Shown here: positions 1 through 64,000 of the stretch, piece by piece
How the letters are laid out: each line of letters starts with the position of its first letter
Numbering within the stretch: position 1 is the first letter of the stretch
DNA from: Devosia aquimaris
Lineage (GTDB): Bacteria > Pseudomonadota > Alphaproteobacteria > Rhizobiales > Devosiaceae
NCBI RefSeq assembly: GCF_020169335.1
Contig: NZ_JAIEZN010000001.1
Coordinates: 1,505,426-1,569,425, forward strand
Direction of reading: 5' to 3'
DNA: 64,000 nucleotides
The notes under the pieces: generated by a model
The model's database searches: none
Told to the model about the DNA's origin: nothing
The model's input: the letters and a program-made list of their open reading frames with translations, nothing else
Translations under genes and position numbers: made by a program

Positions 1-1446
1 AAGAACATCGGTGCGCTCGCCATCATGATGCCCATCGCCTTCCAGATGGCGCGGCGCTCCAATGTCTCGCCGTCGCTGTTCCTGATGCCGATGTCCTTCG
101 CTTCGCTGCTGGGCGGGCTGATGACGCAGATCGGCACCTCGCCCAACATTATCGTTTCCCGCGTGCGCATGGAATTGACCGGCACGCCCTTCACCATGTT
201 CGACTACACCCCCGTGGGCCTCGTGCTGACCATCGTGGGCCTGATCTTCCTGGTGATCGCCTATCGCCTGCTGCCCGAGCGCAAGCGCGAGAGCACCGGC
301 CTGGACAGCGCCGTCGAAATCAAGAACTACACCACCGAAGCCCGGGTGACCGACGAATCCCCCGCTATCGGCAAGACCATTGGCGAAATCCAGTCGCTGG
401 CCGACGGCCAGGCCATGGTGACCCGCATCGTCGGCACCGGCGGCCGCAGCCGCACGCCCCTGCCCGACGCCAAGCTGCGCGCCGGCGACATCCTGCTGAT
501 CGCCGGCGAGCCCGAGGCCCTCGACAAGATGGTGAACCAGTCCGGCCTCGTCTTCTCCGAGCGCCGTGGCGCAGCCACCAAGGACGCCGCCGATTTCGGC
601 GTCATCGAAGCGGTGATCGGGGAAAGTTCCGGGCTGATCGGCGCTACGGCGCAGGAACTGACCCTGTTTGACCGCACGGGCCTGAACCTCCTGGCCGTCA
701 GCCGCCGCGACGAGCGCTTTACCGAGCGTCTGGGCCAGATCCGCTTCCAGAATGGCGACGTGATCCTGATCCAGGGCCATATCAAGCGCCTGCCCGAACT
801 GCTGCGCGAATGGGACTGCCTGCCGCTGGTGGAGCGCGGGCTGCGCCTGGGCAGCATCCGCAGCGGCCTGCTGCCGCTGGTGATCCTGGCGATAGCCATG
901 GCCTCCACGGCGCTGGGCATCGTGCCGGTGGCACCGGCCTTCTTTGCTGCCGCCGCCGCCATGGTGCTGTTCCGCGCGCTGCCGCTGCGCGACCTCTATA
1001 CCCAGATTGACGGGCCCATCCTGATCATGCTGGCCTGCCTGATCCCGGTGTCCGACTCCCTGCGCACCACAGGCGCCAGCGACATCGTCGCCAATTGGCT
1101 GTCGATGACGGCCAGCACCATGCCCGGCTGGGGCGCCCTGGCACTGATCATGGTCGCGGCCATGGCCGTGACGCCCTTCCTCAACAATGCCGCGACCGTT
1201 CTGGTGATGGCACCGATCGCGGCGACCTTTGCCACCGACCTGGGATACCAGCCCGAGGCCTTCCTGCTCGCCGTGGCCATTGGAGCCGGCTGTGACTTCC
1301 TCACCCCGATCGGCCACCAGTGCAACACGCTGGTCATGGGCCCGGGCGGCTACAAATTCGGCGACTACTGGCGCCTGGGCGCGCCGCTCTCGATCATGGT
1401 GGTGCTGGTTGCCGTGCCCATGCTGATGATCGTCTGGCCGTTCTGA
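1..1446 (+). CDS. SLC13/DASS-type anion permease with two RCK_C domains, 5' truncated
   Basis: The reading frame is open to base 1, so the true start lies outside the window. The product is a multi-pass inner-membrane carrier of the SLC13 (divalent anion:Na+ symporter) type. Members move dicarboxylates or sulfate; the substrate cannot be read here. Visible features are a membrane block with the half-motif TQIGTSPNI around residue 42, then two soluble RCK_C (TrkA-C) modules at about residues 110-190 and 200-280, then more membrane segments with the second half-motif NNAATVLV and the stretch TPIGHQCN near the end. Two RCK_C modules inserted between membrane halves is the normal layout of this subfamily. 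folP follows after 7 bases without an evident functional link. Confidence 0.85.
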   Translation, partial: KNIGALAIMMPIAFQMARRSNVSPSLFLMPMSFASLLGGLMTQIGTSPNIIVSRVRMELTGTPFTMFDYTPVGLVLTIVGLIFLVIAYRLLPERKRESTGLDSAVEIKNYTTEARVTDESPAIGKTIGEIQSLADGQAMVTRIVGTGGRSRTPLPDAKLRAGDILLIAGEPEALDKMVNQSGLVFSERRGAATKDAADFGVIEAVIGESSGLIGATAQELTLFDRTGLNLLAVSRRDERFTERLGQIRFQNGDVILIQGHIKRLPELLREWDCLPLVERGLRLGSIRSGLLPLVILAIAMASTALGIVPVAPAFFAAAAAMVLFRALPLRDLYTQIDGPILIMLACLIPVSDSLRTTGASDIVANWLSMTASTMPGWGALALIMVAAMAVTPFLNNAATVLVMAPIAATFATDLGYQPEAFLLAVAIGAGCDFLTPIGHQCNTLVMGPGGYKFGDYWRLGAPLSIMVVLVAVPMLMIVWPF

Positions 1447-1453
1447 GCCGCCC

Positions 1454-2305
1454 ATGCACACCAGCCATTCCATCGCCCTGCCCGGCCGCCCGCCATTGGC
1501 CCTGGGCCGACGCGCCCTGGTGATGGGCATTCTCAATGTCACGCCGGACAGTTTTTCCGACGGCGGCCGCCATGCCGGGGTCGAACGCGCCCGCGCCCAT
1601 GCCCGACAGATGATCGCCGAGGGCGCCGATATTCTCGATATTGGCGGCGAAAGCACCCGCCCCGGCGCCGCGCCGGTGGGTGTGCAGGAGGAGCTCGACC
1701 GGGTGATGCCCGTGCTCGATGCGCTGCGCGCCGACGGGGTGGACCTGCCCATCTCGATCGACACCTATAAGCCGCTGGTGGCCGACCAGGCCATCCAGGC
1801 GGGCGCCTCTATCATCAACGACGTGCATGGCCTCCAAGGCGCGCCGGAGATGGCCGAGATCGCCGCCCTCTACCAGGTTCCGGTGATCGCCATGCACTGG
1901 CAGCGAAATGCCACCGAGGCCGCTTCGCTGGCCGACGCCATGCAGGCCTATTTCACCGACAGCATCGCCATTGCGGCGGCGGCGGGCCTCCAGCGCGACC
2001 GGCTGATCGCCGACCCCGGCTTTGGCTTCGGCAAGTCGCTGGCCGAGAACTATGCCCTGCTCAACGATCTGGCCGCTGCCTGTCCGCCGGGCATGCCGAT
2101 CCTTGTGGGTACGTCCCGCAAGTCGATGATCGGAAAACTGCTGGACAACCAGGCCGATGAGCGGCTGGCGGGCACCATCGCCACCTCTGTTCTGGGCTAT
2201 TTGCGCGGCGGCCATATCTTCCGCGTGCATGATGTGCGCGCCAATCGCGACGCCCTTCGCGTGGCCGAGGCAACGCTGTATGGTCCGCCCGTACAACTGG
2301 GGTAA
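1454..2305 (+). CDS. folP: dihydropteroate synthase
   Basis: Condenses 6-hydroxymethyl-7,8-dihydropterin diphosphate with p-aminobenzoate to dihydropteroate, the sulfonamide-sensitive step of folate synthesis, in the cytoplasm. The 283-residue TIM barrel shows the pterin-binding signatures MGILNVTPDSFSDGG and GGESTRPGA near the N-terminus, then INDVHGL, GFGFGKS and the C-terminal VGTSRKSMIG. Length is normal for the family. It is first in a compact folP-folB-folK set: folB starts 6 bases downstream and folK overlaps folB, so the three are very likely co-transcribed. The Phe and Pro residues of the NVTPDSFSDGG and STRPGA loops match the sulfonamide-sensitive type. Confidence 0.96.
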   Translation: MHTSHSIALPGRPPLALGRRALVMGILNVTPDSFSDGGRHAGVERARAHARQMIAEGADILDIGGESTRPGAAPVGVQEELDRVMPVLDALRADGVDLPISIDTYKPLVADQAIQAGASIINDVHGLQGAPEMAEIAALYQVPVIAMHWQRNATEAASLADAMQAYFTDSIAIAAAAGLQRDRLIADPGFGFGKSLAENYALLNDLAAACPPGMPILVGTSRKSMIGKLLDNQADERLAGTIATSVLGYLRGGHIFRVHDVRANRDALRVAEATLYGPPVQLG

Positions 2306-2311
2306 GCCCGC

Positions 2312-2698
2312 ATGACCGAGCCATTCACCGGCGACCGTATCATCCTGAAAGACCTAGGCTTTTACGGGTTCCACGGCGTCTTTGCCGAGGAGGCCAAGCT
2401 CGGCCAGCGATTCTTCATCGACCTCGAGCTGGGCGCCGACCTGACCGCGCCCGCGACGACGGACAAGCTCAGCACCGGCATTTCCTATGCCGACATCTAT
2501 GACGTGGTCAAAGCCGCCTTCGAAGGGCAGCGCATGCACCTGCTCGAGGCCGTCGCCAACAATATTGTCGAGGCGCTCTTTGCGGCCTTTCCCGGCGTCA
2601 CCTGGATCATCATCCGCCTGCGCAAGCCCGAGGCGCCCATAGCGATGGTGCGCGGCGAGGCGGCCATCGAGCTGCACCGCCAGCGGAAGGCCGCGTGA
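2312..2698 (+). CDS. folB: dihydroneopterin aldolase
   Basis: Converts 7,8-dihydroneopterin to 6-hydroxymethyl-7,8-dihydropterin plus glycolaldehyde, one step before FolK. The 128-residue protein starts with the typical segment DLGFYGFHGVFAEEAKLGQ, which carries the FxGxHGxxxxEK-like active-site region, then SYADIYDVV, HLLEAVANNI and the C-terminal RLRKPEAPI, all FolB hallmarks. It lies 6 bases after folP, and its TGA stop overlaps the folK start, which indicates translational coupling. Confidence 0.95.
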   Translation: MTEPFTGDRIILKDLGFYGFHGVFAEEAKLGQRFFIDLELGADLTAPATTDKLSTGISYADIYDVVKAAFEGQRMHLLEAVANNIVEALFAAFPGVTWIIIRLRKPEAPIAMVRGEAAIELHRQRKAA

Positions 2699-3129
2699 TG
2701 CCCCGCGCCTGGCTCAGCCTTGGCGCCAATATCGGCGATCCCCGCGGTCAACTGGCCGAGGCGGTGACGCGGCTGGACGCCCATGAGGGCATCTCGGTGG
2801 TGCGGCAATCCTCCGTGCTGACCACCAAGCCCTGGGGCAAGACCGACCAGCCTGACTTTGCCAATATGGCGCTGGCCATTGAGACGACCCTGGCGCCCAT
2901 CGACCTGCTCGACGCCGTGCTCGGGATTGAGCGCGCCATGGGCCGCGTGCGCAAGGAAGTCTGGGGCCCCCGGCTCATCGATATCGACATCATCGCCTAT
3001 GAGGGCGTGCGGATGAAGACCGATCGCCTGACCCTGCCCCATCCCTTTGCGCATGAACGCGACTTCGTGCTGGTGCCGCTGGGTGAACTCGTCGATGACG
3101 TGACGGCGCTGGTCGCGACGACCGACTAA
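2698..3129 (+). CDS. folK: 2-amino-4-hydroxy-6-hydroxymethyldihydropteridine diphosphokinase
   Basis: Transfers diphosphate from ATP to 6-hydroxymethyl-7,8-dihydropterin, supplying FolP. I place the start at the ATG at 2698, which overlaps the folB stop as TGATG; a GTG one codon earlier is also possible. The 143-residue product opens with the expected AWLSLGANIGDPRGQL, and contains SSVLTTKPWG, the metal and substrate signature WGPRLIDIDII and the LPHPFAHERDFVLVPL segment. Its stop overlaps the stop of the convergent ATP12 gene by 4 bases, so no terminator fits between them. Confidence 0.95.
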   Translation: MPRAWLSLGANIGDPRGQLAEAVTRLDAHEGISVVRQSSVLTTKPWGKTDQPDFANMALAIETTLAPIDLLDAVLGIERAMGRVRKEVWGPRLIDIDIIAYEGVRMKTDRLTLPHPFAHERDFVLVPLGELVDDVTALVATTD

Positions 3130-3905
3130 AACCGCAGGGCCTCGAGCACGGCCACGGCGGTGTCGAACTCATTGCGGCGCATGGCGCGGCGTTCGGCGGC
3201 TTCCTCGTCCTGGCCCCATTGGGAAATCTGGTAGTCCTCATCGACATGCGCCGCCGCCCAGACCTGGTCGGGTGTCAGCAGCTTGTGCCAATAGCCCAGG
3301 GTGAGCAGGCCCGAGCCGGTGAGACCGGTCATCGACACCATCGCGGTGAGGGTAAAGAGGTTTTCGCTTTCCAGCACTTCGGCCAGGCGATCGAGCGTCG
3401 TCTGCGGCTGCGGCTGGTGGATGACGCCAAAGGTGGGCTGGAAGCTGACGCCGAAATGCCGCGCGATCCGCACCAGCGCGCCGTCCCAAACCAGCTCCTG
3501 CTCGGAGACCAGCTCCTGCGGCGACTCGGCACGATAGAGCAGCAGATCATTGGCGGCGAATTTGACGATCTCGGCCCGGAAGGCCGGCACATTGTCCTCG
3601 CCGCTCTCGACAGCCGAATTGATCAGCCGCACGGTCGGCATGGTGGCCGGATTGATGAACTCGCCCTGGCCCAGCCATTCCTCGGCCATGGTGGTGGCAA
3701 TGGGCGCTGCCGGCACGACGACCGGGATCTTGCGGCCCGGCGTGCGCACCTGGCGGGCGTCGAGGGTGACGGTGAAGCCGCCATCGACCGGGGCGACACC
3801 AACATCCTTGTAGAAGCGCTTGGGCAGCTCGACCTTGTTGAGGTGCTGCGCCCGGCCATAGCCATCGTCCAGATGCTTCTGGATGTCTTCGAGCTGGTCG
3901 CGCAT
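3126..3905 (-). CDS. ATP12 family F1-ATPase assembly chaperone
   Basis: Homologue of mitochondrial Atp12, the chaperone that binds the F1 alpha subunit during ATP synthase assembly; such genes are typical of alphaproteobacteria. The 259-residue protein has the family segments KRFYKDVGV, TLDARQVRTPGRK, EEWLGQGEFINPATMP and LLLYRAE, plus an extended C-terminal helical domain with LTGSGLLTLGYW and an acidic, arginine-rich tail. It is last in the minus-strand run after the HAD phosphatase (3-base gap), and is convergent with folK with overlapping stops. Functional assignment rests on family resemblance only. Confidence 0.9.
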   Translation of the reverse strand: MRDQLEDIQKHLDDGYGRAQHLNKVELPKRFYKDVGVAPVDGGFTVTLDARQVRTPGRKIPVVVPAAPIATTMAEEWLGQGEFINPATMPTVRLINSAVESGEDNVPAFRAEIVKFAANDLLLYRAESPQELVSEQELVWDGALVRIARHFGVSFQPTFGVIHQPQPQTTLDRLAEVLESENLFTLTAMVSMTGLTGSGLLTLGYWHKLLTPDQVWAAAHVDEDYQISQWGQDEEAAERRAMRRNEFDTAVAVLEALRF

Positions 3906-3908
3906 GGC

Positions 3909-4571
3909 TTACTCCACGAGTTGACGGATGGCGCCGTCGAGCTGGTCATAGCGGTCGATCATGGTGCTGGCGCCCGCCGCGATCAGTTCGCGCGGGTCGT
4001 GATAGCCCCAGGTGACGCCGATGGTGCGGGTGCCAGCGGCCACGCCCATGTCGATATCAAAGGTGGTGTCGCCGATCATGATGGTCTGGTCCGGCGTCGC
4101 GCCGGTTTCGGCCATGGCGCGCAGCAGCATGCCCGGATGGGGCTTGCTGGGATTGTGGTCCGGCGTCTGCAGCGTGGTGAAATAGTTCGACACGCCATGC
4201 AGCGCCAAGAGGCGGTGAACGCCATTGAGCCCCTTGCCTGTGGCAATGCCCAGGATGACGTCATCGCGGGCATTGAGCCGCTGCAGGGCCTCCAGCGTGC
4301 CGGGAAACAGGCCCTCGCGCCCCGCGTCGGTCACCACCGAAGCGCGATAATGCGCGCGATAGGTTTCGACCAGCTGGTCGATCAGCACGGTGTCATCGGT
4401 CCCCGCCAGCCGCGCCATGGCGATGGGCAGTGACAGGCCGATGACCCGCCGCCCCTCTTCAGGCGTCGGCGCAACCAGGCCCAAGCTGCGGAAAGTCGCG
4501 GCCATATGTTCGGTGATGAGCGCCTGCGAGTCGATCAGCGTCCCATCCATGTCGAACATGACAAGGATCAT
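3909..4571 (-). CDS. HAD-superfamily phosphatase, phosphoglycolate phosphatase-like
   Basis: Soluble 220-residue HAD hydrolase with motif I MFDMDGTLIDS at residues 5-15 (Asp nucleophile and acid/base Asp), a helical cap, motif II around IATGK, motif III lysine in NPSKPHPGMLL and motif IV IGDTTFDIDMG. This is the PGPase/GPH class; the physiological substrate cannot be deduced. Its ATG overlaps the stop of the upstream RluA-type gene as ATGA (4568-4571), so it is translationally coupled to it. Other annotations could call it Gph or a beta-phosphoglucomutase-like enzyme. Confidence 0.88.
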   Translation of the reverse strand: MILVMFDMDGTLIDSQALITEHMAATFRSLGLVAPTPEEGRRVIGLSLPIAMARLAGTDDTVLIDQLVETYRAHYRASVVTDAGREGLFPGTLEALQRLNARDDVILGIATGKGLNGVHRLLALHGVSNYFTTLQTPDHNPSKPHPGMLLRAMAETGATPDQTIMIGDTTFDIDMGVAAGTRTIGVTWGYHDPRELIAAGASTMIDRYDQLDGAIRQLVE

Positions 4572-5554
4572 GCGCCGTCCTCGGGATCGCCGCTGACGTC
4601 GTAGCGATCCGGATCAAAGCCCAGGGTCTCAAAGCTGTGGCGCATATGCGGCGGCAGCGGCGCCGAGATATCGAGGCGCTGGCCATTGCGCAGCGGAATG
4701 GCAATGCGGCGGGCATGCAGGTGCAGCCCATAGCTCAGGCCCGGGGCACCCTGCCAGTTCTCGATGTTGAAGTAGCGCGGATCGCCGATGATCGGCGTAC
4801 CGAGCTGCGCCATGTGCACACGCAGCTGGTGCGTGCGACCGGTGACGGGCTTGAGCGTGACCCAGGCGAAGCGGCGGCTGGCCGTATCGGTGGTGGAATA
4901 ATAGCTCATCGAGTGCTGCGCACCCGGCGTGCCATTCTTGACCACGATCATCTGCTCGCCATCGTCGGTGGACTGGCGCGCGAGGAAGCAGGAAATTTCG
5001 CCCTGCGGCGGATGCGGATTGCCGGCGACAATGGCCCAATAGATCTTGCGGGCCGAGCGCGAGCGGAACACCGCGCCGAAATGGCTGGCGGCCGCCTTGG
5101 TCTTGGCGACGATCAGGCAGCCGGAGGTATCGCGGTCGAGGCGATGGACCAGGCGCGGCGGCTCGCCCTTCTTGTTGGGCAGGCTCTTGAGCATGCCGTC
5201 CAGATGGCGCTTGGTGCCGGTGCCGCCCTGCACGGCTAGGCCATGCGGCTTGTTGAGGACATAGATGTCGTCATCCTCATAAAGGATCATCTCGGCGATC
5301 AGCTTGGCGTCTTCGGCATTGACCTTGACCGGCTTGACCGTGTCGGGATCGTCGATAGGCGGAATGCGCACCACCTGCCCCGGCGACAGCCGCGTGCTGG
5401 TGGTCACCTTGGCCTTGTCGACCTTGACCTCGCCATTGCGGATCAGCTTTTGCAGCCGGCCAAAGCCGAGCTGGGGAAAATGATGGGCAAACCAGCGATC
5501 CAGACGCATGCCGTCTTCGTCGCTCTCTACCTGCCGCTGTTGAACGCCACTCAT
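4568..5554 (-). CDS. RluA-family 23S rRNA pseudouridine synthase with S4 domain
   Basis: Isomerises specific uridines of large-subunit rRNA; the RluC/RluD group is most likely but the target site is not readable. I start it at the ATG at 5554, which overlaps the crcB stop as ATGA and gives MSGVQQRQVESDEDGMRLDR (328 residues); a start 16 codons upstream would run well into crcB. An S4 RNA-binding domain occupies roughly residues 10-75, followed by the catalytic domain with the HRLDRDTSGCL motif that carries the essential Asp, then GRTHQLRVHM and GDPRYF. It is coupled to crcB upstream and to the HAD gene downstream. Confidence 0.92.
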   Translation of the reverse strand: MSGVQQRQVESDEDGMRLDRWFAHHFPQLGFGRLQKLIRNGEVKVDKAKVTTSTRLSPGQVVRIPPIDDPDTVKPVKVNAEDAKLIAEMILYEDDDIYVLNKPHGLAVQGGTGTKRHLDGMLKSLPNKKGEPPRLVHRLDRDTSGCLIVAKTKAAASHFGAVFRSRSARKIYWAIVAGNPHPPQGEISCFLARQSTDDGEQMIVVKNGTPGAQHSMSYYSTTDTASRRFAWVTLKPVTGRTHQLRVHMAQLGTPIIGDPRYFNIENWQGAPGLSYGLHLHARRIAIPLRNGQRLDISAPLPPHMRHSFETLGFDPDRYDVSGDPEDGA

Positions 5555-5934
5555 GCCACGCCTCGGGTCACCAAAAGCCCGAGATAAAGCCCAATGAGAC
5601 AAACCACAACCGACAACAGCACATAGGCCCCTGCCGCAATGACATCCCCGCGCTCGATCAGCACAATGGTGTCGAGCGAAAAGGACGAAAATGTCGTGAA
5701 CCCGCCCAACACGCCAACCGCCAGGAACAGCCGCAGCTCGGCCTGCTGCGGCGGCATGAAGCGGGCCAGAAGGCCAATCAGCACGCCCATGAACACCGAG
5801 CCCAGGATATTGGTCAGCAGCGTCGCCAGCGGGAAGGCCATGGGCCAGAGGCGGCCGATCAGCACCGAAAGCCCATAGCGGCTCATCGCGCCCAGGGCGC
5901 CGCCGGCGCCGACGAGAACAAAGGGAAACATCAA
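5551..5934 (-). CDS. crcB: CrcB/Fluc fluoride channel
   Basis: Small four-helix inner-membrane protein that exports fluoride as a dual-topology dimer. The 127 residues contain GGALGAMSRYG at the first helix, TLLTNILGSVFMGV (conserved Asn), and the pore signature GFTTFSSFSLDT, then a last helix ending in GLLVTRG. Shine-Dalgarno GGAG sits about 10 bases before the ATG. A single full-length copy is present. I saw no convincing fluoride riboswitch in the 79 bases between this gene and rarA. Confidence 0.95.
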   Translation of the reverse strand: MMFPFVLVGAGGALGAMSRYGLSVLIGRLWPMAFPLATLLTNILGSVFMGVLIGLLARFMPPQQAELRLFLAVGVLGGFTTFSSFSLDTIVLIERGDVIAAGAYVLLSVVVCLIGLYLGLLVTRGVA

Positions 5935-6013
5935 TTTGGCTCCGAGGGGGAGATTGGTTCAGGCGGCTGCAGCGCGGCGGCGAGGGAGAGGCGCCGTCCG
6001 GAAAGATCTGGCC

Positions 6014-7339
6014 TCATTCCAGGTTCTCCCGCTTGGCCGCCCGCAGGCGCTCGAAATAGTCGATGCGCTTGCGATAATCGCGCTCGCTGCCGCGTTCGAC
6101 CGGCTCGTAGAATTTCTGCCGGCCGATGCTCTCGGGGAAATACTCCTGGCCGGAAAAGCCCTCGGGCGTGTCGTGATCATAGATATAGCCATCGCCATAG
6201 CCCGACCCCTTCATCAGCTTGGTGGGGGCATTGAGGATGACCATGGGCGGCATGGGCGAGCCGGTGGACTTGGCGACGCCGCTGGCGGCCTTGAAGGCGG
6301 TGTAGACGGCGTTCGATTTGGGCGCGAGCGCCAGATAGACCACGGCCTGCGCCAGCGCCAGTTCGCCCTCGGGTGAACCGAGCATCTGATAGGCATCCCG
6401 CGCCGCGACGGCCTGCGGCAGCGCCTGCGGATCGGCCAGCCCCACATCCTCCACGGCCATGCGGATCAGCCGGCGCGCCAGGAACAGCGGGTCCTCGCCG
6501 GCGTCGAGCATGCGGGCGAAATAATAGAGCGCGGCATCGGGATCGGAGCCGCGGATGGTCTTGTGCAGCGCCGAAATCAGATTGTAGTGCCCGTCCTGCG
6601 CCTTGTCATAGATCGGCGCGCGGCGCTGCACGACGGTGAGGAGGCCCGCCGCGTCCAGCGTCTCGTCCTGCCGGACGGAAGCCAGTACCTCTTCCACCAG
6701 GCCCAAGAGGGCCCGCCCGTCGCCATCGGCGAGGGTCAGCAGCAATTGCCGCGCCTCGGCATCGAGCGGCAGCGCTGCCCCGGTGAGCGCCTCGGCCCGG
6801 GCGACCAGCTTTTCCAGATCCTCAGTCGCCAGCGACTCAAAGCGCAGCACCTGGCTGCGCGACAGCAGAGCGGCATTGAGCTCGAAGCTTGGGTTTTCGG
6901 TGGTGGCGCCGACCAGCACCACGGTGCCGTCTTCCATCACCGGCAGGAAACCATCCTGCTGGGCGCGGTTGAAGCGATGGATTTCGTCGACAAACAAAAG
7001 CGTCTTGTGGCCGCTGAGACGCTCGAAGCGCGCCTTCTCGAACACCTTCTTGAGATCGGCGACACCGGAGAACACCGCCGAGATCTGCTCGAACGTATAG
7101 CCGATCTGGTCGGCCAGCAGCCGCGCCACGGTGGTCTTGCCGGTGCCCGGCGGGCCCCACAGGATCAGCGAACCCAGCCGGCCCGAGGCGATCATGCGGC
7201 GCAGCGTGCCGTTGGGGCCCAGCAAATGACTCTGCCCGATCACCTGGTCGAGCGAGCGCGGCCGCAACTGATCGGCCAGCGGCCGGGCGGCATCGGCTTC
7301 AACGGCGCTTTCGGGATCAGGAGCGAATAGGTCTGCCAT
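6014..7339 (-). CDS. rarA: replication-associated recombination ATPase RarA (MgsA)
   Basis: Clamp-loader-like AAA+ ATPase of the RarA/MgsA/WRNIP1 family that acts at stalled replication forks. The 441-residue protein has the N-terminal LADQLRPRSLDQVIGQSHLLG segment, Walker A GPPGTGKTT, Walker B LLFVDEIHRFNRAQQD, sensor 1 VGATTENPSFELN, and the C-terminal tetramerisation region with IYDHDTPEGFSGQEYFPE, a RarA hallmark. Length and domains are complete. It heads the minus-strand run rarA-crcB-RluA-HAD-ATP12 and is divergent from the VOC gene. Confidence 0.95.
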   Translation of the reverse strand: MADLFAPDPESAVEADAARPLADQLRPRSLDQVIGQSHLLGPNGTLRRMIASGRLGSLILWGPPGTGKTTVARLLADQIGYTFEQISAVFSGVADLKKVFEKARFERLSGHKTLLFVDEIHRFNRAQQDGFLPVMEDGTVVLVGATTENPSFELNAALLSRSQVLRFESLATEDLEKLVARAEALTGAALPLDAEARQLLLTLADGDGRALLGLVEEVLASVRQDETLDAAGLLTVVQRRAPIYDKAQDGHYNLISALHKTIRGSDPDAALYYFARMLDAGEDPLFLARRLIRMAVEDVGLADPQALPQAVAARDAYQMLGSPEGELALAQAVVYLALAPKSNAVYTAFKAASGVAKSTGSPMPPMVILNAPTKLMKGSGYGDGYIYDHDTPEGFSGQEYFPESIGRQKFYEPVERGSERDYRKRIDYFERLRAAKRENLE

Positions 7340-7534
7340 GCCGGATCATCGGTTCTTGGACACTGCTCCTGCCTAGGCCAGCCCGGCGCGGGGAGCAAGG
7401 GCGGAGGCCCATGCAAGGTGCAAATCCCCTGCCCGGTCCGCCTCTCCATCAACTGTGGCACAGCGTGCTGCCGCAGACTGTCAGCAGGGCGCCATTAGGA
7501 CCGGGGTATCAACACACTTTGGGAGCCGACCACC

Positions 7535-7918
7535 ATGTTCGACCACTTTGGCATCACCGTCCGCGATTTCGACCGCGCCCGCCAGTTCTACGATGCCGCG
7601 CTGGCGCCACTGGGCTCGAGCTTCCTCGTGCAGGTGCCCGGCGAGTACACCAATGGCGTCAAGGTCGGCGGCTATGGCCAGACTGGCCCGGCCTTCTGGC
7701 TGACTGAAGGCGACGCCCAGAAGCCGATCGTCCACATCGCCTTTGCCGCCAAGACCCGCGCCGAGGTCGATGCCTTTTATGCCGCCGCCATGGCCGCCGG
7801 CGGCACCGACAATGGCAAGCCGGGCCTGCGCCCGCACTATCACGCCACCTATTACGGCGCCTTCGTGCTCGACCCCGATGGCAACAATATCGAAGCGGTC
7901 TGCCACGCCCCGGAATAG
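7535..7918 (+). CDS. VOC-fold (glyoxalase/bleomycin resistance/dioxygenase superfamily) protein
   Basis: A 127-residue single-domain protein made of two beta-alpha-beta-beta-beta repeats: the first starts MFDHFGITVRDFDRARQFYD and the second IVHIAFAAKTRAEVDAFYA, ending in FVLDPDGNNIEAVCH. His4 or His5 of the first repeat and the Glu of NNIEAV are positioned like VOC metal ligands, so metal binding is plausible, but the reaction is unknown. GGGAG lies 9 bases before the ATG. It stands alone between divergent rarA and the convergent small kinase. Confidence 0.85.
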   Translation: MFDHFGITVRDFDRARQFYDAALAPLGSSFLVQVPGEYTNGVKVGGYGQTGPAFWLTEGDAQKPIVHIAFAAKTRAEVDAFYAAAMAAGGTDNGKPGLRPHYHATYYGAFVLDPDGNNIEAVCHAPE

Positions 7919-7949
7919 GCTTGCCGGCCCGGGCTGGCTCGGCAGACGG

Positions 7950-8486
7950 CTACACCGTCTTCAGCCAGTCCGCGATTGCCTCGGCCGACTGCAGTGGCGT
8001 CAGGCCTGTGGCGTCGAGCTGCAGCAGATTGGGCTCGTCGCCACCGAACAGCGGCTTGGCGCTGGCGTGGTTGCGCCGGGCATAGTCGGGGTCGCGCGGC
8101 TTGCGCATCTGGTCGCGGCCCTCGGACTGGATGCGGCGCATGTTCTCATCGAGCGCACAGGCGACGTGGACCACGCAGAACGGCGGCCGTGAACGGCCCA
8201 GGGCCGTCATCCGATCCCACTCCGCCACGGCCCAGGGATCATCGCCCGCCAGCACGGTCGTCAGCACGACCGGCACGTCGGCGGGCAATTGGCCGATCAG
8301 CTCGTGCCCGAGGGCCTCGACCTTTTCGACCGTGGCCTTGAAGGCAGCCGATTTGAACTCGGTGAGCGCAAAGGCGAGATTGTAGACCGTGTGGATGTCC
8401 AGCAGCCGACCCGACAGCAGCCGCGTCAGCTCCCGCCCAATGGTCAGCTTGCCGACACCGGGATAGCCATTGAGCACGACGATCAT
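7950..8486 (-). CDS. small P-loop kinase-like ATPase
   Basis: A 178-residue protein with a Walker A motif LNGYPGVGKLTIGREL at its very N-terminus, HTVYNLAFALTEF, then VVLTTVLAGDD followed by a helical region and RRIQSEGRDQMRKPRDPDY, which resembles the lid arginines of nucleoside and shikimate-type kinases. Family members are annotated only as AAA or predicted kinase; I cannot assign a substrate. It sits downstream of the degP-like gene on the same strand (78-base gap). Confidence 0.8.
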   Translation of the reverse strand: MIVVLNGYPGVGKLTIGRELTRLLSGRLLDIHTVYNLAFALTEFKSAAFKATVEKVEALGHELIGQLPADVPVVLTTVLAGDDPWAVAEWDRMTALGRSRPPFCVVHVACALDENMRRIQSEGRDQMRKPRDPDYARRNHASAKPLFGGDEPNLLQLDATGLTPLQSAEAIADWLKTV

Positions 8487-8564
8487 GGGTTCCCCTCCTG
8501 CCCGGCGGCCGGAACGGCCGCATCGCCGATGATGCGCGCCCCATGTCGGCTTGGGAAGACCAGC

Positions 8565-10037
8565 CTAGCCGCTGATGATGCTGCGGGTGACGCGACCGTC
8601 GCGCTGCAGGATGATCTGCCAGGTGCGGACGCGCTGGCTGGCGGTCTGGGCGAAGGCCTTGGCGCTGTCCATGGCGGTATCGTTGAGCTGGAGGATGATG
8701 TCGTCGACCTTGAGGCCCATGGCTTCGGCCGGGCTGTTGGGCGCCACTTCGGTGACGATGATGCCCTTGGCGTCATAGGCCAGGCCCTTGACCTCGGCCA
8801 GGGCCGGATCGAGCTGGCGCACGGTGGTGCCGGCAAAGCGGGAATCCCCGGTAATGGTGGCCGTGGTGTTGGCATCGGGCACGGGCGCGGCTTCGACAGT
8901 GAAATCAATCGACTCGCTGCTTCCGTTGCGCAGGCGCTCAAGCTTGACCGATTGCCCGATGGGCTTGGTGGCCAGGCGGAAGTTGAAGGCGCTGGGGTCA
9001 TCAACCGCGACACCGTCCACGCTCATGACCACATCGCCCGAGGCAAAGCCGGCGCGGGCCGCCGGGCCATCGGGGGCCACTTCCGTGATCAGCGCGCCAT
9101 GCGGGGCCACCATATTGAGGCTGGCGGCGATATCGGCCGTTACCGCCTGCATCTTGGCGCCAAACCAGGGGCGCACGATCTGCCCGCCCGAGACGCCGGC
9201 CTCGGCCACCAGCTTGGCCATATTGGCCGGAATGGCAAAGCCGATGCCCACCGAGCCGCCCGACTGCGAATAGATGGCGGTATTGATGCCCACCAGATGC
9301 CCGGCCATGTCGACCAGGGCGCCGCCCGAATTGCCCGGATTGATGGCGGCATCGGTCTGGATGAAGAACTCATAGTCCGAGCGCTCGACGCCGGTGCGCG
9401 CCAGGGCCGAGACAATGCCGCTGGTCACGGTCTGGCCGACGCCAAAGGGATTGCCGATCGCCAGCACCAGGTCGCCCACTTCGAGCGCATCGGAATCGGC
9501 AAAGGTGATGGCCGGGAAGTTCGCCTGCCCGGGATCGCGCACGCGCAGCACGGCCAGATCGGTCTGGGCATCCTCGATGACGATGTCGACGGCGAACTCG
9601 CGCCCGTCCGAGAGGGCAATGCGGACATCGGTAGCCCCCTCGATGACATGACGATTGGTGAGGATGACGCCGCCGGCATCCACGATCACGCCCGAGCCCA
9701 GCGACTGCGACTCGCGCGGCCGGCTCTGGAACTGCCCCTGCCCGAAGAAGCGGGAGAAAAAGGGATCATTGGCGAAGGGCGAGGCCGACTGCTGCTCGAT
9801 GCGGGTGGCGTAGACATTGACCACCGAGGGCGACACCGATTTCACCACCGGGGCGAAGCTGAGCTTGATCTGTGCATCGCTCTGCGGCACCGCACTGTCA
9901 ATGAGCGCAGGCACGGCAGCCGGCGGCGCCGCGGTCTGCGCGGTGCTCGGACTGTTCCAGGGTGAAAACGCCAGGGTTCCCGCCACGGCGATCGCCACGA
10001 CGGCCACACCTGCCAAAATCACTGCGCGCTTGGACAC
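8565..10037 (-). CDS. DegP/DegQ-family periplasmic serine endoprotease
   Basis: Trypsin-like protease and chaperone for misfolded envelope proteins. An N-terminal hydrophobic segment (about residues 5-25) acts as signal or anchor. The protease domain has His in TNRHVIEG (residue 130), Asp in AQTDLAVL (160) and nucleophilic Ser in NPGNSGGAL (237), followed by two PDZ domains (about 275-370 and 395-480). I prefer the GTG at 10037 because AGGAG lies 8 bases upstream; an in-frame ATG 6 codons earlier lacks such a site. The 490-residue length matches Do-family enzymes. DegP versus DegQ cannot be decided from sequence alone. Confidence 0.92.
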   Translation of the reverse strand: MSKRAVILAGVAVVAIAVAGTLAFSPWNSPSTAQTAAPPAAVPALIDSAVPQSDAQIKLSFAPVVKSVSPSVVNVYATRIEQQSASPFANDPFFSRFFGQGQFQSRPRESQSLGSGVIVDAGGVILTNRHVIEGATDVRIALSDGREFAVDIVIEDAQTDLAVLRVRDPGQANFPAITFADSDALEVGDLVLAIGNPFGVGQTVTSGIVSALARTGVERSDYEFFIQTDAAINPGNSGGALVDMAGHLVGINTAIYSQSGGSVGIGFAIPANMAKLVAEAGVSGGQIVRPWFGAKMQAVTADIAASLNMVAPHGALITEVAPDGPAARAGFASGDVVMSVDGVAVDDPSAFNFRLATKPIGQSVKLERLRNGSSESIDFTVEAAPVPDANTTATITGDSRFAGTTVRQLDPALAEVKGLAYDAKGIIVTEVAPNSPAEAMGLKVDDIILQLNDTAMDSAKAFAQTASQRVRTWQIILQRDGRVTRSIISG

Positions 10038-10087
10038 TTGCCTATCTCCTGCCATTGGCCGGGACCCAAAACGGGGTCGCCAGCGGG

Positions 10088-10169
10088 CTCACGCAAACGC
10101 CCGGATTCAGGCACGAAAATGGCGTCACGCAACTGACGCATTTTGTGGCCAAATAAACGTTTGCGTGAG
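10088..10169 (+). promoter_or_regulatory. inverted repeats upstream of the PLP-decarboxylase gene
   Basis: A perfect 12-base inverted repeat, CTCACGCAAACG at 10088-10099 and CGTTTGCGTGAG at 10158-10169, encloses a second small hairpin (GCGTCA and TGACGC near 10122-10139). The octamer TCACGCAA occurs twice on the plus strand and once inverted. This could be an operator for a repressor or a folded 5' leader; alphaproteobacterial ornithine decarboxylase genes are known to carry a structured speF leader, but I cannot match that consensus by eye. Confidence 0.4.
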
Positions 10170-10236
10170 GGGGCTCACCGCCCTATATGCAGCGCTCGTT
10201 TTCCGCACTTCCCCCAGCCCGAAAGGCCAGTCGTCC

Positions 10237-11418
10237 ATGACCACCGAGCCGAAGCACGTTTACCCGAACACCTCCGCCCTGATCGCGGCGGAAGCGCCGG
10301 ATTTCCCGGCCTTCCTGTTCTCTGAACGCGAGCTGCACCGGGCCACAAAGGTCTTCAAGAAGGGCTTTGACGGCCTGCTGACCTATGCGGTGAAGTGCAA
10401 CCCCTCGCCCCACATCATCGCCCAGCTGCATCGCGAAGGTTTGAAGGCCTTCGACGTGGCCTCCAACACCGAGATGGAACTGGTGCGCGACTACGCCCCC
10501 GGCGCAGTGATGCACTACAACAACCCCATCAAGAACAAGCGCGAGATCGCCCGGGCCTACGAAGAGTTCGGCGTGCGCAGCTTCACCATCGACCATCCCC
10601 AGCAGCTCGACCAGCTGGCCGCCGTCGTGTCGCCCAGCCGCGACGTCGAAGTGACCACCCGCTTCAAGGCCGGCAAGGCGCTCAAGTCCTATGACTTCGG
10701 CATCAAGTTCGGCGTGATGGAACAGGGCGCCGCCGAAATCGTCGCCGCCGTCGAGACCATGGGCTATACCCCCAGCCTGTGCTTCCACGTCGGCAGCCAG
10801 TGCGAAGACGCCTATGCCTATGAGCGCCACATCGCTGCGGCCGCCCGCATCGTCGAGGAAGCCGGCATCGAGCTCAAGCGCCTCAACATCGGCGGCGGCT
10901 ATCCGGCCCCCTACCCGACCAGCGAAGCGCCGCCGATGGACTATTACTTCGAGACCATTGCCACGGCCGTCAGCGATCACTTCGGCGAGAAGCGCAAGCC
11001 GGACCTGATCATCGAGCCCGGTCGTGCCCTGGTGACCAGCTCGACCTCGCTGCTGCTGCGCGTCAAGCATCAGCGCGGTGGCCAGTCGGTCTATGTCAAC
11101 GACGGCGCCTATGGCAGCCTGATGGAAGTCAAGTTCATGCACTTCACCCCGCCGGTGCGCGTCTGGCGCGGCCCGCGCCTGCATGACAACGACCAGGAAT
11201 TCTCGGACTTCACCATCTGGGGCCCGACCTGCGACAGCTATGACGTGCTGCCCCAGGTGTTCACCCTGCCGGCCGATATCGACGAAGACGACTGGATCGA
11301 GTTCGGCCTGATGGGCGCCTATACCCAGGCCTCGCTCACCCCGTTCAACGGCTTTGACCGCCGCGACCAGTTCTGGGTCGAAGATGCCTATACCGGCAAG
11401 GACCAGCAGCCCGAATAA
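10237..11418 (+). CDS. fold type III PLP-dependent decarboxylase, ornithine-decarboxylase-like
   Basis: Alanine-racemase-fold decarboxylase of the ornithine/lysine/diaminopimelate group. I start at the ATG at 10237 (MTTEPKHVYPN); the frame is open upstream but runs into degP promoter sequence. In the 393-residue product Lys53 of YAVKCNP should hold PLP, HVGSQ (184-188), GGGYP (219-223) and EPGRA (260-264) line the cofactor phosphate, and Cys332 of WGPTCDSYD matches the ODC active-site cysteine. These point to putrescine formation from ornithine, but substrate could be lysine or arginine. The gene is monocistronic with its own terminator. Confidence 0.87.
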   Translation: MTTEPKHVYPNTSALIAAEAPDFPAFLFSERELHRATKVFKKGFDGLLTYAVKCNPSPHIIAQLHREGLKAFDVASNTEMELVRDYAPGAVMHYNNPIKNKREIARAYEEFGVRSFTIDHPQQLDQLAAVVSPSRDVEVTTRFKAGKALKSYDFGIKFGVMEQGAAEIVAAVETMGYTPSLCFHVGSQCEDAYAYERHIAAAARIVEEAGIELKRLNIGGGYPAPYPTSEAPPMDYYFETIATAVSDHFGEKRKPDLIIEPGRALVTSSTSLLLRVKHQRGGQSVYVNDGAYGSLMEVKFMHFTPPVRVWRGPRLHDNDQEFSDFTIWGPTCDSYDVLPQVFTLPADIDEDDWIEFGLMGAYTQASLTPFNGFDRRDQFWVEDAYTGKDQQPE

Positions 11419-11442
11419 GGCGCCCGCCCCGCCCACACGCAC

Positions 11443-11470
11443 AAATCCCCGCTCCGGCGGGGATTTTCGT
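11443..11470 (+). terminator. intrinsic terminator of the decarboxylase gene
   Basis: A 10-base perfect stem AAATCCCCGC (11443-11452) and GCGGGGATTT (11457-11466) with a 4-base loop is followed by TCGTCTTT, 24 bases after the stop codon. Confidence 0.8.
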
Positions 11471-11523
11471 CTTTACCGCCGTGCCTTTTCCACCCCGATC
11501 CCCGCTTTATATCGGAACTGAAA

Positions 11524-12063
11524 ATGCAGACCATTCCGCCCCTGGCCGATCTCGGCCGCCGCATCATGATCCTTGGCCCCAGCAATGCCGGCAAGTCGAC
11601 ACTGGCCGACGCCATTGCCCGCAAGCTCGGCATCGAGGCCATCCACCTGGACGTCTTCTGTCACCAGCCGGGAACCGACTGGGTGCCCCGCGACAAGGCC
11701 GAATTCCGTGCGCTGCACGATGCAGCGATCGCGCAGGATTCCTGGGTGATGGACGGCAACTACACCGACATCATGCCGCAACGCTTTGCCCGCGCCAGCG
11801 GCGTCATCGTCATCGATGACCATTACCTCAAGCGCTATGTCCGCTATTTCCGCCGCACGCTGTTCCAGAAGCAGCGTCTGGGCGCCCTGCCCGGCAGCCG
11901 CGACAGCGTGAAGTGGTCGATGATCAACTGGATCTGGAAGACCCGCAACGCCAGCAAATACTGGCGCATGACGGCGGAAACCGGCTTGCCCAACGTGGTC
12001 TGCCACAGCCTGAATGACGTCAATGCGCTCTACGCCGCCTGGCAGCTGAGCAAGCGGCGCTAG
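11524..12063 (+). CDS. P-loop NTPase, FlaR/adenylate-kinase-like
   Basis: A 179-residue soluble protein with Walker A LGPSNAGKSTLADAIA near residue 18, then IEAIHLDVFCHQPGTDW, WVMDGNYTD, a basic helical stretch VRYFRRTLF and KWSMINWIWKTR. This arrangement (P-loop, HLD, W.xxDGNY, aromatic-rich lid) is shared with proteins labelled DNA topology modulation protein FlaR or adenylate-kinase-like; real function is unknown. The Shine-Dalgarno sequence is weak (GGAACTGAAA). The gene sits alone between the upstream terminator and the convergent SDR gene. Confidence 0.75.
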   Translation: MQTIPPLADLGRRIMILGPSNAGKSTLADAIARKLGIEAIHLDVFCHQPGTDWVPRDKAEFRALHDAAIAQDSWVMDGNYTDIMPQRFARASGVIVIDDHYLKRYVRYFRRTLFQKQRLGALPGSRDSVKWSMINWIWKTRNASKYWRMTAETGLPNVVCHSLNDVNALYAAWQLSKRR

Positions 12064-12078
12064 AACCGCGCCACGCCC

Positions 12079-13116
12079 CTACGGGCCGGCATTGGACTGG
12101 CGCAGCGCCAGCAGGGTCGACGCACAGCTCAGGATCGCCTCCCGCCCCGGCAGCAGCGGCCGGCCGAGCAGCTTCTCGATCTTGTCGTGCCCATAGTGCT
12201 TTTGCTGGCCCAGATCCTCATAGACCACGCGCAGCGGCCCCCCAAAGCGCGCCATCAACCGTACCAGCCAGTCCGGCAGATAGGGCGCCGCGACCGGATG
12301 GTCGGGAAACGCACTGCGCAGGATCGTCGCCACTTCGGGCATGGTCAGATAGTCGGAAGCCACCAGATAGCGCTCGCCCACCGAAGCGGGCTTCTGCAGC
12401 GCCGCCAGATGGGCGGCGGCGACGTCGCGGACATCGACCACCGAAAACCCGCTGCGCGGCATGGCGGGCCCCGCCCCCACCAGCATATTGCCCACCAGGG
12501 CCACCGAGGCGCTGAAATCATCGTCCAGCACCGGCCCCAGGATGGCGCTGGGCAGGATGGTGGTCAGATCGAGTGGCAACGCCCGCGCCAGGGCCCAGGC
12601 GGTGCGCTCGGCATTGGTCTTGGCAATATGATAGCTGCTGGGCACCCGCATGCCGGCCAGATTGGTATAGTCGGCCTCGCTATAGGTCTGCACGGCCGAC
12701 TGGTTCCCGTGACCATAGGCGACCGCCGCGACCGAGGACGTCATGATGACGCGGCGCACGCCGGCCAAAGCGGCAAAGCGCAGGACCCGCTCTGTGCCAC
12801 CCACGGCTGCAGCCATGAATTTGGATTTGTCGCGCGGCTCGGACGCCTGCACCGGCGCCGCAATGTGCATCACCGCGTCCACGCGGGACATCGCCTTGGA
12901 CCAGCCATAGTCCAGCAGCAGGTTGAGTTTGACGAAGCTGAGCCGGTAGAGAACATCCTCCCCCAGCTGGCTGACGACCGCCTTCCGCACAGCCTCGGCC
13001 TTGTCCTCTGACCGCACGCTGCCGCGCACCGAATAGCCCGCCCGCAGCAGCGCTATAACGGTCCACTTGCCCACAAAGCCACTAGCACCTGTGACAAGCA
13101 CCAGATCCGACGGCAT
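12079..13116 (-). CDS. extended SDR NAD(P)-dependent reductase/epimerase
   Basis: Rossmann-fold oxidoreductase of the extended short-chain dehydrogenase family, closest in pattern to dihydroflavonol 4-reductase-like aldehyde or ketone reductases. The glycine motif TGASGFVGKW lies at the N-terminus and YHIAKTNAE carries the catalytic Tyr and Lys (YxxxK). I choose the ATG at 13116, 5 bases after GGAG, over the GTG two codons earlier (345 residues). It follows rplQ on the same strand after 75 bases and a weak hairpin, so read-through from the ribosomal operon is possible. Substrate unknown. Confidence 0.82.
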   Translation of the reverse strand: MPSDLVLVTGASGFVGKWTVIALLRAGYSVRGSVRSEDKAEAVRKAVVSQLGEDVLYRLSFVKLNLLLDYGWSKAMSRVDAVMHIAAPVQASEPRDKSKFMAAAVGGTERVLRFAALAGVRRVIMTSSVAAVAYGHGNQSAVQTYSEADYTNLAGMRVPSSYHIAKTNAERTAWALARALPLDLTTILPSAILGPVLDDDFSASVALVGNMLVGAGPAMPRSGFSVVDVRDVAAAHLAALQKPASVGERYLVASDYLTMPEVATILRSAFPDHPVAAPYLPDWLVRLMARFGGPLRVVYEDLGQQKHYGHDKIEKLLGRPLLPGREAILSCASTLLALRQSNAGP

Positions 13117-13137
13117 GCTCACTCCAGCCCAAACGAC

Positions 13138-13169
13138 AAAGCGGCCACGGAATGAACCGCAGCCGCCTT
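13138..13169 (-). terminator. weak terminator-like hairpin after rplQ
   Basis: On the minus strand GCGGC (13162-13166) pairs with GCCGC (13141-13145), with an internal 2-base mismatch and an inner CGG/CCG pair, followed by TTTGTCGTTT. The stem is imperfect, so it may only partly end the alpha operon before the SDR gene. Confidence 0.45.
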
Positions 13170-13191
13170 ATGATCTTGATGACGTCCGCGC

Positions 13192-13623
13192 TTACGCGGC
13201 TTCGTATTCACCGTCCTGGTCGTCACGCACCTGCACCGGACCGCTGTCCTGGCCCTTGGCGTTGACGTCGCGATCGACGAACTCGATCACGGCCATCGGG
13301 GCGTTGTCGCCGTAACGGAAGCCGGCCTTCAGGATGCGGATATAGCCGCCCTGACGTTCCTTGTAGCGCGGGCCAAGCACGGCAAAGAGCTTGGCAACCT
13401 GGCCCTCATCGCGCACCTGCGCGATGGCCTGGCGACGCGCATGCAGATCGCCGCGCTTGCCCAGGGTGATGAGCTTCTCGACGATCGGACGCAGGTCCTT
13501 GGCCTTGGGAAGCGTGGTGACGATCTGCTCGTGCTTGATCAGCGCGGCGGACATATTTGCGAACATGGCCTTGCGGTGGCTGGCAGTCCGGCTGAGTTTG
13601 CGACCTGAATTACCGTGGCGCAT
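13192..13623 (-). CDS. rplQ: 50S ribosomal protein L17
   Basis: Large-subunit protein located near the polypeptide exit tunnel. The product opens with the invariant [12 protein letters not shown], continues with [19 protein letters not shown] and [17 protein letters not shown], and has an acidic C-terminal tail of about 25 residues beyond the core (143 residues against 127 in E. coli), which is common in alphaproteobacteria. Last gene of the alpha operon, 32 bases after rpoA. Confidence 0.97.
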
Positions 13624-13655
13624 GGTGGTCTCCTAAAGTGCTTGGCAGCGCGGGA

Positions 13656-14675
13656 TCAATAGTGATCTTCGTAGCGCTTGGCGAGGTCATCGATATTCTC
13701 GGGTGGCCAGTTGGCAACGTCCATTCCGAGATGAAGCCCCATCTGTGCCAGGACTTCCTTGATTTCGTTGAGCGACTTGCGGCCGAAATTCGGGGTCCGC
13801 AGCATCTCGGCTTCCGTCTTCTGGATGAGGTCGCCGATGTAAACGATGTTGTCGTTCTTGAGGCAGTTGGCCGAACGAACCGAGAGTTCGAGCTCGTCGA
13901 CCTTCTTGAGCAGTGCCGGGTTGAAGGCCAGTTCGGGAACCGAATCCTGGGCCTTTTCCTTGCTGGGCTCTTCGAAGTTCACAAAGACCGACAGCTGGTC
14001 CTGGAGAATGCGCGCGGCATAGGCCAGCGCATCTTCCGGCGACACGGCGCCATTGGTCTCGATCTGCAGGGTCAGCTTGTCCTTGTCCAGGCTTTCGCCG
14101 GCACGGGTCGCATCGACCTTGTAGCTCACGCGGCGAACCGGCGAAAACAGCGAGTCGACCGGGATATAGCCGATCGGTGCGTCTTCGGGACGGTTCTTGT
14201 CGGCAGCGACATAGCCCTTGCCGGTGTCCACGGTGAATTCGATGTTGATCTCGGCGCCATCGTCGAGGTGGCAGATCACCAGCTCGGGGTTCAGCACTTC
14301 GATGTCACCGGTGACCTTGATGTCACCAGCCGTCACGGCACCCGGACCCTGCTTGGACAGGCCAAGGCGCTTGGGGCCTTCGCCGCCCATGCTCAGCGCG
14401 ATTTCCTTCACGTTGAGAACGAGGTCGGTGATGTCTTCACGCACGCCCGGAAGCGAGGAGAATTCATGCAGGATGCCATCAATCTGGATTGCAGTCACTG
14501 CCGCGCCCTGAAGCGACGACAGCAGCACGCGACGCAGGGCATTACCAAGGGTAAGCCCGTAACCGCGCTCAAGCGGCTCGGCTACGACCGAGGCCACGCG
14601 CGCGTTGTCGCTGCCCGAAACAATCTCCAGCTTGGTCGGCTTGATCAGTTCTTGCCAGTTCCTCTGGATCGTCAC
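13656..14675 (-). CDS. rpoA: DNA-directed RNA polymerase subunit alpha
   Basis: Alpha subunit, which dimerises to nucleate RNA polymerase assembly and contacts activators and UP elements. The 339 residues show the N-terminal domain with [20 protein letters not shown] (dimer interface), a linker around residue 240, and the C-terminal domain with [20 protein letters not shown] and [17 protein letters not shown], the DNA-binding helix-hairpin-helix. A terminator-like hairpin lies in the 106-base gap to rpsK, so rpoA output may be tuned separately. Confidence 0.98.
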
Positions 14676-14736
14676 GGTTATGTCCTTTCAAAATCGCGGC
14701 CCCAGCCCGAGCCGCTCCGCCGCAAACGCAATAAGA

Positions 14737-14763
14737 CTCCCGGCCCATTCAATCGGCCGGGAG
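14737..14763 (-). terminator. terminator-like hairpin between rpsK and rpoA
   Basis: Perfect 9-base stem CTCCCGGCC and GGCCGGGAG (plus coordinates 14737-14745 and 14755-14763) with a 9-base loop. On the transcribed strand it is followed by TCTTATTGCGTTTGC, a poor T-tract, so attenuation or RNA processing is more likely than full termination, since rpoA must be expressed from upstream. Confidence 0.5.
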
Positions 14764-14781
14764 CTCTCTAAACGGTCTAGA

Positions 14782-15174
14782 CTAGACGCGGCGCCGCTTG
14801 CGCGGGCGGCAGCCATTGTGCGGGATCGAGGTGACGTCGCGGATGGACGTGACGTTGAAGCCAGCAGCCTGCAGGGCGCGAAGCGCCGATTCACGGCCCG
14901 AACCGGGACCACGCACTTCGACCTCAAGGGTCTTCATGCCGTGTTCCTGGGCCTTCTTGGCGCAATCTTCAGCAGCAACCTGCGCTGCATAGGGGGTCGA
15001 CTTGCGCGAACCCTTGAAACCCATGACGCCCGAGGACGACCAGGCAATCGTGTTGCCCTGCATGTCCGCAATGGTGATCATGGTGTTGTTGAACGACGCA
15101 TTCACGTGGGCAACGCCCGAAATGATGTTCTTGCGTTCCTTGCGCTTGACGCGCGCGACTTCAGTCTTAGCCAT
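14782..15174 (-). CDS. rpsK: 30S ribosomal protein S11
   Basis: Small-subunit platform protein near the mRNA exit. The 130-residue product contains [51 protein letters not shown] and the C-terminal [13 protein letters not shown]. Complete and of normal length. It lies 78 bases after rpsM; that gap holds two small hairpins without a T-tract. Confidence 0.98.
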
Positions 15175-15252
15175 GTACTTCCTCTATTCGATATCAGCGC
15201 TGCCGTCAGCAAAGCCCCGGCAGCTACATCGAAGAACCCAGAATGCGGGTTC

Positions 15253-15621
15253 TTACTTCTTCTTGCCGGCGATTGCCTTGGCCGGACCCTTGCGGGTGCG
15301 GGCATTGGTGTGGGTACGCTGACCGCGCACGGGCAGACCGCGACGGTGGCGCAGGCCACGATAGTTACCCAGGTCCATCAGGCGCTTGATGTTCATCGCC
15401 ACGCCGCGACGCAGATCACCCTCAACGACATAGTCGCTGTCGATGGTCTCGCGGATCTGGATGACTTCCGCATCGGTGAGTTCGTTCACACGACGCTCCA
15501 GCGGAATGCCAACCTTCTTGCAGATATCCTCGGCGAACTTGTCGCCAATCCCATGGATATACTGCAGCGCGATTACAACGCGCTTGTTCGTCGGGATATT
15601 GACGCCAGCAATACGAGCCAC
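15253..15621 (-). CDS. rpsM: 30S ribosomal protein S13
   Basis: Small-subunit head protein that contacts the P-site tRNA and forms intersubunit bridges. The 122 residues begin [15 protein letters not shown] with YIHGIG, and end with the basic [20 protein letters not shown] and a lysine-rich tail. GAAGGAG lies just upstream of the start. A separate promoter-like sequence is visible in the 176-base gap after adk. Confidence 0.98.
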
Positions 15622-15746
15622 GTCTGCTCTCCTTCATTCAGCGCGAACCATCACGGCTGGCGCCCTAAAACAACAAGGGACCGGAATTCGACCCCAACTA
15701 CCTGGAGAACCGAATCCAGCCCAATAATCCGTGAGACTGAAGCGGT

Positions 15747-15775
15747 TCTTTAAGGGCTCGATTCCGCGGAGTCAA
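15747..15775 (-). promoter_or_regulatory. sigma70-like promoter upstream of rpsM
   Basis: On the minus strand TTGACT (plus 15770-15775) and TAAAGA (15747-15752) are separated by exactly 17 bases, 126 bases before the rpsM start. It would drive rpsM-rpsK-rpoA-rplQ independently of the upstream spc genes. Seen by motif only. Confidence 0.55.
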
Positions 15776-15797
15776 CCGCCAAGTCAAGCCCGAAATT

Positions 15798-16361
15798 TTA
15801 CGGCGTGATCGCGGCCTTGATGGCAGCGGTCACCTGGTCCACCGGCGCCATGCCGTCGACCGTCTTCACCAGACCGCGCTGACGATAGTAGTCCACCAGC
15901 GGCGCGGTATCATTCTTGTAGACGTCCAGGCGCTTGCGGATCACTTCCGGATTGTCATCCGGACGATTGCTTTCCTTGGCGCGGTTGATCACGCGGGCAA
16001 TCAGGACATCGGCGTCGGCGGTCATCTCGATAACCGCGTCCAGCGTCATGCCCTTCTGCTTGAGCATGCCATCGAGCGCCTCGGCCTGGGCAATGGTGCG
16101 CGGAAAGCCATCCAGGATGAACCCGGCTTTGCAGTCCTCGGCGTCCAGACGTTCAGAGACAATGCCATTGACGATGTCGTTGGACACCAGATCGCCGCGA
16201 TCCATCACTTCCTTGGCCGCAAGGCCAAGGGGTGTGCGATCCTGAATGGCGGCGCGCAGGATATCGCCGGTCGACAGCTGAGGAATGCCATAGGCATCGA
16301 TCAGGATCTTGGCCTGCGTCCCCTTCCCCGCCCCCGGCGGTCCGAGCAGTATCAACCTCAT
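15798..16361 (-). CDS. adk: adenylate kinase, short form
   Basis: Interconverts ATP and AMP with 2 ADP in the cytoplasm. The P-loop GPPGAGKGTQ is at residues 7-16, AMP-binding TGDILRAA and DGFPRTIAQAEAL follow, and the lid is the short variant without the zinc finger (NRAKESNRPDDNPEVI), which explains 187 rather than about 214 residues; this short form is usual in alphaproteobacteria. The start overlaps the secY stop as ATGA (16358-16361), giving translational coupling. Confidence 0.97.
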   Translation of the reverse strand: MRLILLGPPGAGKGTQAKILIDAYGIPQLSTGDILRAAIQDRTPLGLAAKEVMDRGDLVSNDIVNGIVSERLDAEDCKAGFILDGFPRTIAQAEALDGMLKQKGMTLDAVIEMTADADVLIARVINRAKESNRPDDNPEVIRKRLDVYKNDTAPLVDYYRQRGLVKTVDGMAPVDQVTAAIKAAITP

Positions 16362-17698
16362 CGACGCTTGCCTCCTCCAAGACGGGACTTCTTGACCAGC
16401 CCCTCATATTGCTGCGCGATCAGATGACTCTGGATCTGGCTGACCGTATCGAGCGTCACCGTGACCATGATCAGCAGCGAGGTGCCGCCGATGAACTGGC
16501 TGACGGCCAGCTGGTTGTGCACGACCTCGGGGATCAGTGCGACAACGGTAAGATAGAGCGCGCCAACAACGGTGATGCGGGTCAGCACATAATCGATATG
16601 CGCAGCGGTGCGTTCGCCCGGACGATAGCCCGGAATAAAGCCGCCGGAGCGCTTGAGATTGTCTGCCGTCTCGACCGGATTGAACACGATCGCAGTGTAG
16701 AAGAACGAGAAGAAGATGATGAAGAAGGCGAACAGCGCCAGATACAGCGGCTGACCGCGTCCCAGCAGCGCCGTGACCACCTGCAGCCACTCCGGAGCGT
16801 TGCCCTGGGCAGCAAACGACGCAATGGTCGCCGGCAGCAGCAGGAGCGACGAGCCAAAGATCACCGGGATAACGCCCGAGGTATTCAGCTTGAGCGGCAG
16901 ATGCGAGGTGTCCCCCTGGAACATCTTGTTGCCGACCTGGCGCTTCGGATACTGGATCAGAAGGCGACGCTGGGCGCGTTCGAAGAACACGATGCCCGCG
17001 ATCACCACCAGGGCCAGCAGGAGCACGCCGGCGGCAGCCAGCGGCGGCAGTGCCCCCGTACGGCTCAGCTCGAGGGTCTGCACCACCGTGGTGGGCAGAT
17101 TGGCCACGATGCCGGCAAAGATGATCAGCGAAATACCATTGCCGACGCCACGCGAGGTGATCTGTTCACCCAGCCACATCAGGAACATGGTGCCACCCAC
17201 CAGGGTGATGACGGTGGAGATGCGGAAGAACCAGCCCGGATTGAGCACAACGCCCTGGCTGGCCTCGAGGCCCACGGCAATGCCATAAGCCTGCACGACG
17301 CAGAAAACCACGGCCAGGTAGCGCGTGTACTGGTTCATCTTGCGACGGCCAGCCTCGCCACCCTCCTTCTTGAGGGCCTCTAGGCGCGGCGACGCGGTGG
17401 CAACCACCTGCACCACGATGGACGCGGTAATATAGGGGATCAGGTTCAGCGCGAAGATCGCCATGCGCTGCACAGCGCCACCAGCGAACATGTTGAACAT
17501 GCCCAGAATGCCCTGCTGCGACGCCTTGAAGGTTTCCGCAAAGGCAGCCGGGTCAATGCCCGGAACCGGAATGAATGTCCCCAGACGATAGACAAGCAGC
17601 GCGCCCAGTGTGAACCAGATGCGCTGCTGCAGGGCCTTCGCCTTGGAGAACGTCGAAAAATTGAGATTACGTGCCAGCTGTTCGGCTGCGGACGCCAT
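16358..17698 (-). CDS. secY: preprotein translocase subunit SecY
   Basis: Channel-forming subunit of the Sec translocon in the inner membrane, partner of SecE (also in this window) and SecG. The 446-residue protein has ten predicted membrane segments; visible signatures are RLGTFIPVPGIDP in the first periplasmic plug region, GNGISLIIFAGI, and FNPVETADNLKRSGGFIPGYRPG in the cytoplasmic loop. It lies 129 bases after rplO, and that gap contains a strong intrinsic terminator, so much secY transcription may come from elsewhere or from read-through. Confidence 0.97.
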   Translation of the reverse strand: MASAAEQLARNLNFSTFSKAKALQQRIWFTLGALLVYRLGTFIPVPGIDPAAFAETFKASQQGILGMFNMFAGGAVQRMAIFALNLIPYITASIVVQVVATASPRLEALKKEGGEAGRRKMNQYTRYLAVVFCVVQAYGIAVGLEASQGVVLNPGWFFRISTVITLVGGTMFLMWLGEQITSRGVGNGISLIIFAGIVANLPTTVVQTLELSRTGALPPLAAAGVLLLALVVIAGIVFFERAQRRLLIQYPKRQVGNKMFQGDTSHLPLKLNTSGVIPVIFGSSLLLLPATIASFAAQGNAPEWLQVVTALLGRGQPLYLALFAFFIIFFSFFYTAIVFNPVETADNLKRSGGFIPGYRPGERTAAHIDYVLTRITVVGALYLTVVALIPEVVHNQLAVSQFIGGTSLLIMVTVTLDTVSQIQSHLIAQQYEGLVKKSRLGGGKRR

Positions 17699-17782
17699 GT
17701 ATCGCTCCCTATGGCTTCAATGCCAGGTGCGCTCGGAGCGCTTCAGGACGCAGATGCATCTGCATCCCTAACGCAACAAACC

Positions 17783-17818
17783 AAAAAAAGGCGCACCCGA
17801 CCAGCAGCCGGGTGCGCC
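17783..17818 (-). terminator. strong intrinsic terminator/attenuator between rplO and secY
   Basis: On the minus strand a perfect 10-base GC-rich stem (GGCGCACCCG paired with CGGGTGCGCC, plus 17790-17799 and 17809-17818) with a 9-base loop is followed directly by seven Ts. It lies inside the otherwise continuous spc operon, 10 bases after the rplO stop. Confidence 0.85.
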
Positions 17819-17827
17819 AAGCCGGAT

Positions 17828-18328
17828 TTAGCCGGCGTATGGGGTCTTCTTCCACGACTCCTTGGCCGGGATGAGATCGATCTTGCCACCGGCAGCTTCG
17901 ATAGCGGCAGTCGCACCGGCCGTAGCGTAGTTGACGTTAAACGTCACCTTCTTGGCGGTGAAACCGGCCGAACCGATCAGGCGCACGCCGTCCTTGGGAC
18001 GACGGATGACGCGGGCAGCGATCAGCGCTGCGGCATCGATCACAGCCTTGGGGTCGAGCTTGCCAGCATCGATATAGGCCTGGAGGCGGTCGATACGGAC
18101 CTCGTTCCAGTCGCCGGGGTTCAGCGCGTTGAAGCCGCGCTTTGGCATACGCATGTGAAGGGGCATCTGGCCGCCTTCAAAGCCGTTGATCGCCACGCCC
18201 GAGCGTGCAGTCTGGCCCTTGCCGCCACGACCACCGGTCTTGCCCTTGCCGGAGCCGATACCGCGACCGATGCGGATACGGGTCTTGGAGGAACCGGGGT
18301 TGTCGCGAAGTTCGTTCAAACGGGTCAT
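17828..18328 (-). CDS. rplO: 50S ribosomal protein L15
   Basis: Late-assembly large-subunit protein. The 166 residues start MTRLNELRDNPGSSKTRIR with the glycine-rich RGIGSGKGKTGGRGGKGQ region and GGQMPLHMRMPKRGF, typical of L15. The C-terminus is slightly longer than in E. coli (144). A strong terminator hairpin follows within 40 bases of the stop. Confidence 0.97.
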   Translation of the reverse strand: MTRLNELRDNPGSSKTRIRIGRGIGSGKGKTGGRGGKGQTARSGVAINGFEGGQMPLHMRMPKRGFNALNPGDWNEVRIDRLQAYIDAGKLDPKAVIDAAALIAARVIRRPKDGVRLIGSAGFTAKKVTFNVNYATAGATAAIEAAGGKIDLIPAKESWKKTPYAG

Positions 18329-18342
18329 CAGATGGACCTTTC

Positions 18343-18531
18343 TTACTCGCCGACGACGCGGACGAGGTGCGGCAGCTTGTTGATCATGCCGCGCACTTCT
18401 GGCGTATCGAGCAGCTCGCGCTGCTTGTTCATCTTGTTGAGCCCGAGACCGATCAGGGTCGCGCGCTGCACTTTGTCGCGGCGGATCGGCGAACCGATCT
18501 GCTCTACGATAAGGGTCTTCTTCTCAGCCAT
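18343..18531 (-). CDS. rpmD: 50S ribosomal protein L30
   Basis: Small large-subunit protein of the L30/L7e family. I start it at the ATG at 18531 ([18 protein letters not shown], 62 residues), because an upstream frame extension of 9 codons reaches back into the region of the rpsE stop and lacks a better ribosome site. [20 protein letters not shown] is the family core, and [14 protein letters not shown] ends the protein. Confidence 0.96.
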
Positions 18532-18554
18532 GATGTTTCTCCGGACCTGAGCGA

Positions 18555-19088
18555 TCACGCTTCGACCGCAGTCTCGCCGCGGCGAGCCTGCAGTTCGGAA
18601 ACCTTCAGACCGCGGCGGGATGCAACCGACCGTGGGCTATCGACGCGCTTGAGCGCATCAAAGGTAGCACGCACCATGTTGTAGGGATTGGCAGTGCCCT
18701 GCGACTTGGCAACGATGTCGTTGATGCCAAGCGTTTCGAACACGGCGCGCATCGGACCGCCGGCGATGATGCCGGTACCGGGAACGGCTGCACGCAGGAT
18801 GACCTTGCCGGCGCCATGGCGACCCTGCACATCGTGGTGCAGCGTGCGGGCATCGCGCAGCGGAACGCGGATCATCTGGCGCTTGGCCTGCTCGGTAGCC
18901 TTGCGGATCGCTTCTGGCACTTCACGGGCCTTGCCGTGACCAAAGCCAACGCGGCCCTTCTGGTCGCCGACAACGACGAGTGCGGCAAAACCGAAACGAC
19001 GGCCGCCCTTGACCACCTTGGCCACGCGGTTGATGTGGACCAGGCGATCGACGAATTCGCTTTCGCGCTCTTGAACGTCTCTGCTCAT
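18555..19088 (-). CDS. rpsE: 30S ribosomal protein S5
   Basis: Decoding-fidelity protein at the mRNA entry channel. Start at the ATG at 19088 ([12 protein letters not shown]), preceded by AGGAAAGAGAATT; the frame extends 20 codons further but into the rplR end. The 177 residues hold the double-stranded RNA-binding part with [20 protein letters not shown] and the C-terminal part with [20 protein letters not shown] and [13 protein letters not shown]. Confidence 0.97.
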
Positions 19089-19110
19089 AATTCTCTTTCC
19101 TCGCCGTGTT

Positions 19111-19473
19111 CTAGAACTGCAGGCCGCCCTCACGGGCAGCGTCTGCAAGGGCCTTCACACGGCCATGATAGATATACGCACCACGATCGAAGATCACTTC
19201 AGCGACGCCGGCCTTGGAACCGCGCTCGGCGATCAGCTTGCCGATCGCAGCAGCAGCCTCTGCGGTGCCACCATTCTTGACCGTGGACTTGACGTCCTTG
19301 TCGAGCGTGGACGCGGAAGCCAACGTACGGCCGGTCGAATCGTCGATGATCTGGGCGTAGATATTCTTGTCCGAGCGGAAAACGCTGAGACGGGGACGAC
19401 CGAAGGCACGAGCCTTGAGCGCCTTGCGGACACGAGCCTTGCGGCGCTCCGCACCTTTTGCACTGATAGCCAT
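19111..19473 (-). CDS. rplR: 50S ribosomal protein L18
   Basis: Binds 5S rRNA together with L5 in the central protuberance. The 120 residues show [36 protein letters not shown] and the C-terminal [23 protein letters not shown]. Normal length, 12 bases after rplF. Confidence 0.97.
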
Positions 19474-19485
19474 TGCAGGCGCTCC

Positions 19486-20019
19486 TTACTTCTTCTTGCC
19501 TTCTTTGCGGAAGACGTACTCGTTGGCATAACGGACACCCTTGCCCTTGTAGGGCTCGGGCTTGCGCCATGCACGAATATCAGCCGCAACCTGGCCAACT
19601 TGCTGCTTGTCGATGCCCGTCACGACGATTTCCGTCGGGGCCGGAACGGCCAGGGTGATTCCCTTGGGGGCTTCGTAGATCACTTCGTGGCTGAAACCAA
19701 GCGACAGCTTGACATCCTTGCCCTGCATAGCGGCGCGATAGCCCACGCCCTGGATGGCCAGCTTCTTTTCAAAGCCGGCCGAGACGCCGGTGACCATGTT
19801 CTGGATCAGTGCACGGGTGGTGCCCCAGGCAGCGCGCGCAAAGCGCGTGTCATTGGCCGGAGAAACGACCAGGCCTTCGGCCCCGTTCTCAACATTGACC
19901 GAATCCATGAGCACGATGCTCAGTTCACCCTTGGGGCCCTTTGCGGTAACGGTCCGACCATCGATCGTGACCGTAACGCCGCTCACCGGTGCAACCGGTT
20001 TCTTGCCAGTACGTGACAT
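19486..20019 (-). CDS. rplF: 50S ribosomal protein L6
   Basis: Large-subunit protein near the factor-binding site. The 177-residue product begins [19 protein letters not shown], contains [21 protein letters not shown], and ends with [20 protein letters not shown] and a lysine-rich tail; [13 protein letters not shown] is the L6 signature. Complete. Confidence 0.97.
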
Positions 20020-20058
20020 TCTATCTTCTTTCTTGAGTAGTCGTCTTACCGCGCCGTC

Positions 20059-20457
20059 TTAGAAGACGCGGCAGAGTACCTCACCACCAACATTGGCAGC
20101 CTTGGCTTCGTGGTCGGCCATCACACCCTTGGGGGTGGAGAGGATCGAGACACCCAGGCCGTTGGCAACCTGCGGAATATTCTTAACCGAAGCGTAAACG
20201 CGACGGCCGGGACGCGAGACGCGCTCGATCGTGCGGATGACGGCTTCGTTGTCCGAGTACTTCAGTTCGATTTCATACTCGGAGGCACCGTTTTCGAACT
20301 TGGTCTCCGAATAGCCGCGGATGAAACCCTCGGACTGGAGAACGTCCAGCACACGACCACGCAGGGTCGACGCCGGCGTCGAAACGGAATTCTTGCGACG
20401 CATCTGGGCGTTGCGGATACGGGTCAGCATGTCGCCGATGGGATCGGAAAAGCTCAT
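20059..20457 (-). CDS. rpsH: 30S ribosomal protein S8
   Basis: Primary 16S rRNA-binding protein and, in E. coli, translational repressor of the spc operon through the rplE region. The 132 residues start with [20 protein letters not shown] and end with [20 protein letters not shown] and GGEVLCRVF. Whether the same feedback works here cannot be seen from sequence. Confidence 0.97.
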
Positions 20458-20469
20458 CTTCTGTTCTCC

Positions 20470-20775
20470 TTACCAGCTCGACTTCACGAGGCCCGGGATC
20501 ATGCCCAGGTTGCCCAGCTGACGCAGCGCGATGCGGCTCAGCTTGAGCTTGCGGTAGAAGCCACGGGGACGACCCGAGACTTCGCAGCGGTTGCGGATGC
20601 GAACCTTGGCGGAATTGCGCGGCAGTTCAGCAAGCTTGAGCTGAGCAGCGAAGCGCTGATCCATCGGGATCGACTGATCCTTGGTCGCGGCCTTCAGAGC
20701 GGCACGCTTGGCAGCATACTGCTTAACAAGCGCGCGACGCTTTTCGTTCTTAACGGTGGAGCTGGTCTTTGCCAT
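20470..20775 (-). CDS. rpsN: 30S ribosomal protein S14, zinc-free type
   Basis: Small-subunit head protein. The 101-residue form lacks the CxxC pairs of the zinc-binding paralogue and has the C-terminal signature [20 protein letters not shown] followed by IPGLVKSSW. The long N-terminal basic extension is the normal alphaproteobacterial type. Confidence 0.97.
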
Positions 20776-20805
20776 GTCCTGATTCCTTTTCCCTTCCCTA
20801 TCCGC

Positions 20806-21363
20806 TTACTGGCGGAAGGGGAAGTTGAATGCCTTCAGCAGCGCACGCGCTTCATCATCGGTCTTGGCCGTCGTGGCAACCACGATGTCCATGCCCCAGA
20901 TCTGGTCGATCTGATCATAATTGATCTCGGGGAAAATGATGTGTTCCTTGATGCCCATAGCATAGTTGCCACGGCCGTCGAAGGAATTTGCGTTCAGACC
21001 ACGGAAGTCGCGGACGCGCGGCAGAGCGATGTTCACGAGACGGTCAAGAAACTCGTACATACGAGCCTTGCGCAGCGTGACCTTCACGCCCAGGGGCATG
21101 TTCTCGCGCACCTTGAAACCGGCGATCGACTTGCGAGCATAAGTGATGACGGGCTTCTGGCCAGCAATCTTCTCGAGCTCGGCAGCAGCCGACTTCACCT
21201 TCTTGGTGTCGTTGACGGCTTCGCCAACGCCGATGTTCAGCACGATCTTGTCCAGACGCGGCAGTTCCATCACGTTCTTGTAGCCGAACTGCTCGCGCAG
21301 GGCTGCCTTGATCGTGGTGTCATACTCGGCCCGCAGACGGGGAGTGTAAGCGGTCTCAGCCAT
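20806..21363 (-). CDS. rplE: 50S ribosomal protein L5
   Basis: 5S rRNA-binding protein of the central protuberance. Start at the ATG at 21363 ([15 protein letters not shown]); a longer frame upstream is just the other frame of rplX. The 185 residues include [40 protein letters not shown] and [15 protein letters not shown]. It overlaps the rplX end by 8 bases, so the two are probably translated in a coupled way. Confidence 0.97.
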
Positions 21364-21667
21364 CGATCGAATCTCCGGTCGACTTTGCGACGCGCGTCTT
21401 GACGCCGTCCTTGATCTGGAAACCAACGCGGGTGGGCTTGCCATCCTTGTCGGCGATCGCGAGGTTCGAAAGATGGATCGGCGCTTCCTTGGTGAAGATG
21501 CCGGCATCGGTCGACGCGGTCTGCTTGGTGTGACGACGCACCAGGTTGATACCCTGGACAATCGCCTTCGTTTCGGTCGGGATCACCGACAGGACCTGGC
21601 CAGTTTTGCCTTTGTCCTTGCCAGCAAGGACGACGACCTTATCGCCCTTCTTGATCTTGGCAGCCAT
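21356..21667 (-). CDS. rplX: 50S ribosomal protein L24
   Basis: Assembly-initiator protein of the large subunit. The N-terminal KOW motif [20 protein letters not shown] is clear in the 103 residues, then [14 protein letters not shown] and [18 protein letters not shown]. Start shares one base with the rplN stop (21667), and the end overlaps rplE by 8 bases. Confidence 0.97.
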
Positions 21668-22035
21668 TACAGCACCTCGGGTGCGAGCGAAATGATCTTC
21701 ATGTGGTTCTTGGCGCGGAGCTCGCGCGGAACCGGTCCGAAGATACGGGTGCCGATCGGTTCTTTCTGATTGTTGATCAGAACCGCGGCGTTCTTGTCGA
21801 AACGGATCACCGTGCCGTCGGGGCGGCGAATGTCGAACGCGGTGCGAACCACCACGGCCTTCATGACCTGACCCTTCTTAACGCGGCCGCGCGGAATAGC
21901 GTCTTTGACCGAAACGACGATGATGTCGCCGACCGAAGCGTACTTGCGATGCGAGCCGCCCAGCACCTTGATGCACATGACACGACGCGCGCCGGAGTTA
22001 TCCGCGACGTCGAGATTTGATTGCATCTGAATCAT
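21667..22035 (-). CDS. rplN: 50S ribosomal protein L14
   Basis: Large-subunit protein at the intersubunit bridge to 16S rRNA and contact for L19. The 122 residues begin [20 protein letters not shown], include [20 protein letters not shown] and end [19 protein letters not shown]. Complete; starts 62 bases after rpsQ, the largest gap in this part of the operon. Confidence 0.97.
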
Positions 22036-22097
22036 GACTGGATGCCTTCTTGTTAAATCGACCCGCCGTCCCCGGCTCGTCGACCTTGAAATCTAAA

Positions 22098-22349
22098 CTA
22101 CGCGGACGGAGCCGATGACTGATCCGTGACAAGCGTCCAGCGCTTGTTCTTGGAAATCGGCGCACATTCCTCGATCCACACGATCTGACCGACCTTGGCC
22201 AGGTTGGCCTCGTCGTGAGCGTGATACTTCTTGGACCGACGCACGGTCTTCTTCATGACCGGATGCGTGAAACGGCGCTCGACGCGCACCACGACCGTCT
22301 TATCATTGGCGTCGGAGACCACAGTCCCCTGCAAAACGCGCTTTGGCAT
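22098..22349 (-). CDS. rpsQ: 30S ribosomal protein S17
   Basis: Early-assembly 16S rRNA-binding protein with an OB fold. The 83 residues start [21 protein letters not shown] and contain [20 protein letters not shown] and [16 protein letters not shown]. Complete, 12 bases after rpmC. Confidence 0.97.
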
Positions 22350-22361
22350 GGTCGCGGCTCC

Positions 22362-22562
22362 TTACTTCGCTGCGTTCTTTTCGGCCAAGATCGTCTTGAT
22401 CCGCGCGATATCGCGGCGAACCTTCTTGACCTCGGTCGGCTTTTCGAGCTGCTGGGTAGCACGCTGGAAACGCAGATTGAACTGTTCTTTCTTCAGGTCG
22501 ACGAGCTGGTCCTTCAGTTCGTCTGCGGTCTTGCTCCGCACATCACTGGCTTTCATGCTCAT
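22362..22562 (-). CDS. rpmC: 50S ribosomal protein L29
   Basis: Small helical hairpin protein at the exit tunnel near the signal recognition particle and trigger factor site. The 66 residues show [40 protein letters not shown] and [14 protein letters not shown]. Five bases separate it from rplP; the first Met or the Met two codons later could be used. Confidence 0.96.
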
Positions 22563-22567
22563 CGTCC

Positions 22568-22981
22568 TTAGTCGGCAATGCGGGTAACAACCCGCGTCAT
22601 GATCGGGAGCTTCATTGCGCCGAGGCGCAGGGCTTCCTTGGCAACGTCCTCGGGGACGCCGTCGATCTCGAATACGATACGACCGGGCTTGACGCGGGCG
22701 GCCCAGAATTCAACAGAACCCTTGCCCTTACCCATACGCACTTCGGTCGGCTTCTTGGACACCGGCAGATCCGGGAAAATACGGATCCACACACGGCCCT
22801 GGCGCTTCATTTCACGGGTGATCGCGCGGCGAGCCGCTTCGATCTGACGAGCCGTGACGCGCTCGGGTTCGGTGGCCTTCAAGGCATACTGGCCGAAAGC
22901 CAGCTCGGTACCGCCCTTGGCAACGCCATGGATACGGCCCTTGTGAGCCTTGCGGAACTTGGTCTTCTTAGGTTGCAGCAT
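22568..22981 (-). CDS. rplP: 50S ribosomal protein L16
   Basis: Positions A-site tRNA in the large subunit. The 137-residue protein starts [19 protein letters not shown], with [39 protein letters not shown] and a helix ending in the lysine- and methionine-containing [13 protein letters not shown]. The Arg in the [14 protein letters not shown] loop (residue 81 region) is the hydroxylated position in enterobacteria. Confidence 0.97.
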
Positions 22982-22996
22982 AATGAACTAACCTTC

Positions 22997-23737
22997 TTAT
23001 GCGCGTTCGCGATCGCGATCGCCACGCTCGCGGCGCGGTTCGCGCTCAGTACGCTGGCCACCCTGATCGGCACCTTCGGTGGCGCGACGCTCATGAGCGG
23101 ACGGATCATGCTCAAGGACTTCGCCCTTGAAGATCCACACCTTGATACCAATGATGCCGTAGGTGGTCTTCGCCTCGGCAGTGCCATAGTCGATGTCCGC
23201 ACGCAGCGTGTGCAGCGGAACGCGACCTTCGCGATACCATTCGGTACGGGCAATGTCGGCGCCGCCAAGACGGCCACCAACGTTGACGCGGATACCGCCG
23301 GCGCCCATGCGGATCGAGGTCTGCACGGCGCGCTTCATGGCGCGACGGAAGGCCACGCGGCGTTCCAGCTGCTGGGCAATGCCCTGGGCAACCAGCGTCG
23401 CATCGGTCTCGGGCTTGCGCACTTCAACGATGTTGATGTGCACCTCGCTGTCGGTGAACTGCTTCACCTTGGCGCGGATCTTGTCGATGTCAGCGCCCTT
23501 CTTGCCGATCACGATGCCCGGACGGGCGGTGTGGATCGACACGCGGCACTTGCGGTGCGGACGCTCGATGACGATCTTGGAGACTGCAGCAGCCTTGAGA
23601 TCTTCAAGCAGCATGGTGCGGATCTTCAGGTCTTCCTGAAGCAGCGAACCATATTCGCCCTTGTTGGCGTACCAGCGGCTGTCCCAAGTCCGGTTGATGC
23701 CCAGACGGAAGCCGATTGGATTGATCTTCTGGCCCAT
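22997..23737 (-). CDS. rpsC: 30S ribosomal protein S3
   Basis: Forms the mRNA entry pore with S4 and S5. The 246 residues hold an N-terminal region [20 protein letters not shown], a KH domain with [15 protein letters not shown], and the C-terminal domain with [21 protein letters not shown] tail of about 30 highly charged residues rich in Arg and Glu extends beyond the E. coli core (233 residues), as in relatives. Start overlaps the rplV stop by one base. Confidence 0.97.
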
Positions 23738-24117
23738 TATGCGGCCTCCTCAACTTGCCGGACGACGATCGTCAGATGCGCAAACGGCTTCTGGATCTGC
23801 GAAGACCGGCCACGACCGCGAGCGGTGAAGCGCTTCATGACCAGCGAATTACCAACGAAGGCTTCGGCAACGACGAGGGCGTCGGTATCAAGGCCGTGAT
23901 TGTTTTCGGCGTTCGCGATGGCGCTTTCCAGCACCTTCTTGACCTGGCCGGAGATCCGCTTGTGGCTGAATTCGAGTTCGGCCAGAGCCTTCTCGACCTT
24001 CTTGCCACGGATCAACTGCGCGACGAGGTTCAGCTTCTGAGGGCTGATGCGCAGCATGCGCAGAACAGCCTTAGCCTCGTTGTCCTTGAGAGCGCGCTCA
24101 GTTTTTGGCTTGCCCAT
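23737..24117 (-). CDS. rplV: 50S ribosomal protein L22
   Basis: Lines the exit tunnel with its long beta-hairpin; macrolide resistance changes map there. The 126 residues include [36 protein letters not shown] and [20 protein letters not shown] followed by [10 protein letters not shown]. No deletion or duplication is visible in the hairpin. One base separates it from rpsS. Confidence 0.97.
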
Positions 24118-24118
24118 A

Positions 24119-24397
24119 TTACTTCCTCTTGGCCTTCTTGTCGGCCGCGTGACCGTAGTAGGTACGGGTCGGTGCGAATTCGCCGAACTTGTGACCGATC
24201 ATGTCTTCGGTGACGCTGACCGGAATGTGCTTCTGGCCATTGTGAACGCCGAACGTGATGCCCACGAACTGCGGCAGGATGGTCGAGCGGCGGCTCCAGA
24301 TCTTGACCACATCGTTGCGGCCAGATGCCAGGGCCTTCTCGGCCTTCTTGAGCATGTAGCCGTCGACGAACGGCCCCTTCCAGATTGAACGGGTCAT
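24119..24397 (-). CDS. rpsS: 30S ribosomal protein S19
   Basis: Small-subunit head protein next to S13. The 92 residues begin [18 protein letters not shown] and contain [20 protein letters not shown] and [20 protein letters not shown], the S19 signature. Only 3 bases separate it from rplB. Confidence 0.97.
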
Positions 24398-24400
24398 GGC

Positions 24401-25240
24401 TTACCTGCCCTTCTTCACGTGACGGCTGCGAACGATGAACTTGTCCGTTGCCTTGTTGCTGCGGGTCTTCTTGCCCTTGGTCGGCTTGCCCCACGGGGTC
24501 ACCGGATGACGGCCACCAGACGTGCGACCTTCACCACCACCATGCGGGTGATCGACCGGGTTCATGGTCACGCCGCGGTTGACCGGGCGACGACCGAGCC
24601 AACGCGAACGACCGGCCTTGCCGAGCGAGGTGTTGGAGTGGTCCTGGTTGGACACGGCACCGACGGTGGCAAGGCACGAGCCATGCACACGACGCTGCTC
24701 ACCCGAGTTCAGGCGAAGGATCGCCCAACCCTGGTCGCGACCGACGTACTGGGCATAAGCACCAGCCGAACGGGCCACCTGGCCGCCCTTGCGGGGCTTG
24801 AGCTCGATGTTGTGCACGATCGTACCGACCGGCATGCGCTCGAGCGGCATGGCATTGCCCGGCTTCACGTCGACGGTGTTCATCGACGAGATGACCTTGT
24901 CGCCGGCCGACAGACGCTGGGGCGCAACGATATAGGCGAGCTCGCCGTCTTCGTACTTCACCAGAGCGATCCAGGCCGTACGGTTCGGATCATATTCCAG
25001 GCGCTCGATCGTCCCGACCACGTCAAACTTGACGCGCTTGAAGTCGATCATGCGGTAGGTGCGCTTATGACCGCCACCACGATGGTAGGCAGTGATGCGA
25101 CCGCGGTTGTTGCGACCACCGGACTTGGAGAGGCCTTCGGTCAGGGTCTTGACCGGCTTGCCCTTCCACAGTTCCGAACGATCGGTCGTCACGAGCTGAC
25201 GACGGCCTTCGGAGGTGGGATTGTAAGTTTTAAGAGCCAT
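24401..25240 (-). CDS. rplB: 50S ribosomal protein L2
   Basis: Core large-subunit protein needed for subunit association and peptidyl transfer. The 279 residues include [40 protein letters not shown], and the catalytic-site loop [20 protein letters not shown] with the essential His in [11 protein letters not shown]. Complete. Confidence 0.98.
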
Positions 25241-25256
25241 TTTTCTGTCTCTTCCC

Positions 25257-25550
25257 TTAGAGGCCGGTCGAAATGTCGATCGACTGGCCGTCGACGAGGG
25301 TCACGATCGCCTTCTTGACGTCGTTGCGCGTGCCAATCTTGCCACGGAAGCGCTTCACCTTGCCCTTGCGGACCAGGGTGTTGACTGCCTTGACCTTGAC
25401 CGAGAACAGCTGCTCGACGGCAGCCTTGATGTCGGTCTTGTTGGCATCGATCGCCACGTCGAAAACGACCTGGTTGTTTTCCGAAGCCATCGTGGACTTT
25501 TCAGTCACGACGGGGTTCCGAACGATGTCGTATGCGGCAAGCTTGTTCAT
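25257..25550 (-). CDS. rplW: 50S ribosomal protein L23
   Basis: Docking site for trigger factor and SRP at the exit tunnel. Start at the ATG at 25550 ([20 protein letters not shown], 97 residues), which overlaps the rplD stop as ATGA; the longer frame upstream is the shadow of rpl[21 protein letters not shown] and [20 protein letters not shown] are the family core. Confidence 0.97.
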
Positions 25551-26167
25551 GCGAACCTCGCTTCGAGCGCTTCGAGCGCTGCCTTGGTCAGGACGAGCTT
25601 GTCGCGCTTGAGGATCGACACAACGTTGATCCCCTGCACCGGCAGCACGTCGATGTGCGGGATGTTGCGGGCAGCCAGAGCGAAGTTCTGGTCCACGGCA
25701 GCACCGTCGATGATCAGGGCGTTCGACCATTCCAGCTTGCCGAAAGTGGCGAGCAGGCCAGCGGTCTTGGCTTCCTTCTGGGCAACGCTGTCAACGACGA
25801 TCAGCGAGCCGGACTTGATCTTGGACGACAGCGCATGCTTGAGCGCCAGAGCCCGGACCTTCTTGGGAAGATCGATGGCATGGCTGCGCGGGGTCGGACC
25901 GAATGCACGGCCGCCGCCACGGAACTGCGGAGCCTTGCGATCGCCATGACGTGCGCCGCCCGAGCCCTTCTGCTTGACGAACTTCTTGCCCGTGCGGACG
26001 CCTTCCGAACGATTCTTGACGTCGTGCGTACCGGCCATCGCCTTGAGCTGCTGGTAGCGAACCATGCGGTGCAGAATATCCTGGCGGACTTCCAGACCGA
26101 AGACGTCGTCAGCGAGCTGGATGGTACCAGCGGCCTTGCCGTCGAGGGTTGTGACCTTGAGTTCCAT
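25547..26167 (-). CDS. rplD: 50S ribosomal protein L4
   Basis: Tunnel protein; in E. coli it also represses the S10 operon by binding the leader. The 206 residues start [20 protein letters not shown], with the tunnel loop [20 protein letters not shown] and [20 protein letters not shown]. The start codon is directly adjacent to the rplC stop, and it overlaps rplW. Confidence 0.97.
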
Positions 26168-26869
26168 TTAGTTACCTTCCCCCGCGACTTCAGCGGCGGC
26201 CTTGAACGAACCCGGGAAAGCAGCGCCCTTGGGGGCAGGCTTCTTCACAGCGTCCTTGATCATGATCCAAGCGCCCTTGGCGCCGGGAACCGAACCCTGG
26301 ATCATGATCAAACCGCGCTCGACGTCGGTCTTGACGACCTTGACGTTCTGCGTGGTTATGCGACGATCGCCCATGTGGCCCGGCATCTTCTTGTTCTTGA
26401 AGGTCTTACCCGGGTCCTGACGACCACCGGTAGAACCGATCGAGCGGTGCGAAACCGACACGCCGTGCGTTGCACGCAGGCCGCCGAAGTTCCAGCGCTT
26501 CATACCGCCGGCAAAGCCCTTACCGATCGAAGTGCCGGTGACGTCCACCAGCTGGCCTTCGATGAAGTGGTCTGCCTGCAGCGTTGCGCCAACCTCGATG
26601 AGGTTTGCCTCGTCAACGCGGAACTCCGCGACATGACGCTTGGGCTCGACCTTGGCAGCAGCGAACTGGCCGCGCTCGGCCTTGCTCGTGTTCTTCGCCT
26701 TGGCCTGGCCTGCGCCAAGCTGCAATGCGACATAGCCGTCCTTGTCAGCCGTCCGCTGGCCCACCACCTGGCAGTTCTGCAGGCCCAGCACCGTCACCGG
26801 GACGTGCGAGCCGTCCTCAGCGAAAATGCGGGTCATGCCCAGCTTCTGTGCGATCAATCCAGAACGCAT
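26168..26869 (-). CDS. rplC: 50S ribosomal protein L3
   Basis: Early-assembly protein with an extension reaching the peptidyl-transferase centre. The 233 residues begin [20 protein letters not shown], contain [40 protein letters not shown] and an Ala/Pro/Lys-rich C-terminal tail of about 25 residues beyond the E. coli length. The Gln in [10 protein letters not shown] is the methylated position in other bacteria. Confidence 0.97.
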
Positions 26870-26951
26870 CGGTTATTACCTTCTCTCTTGGCGCCGTACC
26901 GGGTCATGGTTTCAGAGGACCCTTTGTTTGGTAGGCGCGGAAACTTCTGTC

Positions 26952-27260
<309 letters not shown>

Positions 27261-27285
27261 CTTTGTAAATCCTGACGAAAATGGA

Positions 27286-27315
27286 TCGCAGCGCGCGTTG
27301 ATCCGCGCGCTGCGA
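27286..27315 (-). terminator. perfect 12-bp hairpin between tuf and rpsJ
   Basis: Arms TCGCAGCGCGCG (plus 27286-27297) and CGCGCGCTGCGA (27304-27315) pair perfectly around a 6-base loop. On the transcribed strand it is followed by TCCATTTTCGTC, a short T-tract. It may partially terminate the str operon or shield mRNA ends, with read-through into the S10 operon. Confidence 0.65.
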
Positions 27316-27330
27316 ATGTCTCAATAAGGC

Positions 27331-28521
<1,191 letters not shown>

Positions 28522-28577
28522 CGCTTCTCTCCGTATTCGTTAGCCCTGCGGCCAACCTTGAGTTTCAGTTTATTGTT

Positions 28578-30668
28578 TTAGGCGTACTTGGCCTGGACTT
28601 CGTCGGCGACTGCCTGCGGAACCTGCTCGTAGTGATCGAACGTCATCGAGTACTGTGCACGGCCCTGGCTCATCGAGCGCAGGGAGTTCACGTAGCCGAA
28701 CATGTTCGCCAGAGGGACGAAGGCATTCACGACCTGGAGGACGCCACGGCTTTCAGTGCCCTGGATCTGACCACGCCGAGAATTCAGGTCGCCGATGACG
28801 TCGCCCATGTAGTCTTCCGGCGTGACAACTTCAACCTTCATGATCGGCTCAAGGATCTTGGGAGATGCCTTGCGGATCGCTTCGTTGAAGCCGGCGCGAC
28901 CGGCGATTTCGAACGCCAGCACCGAGGAGTCGACGTCGTGGTAAGCGCCTTCGGTGAGCGTCACCTTCACGTCCACGATCGGGAACCCGATCAGCGGACC
29001 GGCGCCCATCACCGACTTCACGCCCTTTTCGACGCCCGGGATGTATTCCTTGGGAACCGAACCGCCGACGACGGCGTTGACGAACTCGAGGCCCTTGCCC
29101 ACTTCGCCCGGCTCGATGGAGAGCTTGACGCGGGCGAACTGACCCGAACCACCCGACTGCTTCTTGTGGGTATAGTCCACATTGGCAGGCTTGGTGATCG
29201 TTTCGCGGTAAGCCACCTGCGGCTGACCGACGTTGGCCTCGACCTTGAACTCGCGGCGCATGCGGTCGACGAGAATGTCGAGGTGAAGTTCACCCATGCC
29301 CGAGATGATGGTCTGGCCGGATTCTTCGTCGGTCTTGACGCGGAAGCTCGGATCTTCGGCAGCCAGGCGATTGAGCGCCAGGCCCATCTTTTCCTGGTCG
29401 GCCTTCGACTTCGGCTCAACCGAGATGTCGATAACCGGCTCGGGGAACACCATGCGCTCCAGGATAACCTGGGAGTTCTGTGCGCACAGGGTATCGCCCG
29501 TGGTGGTGTCCTTCAGGCCCACGATGGCCACGATGTCGCCGGCAAAGGCTTCCGTGATCTGCTCGCGGCTGTTGGCGTGCATCTGGAACATACGACCAAC
29601 GCGTTCGCGCTTTTCCTTGACCGTGTTTTCCAGCATGGCGCCCTGCTCGATGTGACCCGAGTAGATGCGGCAGAAGGTCAGCGAGCCCATGTGCGGGTCG
29701 TTGGCGATCTTGAAGGCCAGCATGGACAGCGGCTCGGCATCGTCAGCATGACGCTCGATCGGCTGTTCGGTCTTGGCGTCGATGCCCTGGATGGCAGGAA
29801 CGTCAGACGGCGACGGCAGGAAGTCGATCACGCCGTCCAGCAGGGGCTGCACGCCCTTGTTCTTGAACGCCGAGCCAGCAAAGATCAGGAAGAACTTCGC
29901 ATCGATCGTGCCACGGCGCAGCAGGCGACGGATGGTGTCGTTGTTCGGCACTTCGCCGTTCAGGTACGATTCCATCGCATCGTCGTCGAGCTCGACGGCG
30001 GCTTCGATCATCTGCTCGCGGTACTTGGCGGCAGCGGCCTTGAGGTCGTCCGGGATCTCGACAACGTCCCACTGGGCACCCAGCTCTTCGTTGCGCCAGA
30101 CCAGGGCGTTCATCTCGATCAGGTCGACAACGCCCTTGAACTCGTTCTCGGCGCCGATCGGCAGCTGAACGGGAACAGCGCGGGCACCCAGACGGGAGCC
30201 GATCATCTCGACGCAGCGATAGAAATCGGCGCCGATCTTGTCCATCTTGTTGACGAACACCAGACGCGGCACGTGGTACTTGTCAGCCTGGCGCCAGACG
30301 GTTTCGGTCTGGGGTTCGACACCGGCGTTGGCATCGAGCAGGGCAACAGCACCGTCGAGCACGCGCAGCGAACGCTCGACTTCAATGGTGAAGTCCACGT
30401 GGCCGGGGGTGTCGATGATGTTGAAGCGGTGCTGGACGCCCGAACGGTCTTTCCAGAACGTGGTCGTGGCAGCCGAGGTGATGGTGATGCCGCGTTCCTG
30501 CTCCTGCTCCATCCAGTCCATGGTCGCAGCGCCGTCGTGGACTTCGCCGATCTTATGGGACTTGCCGGTGTAGTAGAGGATGCGTTCGGTCGTGGTCGTC
30601 TTGCCAGCATCGATGTGAGCCATGATGCCGAAGTTACGATACAGCTTAATCGGGTATTCGCGTGCCAT
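28578..30668 (-). CDS. fusA: elongation factor G
   Basis: Translocase GTPase, also acting with RRF in ribosome recycling. The 696-residue protein has G1 [20 protein letters not shown]2 RGITI, G3 DTPGHVDF, G4 [10 protein letters not shown], then domains II to V including the domain IV tip region and the C-terminal [20 protein letters not shown]. Complete; 12 bases after rpsG and 56 bases before tuf. Confidence 0.98.
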
Positions 30669-30680
30669 GTGGCGCTCCTA

Positions 30681-31163
<483 letters not shown>

Positions 31164-31535
31164 TTACTTCGGACGCTTCGCGCCGTACTTGGACCGGCGC
31201 TGCTTGCGATCCTTGACGCTCTGCGTGTCGAGGACACCGCGGAGCACGTGGTAGCGAACGCCCGGAAGGTCGCGAACGCGGCCGCCACGGATCAGGACCA
31301 CGGAGTGTTCCTGCAGGTTGTGGCCTTCGCCCGGAATATACGAGATCACTTCACGCGAATTGGTGAGGCGGACCTTGGCAACCTTACGCAGCGCCGAGTT
31401 CGGCTTCTTCGGGGTGGTCGTATACACACGAGAACAAACGCCGCGCTTCTGCGGGTTTGCTTCCATTGCCGGAACCTTGTTCCGCTTTGGCTTGCTGGCG
31501 CGTGGTTTGCGGATCAGCTGATTAATGGTGGGCAT
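31164..31535 (-). CDS. rpsL: 30S ribosomal protein S12
   Basis: Decoding-centre protein that controls accuracy and streptomycin response. Start at the ATG at 31535 ([12 protein letters not shown], 123 residues); the 7-codon upstream extension is not conserved in the family. Lys43 of [11 protein letters not shown] is the sensitive wild-type residue, but position 88 of GGRVRDLPG is Arg where E. coli and many relatives have Lys. In E. coli and mycobacteria K88R is a streptomycin-resistance change; here it may simply be a lineage-specific natural variant. First gene of the str operon. Confidence 0.97.
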
Positions 31536-31571
31536 TTCGCTCTTTCCATCGTCCAAAATTCATTGCGGTCT

Positions 31572-31628
31572 AAACAAACCAAACCAAAACGGCGCTCATC
31601 CGACCCCCTCAAGGGGAACGGCGGCGCC
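31572..31628 (-). promoter_or_regulatory. hairpin with T-rich tail in the rpsL leader, candidate attenuator
   Basis: In the roughly 240-base str leader, three nested stems pair: GGCGC (31591-31595) with GCGCC (31624-31628), CCG (31600-31602) with CGG (31619-31621), and CCCC (31605-31608) with GGGG (31613-31616). On the transcribed strand the structure is followed by GTTTTGGTTTGGTTTGTTT. That is the form of an intrinsic terminator placed upstream of rpsL, so attenuation is plausible. The rest of 31536-31910 holds the promoter below and nothing else I can name. Confidence 0.5.
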
Positions 31629-31780
31629 TTAATTGCAGCGGACCACCCCAAAAGGAGCAGTCATGCGCACAAGGATTTGCTTCGTCTAGTTACCCGACAG
31701 TGTGTTTGAGTGTCCTGGATGCCCGCACAAGATGGCAGGTACCCGGTGTGACAATCACGACCGACCGCTTAGGTAGGGGC

Positions 31781-31809
31781 TGTTTAGTGCCGACTCTCTT
31801 TTGCGTCAA
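31781..31809 (-). promoter_or_regulatory. sigma70-like promoter of the str operon
   Basis: On the minus strand TTGACG (plus 31804-31809) and TAAACA (31781-31786) are exactly 17 bases apart, about 245 bases before the rpsL start. The -35 is a 5 of 6 match to consensus. No competing promoter of similar quality is seen closer to rpsL. Confidence 0.65.
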
Positions 31810-31910
31810 GGATTCTTTCGTGAAAAAACCGTGCGGCTGCCATGCACAGGCTTGCCATCAGTTCACGATGCTGTCTTGGCCATGCTTGAGGCGGTAGCCC
31901 TGCCCCTGCT

Positions 31911-32357
31911 CTACCCCGCCGACCCGACCATCGTCGAGAGCACCTTTTCGATCCGTCGCTGACGCGTCTCTTCTGTCCTGGCATCGGTGACAGAGAGCAC
32001 ATGGCGTAGCTGCTGGCTGTAGCTGAGGCTTGAAAATGCCGCCTGCGCTGCCGGATTTTCAGCCAGCTTCGCGGCCAGATCCTCTGGAACAACCACTTCA
32101 CGGGGCGTTTCGTCGCGCTCGAGCTGCACCGTAACGGCATCACCGCCCTTGAGTCCGGACGCCTGCCGGCGCTCGGCACTGAGCGGAATGAGGAATTTGC
32201 CGCCCATTACGCCCACGGTACTGCGATAGGTAAAGCTGCCGATCGTTATGACAACGGCCGGTTTCTTGTCGCCACCCAAGGCTTCGATCACCGCCGGCGG
32301 CACTTCGATGCCGGTATTGTTGCCCATCTGGGCGATCTGCGTCTCAAAGCTGGGCAT
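31911..32357 (-). CDS. DUF1905/YdeI-like (OmpD-associated family) protein
   Basis: A 148-residue cytoplasmic protein starting at the ATG at 32357 with a strong GGAGG ribosome site (MPSFETQIAQMGNNTGIEVP). The N-terminal half (KPAVVITIGSFTYRSTVG, FLIPLSAERRQASGLKGGDA) is a DUF1905-type small beta barrel, and the C-terminal half (EDLAAKLAENPAAQAAF, LSYSQQLRHVLSVTDARTEE, TRQRRIEKVLSTM) is the YdeI/bacteriocin-protection helical domain. Function unproven. It lies after the rpoC terminator, ahead of the str promoter, apparently with its own transcription unit. Confidence 0.82.
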   Translation of the reverse strand: MPSFETQIAQMGNNTGIEVPPAVIEALGGDKKPAVVITIGSFTYRSTVGVMGGKFLIPLSAERRQASGLKGGDAVTVQLERDETPREVVVPEDLAAKLAENPAAQAAFSSLSYSQQLRHVLSVTDARTEETRQRRIEKVLSTMVGSAG

Positions 32358-32426
32358 GCGGCGACCTCCTCCACGGCGCCAGTCTGCCACGCCGCATCCG
32401 CAAGACAATCAGCAAAACCAAGGGGC

Positions 32427-32455
32427 AAAAAGAAAGGGGACCTTGCGGCCCCCTT
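32427..32455 (-). terminator. intrinsic terminator of the rpoBC operon
   Basis: On the minus strand AAGGGGGCC pairs with GGTCCCCTT (one G-U pair, plus 32434-32442 and 32447-32455) around a GCAA tetraloop and is followed by TCTTTTTGC. It starts about 25 bases after the rpoC stop. Confidence 0.8.
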
Positions 32456-32480
32456 CCCTCGATCAATCTTGTGTCGATGC

Positions 32481-36665
<4,185 letters not shown>

Positions 36666-36743
36666 CAATTCTCTCCTCTTTCCCTCGGGAGGGGCCACCA
36701 GGCCCGCTCCCTCAGGAAGTGAATGGGGGTAGGAAGTGCCGGA

Positions 36744-40886
<4,143 letters not shown>

Positions 40887-41181
40887 GAAAGCTCCTGTTT
40901 CTTGCGATTGTCTCGGAGGCAGATATCCAAAAATCCGACTATCAGCCGTCGGGTCTCGGGATATTTGCCCTTGATAGGCACTAGGTTGGGCTGGTGATGC
41001 CTGGGCCCTGCCCCAGCCAAGGACAGGAAAAGCACGAAACGCCAAAACACCCCATGGTCAGCAACCACAGGGCAACGTGGACGTCAGCGTGCCTCAGACA
41101 TCAAATTCGTCATATATTCCGCAAATTGGCGCCAGGGACCCATCCAATCGGTCCGGCGAATCATGTCCCGCAAAACGAGAA

Positions 41182-41212
41182 TGCGAGATGGCACATAAAG
41201 CGCCATCTCGCA
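41182..41212 (-). terminator. attenuator-like hairpin between rplL and rpoB
   Basis: Perfect 11-base arms TGCGAGATGGC (plus 41182-41192) and GCCATCTCGCA (41202-41212) with a 9-base loop. On the transcribed strand TTCTCGTTTTGC follows, a moderate T-tract. A partial terminator at this place, reducing rpoBC relative to L7/L12, is established for E. coli. The remaining part of the 348-base gap 40887-41234 shows one small hairpin (CCGAC/GTCGG near 40935-40952) and the rpoB ribosome site, nothing more. Confidence 0.6.
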
Positions 41213-41234
41213 AATTTCAAGGCAGAAGTCGAAA

Positions 41235-41609
41235 TTACTTGAATTCGACCTTGGCGCCAGCAGCTTCCAGCTTCTTCTTGATGTCTTCGGCTTCAGCCTT
41301 GTTGACACCTTCCTTGATAGCCTTGGGAGCAGCTTCAACCAGAGCCTTGGCTTCGCCCAGGCCCAGGCCGGTGATGCCACGGACTTCCTTGATGACGTTG
41401 ATCTTGTTGTCGCCGAAGGAGGCGAGGATCACGTCAAATTCGGTCTTTTCTTCAGCAGCGGGGGCAGCAGCGCCACCGCCGGCAGCAGCAACGGCAACCG
41501 GAGCGGCGGCGGAAACGCCCCACTTCTCTTCGAGCATCTTGGACAGCTCGGAAGCTTCCAGAACGGTCAGGGCAGACAGGTCGTCTACGATCTTGGCGAG
41601 ATCAGCCAT
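41235..41609 (-). CDS. rplL: 50S ribosomal protein L7/L12
   Basis: Stalk protein that recruits translation GTPases, present in multiple copies on L10. The 124 residues show the N-terminal dimerisation helices, an Ala/Gly-rich hinge (about residues 36-52) and the C-terminal domain with [20 protein letters not shown] and [20 protein letters not shown]. Complete; 66 bases after rplJ, with a small hairpin GGTCCC/GGGACC in the gap. Confidence 0.98.
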
Positions 41610-41675
41610 TTGATAAATCTCTCTTTTTAGGTGTTCAGTTCAAACCAGATGGTCCCTTGAGGGGACCGATGGGGG

Positions 41676-42197
41676 TTACGCTGCTTCGTTGCTCTTTTCC
41701 GAATGGGCGGCCAGCACGCGGGCAATGCCGCCTGCAGGTGCCACGATGACCGAAGCGATACGCGTTGCGGGCTGCTTGAGCATCCCGGCCAGCGTGGCGC
41801 GCAGTTCATCCAGCGAGGGCATGGTCGCCAGCGCCTTGACGTTGTTCGCGTCAAGAGCGGTCTTGCCCATGGCGCCACCAAGAACGACGTACTTCGCGTT
41901 CTTTTCAGCAAACTTCGCCGCAATCTTGGGCGCAGTCATGGGATCGGCCGCATAAGCGATGACGATCGGCCCGGTCAGGAGGGCCGACATGTCCGCATTG
42001 TCGGTTTCTTTAAGAGCAAGCTTGGCAAGACGGTTCTTCGCGACCTTGACCTGGCCACCAGCGGCCTTGATTTCGCGGCGAAGCGATTCAAGGTTGGCGA
42101 CGGTCAGACCGGCATTCTGCGCGAGGACGATCGATCCAGCACCCGACAGGGCTGACTGAAGCGATGCGACAAGCTCACGCTTTTCCGCTCTTTGCAC
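41676..42197 (-). CDS. rplJ: 50S ribosomal protein L10
   Basis: Anchors the L7/L12 stalk and autoregulates this operon in E. coli. I choose the GTG at 42197 because it yields the family start (M)QRAEKRELVASLQ and has GGAG 8 bases upstream; the frame runs another 80 codons into a structured leader with no L10 homology. The 173 residues include GQVKVAKNRLAKLALKET and GPIVIAYAADPMTAPKIAAK and end AHSEKSNEAA. Confidence 0.94.
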   Translation of the reverse strand: MQRAEKRELVASLQSALSGAGSIVLAQNAGLTVANLESLRREIKAAGGQVKVAKNRLAKLALKETDNADMSALLTGPIVIAYAADPMTAPKIAAKFAEKNAKYVVLGGAMGKTALDANNVKALATMPSLDELRATLAGMLKQPATRIASVIVAPAGGIARVLAAHSEKSNEAA

Positions 42198-42510
42198 TGC
42201 TAGTCTCCACATTGAGCCCGACGAAAGTCTGTCGGGCCGTTGCCAATTGCTGCCCCCTGGTCTCCAGCGATGGAGGAGAGGAGCAACGGTTACATGCCTG
42301 TCAACCGTGCTGCCCAAAGGGCAACTGGCCTGGTTCGAACCAGGAGCACCCCTGCCCTTGCGGGCCGGAAATTCCTGGTTGTCACCCCATCTATGCTGGC
42401 ATCTTGCGATTTTAAGCCAACCCGAATTGGTTGGCACCTGCAGTCTCGGACAGGACTTAACTCCCCTTGCGGGGAGCTATCCGGGCGGCCGAAGCCGCCC
42501 GAAATTCTTT
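42198..42510 (-). promoter_or_regulatory. structured rplJ leader, candidate L10-binding autoregulatory RNA
   Basis: The 313-base gap between rplA and rplJ has no gene but several clean hairpins (plus coordinates): 42483-42489 with 42494-42500 (7 bp, UUCG loop on the RNA), 42461-42466 with 42471-42476 (6 bp, GCAA loop), 42416-42422 with 42429-42435 (7 bp), and 42216-42222 with 42231-42237 (7 bp) just ahead of the ribosome site. Such a leader upstream of rplJ is where the L10(L12)4 complex represses translation in other bacteria; I infer the same role. Confidence 0.65.
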
Positions 42511-43203
42511 TTAGAGAGCCGAAGCCGGCTCCACATGCACGCCCGGGCCCATGGTCGAGGACACGGCAACGCGCTTGACATAGGTACCCTTGGCGCCAGC
42601 GGGCTTGGAACGCTGCACGGCGTCGGTGAACGCCTTGATGTTCTGCAGCAGGGCTTCCTCGGAGAAGGACACCTTGCCAACACCAGCGTGCAGGATACCG
42701 GCCTTTTCGACGCGGTATTCCACGGCGCCGCCCTTGGCAGCCTTGACGGCGCCGGCAACGTCGGGGGTAACCGTGCCAACCTTGGGGTTCGGCATCAGGT
42801 TGCGCGGGCCCAGGATCTTACCCAGACGACCGACCAGCGGCATCATGTCGGGGGTGGCAATGCAGCGATCGAAATCGATCTTGCCGGCCATGATCTGTTC
42901 CATCAGGTCTTCGGCGCCAACGATGTCGGCACCGGCAGCCTTGGCTTCGTCAGCCTTGGCATCCTTGGCGAACACGGCGACGCGAACGGTCTTGCCGGTA
43001 CCATTGGGCAGGGTGACAACGCCACGGACCATCTGGTCGGCGTGACGGGGGTCAACGCCCAGGTTGATGGCGATCTCGACGGTCTCGTCGAACTTGGCCG
43101 AGGCGCGTGCCTTGACCATCTTCACGGCCTCATCAAGCTTGTACAGCTTGTTGCGGTCGATGCCCTCGCGGGCCTTGGCGATCTTCTTACCAACGTGTGC
43201 CAT
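42511..43203 (-). CDS. rplA: 50S ribosomal protein L1
   Basis: L1-stalk protein that helps move tRNA to the E site and represses its own operon in E. coli. The 230 residues start [20 protein letters not shown], with [20 protein letters not shown], the signature [20 protein letters not shown] and [18 protein letters not shown]. It follows rplK after 3 bases. Confidence 0.98.
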
Positions 43204-43206
43204 CTA

Positions 43207-43635
43207 TCAACCCTCGACCTGAATGCCCATGGAACGGGCAGAGCCGGCAATCATCGACACAGCAGCGTCGACGGAGTCAGCGTTGAGATCCTTCATCTTC
43301 TTCTGGGCGATGTCGCGCAGCTGAGCCACGGTGATCGTACCAGCCGATTCCTTGCCCGGCAGCTTGCTGCCCGACTTCAGGTTGACGGCCTTCTTGATGA
43401 AGTAGGTGACCGGCGGCTGCTTCATCTCGAAGGTGAAGCTCTTGTCGGCATAGGCGGTGATCACGACCGGAATGGGCGAACCCTTTTCCATTTCCTGCGT
43501 GGCCGCATTGAAGGCCTTGCAGAATTCCATGATGTTCAGGCCGCGCTGACCGAGAGCCGGCCCGATCGGCGGGGACGGCGTCGCGGAGCCGGCGGGCACC
43601 TGCAGCTTTACGTAGCCAACGATTTTCTTTGCCAT
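43207..43635 (-). CDS. rplK: 50S ribosomal protein L11
   Basis: Part of the GTPase-associated centre and needed for RelA activation. The 142 residues contain [40 protein letters not shown], and the C-terminal rRNA-binding domain with [20 protein letters not shown] followed by RSMGIQVEG. The 197-base gap upstream (43636-43832) carries hairpins such as GGCTGC/GCAGCC and CGGACC/GGTCCG and could be an L1-responsive leader, but no promoter stands out. Confidence 0.98.
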
Positions 43636-43832
43636 AATCGTCCTATCTGTGTTCGTCCGCTGTCACGCGGACCGTTTGACGCTGTGGTCCGAGGTGTATC
43701 CGGCTGCCTGGCAGCAGCCGCCCTCTTCCACAGATTTTGCCGCCAGCGAACCGACGGCGTGCCGCCGGATATAGCCGACAGCGATCTGGCGCAAGCCAGA
43801 ATTGGTGTTGGCGCCCGAAAAGGCGCCCGGGG

Positions 43833-44363
43833 TCAGACCTTTTCGACCTGACCGTATTCCAGCTCCACCGGGGTGGGACGACCAAAGATCGACACTTCCA
43901 CCTTGAGGCGGGCGCGCTCTTCGTCGACTTCTTCCACCACGCCATTGAAGCTGGCGAAGGGACCGTCGGACACGCGGACATTCTCGCCCACTTCGAACGA
44001 CACCGACGGCTTGGGATGCTCGACGCCGTCCTGCACCTGCTGCAGGATCGACATGGCTTCCTTTTCCGAGATCGGCATCGGCTTGTTGTCCGAGCCGAGG
44101 AAACCGGTGACCTTGGGCGTATTCTTGATCAGGTGGAACGCCTCGTCGGTCATGTCCATCTTGACCAGCACATAGCCGGGAAAGAACTTGCGTTCAGCGT
44201 CGACCTTGCGGCCACGGCGGATCTCGACGACCTTTTCGGTCGGAACGATCACGTCTTCAAACAGATGCTCGAGCTTCTTCTGCGCAACCTTTTGACGGAT
44301 GTCTTCCGCCACCTTGCGCTCGAAGTTCGAGTAAGCTTGAACGATATACCACCGCATGGCCAT
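43833..44363 (-). CDS. nusG: transcription termination/antitermination factor NusG
   Basis: Binds RNA polymerase through its N-terminal domain and Rho or S10 through its KOW domain. The 176 residues start MAMRWYIVQAYSNFERKVAE, contain FFPGYVLVKMDMTDEAFHLI and NTPKVTGFLG, and end with the KOW part VRVSDGPFASFNGVVEEVDE and IFGRPTPVELEYGQVEKV. 43 bases after secE; S10/NusE, a partner, is in the same window. Confidence 0.97.
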   Translation of the reverse strand: MAMRWYIVQAYSNFERKVAEDIRQKVAQKKLEHLFEDVIVPTEKVVEIRRGRKVDAERKFFPGYVLVKMDMTDEAFHLIKNTPKVTGFLGSDNKPMPISEKEAMSILQQVQDGVEHPKPSVSFEVGENVRVSDGPFASFNGVVEEVDEERARLKVEVSIFGRPTPVELEYGQVEKV

Positions 44364-44406
44364 TAGGCGCCGCCGCTCCTAGAAAGAGATGTATTCAAGA
44401 ACCCGA

Positions 44407-44601
44407 CTAGCGGATCGACAGCATCAGCCCGACCAGCCAGGAAATGATCTGGTCTGCAGCCAGGAAGAACAGGCTTGCCGCAGTGACCAGCACGATGACC
44501 ATGATCGTTGAGATCAGGACTTCGTTCCGGCCCGGCCAGGTGACCTTGGAAACTTCCTGCCGCACTTGCTGCAGAAAAGTGATCGGGTTTGTACGGGCCA
44601 T
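44407..44601 (-). CDS. secE: preprotein translocase subunit SecE
   Basis: Small Sec translocon subunit that clamps SecY. The 64-residue form starts at the ATG at 44601 (MARTNPITFLQQVRQEVSKV), has the amphipathic helix with TWPGRNEV, the conserved SecE signature, and one membrane segment (about residues 33-55). Single-membrane SecE is normal in alphaproteobacteria. The ribosome site is weak. Position directly before nusG confirms the call despite the short length. Confidence 0.95.
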   Translation of the reverse strand: MARTNPITFLQQVRQEVSKVTWPGRNEVLISTIMVIVLVTAASLFFLAADQIISWLVGLMLSIR

Positions 44602-44676
44602 TGGCAGATCTACTCTTCGTATTTTTTGGCGCAATACCAAAGGCCGCGCAGGATTCCCGCACGGCTCGAATGTGGC

Positions 44677-44705
44677 TATCTAGAGAAACTCCGGGCCAAA
44701 TGCAA
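44677..44705 (-). promoter_or_regulatory. sigma70-like promoter of secE-nusG
   Basis: On the minus strand TTGCAT (plus 44700-44705) and TAGATA (44677-44682) are 17 bases apart, placing the start site about 65-70 bases before the secE ATG. It falls between the tRNA-Trp gene and secE, so secE-nusG need not depend on read-through from the tRNA. Confidence 0.55.
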
Positions 44706-44881
44706 CACGTCCGCCCAAGAATCTGCCCCCGGCATCACCGGCTTTCCAGTGACCGCGCGCTGGCGCGGCTCCACCGGACGTTAACGACAGTGGGAGAACC
44801 ACACGAATCACACTTGATTCGCCCGATGCATTGGATTTTATAGACATTACCAGGGAACATAATGGCTGCAGGGGGCGTGCC

Positions 44882-45163
44882 ATGACTGCGTCCGCATCCG
44901 ACTTTGTCGTGAAAAGCTGCGAAATCCGCCATTTCGGACCGCACCGTGCCATTGCCGGCCGGATTACCGGGCTGGTGCGCGTGCACATCGAGGAAACCTT
45001 CCTCGGCAATGTGACGAACTACCACCTGGACCTCAAGGTAAAGGCCGACGTCGGCACCGTCTCGACAGCCGAAGTGCGCACCGCGCTGTTGGCCCACGCG
45101 GCCCATCAGCTCAACAAGCTCAAGATCCGCCACACCACCAAGCTGGCTGTCGCAGCGGAGTAG
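44882..45163 (+). CDS. hypothetical protein
   Basis: A 93-residue open frame on the opposite strand between secE and tRNA-Trp, starting MTASASDFVVKSCEIRHFG. It reads like a small soluble alpha/beta protein (VRVHIEETFLGNVTNYHLDL, then an amphipathic helical stretch with LLAHAAHQLNKLKIRH). Third-position base use looks coding and the reverse frame has no recognisable product. A start at 44831 is possible but would add a non-conserved-looking 17 residues. I do not recognise a family; no signal peptide or membrane segment is seen. Confidence 0.6.
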   Translation: MTASASDFVVKSCEIRHFGPHRAIAGRITGLVRVHIEETFLGNVTNYHLDLKVKADVGTVSTAEVRTALLAHAAHQLNKLKIRHTTKLAVAAE

Positions 45164-45288
45164 CATGGCCCGACCGCCGCCCGGTCACGCGCTTTCCCGT
45201 CCCACGCAGGCCTCGCCACGCAGACGCGTCTCTCAGCGCAGCCACACAGCTGCGCCAAACGATCCATCCATGTCACATGATTTGTGCC

Positions 45289-45364
45289 TGGCAGGGGCTG
45301 GGGGACTCGAACCCACGACCCTCGGTTTTGGAGACCGATGCTCTACCAACTGAGCTAAACCCCT
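45289..45364 (-). tRNA. tRNA-Trp (CCA)
   Basis: A 76-base cloverleaf on the minus strand: acceptor AGGGGTT pairs with AGCCCCT (one U-G), D arm with AGCTCAGTTGGTAGAGC, anticodon stem CGGTC with loop reading CTCCAAA, giving anticodon CCA, and T arm with GTGGGTTCGAGTCCC. The 3' CCA is encoded (discriminator G, then CCA). Position just upstream of secE-nusG is the classical location of this tRNA in proteobacteria. Confidence 0.97.
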
Positions 45365-45420
45365 TCAGGCGAGGCCGTGTCTAATGGCAAAATGACCGTT
45401 TCGCAAGAGCCTTGCGACGC

Positions 45421-45813
45421 CTAGGCAAAGATATGGGGAACAAGCGGCGCGGCGAGTGCCAACATGCCCAGCACGGCCACCGAAAAGGCCAGCGAGCGCC
45501 AGGGCGACAAGGCCCGTAGATAGCACACCACATGCACGACGCGCCCCACGAGGTAGAGCGCAGCGCCGATCAGCGACAGCCAACCCTGCTCGCCCAGCAC
45601 GATCGACAGCACAGCCAGCGTCAGAAAGATCGGCAGGGTCTCGTGCAGATTGGCCAGCGCGCGGCGCGAGCGGGCCAGAATGGGCGTGGGCGGCGGCAGG
45701 TCGTCGCGCGGCCCCATCTGGGCCTGCGGGCCAACCTGGTCGGTCAGAAATTTGCCCGGGAGAAGGGCCTGGACAAAGACTAGGGCAAGAACGAGCAGAA
45801 TGATCAATAACAT
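45421..45813 (-). CDS. MAPEG family membrane protein
   Basis: Small inner-membrane protein of the MAPEG family (eukaryotic relatives include microsomal glutathione transferases; the bacterial role is unknown). I use the ATG at 45813; a GTG one codon earlier is equally in frame. The 130 residues have an N-terminal membrane helix, then RSRRALANLHETLPIFL, the MAPEG-like R.. N..E motif, and three further helices including ALYLVGRVVHVVCYLRALSP. It ends 57 bases from tRNA-Trp on the same strand. Confidence 0.85.
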   Translation of the reverse strand: MLLIILLVLALVFVQALLPGKFLTDQVGPQAQMGPRDDLPPPTPILARSRRALANLHETLPIFLTLAVLSIVLGEQGWLSLIGAALYLVGRVVHVVCYLRALSPWRSLAFSVAVLGMLALAAPLVPHIFA

Positions 45814-45890
45814 CACGGTTACCTGTCAGTTGGGTCGGCAATGGGTGTGCATACGACCATCGGGCGGGCTCCGCCACCCATTCACACAAG

Positions 45891-45906
45891 CCATGTCGCG
45901 ACATGG
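45891..45906. promoter_or_regulatory. 16-bp perfect palindrome upstream of hupE-like gene
   Basis: CCATGTCGCGACATGG is a perfect palindrome 109 bases before the HupE/UreJ start. An 8-base inverted repeat, AATGGGTG (45840-45847) and CACCCATT (45875-45882), lies just upstream. The layout suggests a dimeric repressor operator, maybe metal responsive, but no cognate regulator is seen in the window. Confidence 0.4.
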
Positions 45907-46014
45907 ATTTACAAATTCCCGGCATCGTCCAATAAAGACGGGGCGAGTTTGGGAATCCGCGGCGGGCGCCGACATTTATTCACTCAGGGATCGACCGGTC
46001 CCGGAAGGAAGCTG

Positions 46015-46602
46015 ATGCGTTTCGTTCTCTCGCTGGCCCTGGTGCTGCTCACCCCCACAATGGCATTCGCCCACCCTGGTCTTGACCATGTGATGGGCTT
46101 TTCGCACGGCCTGGCCCATCCGCTGGGCGGGCTGGACCATCTGCTGGCCATGGTGGCGGTCGGCATTCTCGCCGCGGCCATGGGCGGGCGCGCGCTCTGG
46201 GCGGTGCCGCTGAGCTTTCTGGCCATGATGGTGGTCGGCTTCGGCGTGGGCATTGCCGGCACAGGCATGCCGCTGGTCGAGACGGGCATCGCCTTCTCCA
46301 GCATTGCCATCGGCGCGGCCGCCACGCTGCGTCGCCCCCTGCCCCAGACCGCCGCCATGGCGCTTGTGGGCGTCTTCGCCCTGTTCCACGGCCACGCCCA
46401 TGGCGCCGAAATGCCGGCATCGGCTGCGGCGCTGGAATATGCCGCCGGTTTCCTCGTTGCCACGGGCCTGCTGCACCTGGCTGGCATCGCCGGCACGCTG
46501 GGCCTGACCCGGCTCGCCGGTCGCCATGCCGCTGGGATCACCCGCCTCGCCGGTGGCCTCGCAGCCCTGGGCGGCGTCGGCATCCTGGCTGGCTGGCTCT
46601 AG
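46015..46602 (+). CDS. HupE/UreJ family metal (nickel/cobalt) permease
   Basis: Inner-membrane protein of the HupE/UreJ family, proposed to facilitate nickel or cobalt uptake. Start at the ATG at 46015 with GGAAGGAA upstream; the 195 residues begin with a cleavable signal ending AFA-H, so the mature end is HPGLDHVMGF. The family motif HPLGGLDHLLAMVAVG is present, and six membrane segments follow. A His-containing loop FHGHAHGAEMP lies near the middle. No urease or hydrogenase genes are near, so the metal's destination is open. Confidence 0.88.
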   Translation: MRFVLSLALVLLTPTMAFAHPGLDHVMGFSHGLAHPLGGLDHLLAMVAVGILAAAMGGRALWAVPLSFLAMMVVGFGVGIAGTGMPLVETGIAFSSIAIGAAATLRRPLPQTAAMALVGVFALFHGHAHGAEMPASAAALEYAAGFLVATGLLHLAGIAGTLGLTRLAGRHAAGITRLAGGLAALGGVGILAGWL

Positions 46603-46621
46603 GCCCTACTATCAAAAGATC

Positions 46622-46656
46622 AAAGGGGAGACGGGCCTAAGCCCTCTCCCCTTTTT
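46622..46656. terminator. bidirectional intrinsic terminator
   Basis: AAAGGGGAGA pairs with TCTCCCCTTT (46622-46631 with 46645-46654), followed by Ts on the plus strand and, read on the minus strand, preceded by As so that the T-tract also exists there. It lies between the convergent hupE-like gene and the allophanate hydrolase gene and can end both transcripts. Confidence 0.8.
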
Positions 46657-46707
46657 CATGTCCAGAGAAATACGTAACGCCAGCGTAACGCTTGCGTTAC
46701 GCTGATG

Positions 46708-48501
46708 TTACGCCTGCTGCGCCAGGAAAGCCCGCCAATCGCCCAGATGAGAGATATCCGTGGCGCCCTCGGCGCCGATGGCCTCGCAGATGAAACCCTT
46801 GACGCTGCTGCCATCGGCCAGCACCACCGATCCGATACCGAGCGGTGACGGGATGCCGGCGACAAAGTCTCCGAAAGCGGCGCGGGGCAAGGCCCAGATC
46901 TCCATCTTGATGGCGCTGCCGCCCGAAGACACCCGCACCATGCCCGGCCGCTTGGGCGGGCCACCGGCCAGCGCATAGAAGCGATATTCCGGCGCACTCT
47001 CGACCGCGCGCAGAAAGCGGCCCTTGCGGCTGGTCAGCTGACCATTGAGCGGCAGGCCGGTCATATGCGCGCCGCAGACGGCGATCTCCATCTCGTCGGC
47101 CTCGACGGCAGGCGCCACCGGCGCCGCCTCGGCAAAGGCCCAGGCCGTGGCGCCAAGATTGTGCGGGAAATGCCGCTCCAGCCCTTGGGCCACGGCGGCC
47201 ACCAGCCCATCGGCGCCCGCCGGGGCCAACAGGGTCACGCTGCCCGGCCGGCCATCGCTGCGCCGCGCCGCTGGCACGGCAATGCCGCACATATCGAGCA
47301 GATTGACGAAATTGGTATAGGTGCCCAGCCGCGAATTGGGCCCGATGGGATCGGCCTCGAGATCAGCCACCGAATAGAAGGTCGGAATAGTCGGCACGCA
47401 GAGCAGGTCCACCCCAGCCAGCGCCGGCTCGGCCAGGCGCTTGAGCTCGGCCAGGCGATAGATGCCCCGGAAGGCATCGGCGGCGCTGAGCTGTTCGGCC
47501 GCCGTGATGATCTTGCGGGTCACCGGGTGGATGGCGTCGGGATTGGTCTTGAGCAGATCATCGATCACCGTATAGCGCTCGGCCACCCAGGCGCCCTCAT
47601 AGAGCATGCGGGCGACGGCATAGAGCGGGGCAAAATCGATCTCGACGATCTCGGCCCCCAATTGCCGCAGCGCATCGACACTGCGCGCAAAGGAGTCTGC
47701 CTGCACGCGGTCGCCGAAGAACTCGATGCTGCCGGCATCGGGAATACCCACCCGCAGCCGAGCCGGCGCCGCCGTCAGCGCCCGCGTCGGAAAGCGCCGC
47801 GCATAGGCATCGGCGGCGTCATAGGCGTTGGCCACGGAGAACACCGCATAGGCATCGGCCACGGTCAGCGCGAAGATCGAGATGGTATCGAGCGTCCGGC
47901 ACGCCGGCACCACGCCCGAGGCCGAAAGCGTGCCCAGCGTCGGCTTCAGTCCCACGATATTGTTGAGCGCCGCCGGCACACGGCCCGAGCCCGCCGTGTC
48001 GGTGCCGAGCGAAAACGTCACCAGCCCATGGCCCACGGCCACGCCCGACCCGCCCGACGAACCGCCCGGCACGATGGCCGGGTCGATGGAATTGCGCGGC
48101 ACGCCATAGGGCGAACGCACGCCGACCAGGCCGGTGGCGAACTGGTCGAGATTGGTCTTGCCGATCAAAAGCGCGCCGGCCGCCCGCAATTGCGCGACGA
48201 CAAAGGCATCCTCGGCGGCGACATATTCATAGGCCGGACAGGCCGCCGTGGTCGGCTTGCCAGCGGCGTCGATATTGTCCTTGATGACATAGGGCACGCC
48301 CCAGAGCGGCCGCGTGGGATCATAGGCGCCCAGTGCATCGGCCGCCGCCAACACCTCGGCCTTGTCCAGCAGATGGATGAAGATGGCCGGATCGGCGACA
48401 GCGGCTATGCCGGCGAACACCTGTTCGACAATCTCGCGGGGCGATGTCCCCGCCGCATAGGCGGCACGCAGGCTGGGCAGCGTCAGGGCAATGGCAGACA
48501 T
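46708..48501 (-). CDS. atzF: allophanate hydrolase
   Basis: Amidase-signature enzyme that cleaves allophanate to CO2 and ammonia. Start at the ATG at 48501 (MSAIALTLPSLRAAYAAG), 8 bases after AAGGA. The 597 residues contain the catalytic triad of the family: Lys74 in YVIKDNIDAAG, cis-Ser148 in GGSSGGSG and nucleophile Ser172 in TDTAGSGRVPAA. The C-terminal domain (from about residue 470) with ICGAHMTGLPLNGQL-like AVCGAHMTGLPLNGQLTSRK and RPGMVRV is the second allophanate hydrolase domain, so this is the full-length AtzF type, not a urea carboxylase fusion. Last gene of the biuret operon. Confidence 0.92.
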   Translation of the reverse strand: MSAIALTLPSLRAAYAAGTSPREIVEQVFAGIAAVADPAIFIHLLDKAEVLAAADALGAYDPTRPLWGVPYVIKDNIDAAGKPTTAACPAYEYVAAEDAFVVAQLRAAGALLIGKTNLDQFATGLVGVRSPYGVPRNSIDPAIVPGGSSGGSGVAVGHGLVTFSLGTDTAGSGRVPAALNNIVGLKPTLGTLSASGVVPACRTLDTISIFALTVADAYAVFSVANAYDAADAYARRFPTRALTAAPARLRVGIPDAGSIEFFGDRVQADSFARSVDALRQLGAEIVEIDFAPLYAVARMLYEGAWVAERYTVIDDLLKTNPDAIHPVTRKIITAAEQLSAADAFRGIYRLAELKRLAEPALAGVDLLCVPTIPTFYSVADLEADPIGPNSRLGTYTNFVNLLDMCGIAVPAARRSDGRPGSVTLLAPAGADGLVAAVAQGLERHFPHNLGATAWAFAEAAPVAPAVEADEMEIAVCGAHMTGLPLNGQLTSRKGRFLRAVESAPEYRFYALAGGPPKRPGMVRVSSGGSAIKMEIWALPRAAFGDFVAGIPSPLGIGSVVLADGSSVKGFICEAIGAEGATDISHLGDWRAFLAQQA

Positions 48502-48535
48502 AGGCAAAGTCCTTGCAGTTCAGAAGGTCATACAG

Positions 48536-48880
48536 TCAGGAAGTCAGCATCCGGACCGGCTTGGCCCAGATGATCAGCACGACGCAGCCCTGCGCCGAGG
48601 CGACGGCATGGGATGTGTCGGTGGGGTTGATGACCAGCGCGCCCGCGCCATAGCTGCCGGCATCATCGCTCTGGCCGCCATCGAGCACGAGGATCGTCTC
48701 GATGCCCTGGTGCAGGTGGCGCGGCACGCTGGCGCCCTTGGCATAGCGCAGCAGGGCCACCGCCCCGCCCTCGCCCTCATCATGCAGGCGGCAGATCTCG
48801 ACCCCGGGATGGAAAGGCTCGAAGGGCAAGTCCCGCCAGGCGCCGGCCAGAAAGCCGGGATGGGTAATGCTAGGCGCCAT
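48536..48880 (-). CDS. cupin-domain protein of the biuret operon
   Basis: A 114-residue single cupin starting at the ATG at 48880, overlapping the end of the upstream hydrolase gene by 11 bases (a GTG at 48889 is an alternative). The first cupin motif is [16 protein letters not shown], with two His and one Glu in metal-ligand positions, and the second is [20 protein letters not shown]. This pattern resembles ChrR-like anti-sigma cupins, but no sigma factor is nearby. Its part in biuret or triuret use is unknown; a decarboxylase or sensor role is a guess. Confidence 0.78.
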
Positions 48881-49538
48881 GCAGGGCACTCACAATCTCG
48901 TCGGTGGTCGCCAGCCAGCCGACAATGCCACCCTGCGCCGCGATCATCTCCAGCGTCGCCCGCTTGAAGGCGGGGAAATAGCTTTCGGTGGCATCGGTCG
49001 CCAGCACGCACTCAAAGCCCCGGTCATTGGCCTCGCGCATGCTGGTCTGCACGCAGACCTCCGTGGTGACCCCGGCAAACACCAGCTGGCGAATATCGCG
49101 ATCGGCGAGGATTGTGCCCAGCTCGGTGGCGTAGAAGGCCCCCTTGCCCGGCTTGTCGATGACGATCTCGCCGGCAATCGGCGCCAGCTCCGGCACGATG
49201 TCGGCGCCGGGCTCCCCGGCCACCAGAATGCGGCCCATCGGACCGGCATCGCCGATGCGCAGCGCCGGATTGCCCCGGTTGCGCTTGGCCGGCGGACAAT
49301 CGGACAGGTCCGGAGCGTGGCATTCGCGCGTGTGGATCACGGTGACACCCGCCGCGCGGAACCCGGCAATCAGTCGGCCGACCGTGGGGATGATCGCCTG
49401 CAGCAGGGTGACATCATTGCCGAGACTCGCGCCAAAGCCACCCGGCTCGACGAAATCGCGCTGCATGTCGATGACGATCAGCGCCGTGCGTGCCGGATCG
49501 ATGTCGATGGCAAAGGGACGTGCGGAAAGTAGGCTCAT
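48870..49538 (-). CDS. isochorismatase-fold cysteine hydrolase, BiuH paralogue
   Basis: A 222-residue amidohydrolase of the isochorismatase-like fold, with the Asp-Lys-Cys triad Asp24 (VIDMQRDF), Lys129 ([14 protein letters not shown]) and Cys162 ([15 protein letters not shown]). It is clearly related to the BiuH gene three genes upstream in the operon but differs strongly in the substrate-facing N-terminal and mid regions. Triuret hydrolase TrtA, a BiuH relative described near biuH genes, is one candidate identity; ureidoacrylate-like or another amide is also possible. Start overlaps the ABC ATPase stop as ATGA. Confidence 0.85.
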
Positions 49539-51067
49539 GCGTGCCCCGCCATGTGTTGGCCGATTTCGCCAATGTCGGCGGCGCCGATGGGCGTCTCGAA
49601 GGCAATGCGTCCTTCCGACATCACCAGCACCCGGTCCGATAGTTCAAGGATTTCATCGAGATCCTCGCTGATCAGTAACACTGCCGTTCCCGAATTGCGC
49701 GCGGCCATGATGCGGGCCCGGATTTCGGCCACCGCCGAAAAATCCAGCCCGAAGCAGGGGTTGGAAATCACCAGCAGATCCACCTGCCCCGTCAGCTCGC
49801 GCGCCAGCACGGCGCGCTGCACATTGCCGCCCGACAGCGCGGCAATCGGGCTGTCGATCGAGGTGGTCTTGACGTTGTAGGCGGCGACCAGGTCGCGCGC
49901 CTTGGCGCGCATGGCGCCGGTGTCGAGCCAGAAGCGCGGCTTGCCCTGCCCGTCCTCGTCAAAATCGCGAAAAGCCATGTTCTGCGCCACGCTCATGCGC
50001 GGGGCACAGGCATTGTGCAGCGGCTCCTCGGGCAGATAGCGCACATTGGCCGCACGCGCCTGGGTGCGGCTGGCGTCATAGGGCTGGCCTTTGACTGCGA
50101 TCGCGCCGGCCTGATAGGGCCGCTGGCCGGCCAAAAGCTCCATCAGCTCGGTCTGGCCATTGCCCGACACCCCGGCCACGCCGACGATCTCGCCGGCACG
50201 GACGTCGAGACTGTCGAGGCTGATCTGCTTGAGCCCGGAGCGGTCCACCGCCTGCACGCCGCGCAGGCTGAGCACGGCGTCGCCCGGCACGCCGCTGCGC
50301 GCAGCCTTCTGCGACAGCGTCTTTTCGCCGATCATTAGCGCCGCCATATCGGCATGGCTCAGGTCAGAAACCTTGCCGCCGCCAACATAGCGGCCCCGCC
50401 GCAGCACCGAGACCTCGTCGGCATAGGCGGTCACTTCGCGGAACTTGTGGGTGATCATCAGCACGGTCAGTCCGGCCTGGACGGTCATCTGCCGCACCAT
50501 GCCGAGCAATTCGTCGGCTTCCGCTGGCGTCAGCACCGAGGTGGGTTCGTCCAGGATCAGGAACTTGCGCCCGAGATAGAGTTGCTTGAGCAGTTCGAGC
50601 TTCTGCTTTTCGCCCGCCGACAGCCGGCTGACCGGCACATCGAGCGGCACGGCAAACGGCATGGTGGCCATGAAGTCGGCCAGCGCGCCGCGCTCATCGG
50701 CCCAGTCGATCACCGCCGGCACGTCAGGCCGGTTGATGACGAGATTTTCCGCCCCCGTCAGCGACGGCACCAGGGTAAAATGCTGATAGACCATGCCCAG
50801 CCCATGGGCATGGGCAGCACGGGGATCGTCAATGCTGACCTCGCGGTCGCCGACGATGAGCTGGCCCGATGTCGGGTGGTAAAAGCCCATCATGCATTTG
50901 ACCAGCGTCGATTTGCCGGCGCCATTCTCGCCCAGCAGGGCATGGAATGTGCCGGGGCGTACTTGAATCGATACGTTATCGAGGGCGACGAAGGCCCCGA
51001 ATTTCATCGTCATTCCGACAGTCTCGACGCCGATGGGCGCCGAATCCGGCTGATCGAGGGCACTCAT
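49535..51067 (-). CDS. BMP-type ABC transporter, double ATP-binding protein
   Basis: Cytoplasmic ATPase of a nucleoside/BMP-family importer with two fused nucleotide-binding domains (510 residues). Domain 1 has Walker [11 protein letters not shown], signature [12 protein letters not shown] and Walker [11 protein letters not shown]. Domain 2 has a degenerate Walker [11 protein letters not shown], signature [10 protein letters not shown] and a degenerate Walker [13 protein letters not shown], as usual for this group. It overlaps biuH upstream and the hydrolase downstream by 4 bases each, so all are translationally coupled. Confidence 0.93.
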
Positions 51068-51741
51068 CTCAGGGCCTCGATGACGGCGGCGCTATTGCTC
51101 ACCGAGCCGAAGACGCCGCCCTGCATCTTGACCATATGGATGGCCGCCGCGTGATTGCCCGGATCGGTGGCGCCGCAGCAATCCTCGACCAGCACGCATT
51201 CATAGCCGCGATCATTGGCCTCGCGCATGGTGGTGTGGACGCACACATCGGTGGTGATGCCGGTGAGCAGCAGGTTCTCGATGCCGCAGTTGCGCAGCAG
51301 CAGATCAAGGTCGGTCGCGTAAAAACTGCCCTTGCCCGGTTTGTCGATGATGGCTTCGCCAGGCAGCGGCGCCAGCTCGTCGATGATCTCCCAGCCCGGC
51401 TCGCCGCGGATCAGGATCTTGCCGCAGGGACCGGGGTCGCCGATCCCCGCCCCCATCTGGCGCGAGCGCCAGCGCTTGTTGGCCGGCAGGTCGGCCAGAT
51501 CAGGCCGATGCCCCTCGCGGGTGTGGATGATGTGGAAGCCCTTTTCGCGCATCACCGCCAGCAGCGCCTTGATCGGTTCGATCGGCGCGCGGGTGAGGCT
51601 CAGGTCATAGCCCATGGAGTCGACATAGCCGCCCTCCCCGCAGAAATCGGTCTGCATGTCGATGATCACAAGCGCCGTATTCTCGGGCCGCAGATCGCCA
51701 TTATAGGGCCAGTTATAGGGGTCTGCCGCGATGGTGGGCAT
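51064..51741 (-). CDS. biuH: biuret hydrolase (isochorismatase-fold cysteine hydrolase)
   Basis: Predicted to cleave biuret to allophanate and ammonia. The 225 residues follow the Rhizobium leguminosarum BiuH sequence as I remember it, nearly position by position: [64 protein letters not shown] and [20 protein letters not shown]. The triad is Asp28, Lys134 and Cys167, each 8 positions before the Asp36-Lys142-Cys175 of that enzyme. It is embedded between ABC permease and ATPase genes, with an allophanate hydrolase downstream that would consume its product. Confidence 0.87.
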
Positions 51742-51751
51742 GGTGCCGCTC

Positions 51752-52678
51752 CTATTTGGTAATGCTGAGTTCGCCCGGCGCGCCGGAAATGGCCTGGGTG
51801 GGAGAACTGGTTGCCACCAGCAGCCCCAGCGTCAGCACATAGGGCGCCGCGAAAAAGAGGTAATAGCCTTCCGAAACGCCGACCGACTGCAGGGCCGGCC
51901 CCAGCGCCCCGGCGCCGCCGAACAGCAGCGCGGCCCACAGGCAATTGATCGGATTCCAGCGGGCAAAGATCACCAGCGCCACGGCCATCAGGCCCTGACC
52001 GGAGGAAATGCCCTCGTTCCAGCTGCCGGGATAATAGAGCGAGAGATAAGCCCCGCCGATGCCCGCCAGCGCGCCACCAGCGGCGGTCGACCACAGCCGC
52101 ACCCAATTGGGATCAAGCCCCATGGCCCGCGCCGCATCGGTGCTGTCGCCGACCACCCGCACGATCAGCCCGACGCGCGTCGCCTTGAACATCCAGGCCA
52201 TGGCAAAGGCCAGGATCGCGCCGATCACGAACAGCACATTGACGCGCAGCGCCGCCTCGAGCTGGGGAATATCAGTCCACCAGCCCAAAGGAATGGCCGG
52301 CAGGTCCGGCGCCACGGGCTGGATATAGGGCTTGCCGAAAAAGAACGCGATGCCGGTTCCGAACAGCATCAGCGCAATGCCCACGGCGATGTCATTGACC
52401 TTGGGCAGGCTGCACAGCCAGCCATGCAGCAGGCCAAAGAGCATGCCGGCCAGGGCGGCTGCGGCCACCCCGGCCCAGGGCGAACCGGTATGGAAGGCCA
52501 CGGCATAGCCAGCCATGGCGCCGAACACCAGCGTGCCCTCGAGGCCCAGATTGATGCGGCCAGACCGCTCGGTCAGGCATTCGCCCAGGCTGACGAAGAT
52601 AAAGGGGGTGGAGACGCGGATCGCGCCGCCAATGATGGCGATGGGCACGCCCCACCAGCCGATGTCGAGGCCGTTCAT
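51752..52678 (-). CDS. BMP-type ABC transporter permease 2
   Basis: Inner-membrane permease of the BPD_transp_2 group. I start at the ATG at 52678 ([20 protein letters not shown]), which overlaps the stop of permease 1 as ATGA, giving 308 residues; the longer open frame upstream lies out of frame within permease 1. Family motifs: [20 protein letters not shown] and [16 protein letters not shown], the cytoplasmic coupling region. Eight or more hydrophobic segments are visible. Confidence 0.92.
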
Positions 52679-53799
52679 GCGCGCACCCATGTTTCTGGTT
52701 TGAACAGGCGGAAGCGGCCCACCAGCGTCTCGCTGACGAGGATCGCCACGAACACCAGCCCTTGCAGCACCAGCATGGTGGCATCGGGCAGATCCAGTCG
52801 CCGCTGGACGAGACCACTGGAGGCCTCGAAGCCGGCCAGCAGCACCGCCACCGGGATGATGGCCAGGGCGTTGTGGCGGGCGAGGAAGGCGATCAGGATG
52901 CCGGTATAGCCATAGCCCGCCGCCAGCGAGCCATTGGCCGAACCGTGCACGGCGCTGACCTCGACCATGCCGGCCAGCCCGGCAAAGCCGCCGGCCAGAG
53001 CGGTGAAGCCCAGCACGAGCCGCCCCGTCGGCAGGCCCTGGATCTGCGCCGCCCGCACATTGCCGCCGACGATGCGGGCGGCAAAGCCCCAGGTGGTGCG
53101 CTCCATCACGATATAGCTGACGATACAGGCGACCAGGCCGATGCCCAGCCCCCAATGCACCGCCATGCCCGGCATGTCGGCCAGCCGATAGGCTTCCTCC
53201 AGCGGGGCGGTGGATGGTTTGTTCAGACTTGCCGGATCGCGGAACACGCTTTCGACGAAATGGTTCATCAGCGCGATGGCGATGTAGGCCATCAAGAGGC
53301 TCGATATGGTCTCGTTGACGCCGCGCCGCACGCGCATCCAGCCCACGGCGCCGATCCACAAGGCGCCGGTCAGCGCCCCAGCCACAGCCATCAGGGCAAT
53401 GCCGCCGATGCCAAGACCCGGAAAGCTGGCGCCGGTGACCCCGGCCGCAACGCCGCCGAGCACAATCGCGCCCTCGCCCCCGATCACCACCAGGCCCAGC
53501 CGGGCCGGGATCGCCACGCAGAGTGCGGCCAAGAGCAGCGGCGCTGCCCGCGACAGCGTGTTCTCCCAGGAGAAGGCCGAGCCGAACCCGGCCTGGTACA
53601 CATAGCCGTAGAATTCGATGGGCGACTTGCCCAGCAGCAGCAGGAAGACGCCGAAGGCCGCGAGGCCCGCAAGCAGCGCCAGCAGCGGCAGGGCCACCGC
53701 CTCGCTGCGCCGCATCACGGCCGCCAGGGATGGCCCGGCAGGAGCGGATGCCCCTGCCGTGCTGCTGGAAGACAGGCCCTGTGGAGTGCCCGTGTCCAT
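52675..53799 (-). CDS. BMP-type ABC transporter permease 1
   Basis: Partner permease, 374 residues from the ATG at 53799 (MDTGTPQGLSSSS), with a soluble N-terminal tail of about 45 residues before the first membrane helix. Motifs: AIPARLGLVVIGGEGAIVLG, RGVNETISSLLMAYIAIALM and RIVGGNVRAAQIQGLP, the usual first-permease signatures of nucleoside-type BMP systems. It starts 4 bases after the substrate-binding protein stop. Confidence 0.92.
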   Translation of the reverse strand: MDTGTPQGLSSSSTAGASAPAGPSLAAVMRRSEAVALPLLALLAGLAAFGVFLLLLGKSPIEFYGYVYQAGFGSAFSWENTLSRAAPLLLAALCVAIPARLGLVVIGGEGAIVLGGVAAGVTGASFPGLGIGGIALMAVAGALTGALWIGAVGWMRVRRGVNETISSLLMAYIAIALMNHFVESVFRDPASLNKPSTAPLEEAYRLADMPGMAVHWGLGIGLVACIVSYIVMERTTWGFAARIVGGNVRAAQIQGLPTGRLVLGFTALAGGFAGLAGMVEVSAVHGSANGSLAAGYGYTGILIAFLARHNALAIIPVAVLLAGFEASSGLVQRRLDLPDATMLVLQGLVFVAILVSETLVGRFRLFKPETWVRA

Positions 53800-53803
53800 G
53801 GCG

Positions 53804-54931
53804 TTACGAGATCGACCCGACGACGCCCTCGACGAGATAGTCCATGCTCTCGAGCGCGACATCGTCTTCGGCGAAACTCTGGCCTTCGGTGGCGATCACA
53901 TTGCCCTTGTTGTCCTTGAGCGGGCCCTTGATGGCGGCAAAGCCGCCCTTCATGATCTCAGCCTGGGTAGCCTCGAACTGGGCGCGCGCCTCGGCCGACA
54001 CCGCCGGACCCAGCGGGCTCATCTTGATGAAGCCCTGGGCCAGCCCGCCGCGCACGAAATTGGGAATGGTCTCGCCCGCCAGCATGGTGTTGACCATCTC
54101 GGTATAGACCTGCGCCCAGTTCCATTCCGCGCCGGTGAGATATTTGTCCGGCGCCAGCGAGGCCTGGCTGGCGTGATAGCCGCACAGGAACATGCCGCGA
54201 CCGGCGCCGGTTTCCATCACCACCTTGGGGCCATCGACATGGCAGGTGACGACGTCAGCGCCCTGGTCGGCCAGCGCATTGACCGCCTCGGCTTCCTTGA
54301 CTGCCATCGACCATTCGCCGGTGAAGATCACCTGGCAGGTGATGGTGGGATCAACCGAGCGCGCACCCAGCAGGAACGAGTTGATGTTGAGCAGCACCTG
54401 CGGAATGGGCTTGGCCGCGACAAAGCCGATCTTCTTGGTTTTGGTGGCATGGCCGGCGGCAATGCCGTTCAGATACTGGCCCATGCCGATGTAGCCGAAA
54501 TACGAGCCGACATTCATCGGATGCTTGTCGGCGCTCCACATGCCACCGGCATGCTGGAAGCGGACATCGGGGTATTTCGGCGCCATGGCCAGGATATGGG
54601 GGTCGAAATAGCCGAAGGAGGTCGGGAAGATCAGGCTCGCACCATCAAAATTGATCATGCTCTCCATGGTCTTTTGCACATCGACCGTCTCGGGGACGTT
54701 TTCTTCCTCGACCAGGGTCACGCCCTCGATGGCCTTGAGCGCCGCGGCGCCTTCGGCATGGGCCTGGTTGTAGCCAAAGTCATCCTTGGCCCCGACATAG
54801 ATGAAGCCCACCGTGAGCGGCGCGGCGCGTGCGGCCGACAGCGGCAGCAGGCTGCCCGCGGCCGCCAGACCCACCAGGCTTGCGCCCGACTTCAGGAACC
54901 CACGGCGATTGAATTGACGGTCATCGATCAT
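53804..54931 (-). CDS. BMP-family ABC substrate-binding protein with Tat signal
   Basis: Periplasmic binding protein of the basic membrane protein (Med/BMP) family, 375 residues from the ATG at 54931 with GGAGG upstream. The N-terminus MIDDRQFNRRGFLKSG carries a twin-arginine motif and the signal ends near ARAAP, so export by Tat is likely. Mature features: VGFIYVGAKDDFGYNQAHAE, IFPTSFGYFDPHILAMAP, and KIGFVAAKPIPQVLLNINSF, typical of BMP proteins that bind nucleosides or purine-like ligands. Given the operon, biuret, triuret or a related ureide is a plausible ligand. First gene of the operon, divergent from lysR. Confidence 0.92.
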   Translation of the reverse strand: MIDDRQFNRRGFLKSGASLVGLAAAGSLLPLSAARAAPLTVGFIYVGAKDDFGYNQAHAEGAAALKAIEGVTLVEEENVPETVDVQKTMESMINFDGASLIFPTSFGYFDPHILAMAPKYPDVRFQHAGGMWSADKHPMNVGSYFGYIGMGQYLNGIAAGHATKTKKIGFVAAKPIPQVLLNINSFLLGARSVDPTITCQVIFTGEWSMAVKEAEAVNALADQGADVVTCHVDGPKVVMETGAGRGMFLCGYHASQASLAPDKYLTGAEWNWAQVYTEMVNTMLAGETIPNFVRGGLAQGFIKMSPLGPAVSAEARAQFEATQAEIMKGGFAAIKGPLKDNKGNVIATEGQSFAEDDVALESMDYLVEGVVGSIS

Positions 54932-55076
54932 TGTCTCTGCCTCCAGCTGGCGGAAAACTGCTGCGTCCACAGATCGGGCGGTGCCCCCAAGGCCCGCGCT
55001 TCGACCCGCACTGTTATTCCGAGGCCGACGATTTCAGATGTTAGTGCGCATGTCTGGTGCTATCTTTTGGCTTGAG

Positions 55077-55095
55077 TGCTGCAAAAAATGCAGCA
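55077..55095. promoter_or_regulatory. inverted repeat between lysR and the ABC operon, candidate LTTR operator
   Basis: TGCTGCA (55077-55083) and TGCAGCA (55089-55095) form a 7-base inverted repeat around five As in the 191-base divergent intergenic region, 28 bases before the lysR start. LysR-type regulators bind interrupted dyads (T-N11-A) near their own divergent promoter, so this is a reasonable operator. No strong -35/-10 pair was found. Confidence 0.45.
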
Positions 55096-55122
55096 GTCCA
55101 ATCCCAGTGCCCGGAGACCGCC

Positions 55123-56031
55123 ATGCGCTACCTGACATCGGCCCGCTATATCGTCGCCGTGGCCAAGGCCGGCTCCATCCGCAAGGCCGCCGAGGCGCTC
55201 TCGATCACCTCGACAGCGCTCAACCGGCGCATTCTCGACCTCGAGGAAGAGCTGGGCGCGCCGATCTTCGAGCGCCTGCCGCGCGGCGTGCGCCTCAGCA
55301 GCGCCGGGGAAATCCTGATCCACTCCCTCCGCAACCAGCTCAGCGACATGGACCGGGTGCGCTCGCAGATCGCCGACCTCTCCGGCGTTCGCCGCGGCCA
55401 TGTCTCGATTGCCTGCAGCCAGGCGCTGGTGCCCTATTTCCTGCCCAGCCAGATCGCGCACTATCGCCAGGCCCATCCCAATGTGAGCTTTGGCGTACAT
55501 GTGCGCGACCGCGAGGCGGCGGAACGGGCGCTGGCCGACCACACCGCCGACATCGCCATCGTCTTCGAGCCCGTGCGCATGGCCGAATTCCACACCATCA
55601 TCAGCGTGCGCCAGCCCGTGCATGCCGTGATGGCCCGCAACCACCCGCTGGCCGACAAGCAAACCCTCAGGCTGGGTGATTGCCTCAACTACCCCATTGC
55701 CCTGCCGACCCTACCCTATGGCGTGCGCAATCTGATGGAGCTGGCCGCCTTGCGCACCGCGCGCGCGCTGACGCCCATGATTGAATCGGACAGCTTCGAT
55801 TTCCTGCGCCACTACGCTGCCCAGGAACATCTGGTGTCGTTCCAGATCCCCATCGGCCTGTCGCTGGCCAAGACCGGCGGCATGGTGATCTCCACCCCGC
55901 TCGACACCCGCGACGTGCCCGCCGGCATTTTGTACATGGGCCAGCTCAAGGGGCGCACCCTGCCCGTCGCCGCCGCCCGCTTCGCCGCGCAGCTCTCCTC
56001 GGCTTTTGCCGATGAATACGAGCTGGCCTGA
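55123..56031 (+). CDS. LysR-family transcriptional regulator
   Basis: 302-residue regulator starting at the ATG at 55123 with GGAG 6 bases upstream. The winged helix-turn-helix occupies residues 1-60 (KAGSIRKAAEALSITSTALN, RRILDLEEELGAPIFERLPR), followed by a linker helix and the periplasmic-binding-like effector domain (HVSIACSQALVPYFLPSQIA onward). Divergent orientation next to the ABC/biuret operon makes it the likely regulator of that operon, with biuret, allophanate, triuret or a nitrogen signal as possible effectors. Effector not readable. Confidence 0.93.
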   Translation: MRYLTSARYIVAVAKAGSIRKAAEALSITSTALNRRILDLEEELGAPIFERLPRGVRLSSAGEILIHSLRNQLSDMDRVRSQIADLSGVRRGHVSIACSQALVPYFLPSQIAHYRQAHPNVSFGVHVRDREAAERALADHTADIAIVFEPVRMAEFHTIISVRQPVHAVMARNHPLADKQTLRLGDCLNYPIALPTLPYGVRNLMELAALRTARALTPMIESDSFDFLRHYAAQEHLVSFQIPIGLSLAKTGGMVISTPLDTRDVPAGILYMGQLKGRTLPVAAARFAAQLSSAFADEYELA

Positions 56032-56253
56032 CGTCAGCGTCACCGCCATTTGTGCTGGTCTGTCAGTGCATTGCAGCAGTTTGCGGATTCACCGTCTGCT
56101 GACTCGATTCCGGGAGTCGAGAATACGATGCTCCCCTGTCTGGTCCGCGCGGCAAGTTTATCCCCCTCCGGCCCGATAATGGATAAGCCATCGCCAGACA
56201 GCGCCGTCCCCCCTGTCCTAGGATTGCGGCAACACTGGTTCTGGAGTTCAAAG

Positions 56254-57177
56254 ATGCAGTTCGCAAAGTTTGCCGCCGTGGCGGTTGTTGGTTTCGCTGC
56301 GCTGGTTGGCGGCGCCCATGCCGAACGCCTGACGGATGCCCCTCTGGTCGACGCCGCCTGGCTGCAGGATCACCTCGGCAATGAAAGCCTGGTGGTTCTG
56401 GACGTCCGCGATGCCGTCGAAAACGTGCTGCCCTACACCACCGCCCATATCCCCGGCGCAATCTCGGCACCCTATGGCACCGCGGGCTGGCGCCAGGAAG
56501 TCCAGGGCGTGCCGGCCCAGTTCCCCGGCGCCGATGTGGCCGCCAAGCTGATCGGCGACCTGGGCATCAGCAATGACAAGCATGTCGTCATCGTCTCGCA
56601 GGGCACCAATTCCTCCGAGTTCGGCGCCGCCACCCGCGTCTACTGGACCTTCAAGGTGCTCGGCCACGACGCCGTGTCGATCCTCAATGGCGGCGCGCGC
56701 GCCTGGGATGCAGCCGGCGGCGAGGTGACCGAGGTCGCCACCACGCTTGAGCCCGCCCAGTTCACCGCCAATTTCCAGCAGCAGCTGCTGGCCACCACCG
56801 CCGACGTCGAAGCCGCCATCGCCAATGGCACCAAGCTCGTCGATGGTCGTCCGGTCGCGCAGTATCGTGGCGAAGGCAAGAGCCCGGTCGTGCGCGTCCC
56901 CGGCACCATCCCCGGCGCCGTCAACATCGACAACGGCCAGCTCTATAGCGCCGACAACGCCACTTTCGTCAGCGCCGACACCGTCGCCAACCTGGCGTCT
57001 GGCGTGGGCCTGGGCGCCGATGAGGCCAACATCGCCTTCTGCAACACCGGCCACTGGGCGTCCATCGTCTGGTTCGGCCTGTCCGAAGTGCAGGGCAACA
57101 AGAACACCCGCATGTACGACGGCTCGATGGCCGAATGGGCTGCCGACGAATCCCGCCCGGTCGTCAACGGCCTCTGA
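56254..57177 (+). CDS. exported two-domain rhodanese-like sulfurtransferase
   Basis: 307-residue protein from the ATG at 56254 (GGAG upstream) with a signal peptide ending at GGAHA-E (about residue 23), so it acts in the periplasm. Two rhodanese domains: residues 30-160 with LVVLDVRDAVENV, whose active-site place carries SQGTNSS without Cys and is presumably inactive, and 165-307 with catalytic Cys263 in FCNTGHWASIVW. The family transfers sulfane sulfur from thiosulfate or a persulfide. A YeeE/YedE transporter follows after a terminator hairpin, which suggests a sulfur-handling group. Confidence 0.9.
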   Translation: MQFAKFAAVAVVGFAALVGGAHAERLTDAPLVDAAWLQDHLGNESLVVLDVRDAVENVLPYTTAHIPGAISAPYGTAGWRQEVQGVPAQFPGADVAAKLIGDLGISNDKHVVIVSQGTNSSEFGAATRVYWTFKVLGHDAVSILNGGARAWDAAGGEVTEVATTLEPAQFTANFQQQLLATTADVEAAIANGTKLVDGRPVAQYRGEGKSPVVRVPGTIPGAVNIDNGQLYSADNATFVSADTVANLASGVGLGADEANIAFCNTGHWASIVWFGLSEVQGNKNTRMYDGSMAEWAADESRPVVNGL

Positions 57178-57201
57178 TATCTCACGATCAACCTGATTAC
57201 G

Positions 57202-57243
57202 GGCGGTGTCCGGGCTTAAGGCCTGGACACCGCCTGACTTTTT
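57202..57243 (+). terminator. intrinsic terminator between rhodanese and yeeE-type genes
   Basis: Perfect 10-base arms GGCGGTGTCC (57202-57211) and GGACACCGCC (57225-57234), followed by TGACTTTTT. It is 24 bases after the rhodanese stop and 39 bases before the transporter start, so it either ends the first gene or attenuates the second. Confidence 0.75.
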
Positions 57244-57281
57244 CGGCCACCAAACATCTGATGCATTGAGGAGATTCGTTG

Positions 57282-58505
57282 ATGAGCCAGCTGTCCGCGA
57301 CAGCGCCGGGGTCCGCGCCGACATTGCCCGCCCCATCGGTGGACAAGAGCGTCGCCCTGGTGGTGAGCCTGCTGATCGTGATCGGCGTCCAGCTGATCGG
57401 CCAATTGGTGTCGCCCCGCCAGTCGCTGCTGTTCCTCATCGGCGGCCTGCTCGGCGCGACGCTCTATCACGCCTCCTTCGGCTTCACCGGCGGCTGGCGC
57501 CGCATGGTGGTTGAAAAGCGCGGCCGCGCCATGCGCGCCCAGATGCTGATGATCGCTGTCGCCGCCATTGCCTTCATCCCCCTGCTCGCCATGGGCAGCG
57601 TTGGCGGCCAGGCCCTGGTGGGCGCAACAGCGCCAGTCGGCGTCTCCGTGCTGTTCGGCGCCGCTCTCTTTGGCCTGGGCATGCAATTGGGCGGCGGTTG
57701 CGGCTCGGGCACGCTGTTCACCGTTGGCGGCGGCAGCGCCCGCATGCTGGTGACGCTGGTCTTCTTCATCGTCGGCGCGGTATTGGGCACCGCCCACCTG
57801 CCCTATTGGCTGACGCTGCCCGCCTTGCCGCCAACGAGCCTGGGCACCGTGCTCGGTGTGCCGGGCGGCCTGGCCGTCACGCTGCTGGGCCTTGCCGCCG
57901 TCGCCGCGATCACGGCTGTGATCGAGCGGCGCAGCCATGGGTCGCTGGAGCGCGAACCGGCCACGAGCCGCAAGGGCATCGAGCGCCTGCTGCATGGTCC
58001 CTGGCCGCTGGTCGGCGCAGGCCTCGCCCTTGCCCTCCTCAATATCGCCACGCTCCTCGTGGCCGGCCACCCCTGGTCGATCACCTATGGCTTTGGCCTG
58101 TGGGGCGCCAAGATCGCCCAGGCTGTCGGCATCGATGTCGCCAGCTGGGAATTCTGGACCTGGCCGGCCCAGGCCAAGGCGCTCAATTCCAGCGTCTTGC
58201 AGGATGTCACCTCGGTGATGGACTTCGGCATCATTCTGGGCGCCGCGCTGGCGGCGGCCCTGGCCGGCAAGTTTGCGCCCAAGGCCAAGCTGCCACTGGG
58301 CTCGTTGCTGGCGGCGATCATCGGCGGACTGATCATGGGCTATGGTGCCCGGCTGTCGTTTGGCTGCAATATCGGCGCGCTGTTCTCCGGCATTGCCTCG
58401 GGCAGCCTGCACGGCTGGCTCTGGTTCGCCGCCGCCTTCGGTGGCAGCCTGGTCGGGGTCTTTGCCCGGCCGCTCTTTGGTCTGGATGGGTTCAAGCGCT
58501 CATGA
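57282..58505 (+). CDS. YeeE/YedE family sulfur-compound transporter
   Basis: 407-residue inner-membrane protein of the YeeE/YedE (TsuA) family; characterised members import thiosulfate using conserved cysteines. Start at the ATG at 57282 with GAGGAG upstream (a TTG one codon earlier is possible). Two internally repeated halves are visible with Cys140 in LGGGCGSGTLFTVGGGSARM and Cys362 in LSFGCNIGALFSGI, both matching the transport-line cysteines; several GxxxG-rich hydrophobic segments lie between. The stop overlaps the start of the Cys-rich protein as ATGA, so the two are translated together. Confidence 0.92.
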   Translation: MSQLSATAPGSAPTLPAPSVDKSVALVVSLLIVIGVQLIGQLVSPRQSLLFLIGGLLGATLYHASFGFTGGWRRMVVEKRGRAMRAQMLMIAVAAIAFIPLLAMGSVGGQALVGATAPVGVSVLFGAALFGLGMQLGGGCGSGTLFTVGGGSARMLVTLVFFIVGAVLGTAHLPYWLTLPALPPTSLGTVLGVPGGLAVTLLGLAAVAAITAVIERRSHGSLEREPATSRKGIERLLHGPWPLVGAGLALALLNIATLLVAGHPWSITYGFGLWGAKIAQAVGIDVASWEFWTWPAQAKALNSSVLQDVTSVMDFGIILGAALAAALAGKFAPKAKLPLGSLLAAIIGGLIMGYGARLSFGCNIGALFSGIASGSLHGWLWFAAAFGGSLVGVFARPLFGLDGFKRS

Positions 58506-58963
58506 GCAATCGCAATACACTGTTGTTCGGCGCCGCCCTCGTCGCCGCCACCGGCGCCATTGCCGCCGATCATGTGAGCCATCGCGCCGCGCCGGCGGCC
58601 CCCGCAGCCATGGCGGCCAGCGCCGCCCCCTGTGCCGCCAATCCCTGTGGGGCCGGCAATCCCTGCGCGGCTGCTGCGCCATGCGCCGCCGCGTCCCCGG
58701 CAGCATCGCCCTGCGCGGCAGCGCCCTGCGCCGCGGCCAACCCATGTTCGGCAGCAGCTCCCTGCGCCGCTGCCGCGCCTTGCTCAGCCGCAGCACCCTG
58801 TTCCGCCGCTGCTCCGGCAGCCGTTGCTGCACCATGCGCAGCGGCAGCGCCCTGCTCGGCAGCCGCACCGTGTTCAGCTGCGGCCCCCTGTGCCGCGGCT
58901 GCACCGGCGCCTGTGGCTGCGCCCTGCGCTGCTGCGGCGCCCTGCGCGGCCATGGGGCAATAG
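58502..58963 (+). CDS. exported Ala-rich protein with 16 Pro-Cys repeats
   Basis: 153-residue low-complexity protein whose ATG overlaps the yeeE-type stop (58502-58505). A signal or anchor helix (residues 1-22, LLFGAALVAATGAIA) is followed by a His-containing spacer and then 16 cysteines, every one preceded by Pro, mostly in a six-residue period such as SAAAPC, AAAAPC and NPC. There are no aromatic residues after the spacer. The array could carry metal ions or sulfane sulfur outside the cytoplasm. Similar NPC-repeat exported proteins exist in proteobacteria without known function; I know of no proven role. The coding strand is strongly biased and the reverse frame is a shadow. Confidence 0.85.
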   Translation: MSNRNTLLFGAALVAATGAIAADHVSHRAAPAAPAAMAASAAPCAANPCGAGNPCAAAAPCAAASPAASPCAAAPCAAANPCSAAAPCAAAAPCSAAAPCSAAAPAAVAAPCAAAAPCSAAAPCSAAAPCAAAAPAPVAAPCAAAAPCAAMGQ

Positions 58964-58971
58964 GCCCAGCC

Positions 58972-59574
58972 ATGAGCGACCTGCAGCGCGCCGCCCAGGA
59001 AGCCCTGTTCTGCCAGACCATTCTGGCCAAGAGCGGCGACAATGTGCTGCTCGAAACCCTGCGCGGCGCCGCACCGGTCACCTGGGCGCATTATCCGCCC
59101 GGCGATGTCTTCGATCCCGACAGCGGCGCGCAATGGTATTACCACTGCCACGATGCCAGCCCCCATGCCGCCGAGCACGGGCATTTCCACTGCTTCATCC
59201 GGCCACAGGGCAAGACCGGTCCGATCCACCATCTGGTCGGCGTCGGTGTCGATGCCTATGGCCGGCTGGTGCGGCTGTTCACCGTCAATCACTGGGTGGT
59301 CGGTGACGACTGGGCCGATGCTGCCACCACCACGCCGCTGCTCGAGCGCTTTGACGTGCACATGGCGCGGCCATCCTATCTGGTCAATCGCTGGCTCACC
59401 GCTGTCCTGAGCCTCTACCAGGCCGAGATTGCCCAGCTCATCGCACAGCGCGACGCCTGCCTGGACCGGCACCAGCCGCCTGAGGGCATCGCCACCCGCG
59501 AGGATCGCAGCCTCGAAGTCACCTCCGAGCTGATGGTGGACCTGGCAGCCCGCGCCAAAGCGCTGGGCGTCTAG
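58972..59574 (+). CDS. conserved protein of unknown function with His/Cys cluster
   Basis: 200-residue soluble protein, no signal peptide, starting at the ATG at 58972, 8 bases after the Cys-repeat gene. Residues 56-74 hold a dense set of possible ligands: His58, Cys59, His60, His65, His69, His71, His73 and Cys74 (YYHCHDASPHAAEHGHFHCF), followed by HH at 86-87 and His107. The C-terminal half is helical (WLTAVLSLYQAEIAQLIAQR). I do not recognise a named family with certainty. A cytoplasmic metal- or sulfur-binding partner of the transporter and the Cys-repeat protein is plausible from context only. Confidence 0.8.
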   Translation: MSDLQRAAQEALFCQTILAKSGDNVLLETLRGAAPVTWAHYPPGDVFDPDSGAQWYYHCHDASPHAAEHGHFHCFIRPQGKTGPIHHLVGVGVDAYGRLVRLFTVNHWVVGDDWADAATTTPLLERFDVHMARPSYLVNRWLTAVLSLYQAEIAQLIAQRDACLDRHQPPEGIATREDRSLEVTSELMVDLAARAKALGV

Positions 59575-59892
59575 ATCGTTTCAAGTTCAGACCGGCGCGG
59601 TTCTGTCGCCCCTCCCCCTTGAGGGGCCTCGAGGCGAGCGAAGGTCAAATTGCGCCAGCGGCGCGATTTGAGCCGACAAGGCCATGAGACCTATGGTCGA
59701 ATGGCTGGCCCGGGTGGGGTCGTTCGCTGGCCCTCAGAACCACCCGCAACCTGACAAATAAGTAAAGCTCGGGCGAGGTGCAGGCAAACTCACCCGCCTA
59801 AACCTGTTTGTGTTGATGCAGATGCATCGACCGCGACCGGCCAACGGTTTCTCCGCCCCGATCCGTTTCAAGCCTCGCAATAGGAGATCAAA
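59575..59892. other. 318-base gene-free region with two hairpins
   Basis: No ORF looks coding here. Hairpin 1: GCCCCT (59608-59613) with AGGGGC (59622-59627). Hairpin 2: 11-base arms at 59646-59656 and 59660-59670 with one G-T pair and an AGC loop. The block 59605-59730 has the look of a dispersed intergenic palindromic element, but only one copy is in the window. The right end contains the ribosome site TAGGAGATC for the next gene; no clear promoter was recognised. Confidence 0.4.
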
Positions 59893-60306
59893 ATGAAGAG
59901 CTTTGCCAAAATCGCCTCCCCCGCCATTGTTGCCTTTGCCGTGGTCGTTTCGGCGGGCGCGGCTTTCGCCGCCCCCACGTTCACCACGGCCACCCCCGGC
60001 AGCGGCATGGCGATCGCGGATTTCGGCAGCCAGCTGGGCGTCTTCAACCCGACCGAAGTGACCGACCTGGCAGCCGCCAAGTCCGTCACGGTCGTCAAGT
60101 ATGACACGGCCTGGACCAAGGACGACGACACCGCCAAGGCGGTCGACCTGCTGACGGCCGATGCGCAGTCGATCGGCCAGCTGCGTGAGGCGCTCAAGGC
60201 CAATCCCGAAGCGTCCAAGTTGCTCGAAGCCAACCACATCGCCATCAATGACGTTGTCGACCTGGTGTCGGACGGCGCGGGCAATGTGTCGATCTACGTC
60301 TCGTAA
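59893..60306 (+). CDS. exported hypothetical protein
   Basis: 137 residues with a clear signal peptide (MKSFAKIASPAIVAFAVVVS, cleaved after AGAAFAA) and a strong ribosome site. The mature part (about 110 residues) has no Cys and reads as a small alpha/beta domain: IADFGSQLGVFNPTEVTDLA, SVTVVKYDTAW, then helical AQSIGQLREALKANPEASKL and IAINDVVDLVSDGAGNVSIY. I do not recognise the family; a small secreted or periplasmic protein of unknown job. It has a strong terminator and is probably monocistronic. Confidence 0.8.
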   Translation: MKSFAKIASPAIVAFAVVVSAGAAFAAPTFTTATPGSGMAIADFGSQLGVFNPTEVTDLAAAKSVTVVKYDTAWTKDDDTAKAVDLLTADAQSIGQLREALKANPEASKLLEANHIAINDVVDLVSDGAGNVSIYVS

Positions 60307-60412
60307 GCGATCCCAGCGGTCGGAACTGCGGCGCGAACCTCCCGCGCGTTGCAACTGACCGCTGGCCAGGACGGCCAGACGATGTCCCGCGTCTGCGCCG
60401 CCCCTGACGGCC

Positions 60413-60446
60413 AAACGCCCCGGCAAGCCCTCTGCCGGGGCGTTTT
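60413..60446. terminator. bidirectional intrinsic terminator
   Basis: A perfect 13-base stem (60413-60425 with 60433-60445; core CGCCCCGGCA/TGCCGGGGCG) with a 7-base loop and T/A flanks that work on both strands. It separates the exported hypothetical gene from the convergent glucoamylase gene. Confidence 0.85.
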
Positions 60447-60466
60447 GCTATGCGCAATCCTGCGCA

Positions 60467-62776
60467 TCAGCCACGAAGCGAAATGGCGAAATCCTGTTCC
60501 CGCCAGGCCTGGCGCTCGGTGAAGAACACAGTGAAGCGCAACGTGCCAAGCCGAACCAGCACATCCGCCTCTACCGTGACGCCATGCATGCCGAACCCCA
60601 CAGGCATCGAATCCCGCTCGCTGACCTGTTTCCAGTCGGCGTCGCCGAAATGCAGCACGAAGGGCTCTTCGCACTCGACGCGCACATCCCGGCCTTTCGG
60701 CACGCCGGCAAACGCACTGCTTTCCCGCCAGATCCAGCAGTCCGCCTGGGGCGACTGCCCGCCATAGCGGGTTTCGACCTGGGCAAAGCTCTCCGCACAG
60801 CGGCCGGTCACCGAGGCGGCCAGTAGCTTGAGCAGTTCGCCATGCGCCCAGACCAGCGGCATGGCGCTGCCGCTCGGCTTGCCGGGTTCCAGGCCCCGCT
60901 CGGGAATGGCGGCGCTGTCCCAGATCTGCTCGGGCAAGAGCCCCCCAGGCCCGGCCATACGCACCATGGCGTCGAGATAGGGTTGCGCATCTTCACCAGC
61001 CGCCACGGCATAGTGGCCGCGCTCGCCGGTCAGCAGCGGCCAGAGCCGGCCGACGCCGATGCCGTCAAAGGCGCTGCCGTCATCCTTTTCGCCATAGCCG
61101 TCGCCATTATAGCGATAGTAGCTGGGCCCGCTGGGCGTCTCGCGCCGCAGCACGCTGTCGACCAGCTTGACCGTATCGACGATGCGCTGGTCATGCGGCG
61201 AGCGCAGCCCGGTGCGCACCAGATAGAGGAACTCCATGCCCAGCAGAGCCTTGGCCGCGACGCGGCCATGCGCGACATTGCGCCGGTCGATTGCCCCGGC
61301 CAGCCCGCCTTCGGCCGGGCGCGGCGACATACGGACATAATAGCCCGCAATGCCGGCATCAGCGGCGAGCGGTCCCTGGGCGGCATAGGTCCAGTCCTCG
61401 ATGCGCTCGTTCCAGCAATCGGCCAGTGCCAGGAGATAGTCGCGTTCGGCCTCGGCAAAATAATCTGCCGCCACCACAAGGGCCGAGATCACCACCGACA
61501 GGGTGAAGGGACTGGCGCCGGCGTTTTCTTCCCAGCGATCCTGATCGCTCATCGGCCCGTTGCGAACGATAAAGCCAATCGCCTTGCGCACCATGTTCTG
61601 TTCGGGCGCGCTGAAGGTCAAATGCCCTGCCGCCTGCAGCTTGGCCGCCAGCAGCACCGGCAGCGCCACCTCGTCGAGCTGCTTGCCCGTCCAATAGCCG
61701 CGGCCATCAGGGAAATAGTTCTGAGCCCAGCTGCCATCCTCGGCCTGGGTGCCGATGAGATAATCGAGCGTGCGCCCGGCATCTTCGAGCTTGCCGATGG
61801 TGACAAGCGCAAACGCCGCCTCGACCGTGTCGCGCGTCCACACCAGATGGTAGCCGCCGGCATCATCATGGCTGCTGCCCCAGGGCACGCTGAGGCTGGC
61901 CACCACGGCGCCGGCATAGGTGCGGTCCTCATGCACCTTGATCACCGCAGCCGACAGCTCCGCTGCCCGCTGCAATTGCGGTGTCGTATAGGGAATGCGC
62001 AACCCGGCCGTCCACTGCCGCCACTGTTCGACAAAGAGGTCGACCGTTTCATCATAGTCATCCGCCAGGCCCGAGCGCGACAGCGTCCGTGCGCCCTCCG
62101 CCGTTTCGGCAAAGCCGAGCGACAGCGTGCCGCTATTGGCCGCCAGCTCGCCCATCAGTGACACATTACCATCCCGCGCCTCGGGATAGCTCCAGGTCAT
62201 GGCGCCATTGGCGTGAAAATCCTGCCAGCCATCGGAGGAGCCGACATAGCCGGCGCTGCTGCGCGAAAAGCCGCTATCGGCGCGCAGGCACAGCGCCACA
62301 TTGGCGCCCAGCGCCGACAGCTCCTCGCTGGCAAAGGCATCATTGCTGCCGCTGCCACCCAGATGCGGGGCCAAGAGCGCATAAAGGCGCACACCATCGC
62401 CCGAAAGCGCATAGCGGATCAGCAGCGTGTCGCGCAGCGGATGGCAGAGGAATTCCAGTTCCAGCCGATAGCCCGGCCCCTCATGCACCACCTTGGGCAG
62501 CGGCACCCCGTCATGCGGCGTGGAAATGGCATAGCGATTGGCCCGCTTGATTTCGGTCCAGCCATCGGGGCCGGCGACGATGAAGCCGAGGTCACGGATC
62601 TGTGGATGGCCGGTCGAGGGCCAATAGACCTCGTTGACAATGCCATGGCCAACGGTCGCCCAGATACGGCTGCTGCCCAGCGACGTGGTCACCGCATCCT
62701 TGTCGCTGGACGACCAGGTGGGGGCAATTCCGGGAGCACCGGGCGGCGTGTTCTTGATCGGCTGCTGTTCGGTCAC
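60467..62776 (-). CDS. glycoside hydrolase family 15 glucan 1,4-alpha-glucosidase (glucoamylase)
   Basis: Releases beta-D-glucose from alpha-glucans. I choose the GTG at 62776, which overlaps the glucokinase stop as GTGA (769 residues; a TTG 9 codons earlier is possible but non-family). An N-terminal super-beta-sandwich domain (GTAPTWSSSDKDAV-like GIAPTWSSSDKDAVTTSLG, WATVGHGIVNEVYWPS) precedes the (alpha/alpha)6 barrel with LVWTRDTVEAAFAL, DRWEENAGASPFTLSVV (general acid Glu region) and GLLPEQIWD (base Glu). A C-terminal beta domain follows. No signal peptide is visible, so it likely works on intracellular glycogen or maltodextrin. Confidence 0.92.
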   Translation of the reverse strand: MTEQQPIKNTPPGAPGIAPTWSSSDKDAVTTSLGSSRIWATVGHGIVNEVYWPSTGHPQIRDLGFIVAGPDGWTEIKRANRYAISTPHDGVPLPKVVHEGPGYRLELEFLCHPLRDTLLIRYALSGDGVRLYALLAPHLGGSGSNDAFASEELSALGANVALCLRADSGFSRSSAGYVGSSDGWQDFHANGAMTWSYPEARDGNVSLMGELAANSGTLSLGFAETAEGARTLSRSGLADDYDETVDLFVEQWRQWTAGLRIPYTTPQLQRAAELSAAVIKVHEDRTYAGAVVASLSVPWGSSHDDAGGYHLVWTRDTVEAAFALVTIGKLEDAGRTLDYLIGTQAEDGSWAQNYFPDGRGYWTGKQLDEVALPVLLAAKLQAAGHLTFSAPEQNMVRKAIGFIVRNGPMSDQDRWEENAGASPFTLSVVISALVVAADYFAEAERDYLLALADCWNERIEDWTYAAQGPLAADAGIAGYYVRMSPRPAEGGLAGAIDRRNVAHGRVAAKALLGMEFLYLVRTGLRSPHDQRIVDTVKLVDSVLRRETPSGPSYYRYNGDGYGEKDDGSAFDGIGVGRLWPLLTGERGHYAVAAGEDAQPYLDAMVRMAGPGGLLPEQIWDSAAIPERGLEPGKPSGSAMPLVWAHGELLKLLAASVTGRCAESFAQVETRYGGQSPQADCWIWRESSAFAGVPKGRDVRVECEEPFVLHFGDADWKQVSERDSMPVGFGMHGVTVEADVLVRLGTLRFTVFFTERQAWREQDFAISLRG

Positions 62777-63465
62777 TCTTCGGTCAACCCTTTGTTGGCC
62801 CAAACGCGGAATCCGCCAGCGAAGGCGTTGTCATTGTCGCCACGACGGCACTTGGGCGGAAGCTCCTTGAGATGATCGACATTGCCGCCCCCGATCACCA
62901 CATAGTCGGGCTCCAGCGCTGCTGTGATGCGCTCGACAATGTCGAAGACCGTCTTGCGCCAATGCTTGTTGCCGCGCTTCTTGCGGCTGGCTTCGCCGAC
63001 ATAATCCTCAAACGTCTTGCCCTTCTTGTAGGGCAGATGCGCCAGTTCCATCGGCTCGGCAATACCATCGACAATCATCGCCGCACCCAGGCCGGTGCCC
63101 AGCCCCAGGAACAGCATGCGGCCACCGTCATAGCTGCCAAGTGCTTGCATCAGCGCATCATTTACGATCCGCACCGGCTTGCCCAGCGCGGCCGCATAGT
63201 CAAAGCCGACCCAGCCCGACCCCAGATTATGCGGCTCCGAAATCGGCCGATTGTGTATCACCGGACCGGGGAACCCGATGGTGACACAGTCATAGTGCTG
63301 CCCCGCCATCATGTCGTTGACGGCGTCGCACATCTGGCTGGCGCTCATTTTGGAGCCGGAATCCGCCTTTTGTGGCGTGCCACCAGCACTGGTCAGGCAT
63401 TTCACATGCGAGCCGCCCACATCCACGCTGAGGACGATCCGGCTCGTTTTACTCGTGTCGTCCAT
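62773..63465 (-). CDS. ROK-family (polyphosphate-)glucokinase
   Basis: 230-residue sugar kinase from the ATG at 63465, with the phosphate-1 motif SVDVGGSHVKCL, VTIGFPGPVI, the NDALMQALG catalytic region and the adenosine/phosphate motif LFLGLGTGLGAAMIVDG, then a C-terminal VIGGGNVDHLKELPP. It resembles polyphosphate glucokinases (PpgK group). Translational coupling to the glucoamylase gene suggests that it phosphorylates the glucose released from glucan. ATP versus polyphosphate use cannot be settled by eye. Confidence 0.85.
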   Translation of the reverse strand: MDDTSKTSRIVLSVDVGGSHVKCLTSAGGTPQKADSGSKMSASQMCDAVNDMMAGQHYDCVTIGFPGPVIHNRPISEPHNLGSGWVGFDYAAALGKPVRIVNDALMQALGSYDGGRMLFLGLGTGLGAAMIVDGIAEPMELAHLPYKKGKTFEDYVGEASRKKRGNKHWRKTVFDIVERITAALEPDYVVIGGGNVDHLKELPPKCRRGDNDNAFAGGFRVWANKGLTEE

Positions 63466-63654
63466 TCTGGCGTGTCCTCTCAAGTCAGCGTAAGGCGGGC
63501 GGACTTGGCGGCAGGACTGTGGTCCATTTGCGGCCGGCGCAAGTATCGGGCCAATCTTGCAGATTTGTAAGGCTGACGCCAATTGCGCGTTTGGCTGGCC
63601 ATGCCATGATAGGGTTATGAGTGCAGTCCAGACTGCCCGGCCGGAGAGGCAGCC

Positions 63655-64000
63655 ATGAAGATATTGATCGCCGAAGATGACCGGACCTCGGCCCAGTTCC
63701 TGATCAATGGCCTGAGCCAGGAGGGCCACAGCGTCGAGCATGTGACGGATGGGCGCGACGCGCTGTCATTCTGCCTCTACAACCCCTGCGATCTGCTGAT
63801 CCTGGACCGCATGATGCCCGGCATGGACGGGCTGTCGGTCCTCAAGGCGCTCCGCGCGGCTGCCAGCAAGGTACCGGTGATCTTCCTGACCGCCATGGGC
63901 GACGTCGATGACCGCGTCGAGGGCCTTTTGGCGGGCGGCGACGACTATCTGGTCAAGCCCTTCCACTTCTCCGAACTGATGGCCCGCATCACTGCCCTCA
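63655..64000 (+). CDS. OmpR-type response regulator, 3' truncated by the window
   Basis: Starts at the ATG at 63655 with GGAGAGG upstream; 115 residues are visible and the reading frame leaves the window. The receiver domain is complete: acidic pair Glu7/Asp8-Asp9 (IAEDDR), phospho-acceptor Asp51 (LILDRMMPGMDGL), Thr79 and Lys101 (DYLVKPF). The DNA-binding domain and the likely histidine kinase partner lie beyond base 64000. MKILIAEDDRTSAQFL resembles regulators of the envelope/copper group, but the stimulus is unknown. The 189 bases upstream show no clear promoter. Confidence 0.92.
   Translation, partial: MKILIAEDDRTSAQFLINGLSQEGHSVEHVTDGRDALSFCLYNPCDLLILDRMMPGMDGLSVLKALRAAASKVPVIFLTAMGDVDDRVEGLLAGGDDYLVKPFHFSELMARITAL

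Follow-up and report, generated by a model that had tools for sequence, protein, structure and literature searches.

The window analysed here, a stretch of 64,000 nt from Devosia aquimaris, contains an operon with the gene order exported double-rhodanese, YeeE/YedE transporter, Pro-Cys protein and DUF6969, all on the forward strand. The first gene (56254..57177), for which start codon and export segment were assigned by eye, specifies a putative exported double-rhodanese sulfurtransferase. Its product matches PF00581 in two stretches (E 1.2e-24), its best matches among solved structures are sulfurtransferases, and its single cysteine, located in the loop CNTGHWAS, is kept in all 28 orthologues that show at least 45% identity and cover this residue. 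Two rhodanese stretches and the catalytic cysteine identify the protein as a double-domain rhodanese; its score of 117 bits is under the NCBIfam cut-off of 250 bits for 3-mercaptopyruvate sulfurtransferase. The second gene (57282..58505) encodes a YeeE/YedE-family sulfur transporter of 407 aa with a Sulf_transp domain (PF04143, E 3.8e-76) and two cysteines at positions 140 and 362. In an alignment with TsuA of Spirochaeta thermophila (6leo), from which the residue numbers were counted, Cys140 falls on Cys91 and Cys362 on the cysteine of GGCNIG, matched by this motif to TsuA Cys293, and a glycine is found at the place of Cys22, the cysteine in GRICF. Cys91 and Cys293 are indispensable in TsuA, as stated in the text of the SoxT paper dealing with TsuA (PMC11582611). 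The domain and the two cysteines place the protein in the YeeE/YedE family, and its scores fall under the NCBIfam TsuA cut-offs. Among orthologues, Cys140 is kept in 39 out of 39 and Cys362 in 41 out of 41 sequences. YeeE is present in 41 and rhodanese (at least 45% identity) in 28 of 81 loci compared; thus, rhodanese is common beside YeeE, but not universal.

A gene for YeeD/TusA is not contained in the operon, and the only TusA match in the genome is located on contig C2. SoxY gave no match in the genome, and a link to Sox was therefore rejected. A LysR gene (55057-56031) was also excluded from the operon, since it was matched in only one out of 18 larger stretches from relatives, with 31% and in a non-adjacent position. 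Rfam searches at gathering score detected no RNA element from 55900 to 59900. After a gap beyond the operon, an ORF for 137 aa with an export-like N-terminus is present (59893-60306, +), which showed no Pfam match at E 0.1.

The third gene (58502..58963, +), extending from ATG to TAG, encodes the Pro-Cys arm protein of 153 aa, which consists largely of alanine, proline, and cysteine. As reported in the preliminary description, its 16 cysteines correspond to 16 PC dipeptides, every cysteine being preceded by proline, and the gene is coupled to yeeE by an ATGA stop-start overlap (58502..58505); the exported rhodanese placed nearby in that description is found two genes upstream. The cysteines are at positions 44, 49, 55, 61, 71, 76, 82, 88, 94, 100, 112, 118, 124, 130, 142, and 148. 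An even spacing, mostly with a period of six residues, had been claimed; ten out of 15 gaps are six residues long, the others being 5 (twice), 12 (twice), and 10; spacing is therefore mostly six but not strictly even. The smallest gap being five, CC and CxC are absent. The Pro-Cys ladder comprises residues 43-148 (58628..58945) and is preceded by an N-terminal export segment, TLLFGAALVAATGAIA, which was called by eye; with the same kind of judgement, the export/anchor segment MSNRNTLLFGAALVAATGAIA, followed by ADH, was assigned to 58502..58570. When residues 25-153 were shuffled, none of 200,000 shuffles yielded 16 PC dipeptides and the best had 10. Six different codon pairs specify the 16 Pro-Cys pairs, all four alanine and all four proline codons are used in the gene, and Tandem Repeats Finder detected units with just 67-80% matches in its DNA. 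From the shuffles, the varied codons and the poor DNA repeat, it appears that the Pro-Cys pattern was probably selected and kept at the protein level and does not reflect a recent DNA duplication. No Pfam or NCBIfam family was matched by the arm at E 0.1, searches for further copies in its own genome gave weak matches only (E 0.04 or worse), and tblastn with the low-complexity filter on gave no match on plasmids. Three sequence matches in the PDB (best E 0.03) were taken as low-complexity chance.

The fourth gene (58972..59574, +) starts 8 bases downstream of the Pro-Cys gene and specifies a protein of 200 aa, in which no export signal was seen by eye. With 240.7 bits against PF22308 (E 1.4e-71; curated cut-off 27), it belongs to DUF6969. 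Residues His58, His60, His71, His73, His87, Asn106, Trp108, Arg160, and others are invariant in 56 DUF6969 sequences, and no cysteine is invariant among them. The AlphaFold2 model (pLDDT 96.9, pTM 0.92) displays a series of five consecutive strands flanked by helices, with a further strand close to the end; the invariant histidines are located in strands 2, 3, and 4 or adjacent to them. The five histidines could hold a metal. Foldseek searches of the PDB gave no hit at E 0.001 or better (best E 0.24), with TM values of at most 0.25 among the matches listed, and no relative was detected in the PDB by sequence (best E 0.67). Among 61 genomes, the own one and 60 relatives, 35 contain DUF6969. In the open-licence literature searched, no relevant report was found for DUF6969, PF22308, or NPCNPC, and the link of DUF6969 to Pro-Cys proteins is first drawn in the present analysis.

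Public genomes were scanned with a DUF6969 alignment, by which at least 558 relatives were confirmed and the best 80 of them kept. Being chosen as best matches, these 80 loci out of at least 558 lean to near relatives; they span other Rhizobiales (Aminobacter, Chelativorans, Falsochrobactrum, and others) and Rhodospirillales, and one betaproteobacterium, Pseudothauera, is among them. Triads were defined by genes for YeeE and DUF6969 within 900 bases, YeeE being upstream, and the longest ORF in between was designated X. In total, 41 triads were obtained, 40 from the best 80 of at least 558 loci and one additional locus, L051; in four of the proteins, the start was trimmed to the conserved start. 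All 41 triads examined contain as X a similar protein with a conserved N-terminal export segment and Pro-Cys, and the four-base overlap with yeeE is found in 35. The earlier assumption of a functional, non-random protein with an N-terminus that looks export-like by eye is thereby strengthened. Its claim that no other feature remains was mistaken, because the N-terminus is conserved in relatives and because the adjacent DUF6969 gene, the key partner according to its link to ladders with and without YeeE, had been overlooked.

The X proteins start with a sequence like M-x-RNTLLFGAAL, followed by a hydrophobic stretch. The export segment ends with xD[HYQ] in all 41, with xDH in 31, and in 24 of these 31 xDH directly follows A-x-A. 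An arm cut after AxA would start with A-D-H, an N-terminus that could presumably bind Cu or Ni. While 216 out of 218 cysteines follow proline, which accounts for 19% of the residues, the two exceptions are both found in NKCGLA (L261, L263). Tails vary among the triads: some are APC and NPC ladders, others combine APCAAGAP and PPPPPA blocks, and a further form has two NPC sites and a linker. The export segment is constant, as is an arm rich in proline and alanine with one or more Pro-Cys. The preliminary description had regarded repeat collapse or loss of cysteines in relatives as evidence against its proposal. The number of cysteines does vary, from 1 to 17, and 11 proteins contain only one or two, but each of the 41 retains at least one Pro-Cys. 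The family rule is therefore Pro-Cys and not ladder length. A rigid ladder for many metal ions, as had been proposed, finds no support; one or two cysteines are present in the same slot in 11 triads, and a thiol carrier would fit these proteins better than a sponge with many sites. An export-like segment at the N-terminus and cysteines after proline define the arm family, and the arm is a conserved part of a sulfur-transport operon.

Two observations were made besides. An arm-like protein (TGAVATDHLAH, then SPCAPAASPCAPA) is encoded in another DUF6969 stretch (L173:3075-3479, -), which also matches YeeE and rhodanese, but its gene lies on the strand opposite to DUF6969, at a distance of about 2.5 kb. 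In the window, an antisense frame of 300 codons (58570-59472, -) runs without a stop through the genes for arm and DUF6969, and it is nearly open in relatives, with 0-3 stops in the eight loci looked at out of 41. Repeat and codon bias can cause such openness.

In the class Alphaproteobacteria, PF22308 was found in 90 out of 385 genomes, the own genome included. Stretches around the listed DUF6969 hits, 98 without the one in the window and mostly of about 12.6 kb or shorter at contig ends, were searched for ladders, defined as an ORF with at least five PC in 60 residues. For comparison, 40 control stretches, each 20 kb long and set manually at round coordinates, were taken from 20 of these genomes. 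Ladders are present in 42 of the 98 stretches and in none of the controls, where four PC was the highest number; 56 of the 98 lack a ladder at this threshold. A second test, which required three or more cysteines, no less than 60% of them after proline, together with an export-like segment, detected 39 out of 98 stretches and again no control. Of its five extra hits, three look like chance frames, and eight of the ladder stretches fail it. Two sequence patterns were also searched for in the 385 genomes. NPCNPC occurs in 37 of the 90 DUF6969-positive genomes versus 12 of the 295 negative ones, NPCAAxNPCA in 21 versus one, and either pattern in 44 versus 12, with related genomes counted as if they were independent. 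At least two NPCNPC are found in 36 genomes, of which 33 contain DUF6969 and three do not (G184, G218, G356). Altogether, 52 of the 90 DUF6969 genomes have a ladder in the stretch or anywhere, and 38 show none by either test. As a partial check on kinship, a FastTree phylogeny of DUF6969 was used, which contains 94 rows and several long branches. The ladder label changes 22 times on this tree, at least eight times on starred branches, compared to a mean of 31.7 for shuffled labels. Consequently, the link between DUF6969 and ladders is not one inherited event; it recurs and is also partly inherited. YeeE is missing from 37 of the 42 ladder stretches. The association of Pro-Cys ladders with DUF6969, both in location and in occurrence among genomes, extends far outside the YeeE operon.

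The settings of these ladders were compared. Among the 42 ladder stretches, cytochrome P460 is part of the ladder ORF in 21, FGE/SUMF1-like genes are present in 20, and both in 13, while YeeE was detected in five, rhodanese in one, and none of the four in 11. The 56 ladder-free DUF6969 stretches showed P460 in six, FGE-like genes in nine, and YeeE in two cases, and none of the 40 controls contained P460, FGE-like genes, YeeE, or rhodanese. Pfam searches with 103 neighbouring ORFs identified Cytochrome_P460 in 11 and FGE-sulfatase in 10. Given the low numbers for YeeE and rhodanese, importing sulfur is not what ladders do in general. An FGE-like partner is missing in the own genome, and FGE is therefore regarded as a feature of other ladder loci. 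Individual ladder proteins differ in their arrangement. A Pro-Cys ladder precedes a P460-like domain in L112:7775-8929 (+), where it consists of 34 PC, in L048:9637-11187 (+), and in L052:4744-5838 (-), and a domain that resembles cytochrome c by eye in L050:7106-7927 (+). FGE/SUMF1-like proteins near DUF6969 and Pro-Cys ladder genes (L112:6731-7663, -; L100:2760-3668, +; L048:8514-9467, +) share the segment GGSWDD[KR]GCGVCRPA[AG]RH and have hydrophobic N-termini that were read by eye as export-like.

For the window, we favour, with a probability of roughly 0.4, that the Pro-Cys protein is an exported, flexible thiol arm handing sulfane sulfur to YeeE, the thiols of the arm being handled by DUF6969. 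Sulfane sulfur, derived from thiosulfate or a comparable donor, would be passed by the exported rhodanese to arm cysteines; the arm would present it at the external opening of YeeE, which would relay the sulfur inward through its two conserved cysteines. One or two cysteines would suffice for the hand-over, and long ladders such as the one in the window would add capacity. Before export, DUF6969 in the cytoplasm would most likely act on the thiols of the newly made arm by modification, loading, or protection. A thiol carrier is favoured because sulfur chemistry is common to both upstream genes and because relatives with one or two cysteines keep the gene. The Pro-Cys rule in all triads, the frequent overlap with yeeE, and the conserved cysteines of rhodanese and YeeE, the latter aligned with those of TsuA, also argue for a sulfur arm. 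The part assigned to DUF6969 is suggested by its repeated link to ladders in stretches, genomes and tree, and an action prior to export by the comparison with RiPP precursors exported through Sec, for example bufferins, as far as their design is outlined in PMC12452194. Against a sulfur arm count the absence of SoxY from the own genome, the missing counterparts of TsuA Cys22 and YeeD/TusA, the few ladder stretches with YeeE or rhodanese, the 56 stretches and 38 genomes with DUF6969 but no ladder, the 12 DUF6969-negative genomes with NPCNPC, and the cysteine ladders beside DUF6969 that are not Pro-Cys.

Several known systems resemble parts of this operon. SoxY is an exported carrier with its cysteine on a flexible swinging sulfur arm; the likeness to the window arm concerns the working idea only, as the own genome has no SoxY match. 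A further system is thiosulfate import by TsuA-TsuB (YeeE-YeeD) of Escherichia coli and S. thermophila. YeeE of the window shares two of the three TsuA cysteines, but it does not belong to this system: without Cys22 and without YeeD/TusA in the operon, TsuAB-type uptake is not simply copied, and the operon additionally contains DUF6969 and two exported proteins, rhodanese and the Pro-Cys arm. SoxT of Hyphomicrobium denitrificans is likewise a YeeE-family sulfur importer from an alphaproteobacterium (PMC11582611), but the window genome lacks SoxY, and neither arm nor DUF6969 appears in the parts of that paper drawn on here. We regard the window system as YeeE-type sulfur transport with new parts, and the unit of DUF6969 and Pro-Cys protein has a fair chance of being new in kind. 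The arm travelling with the unstudied DUF6969 points to an undescribed thiol-handling system. More tentatively, DUF6969 might found an enzyme family with a new fold and probable dependence on metal, by which cysteines of Pro-Cys proteins destined for export are modified or loaded. Such a thiol-modification system would be widespread in Alphaproteobacteria, independent of MNIO, and employed in more than one context, with YeeE for sulfur transport in the window and with cytochrome P460 plus an FGE-like protein elsewhere. If these readings are correct, an exported thiol carrier is added to YeeE-type sulfur import, whose outer side is little known according to the introduction of the SoxT paper (PMC11582611). 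DUF6969 would gain its first partner and a testable role, and Cys-ladder proteins, many of them joined to cytochrome P460, may carry novel cysteine chemistry.

Nearly as likely as the sulfur arm, and like it possible rather than probable, is a RiPP-like metallophore, for which DUF6969 would modify Pro-Cys cysteines in the cytoplasm and the Sec-exported product would chelate copper or another metal, the YeeE operon being just one setting. The arm gene is short, Cys-rich, and adjoins DUF6969 as a putative enzyme without a fold match, an arrangement that would fit a RiPP precursor and its partner. Bufferins and captophorins (BufA, EGKCG repeats), which are made by unrelated MNIO enzymes, have a similar design: in the parts of the reports drawn on here, bufferins combine a Sec signal, a Cys-rich precursor with 1-18 cysteines, and a dedicated enzyme (PMC12452194), and uncommon fusions of Buf1, cytochrome c, and FGE-like domains are described (PMC12452194, PMC12668002), which resembles the P460 and FGE-like genes at ladder loci. 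The many invariant histidines of DUF6969 and xDH past the export segment, which after cleavage would give a possible Cu/Ni site at the free N-terminus, would also suit a metallophore. In the window, however, the partner is DUF6969 instead of MNIO and cysteines follow proline; identity with an MNIO-made bufferin was rejected, because PF05114 was not matched in the own genome, which is 92.7% complete, and another enzyme would be required. The known chemistry of MNIO enzymes is not transferable, since the fontiphorin MNIO is intolerant of proline in the repeat, as stated in the passages of PMC12668002 concerned with it. Relatives with one or two cysteines offer little for metal storage, and the presence of rhodanese and YeeE speaks for sulfur.

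The shortage of cysteines in these relatives also weighs against an unmodified thiol or metal sponge outside the cytoplasm, similar to metallothionein, as initially proposed. Sixteen thiols in 153 aa, and up to 17 in relatives, would suit it, but a constant cysteine number and CxC or CC clusters, typical of metallothionein-like proteins, are lacking, and the presence of DUF6969 is left unexplained. We consider such a sponge improbable. Still less probable is that DUF6969 replaces YeeD as cytoplasmic acceptor of YeeE, with the Pro-Cys protein as a YeeE accessory and the ladder link elsewhere secondary. The operon without TusA/YeeD and the loss of Cys22, which is near YeeD in the TsuA-YeeD structure according to the structural part of PMC11073785, are consistent with an acceptor, but most ladder stretches have no YeeE and DUF6969 has no invariant cysteine. 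A chance low-complexity ORF or repeat artefact might be suspected from an Ala/Pro-rich protein in GC-rich DNA and from the long antisense frame; it is already refuted by the like protein, gene order, and overlap conserved in relatives, and the shuffles and varied codons leave it virtually no probability.

In some DUF6969 stretches, ladders of cysteines not preceded by proline were noticed: L096:7771-9072 (CGACGAC), L109:3648-4844 (KCGACGAK), L163:6730-7125 (HAGDCGGS), and L166:6713-7051 (EGCCAAEGC). Their position beside DUF6969 suggests that proline may not be a requirement of DUF6969.
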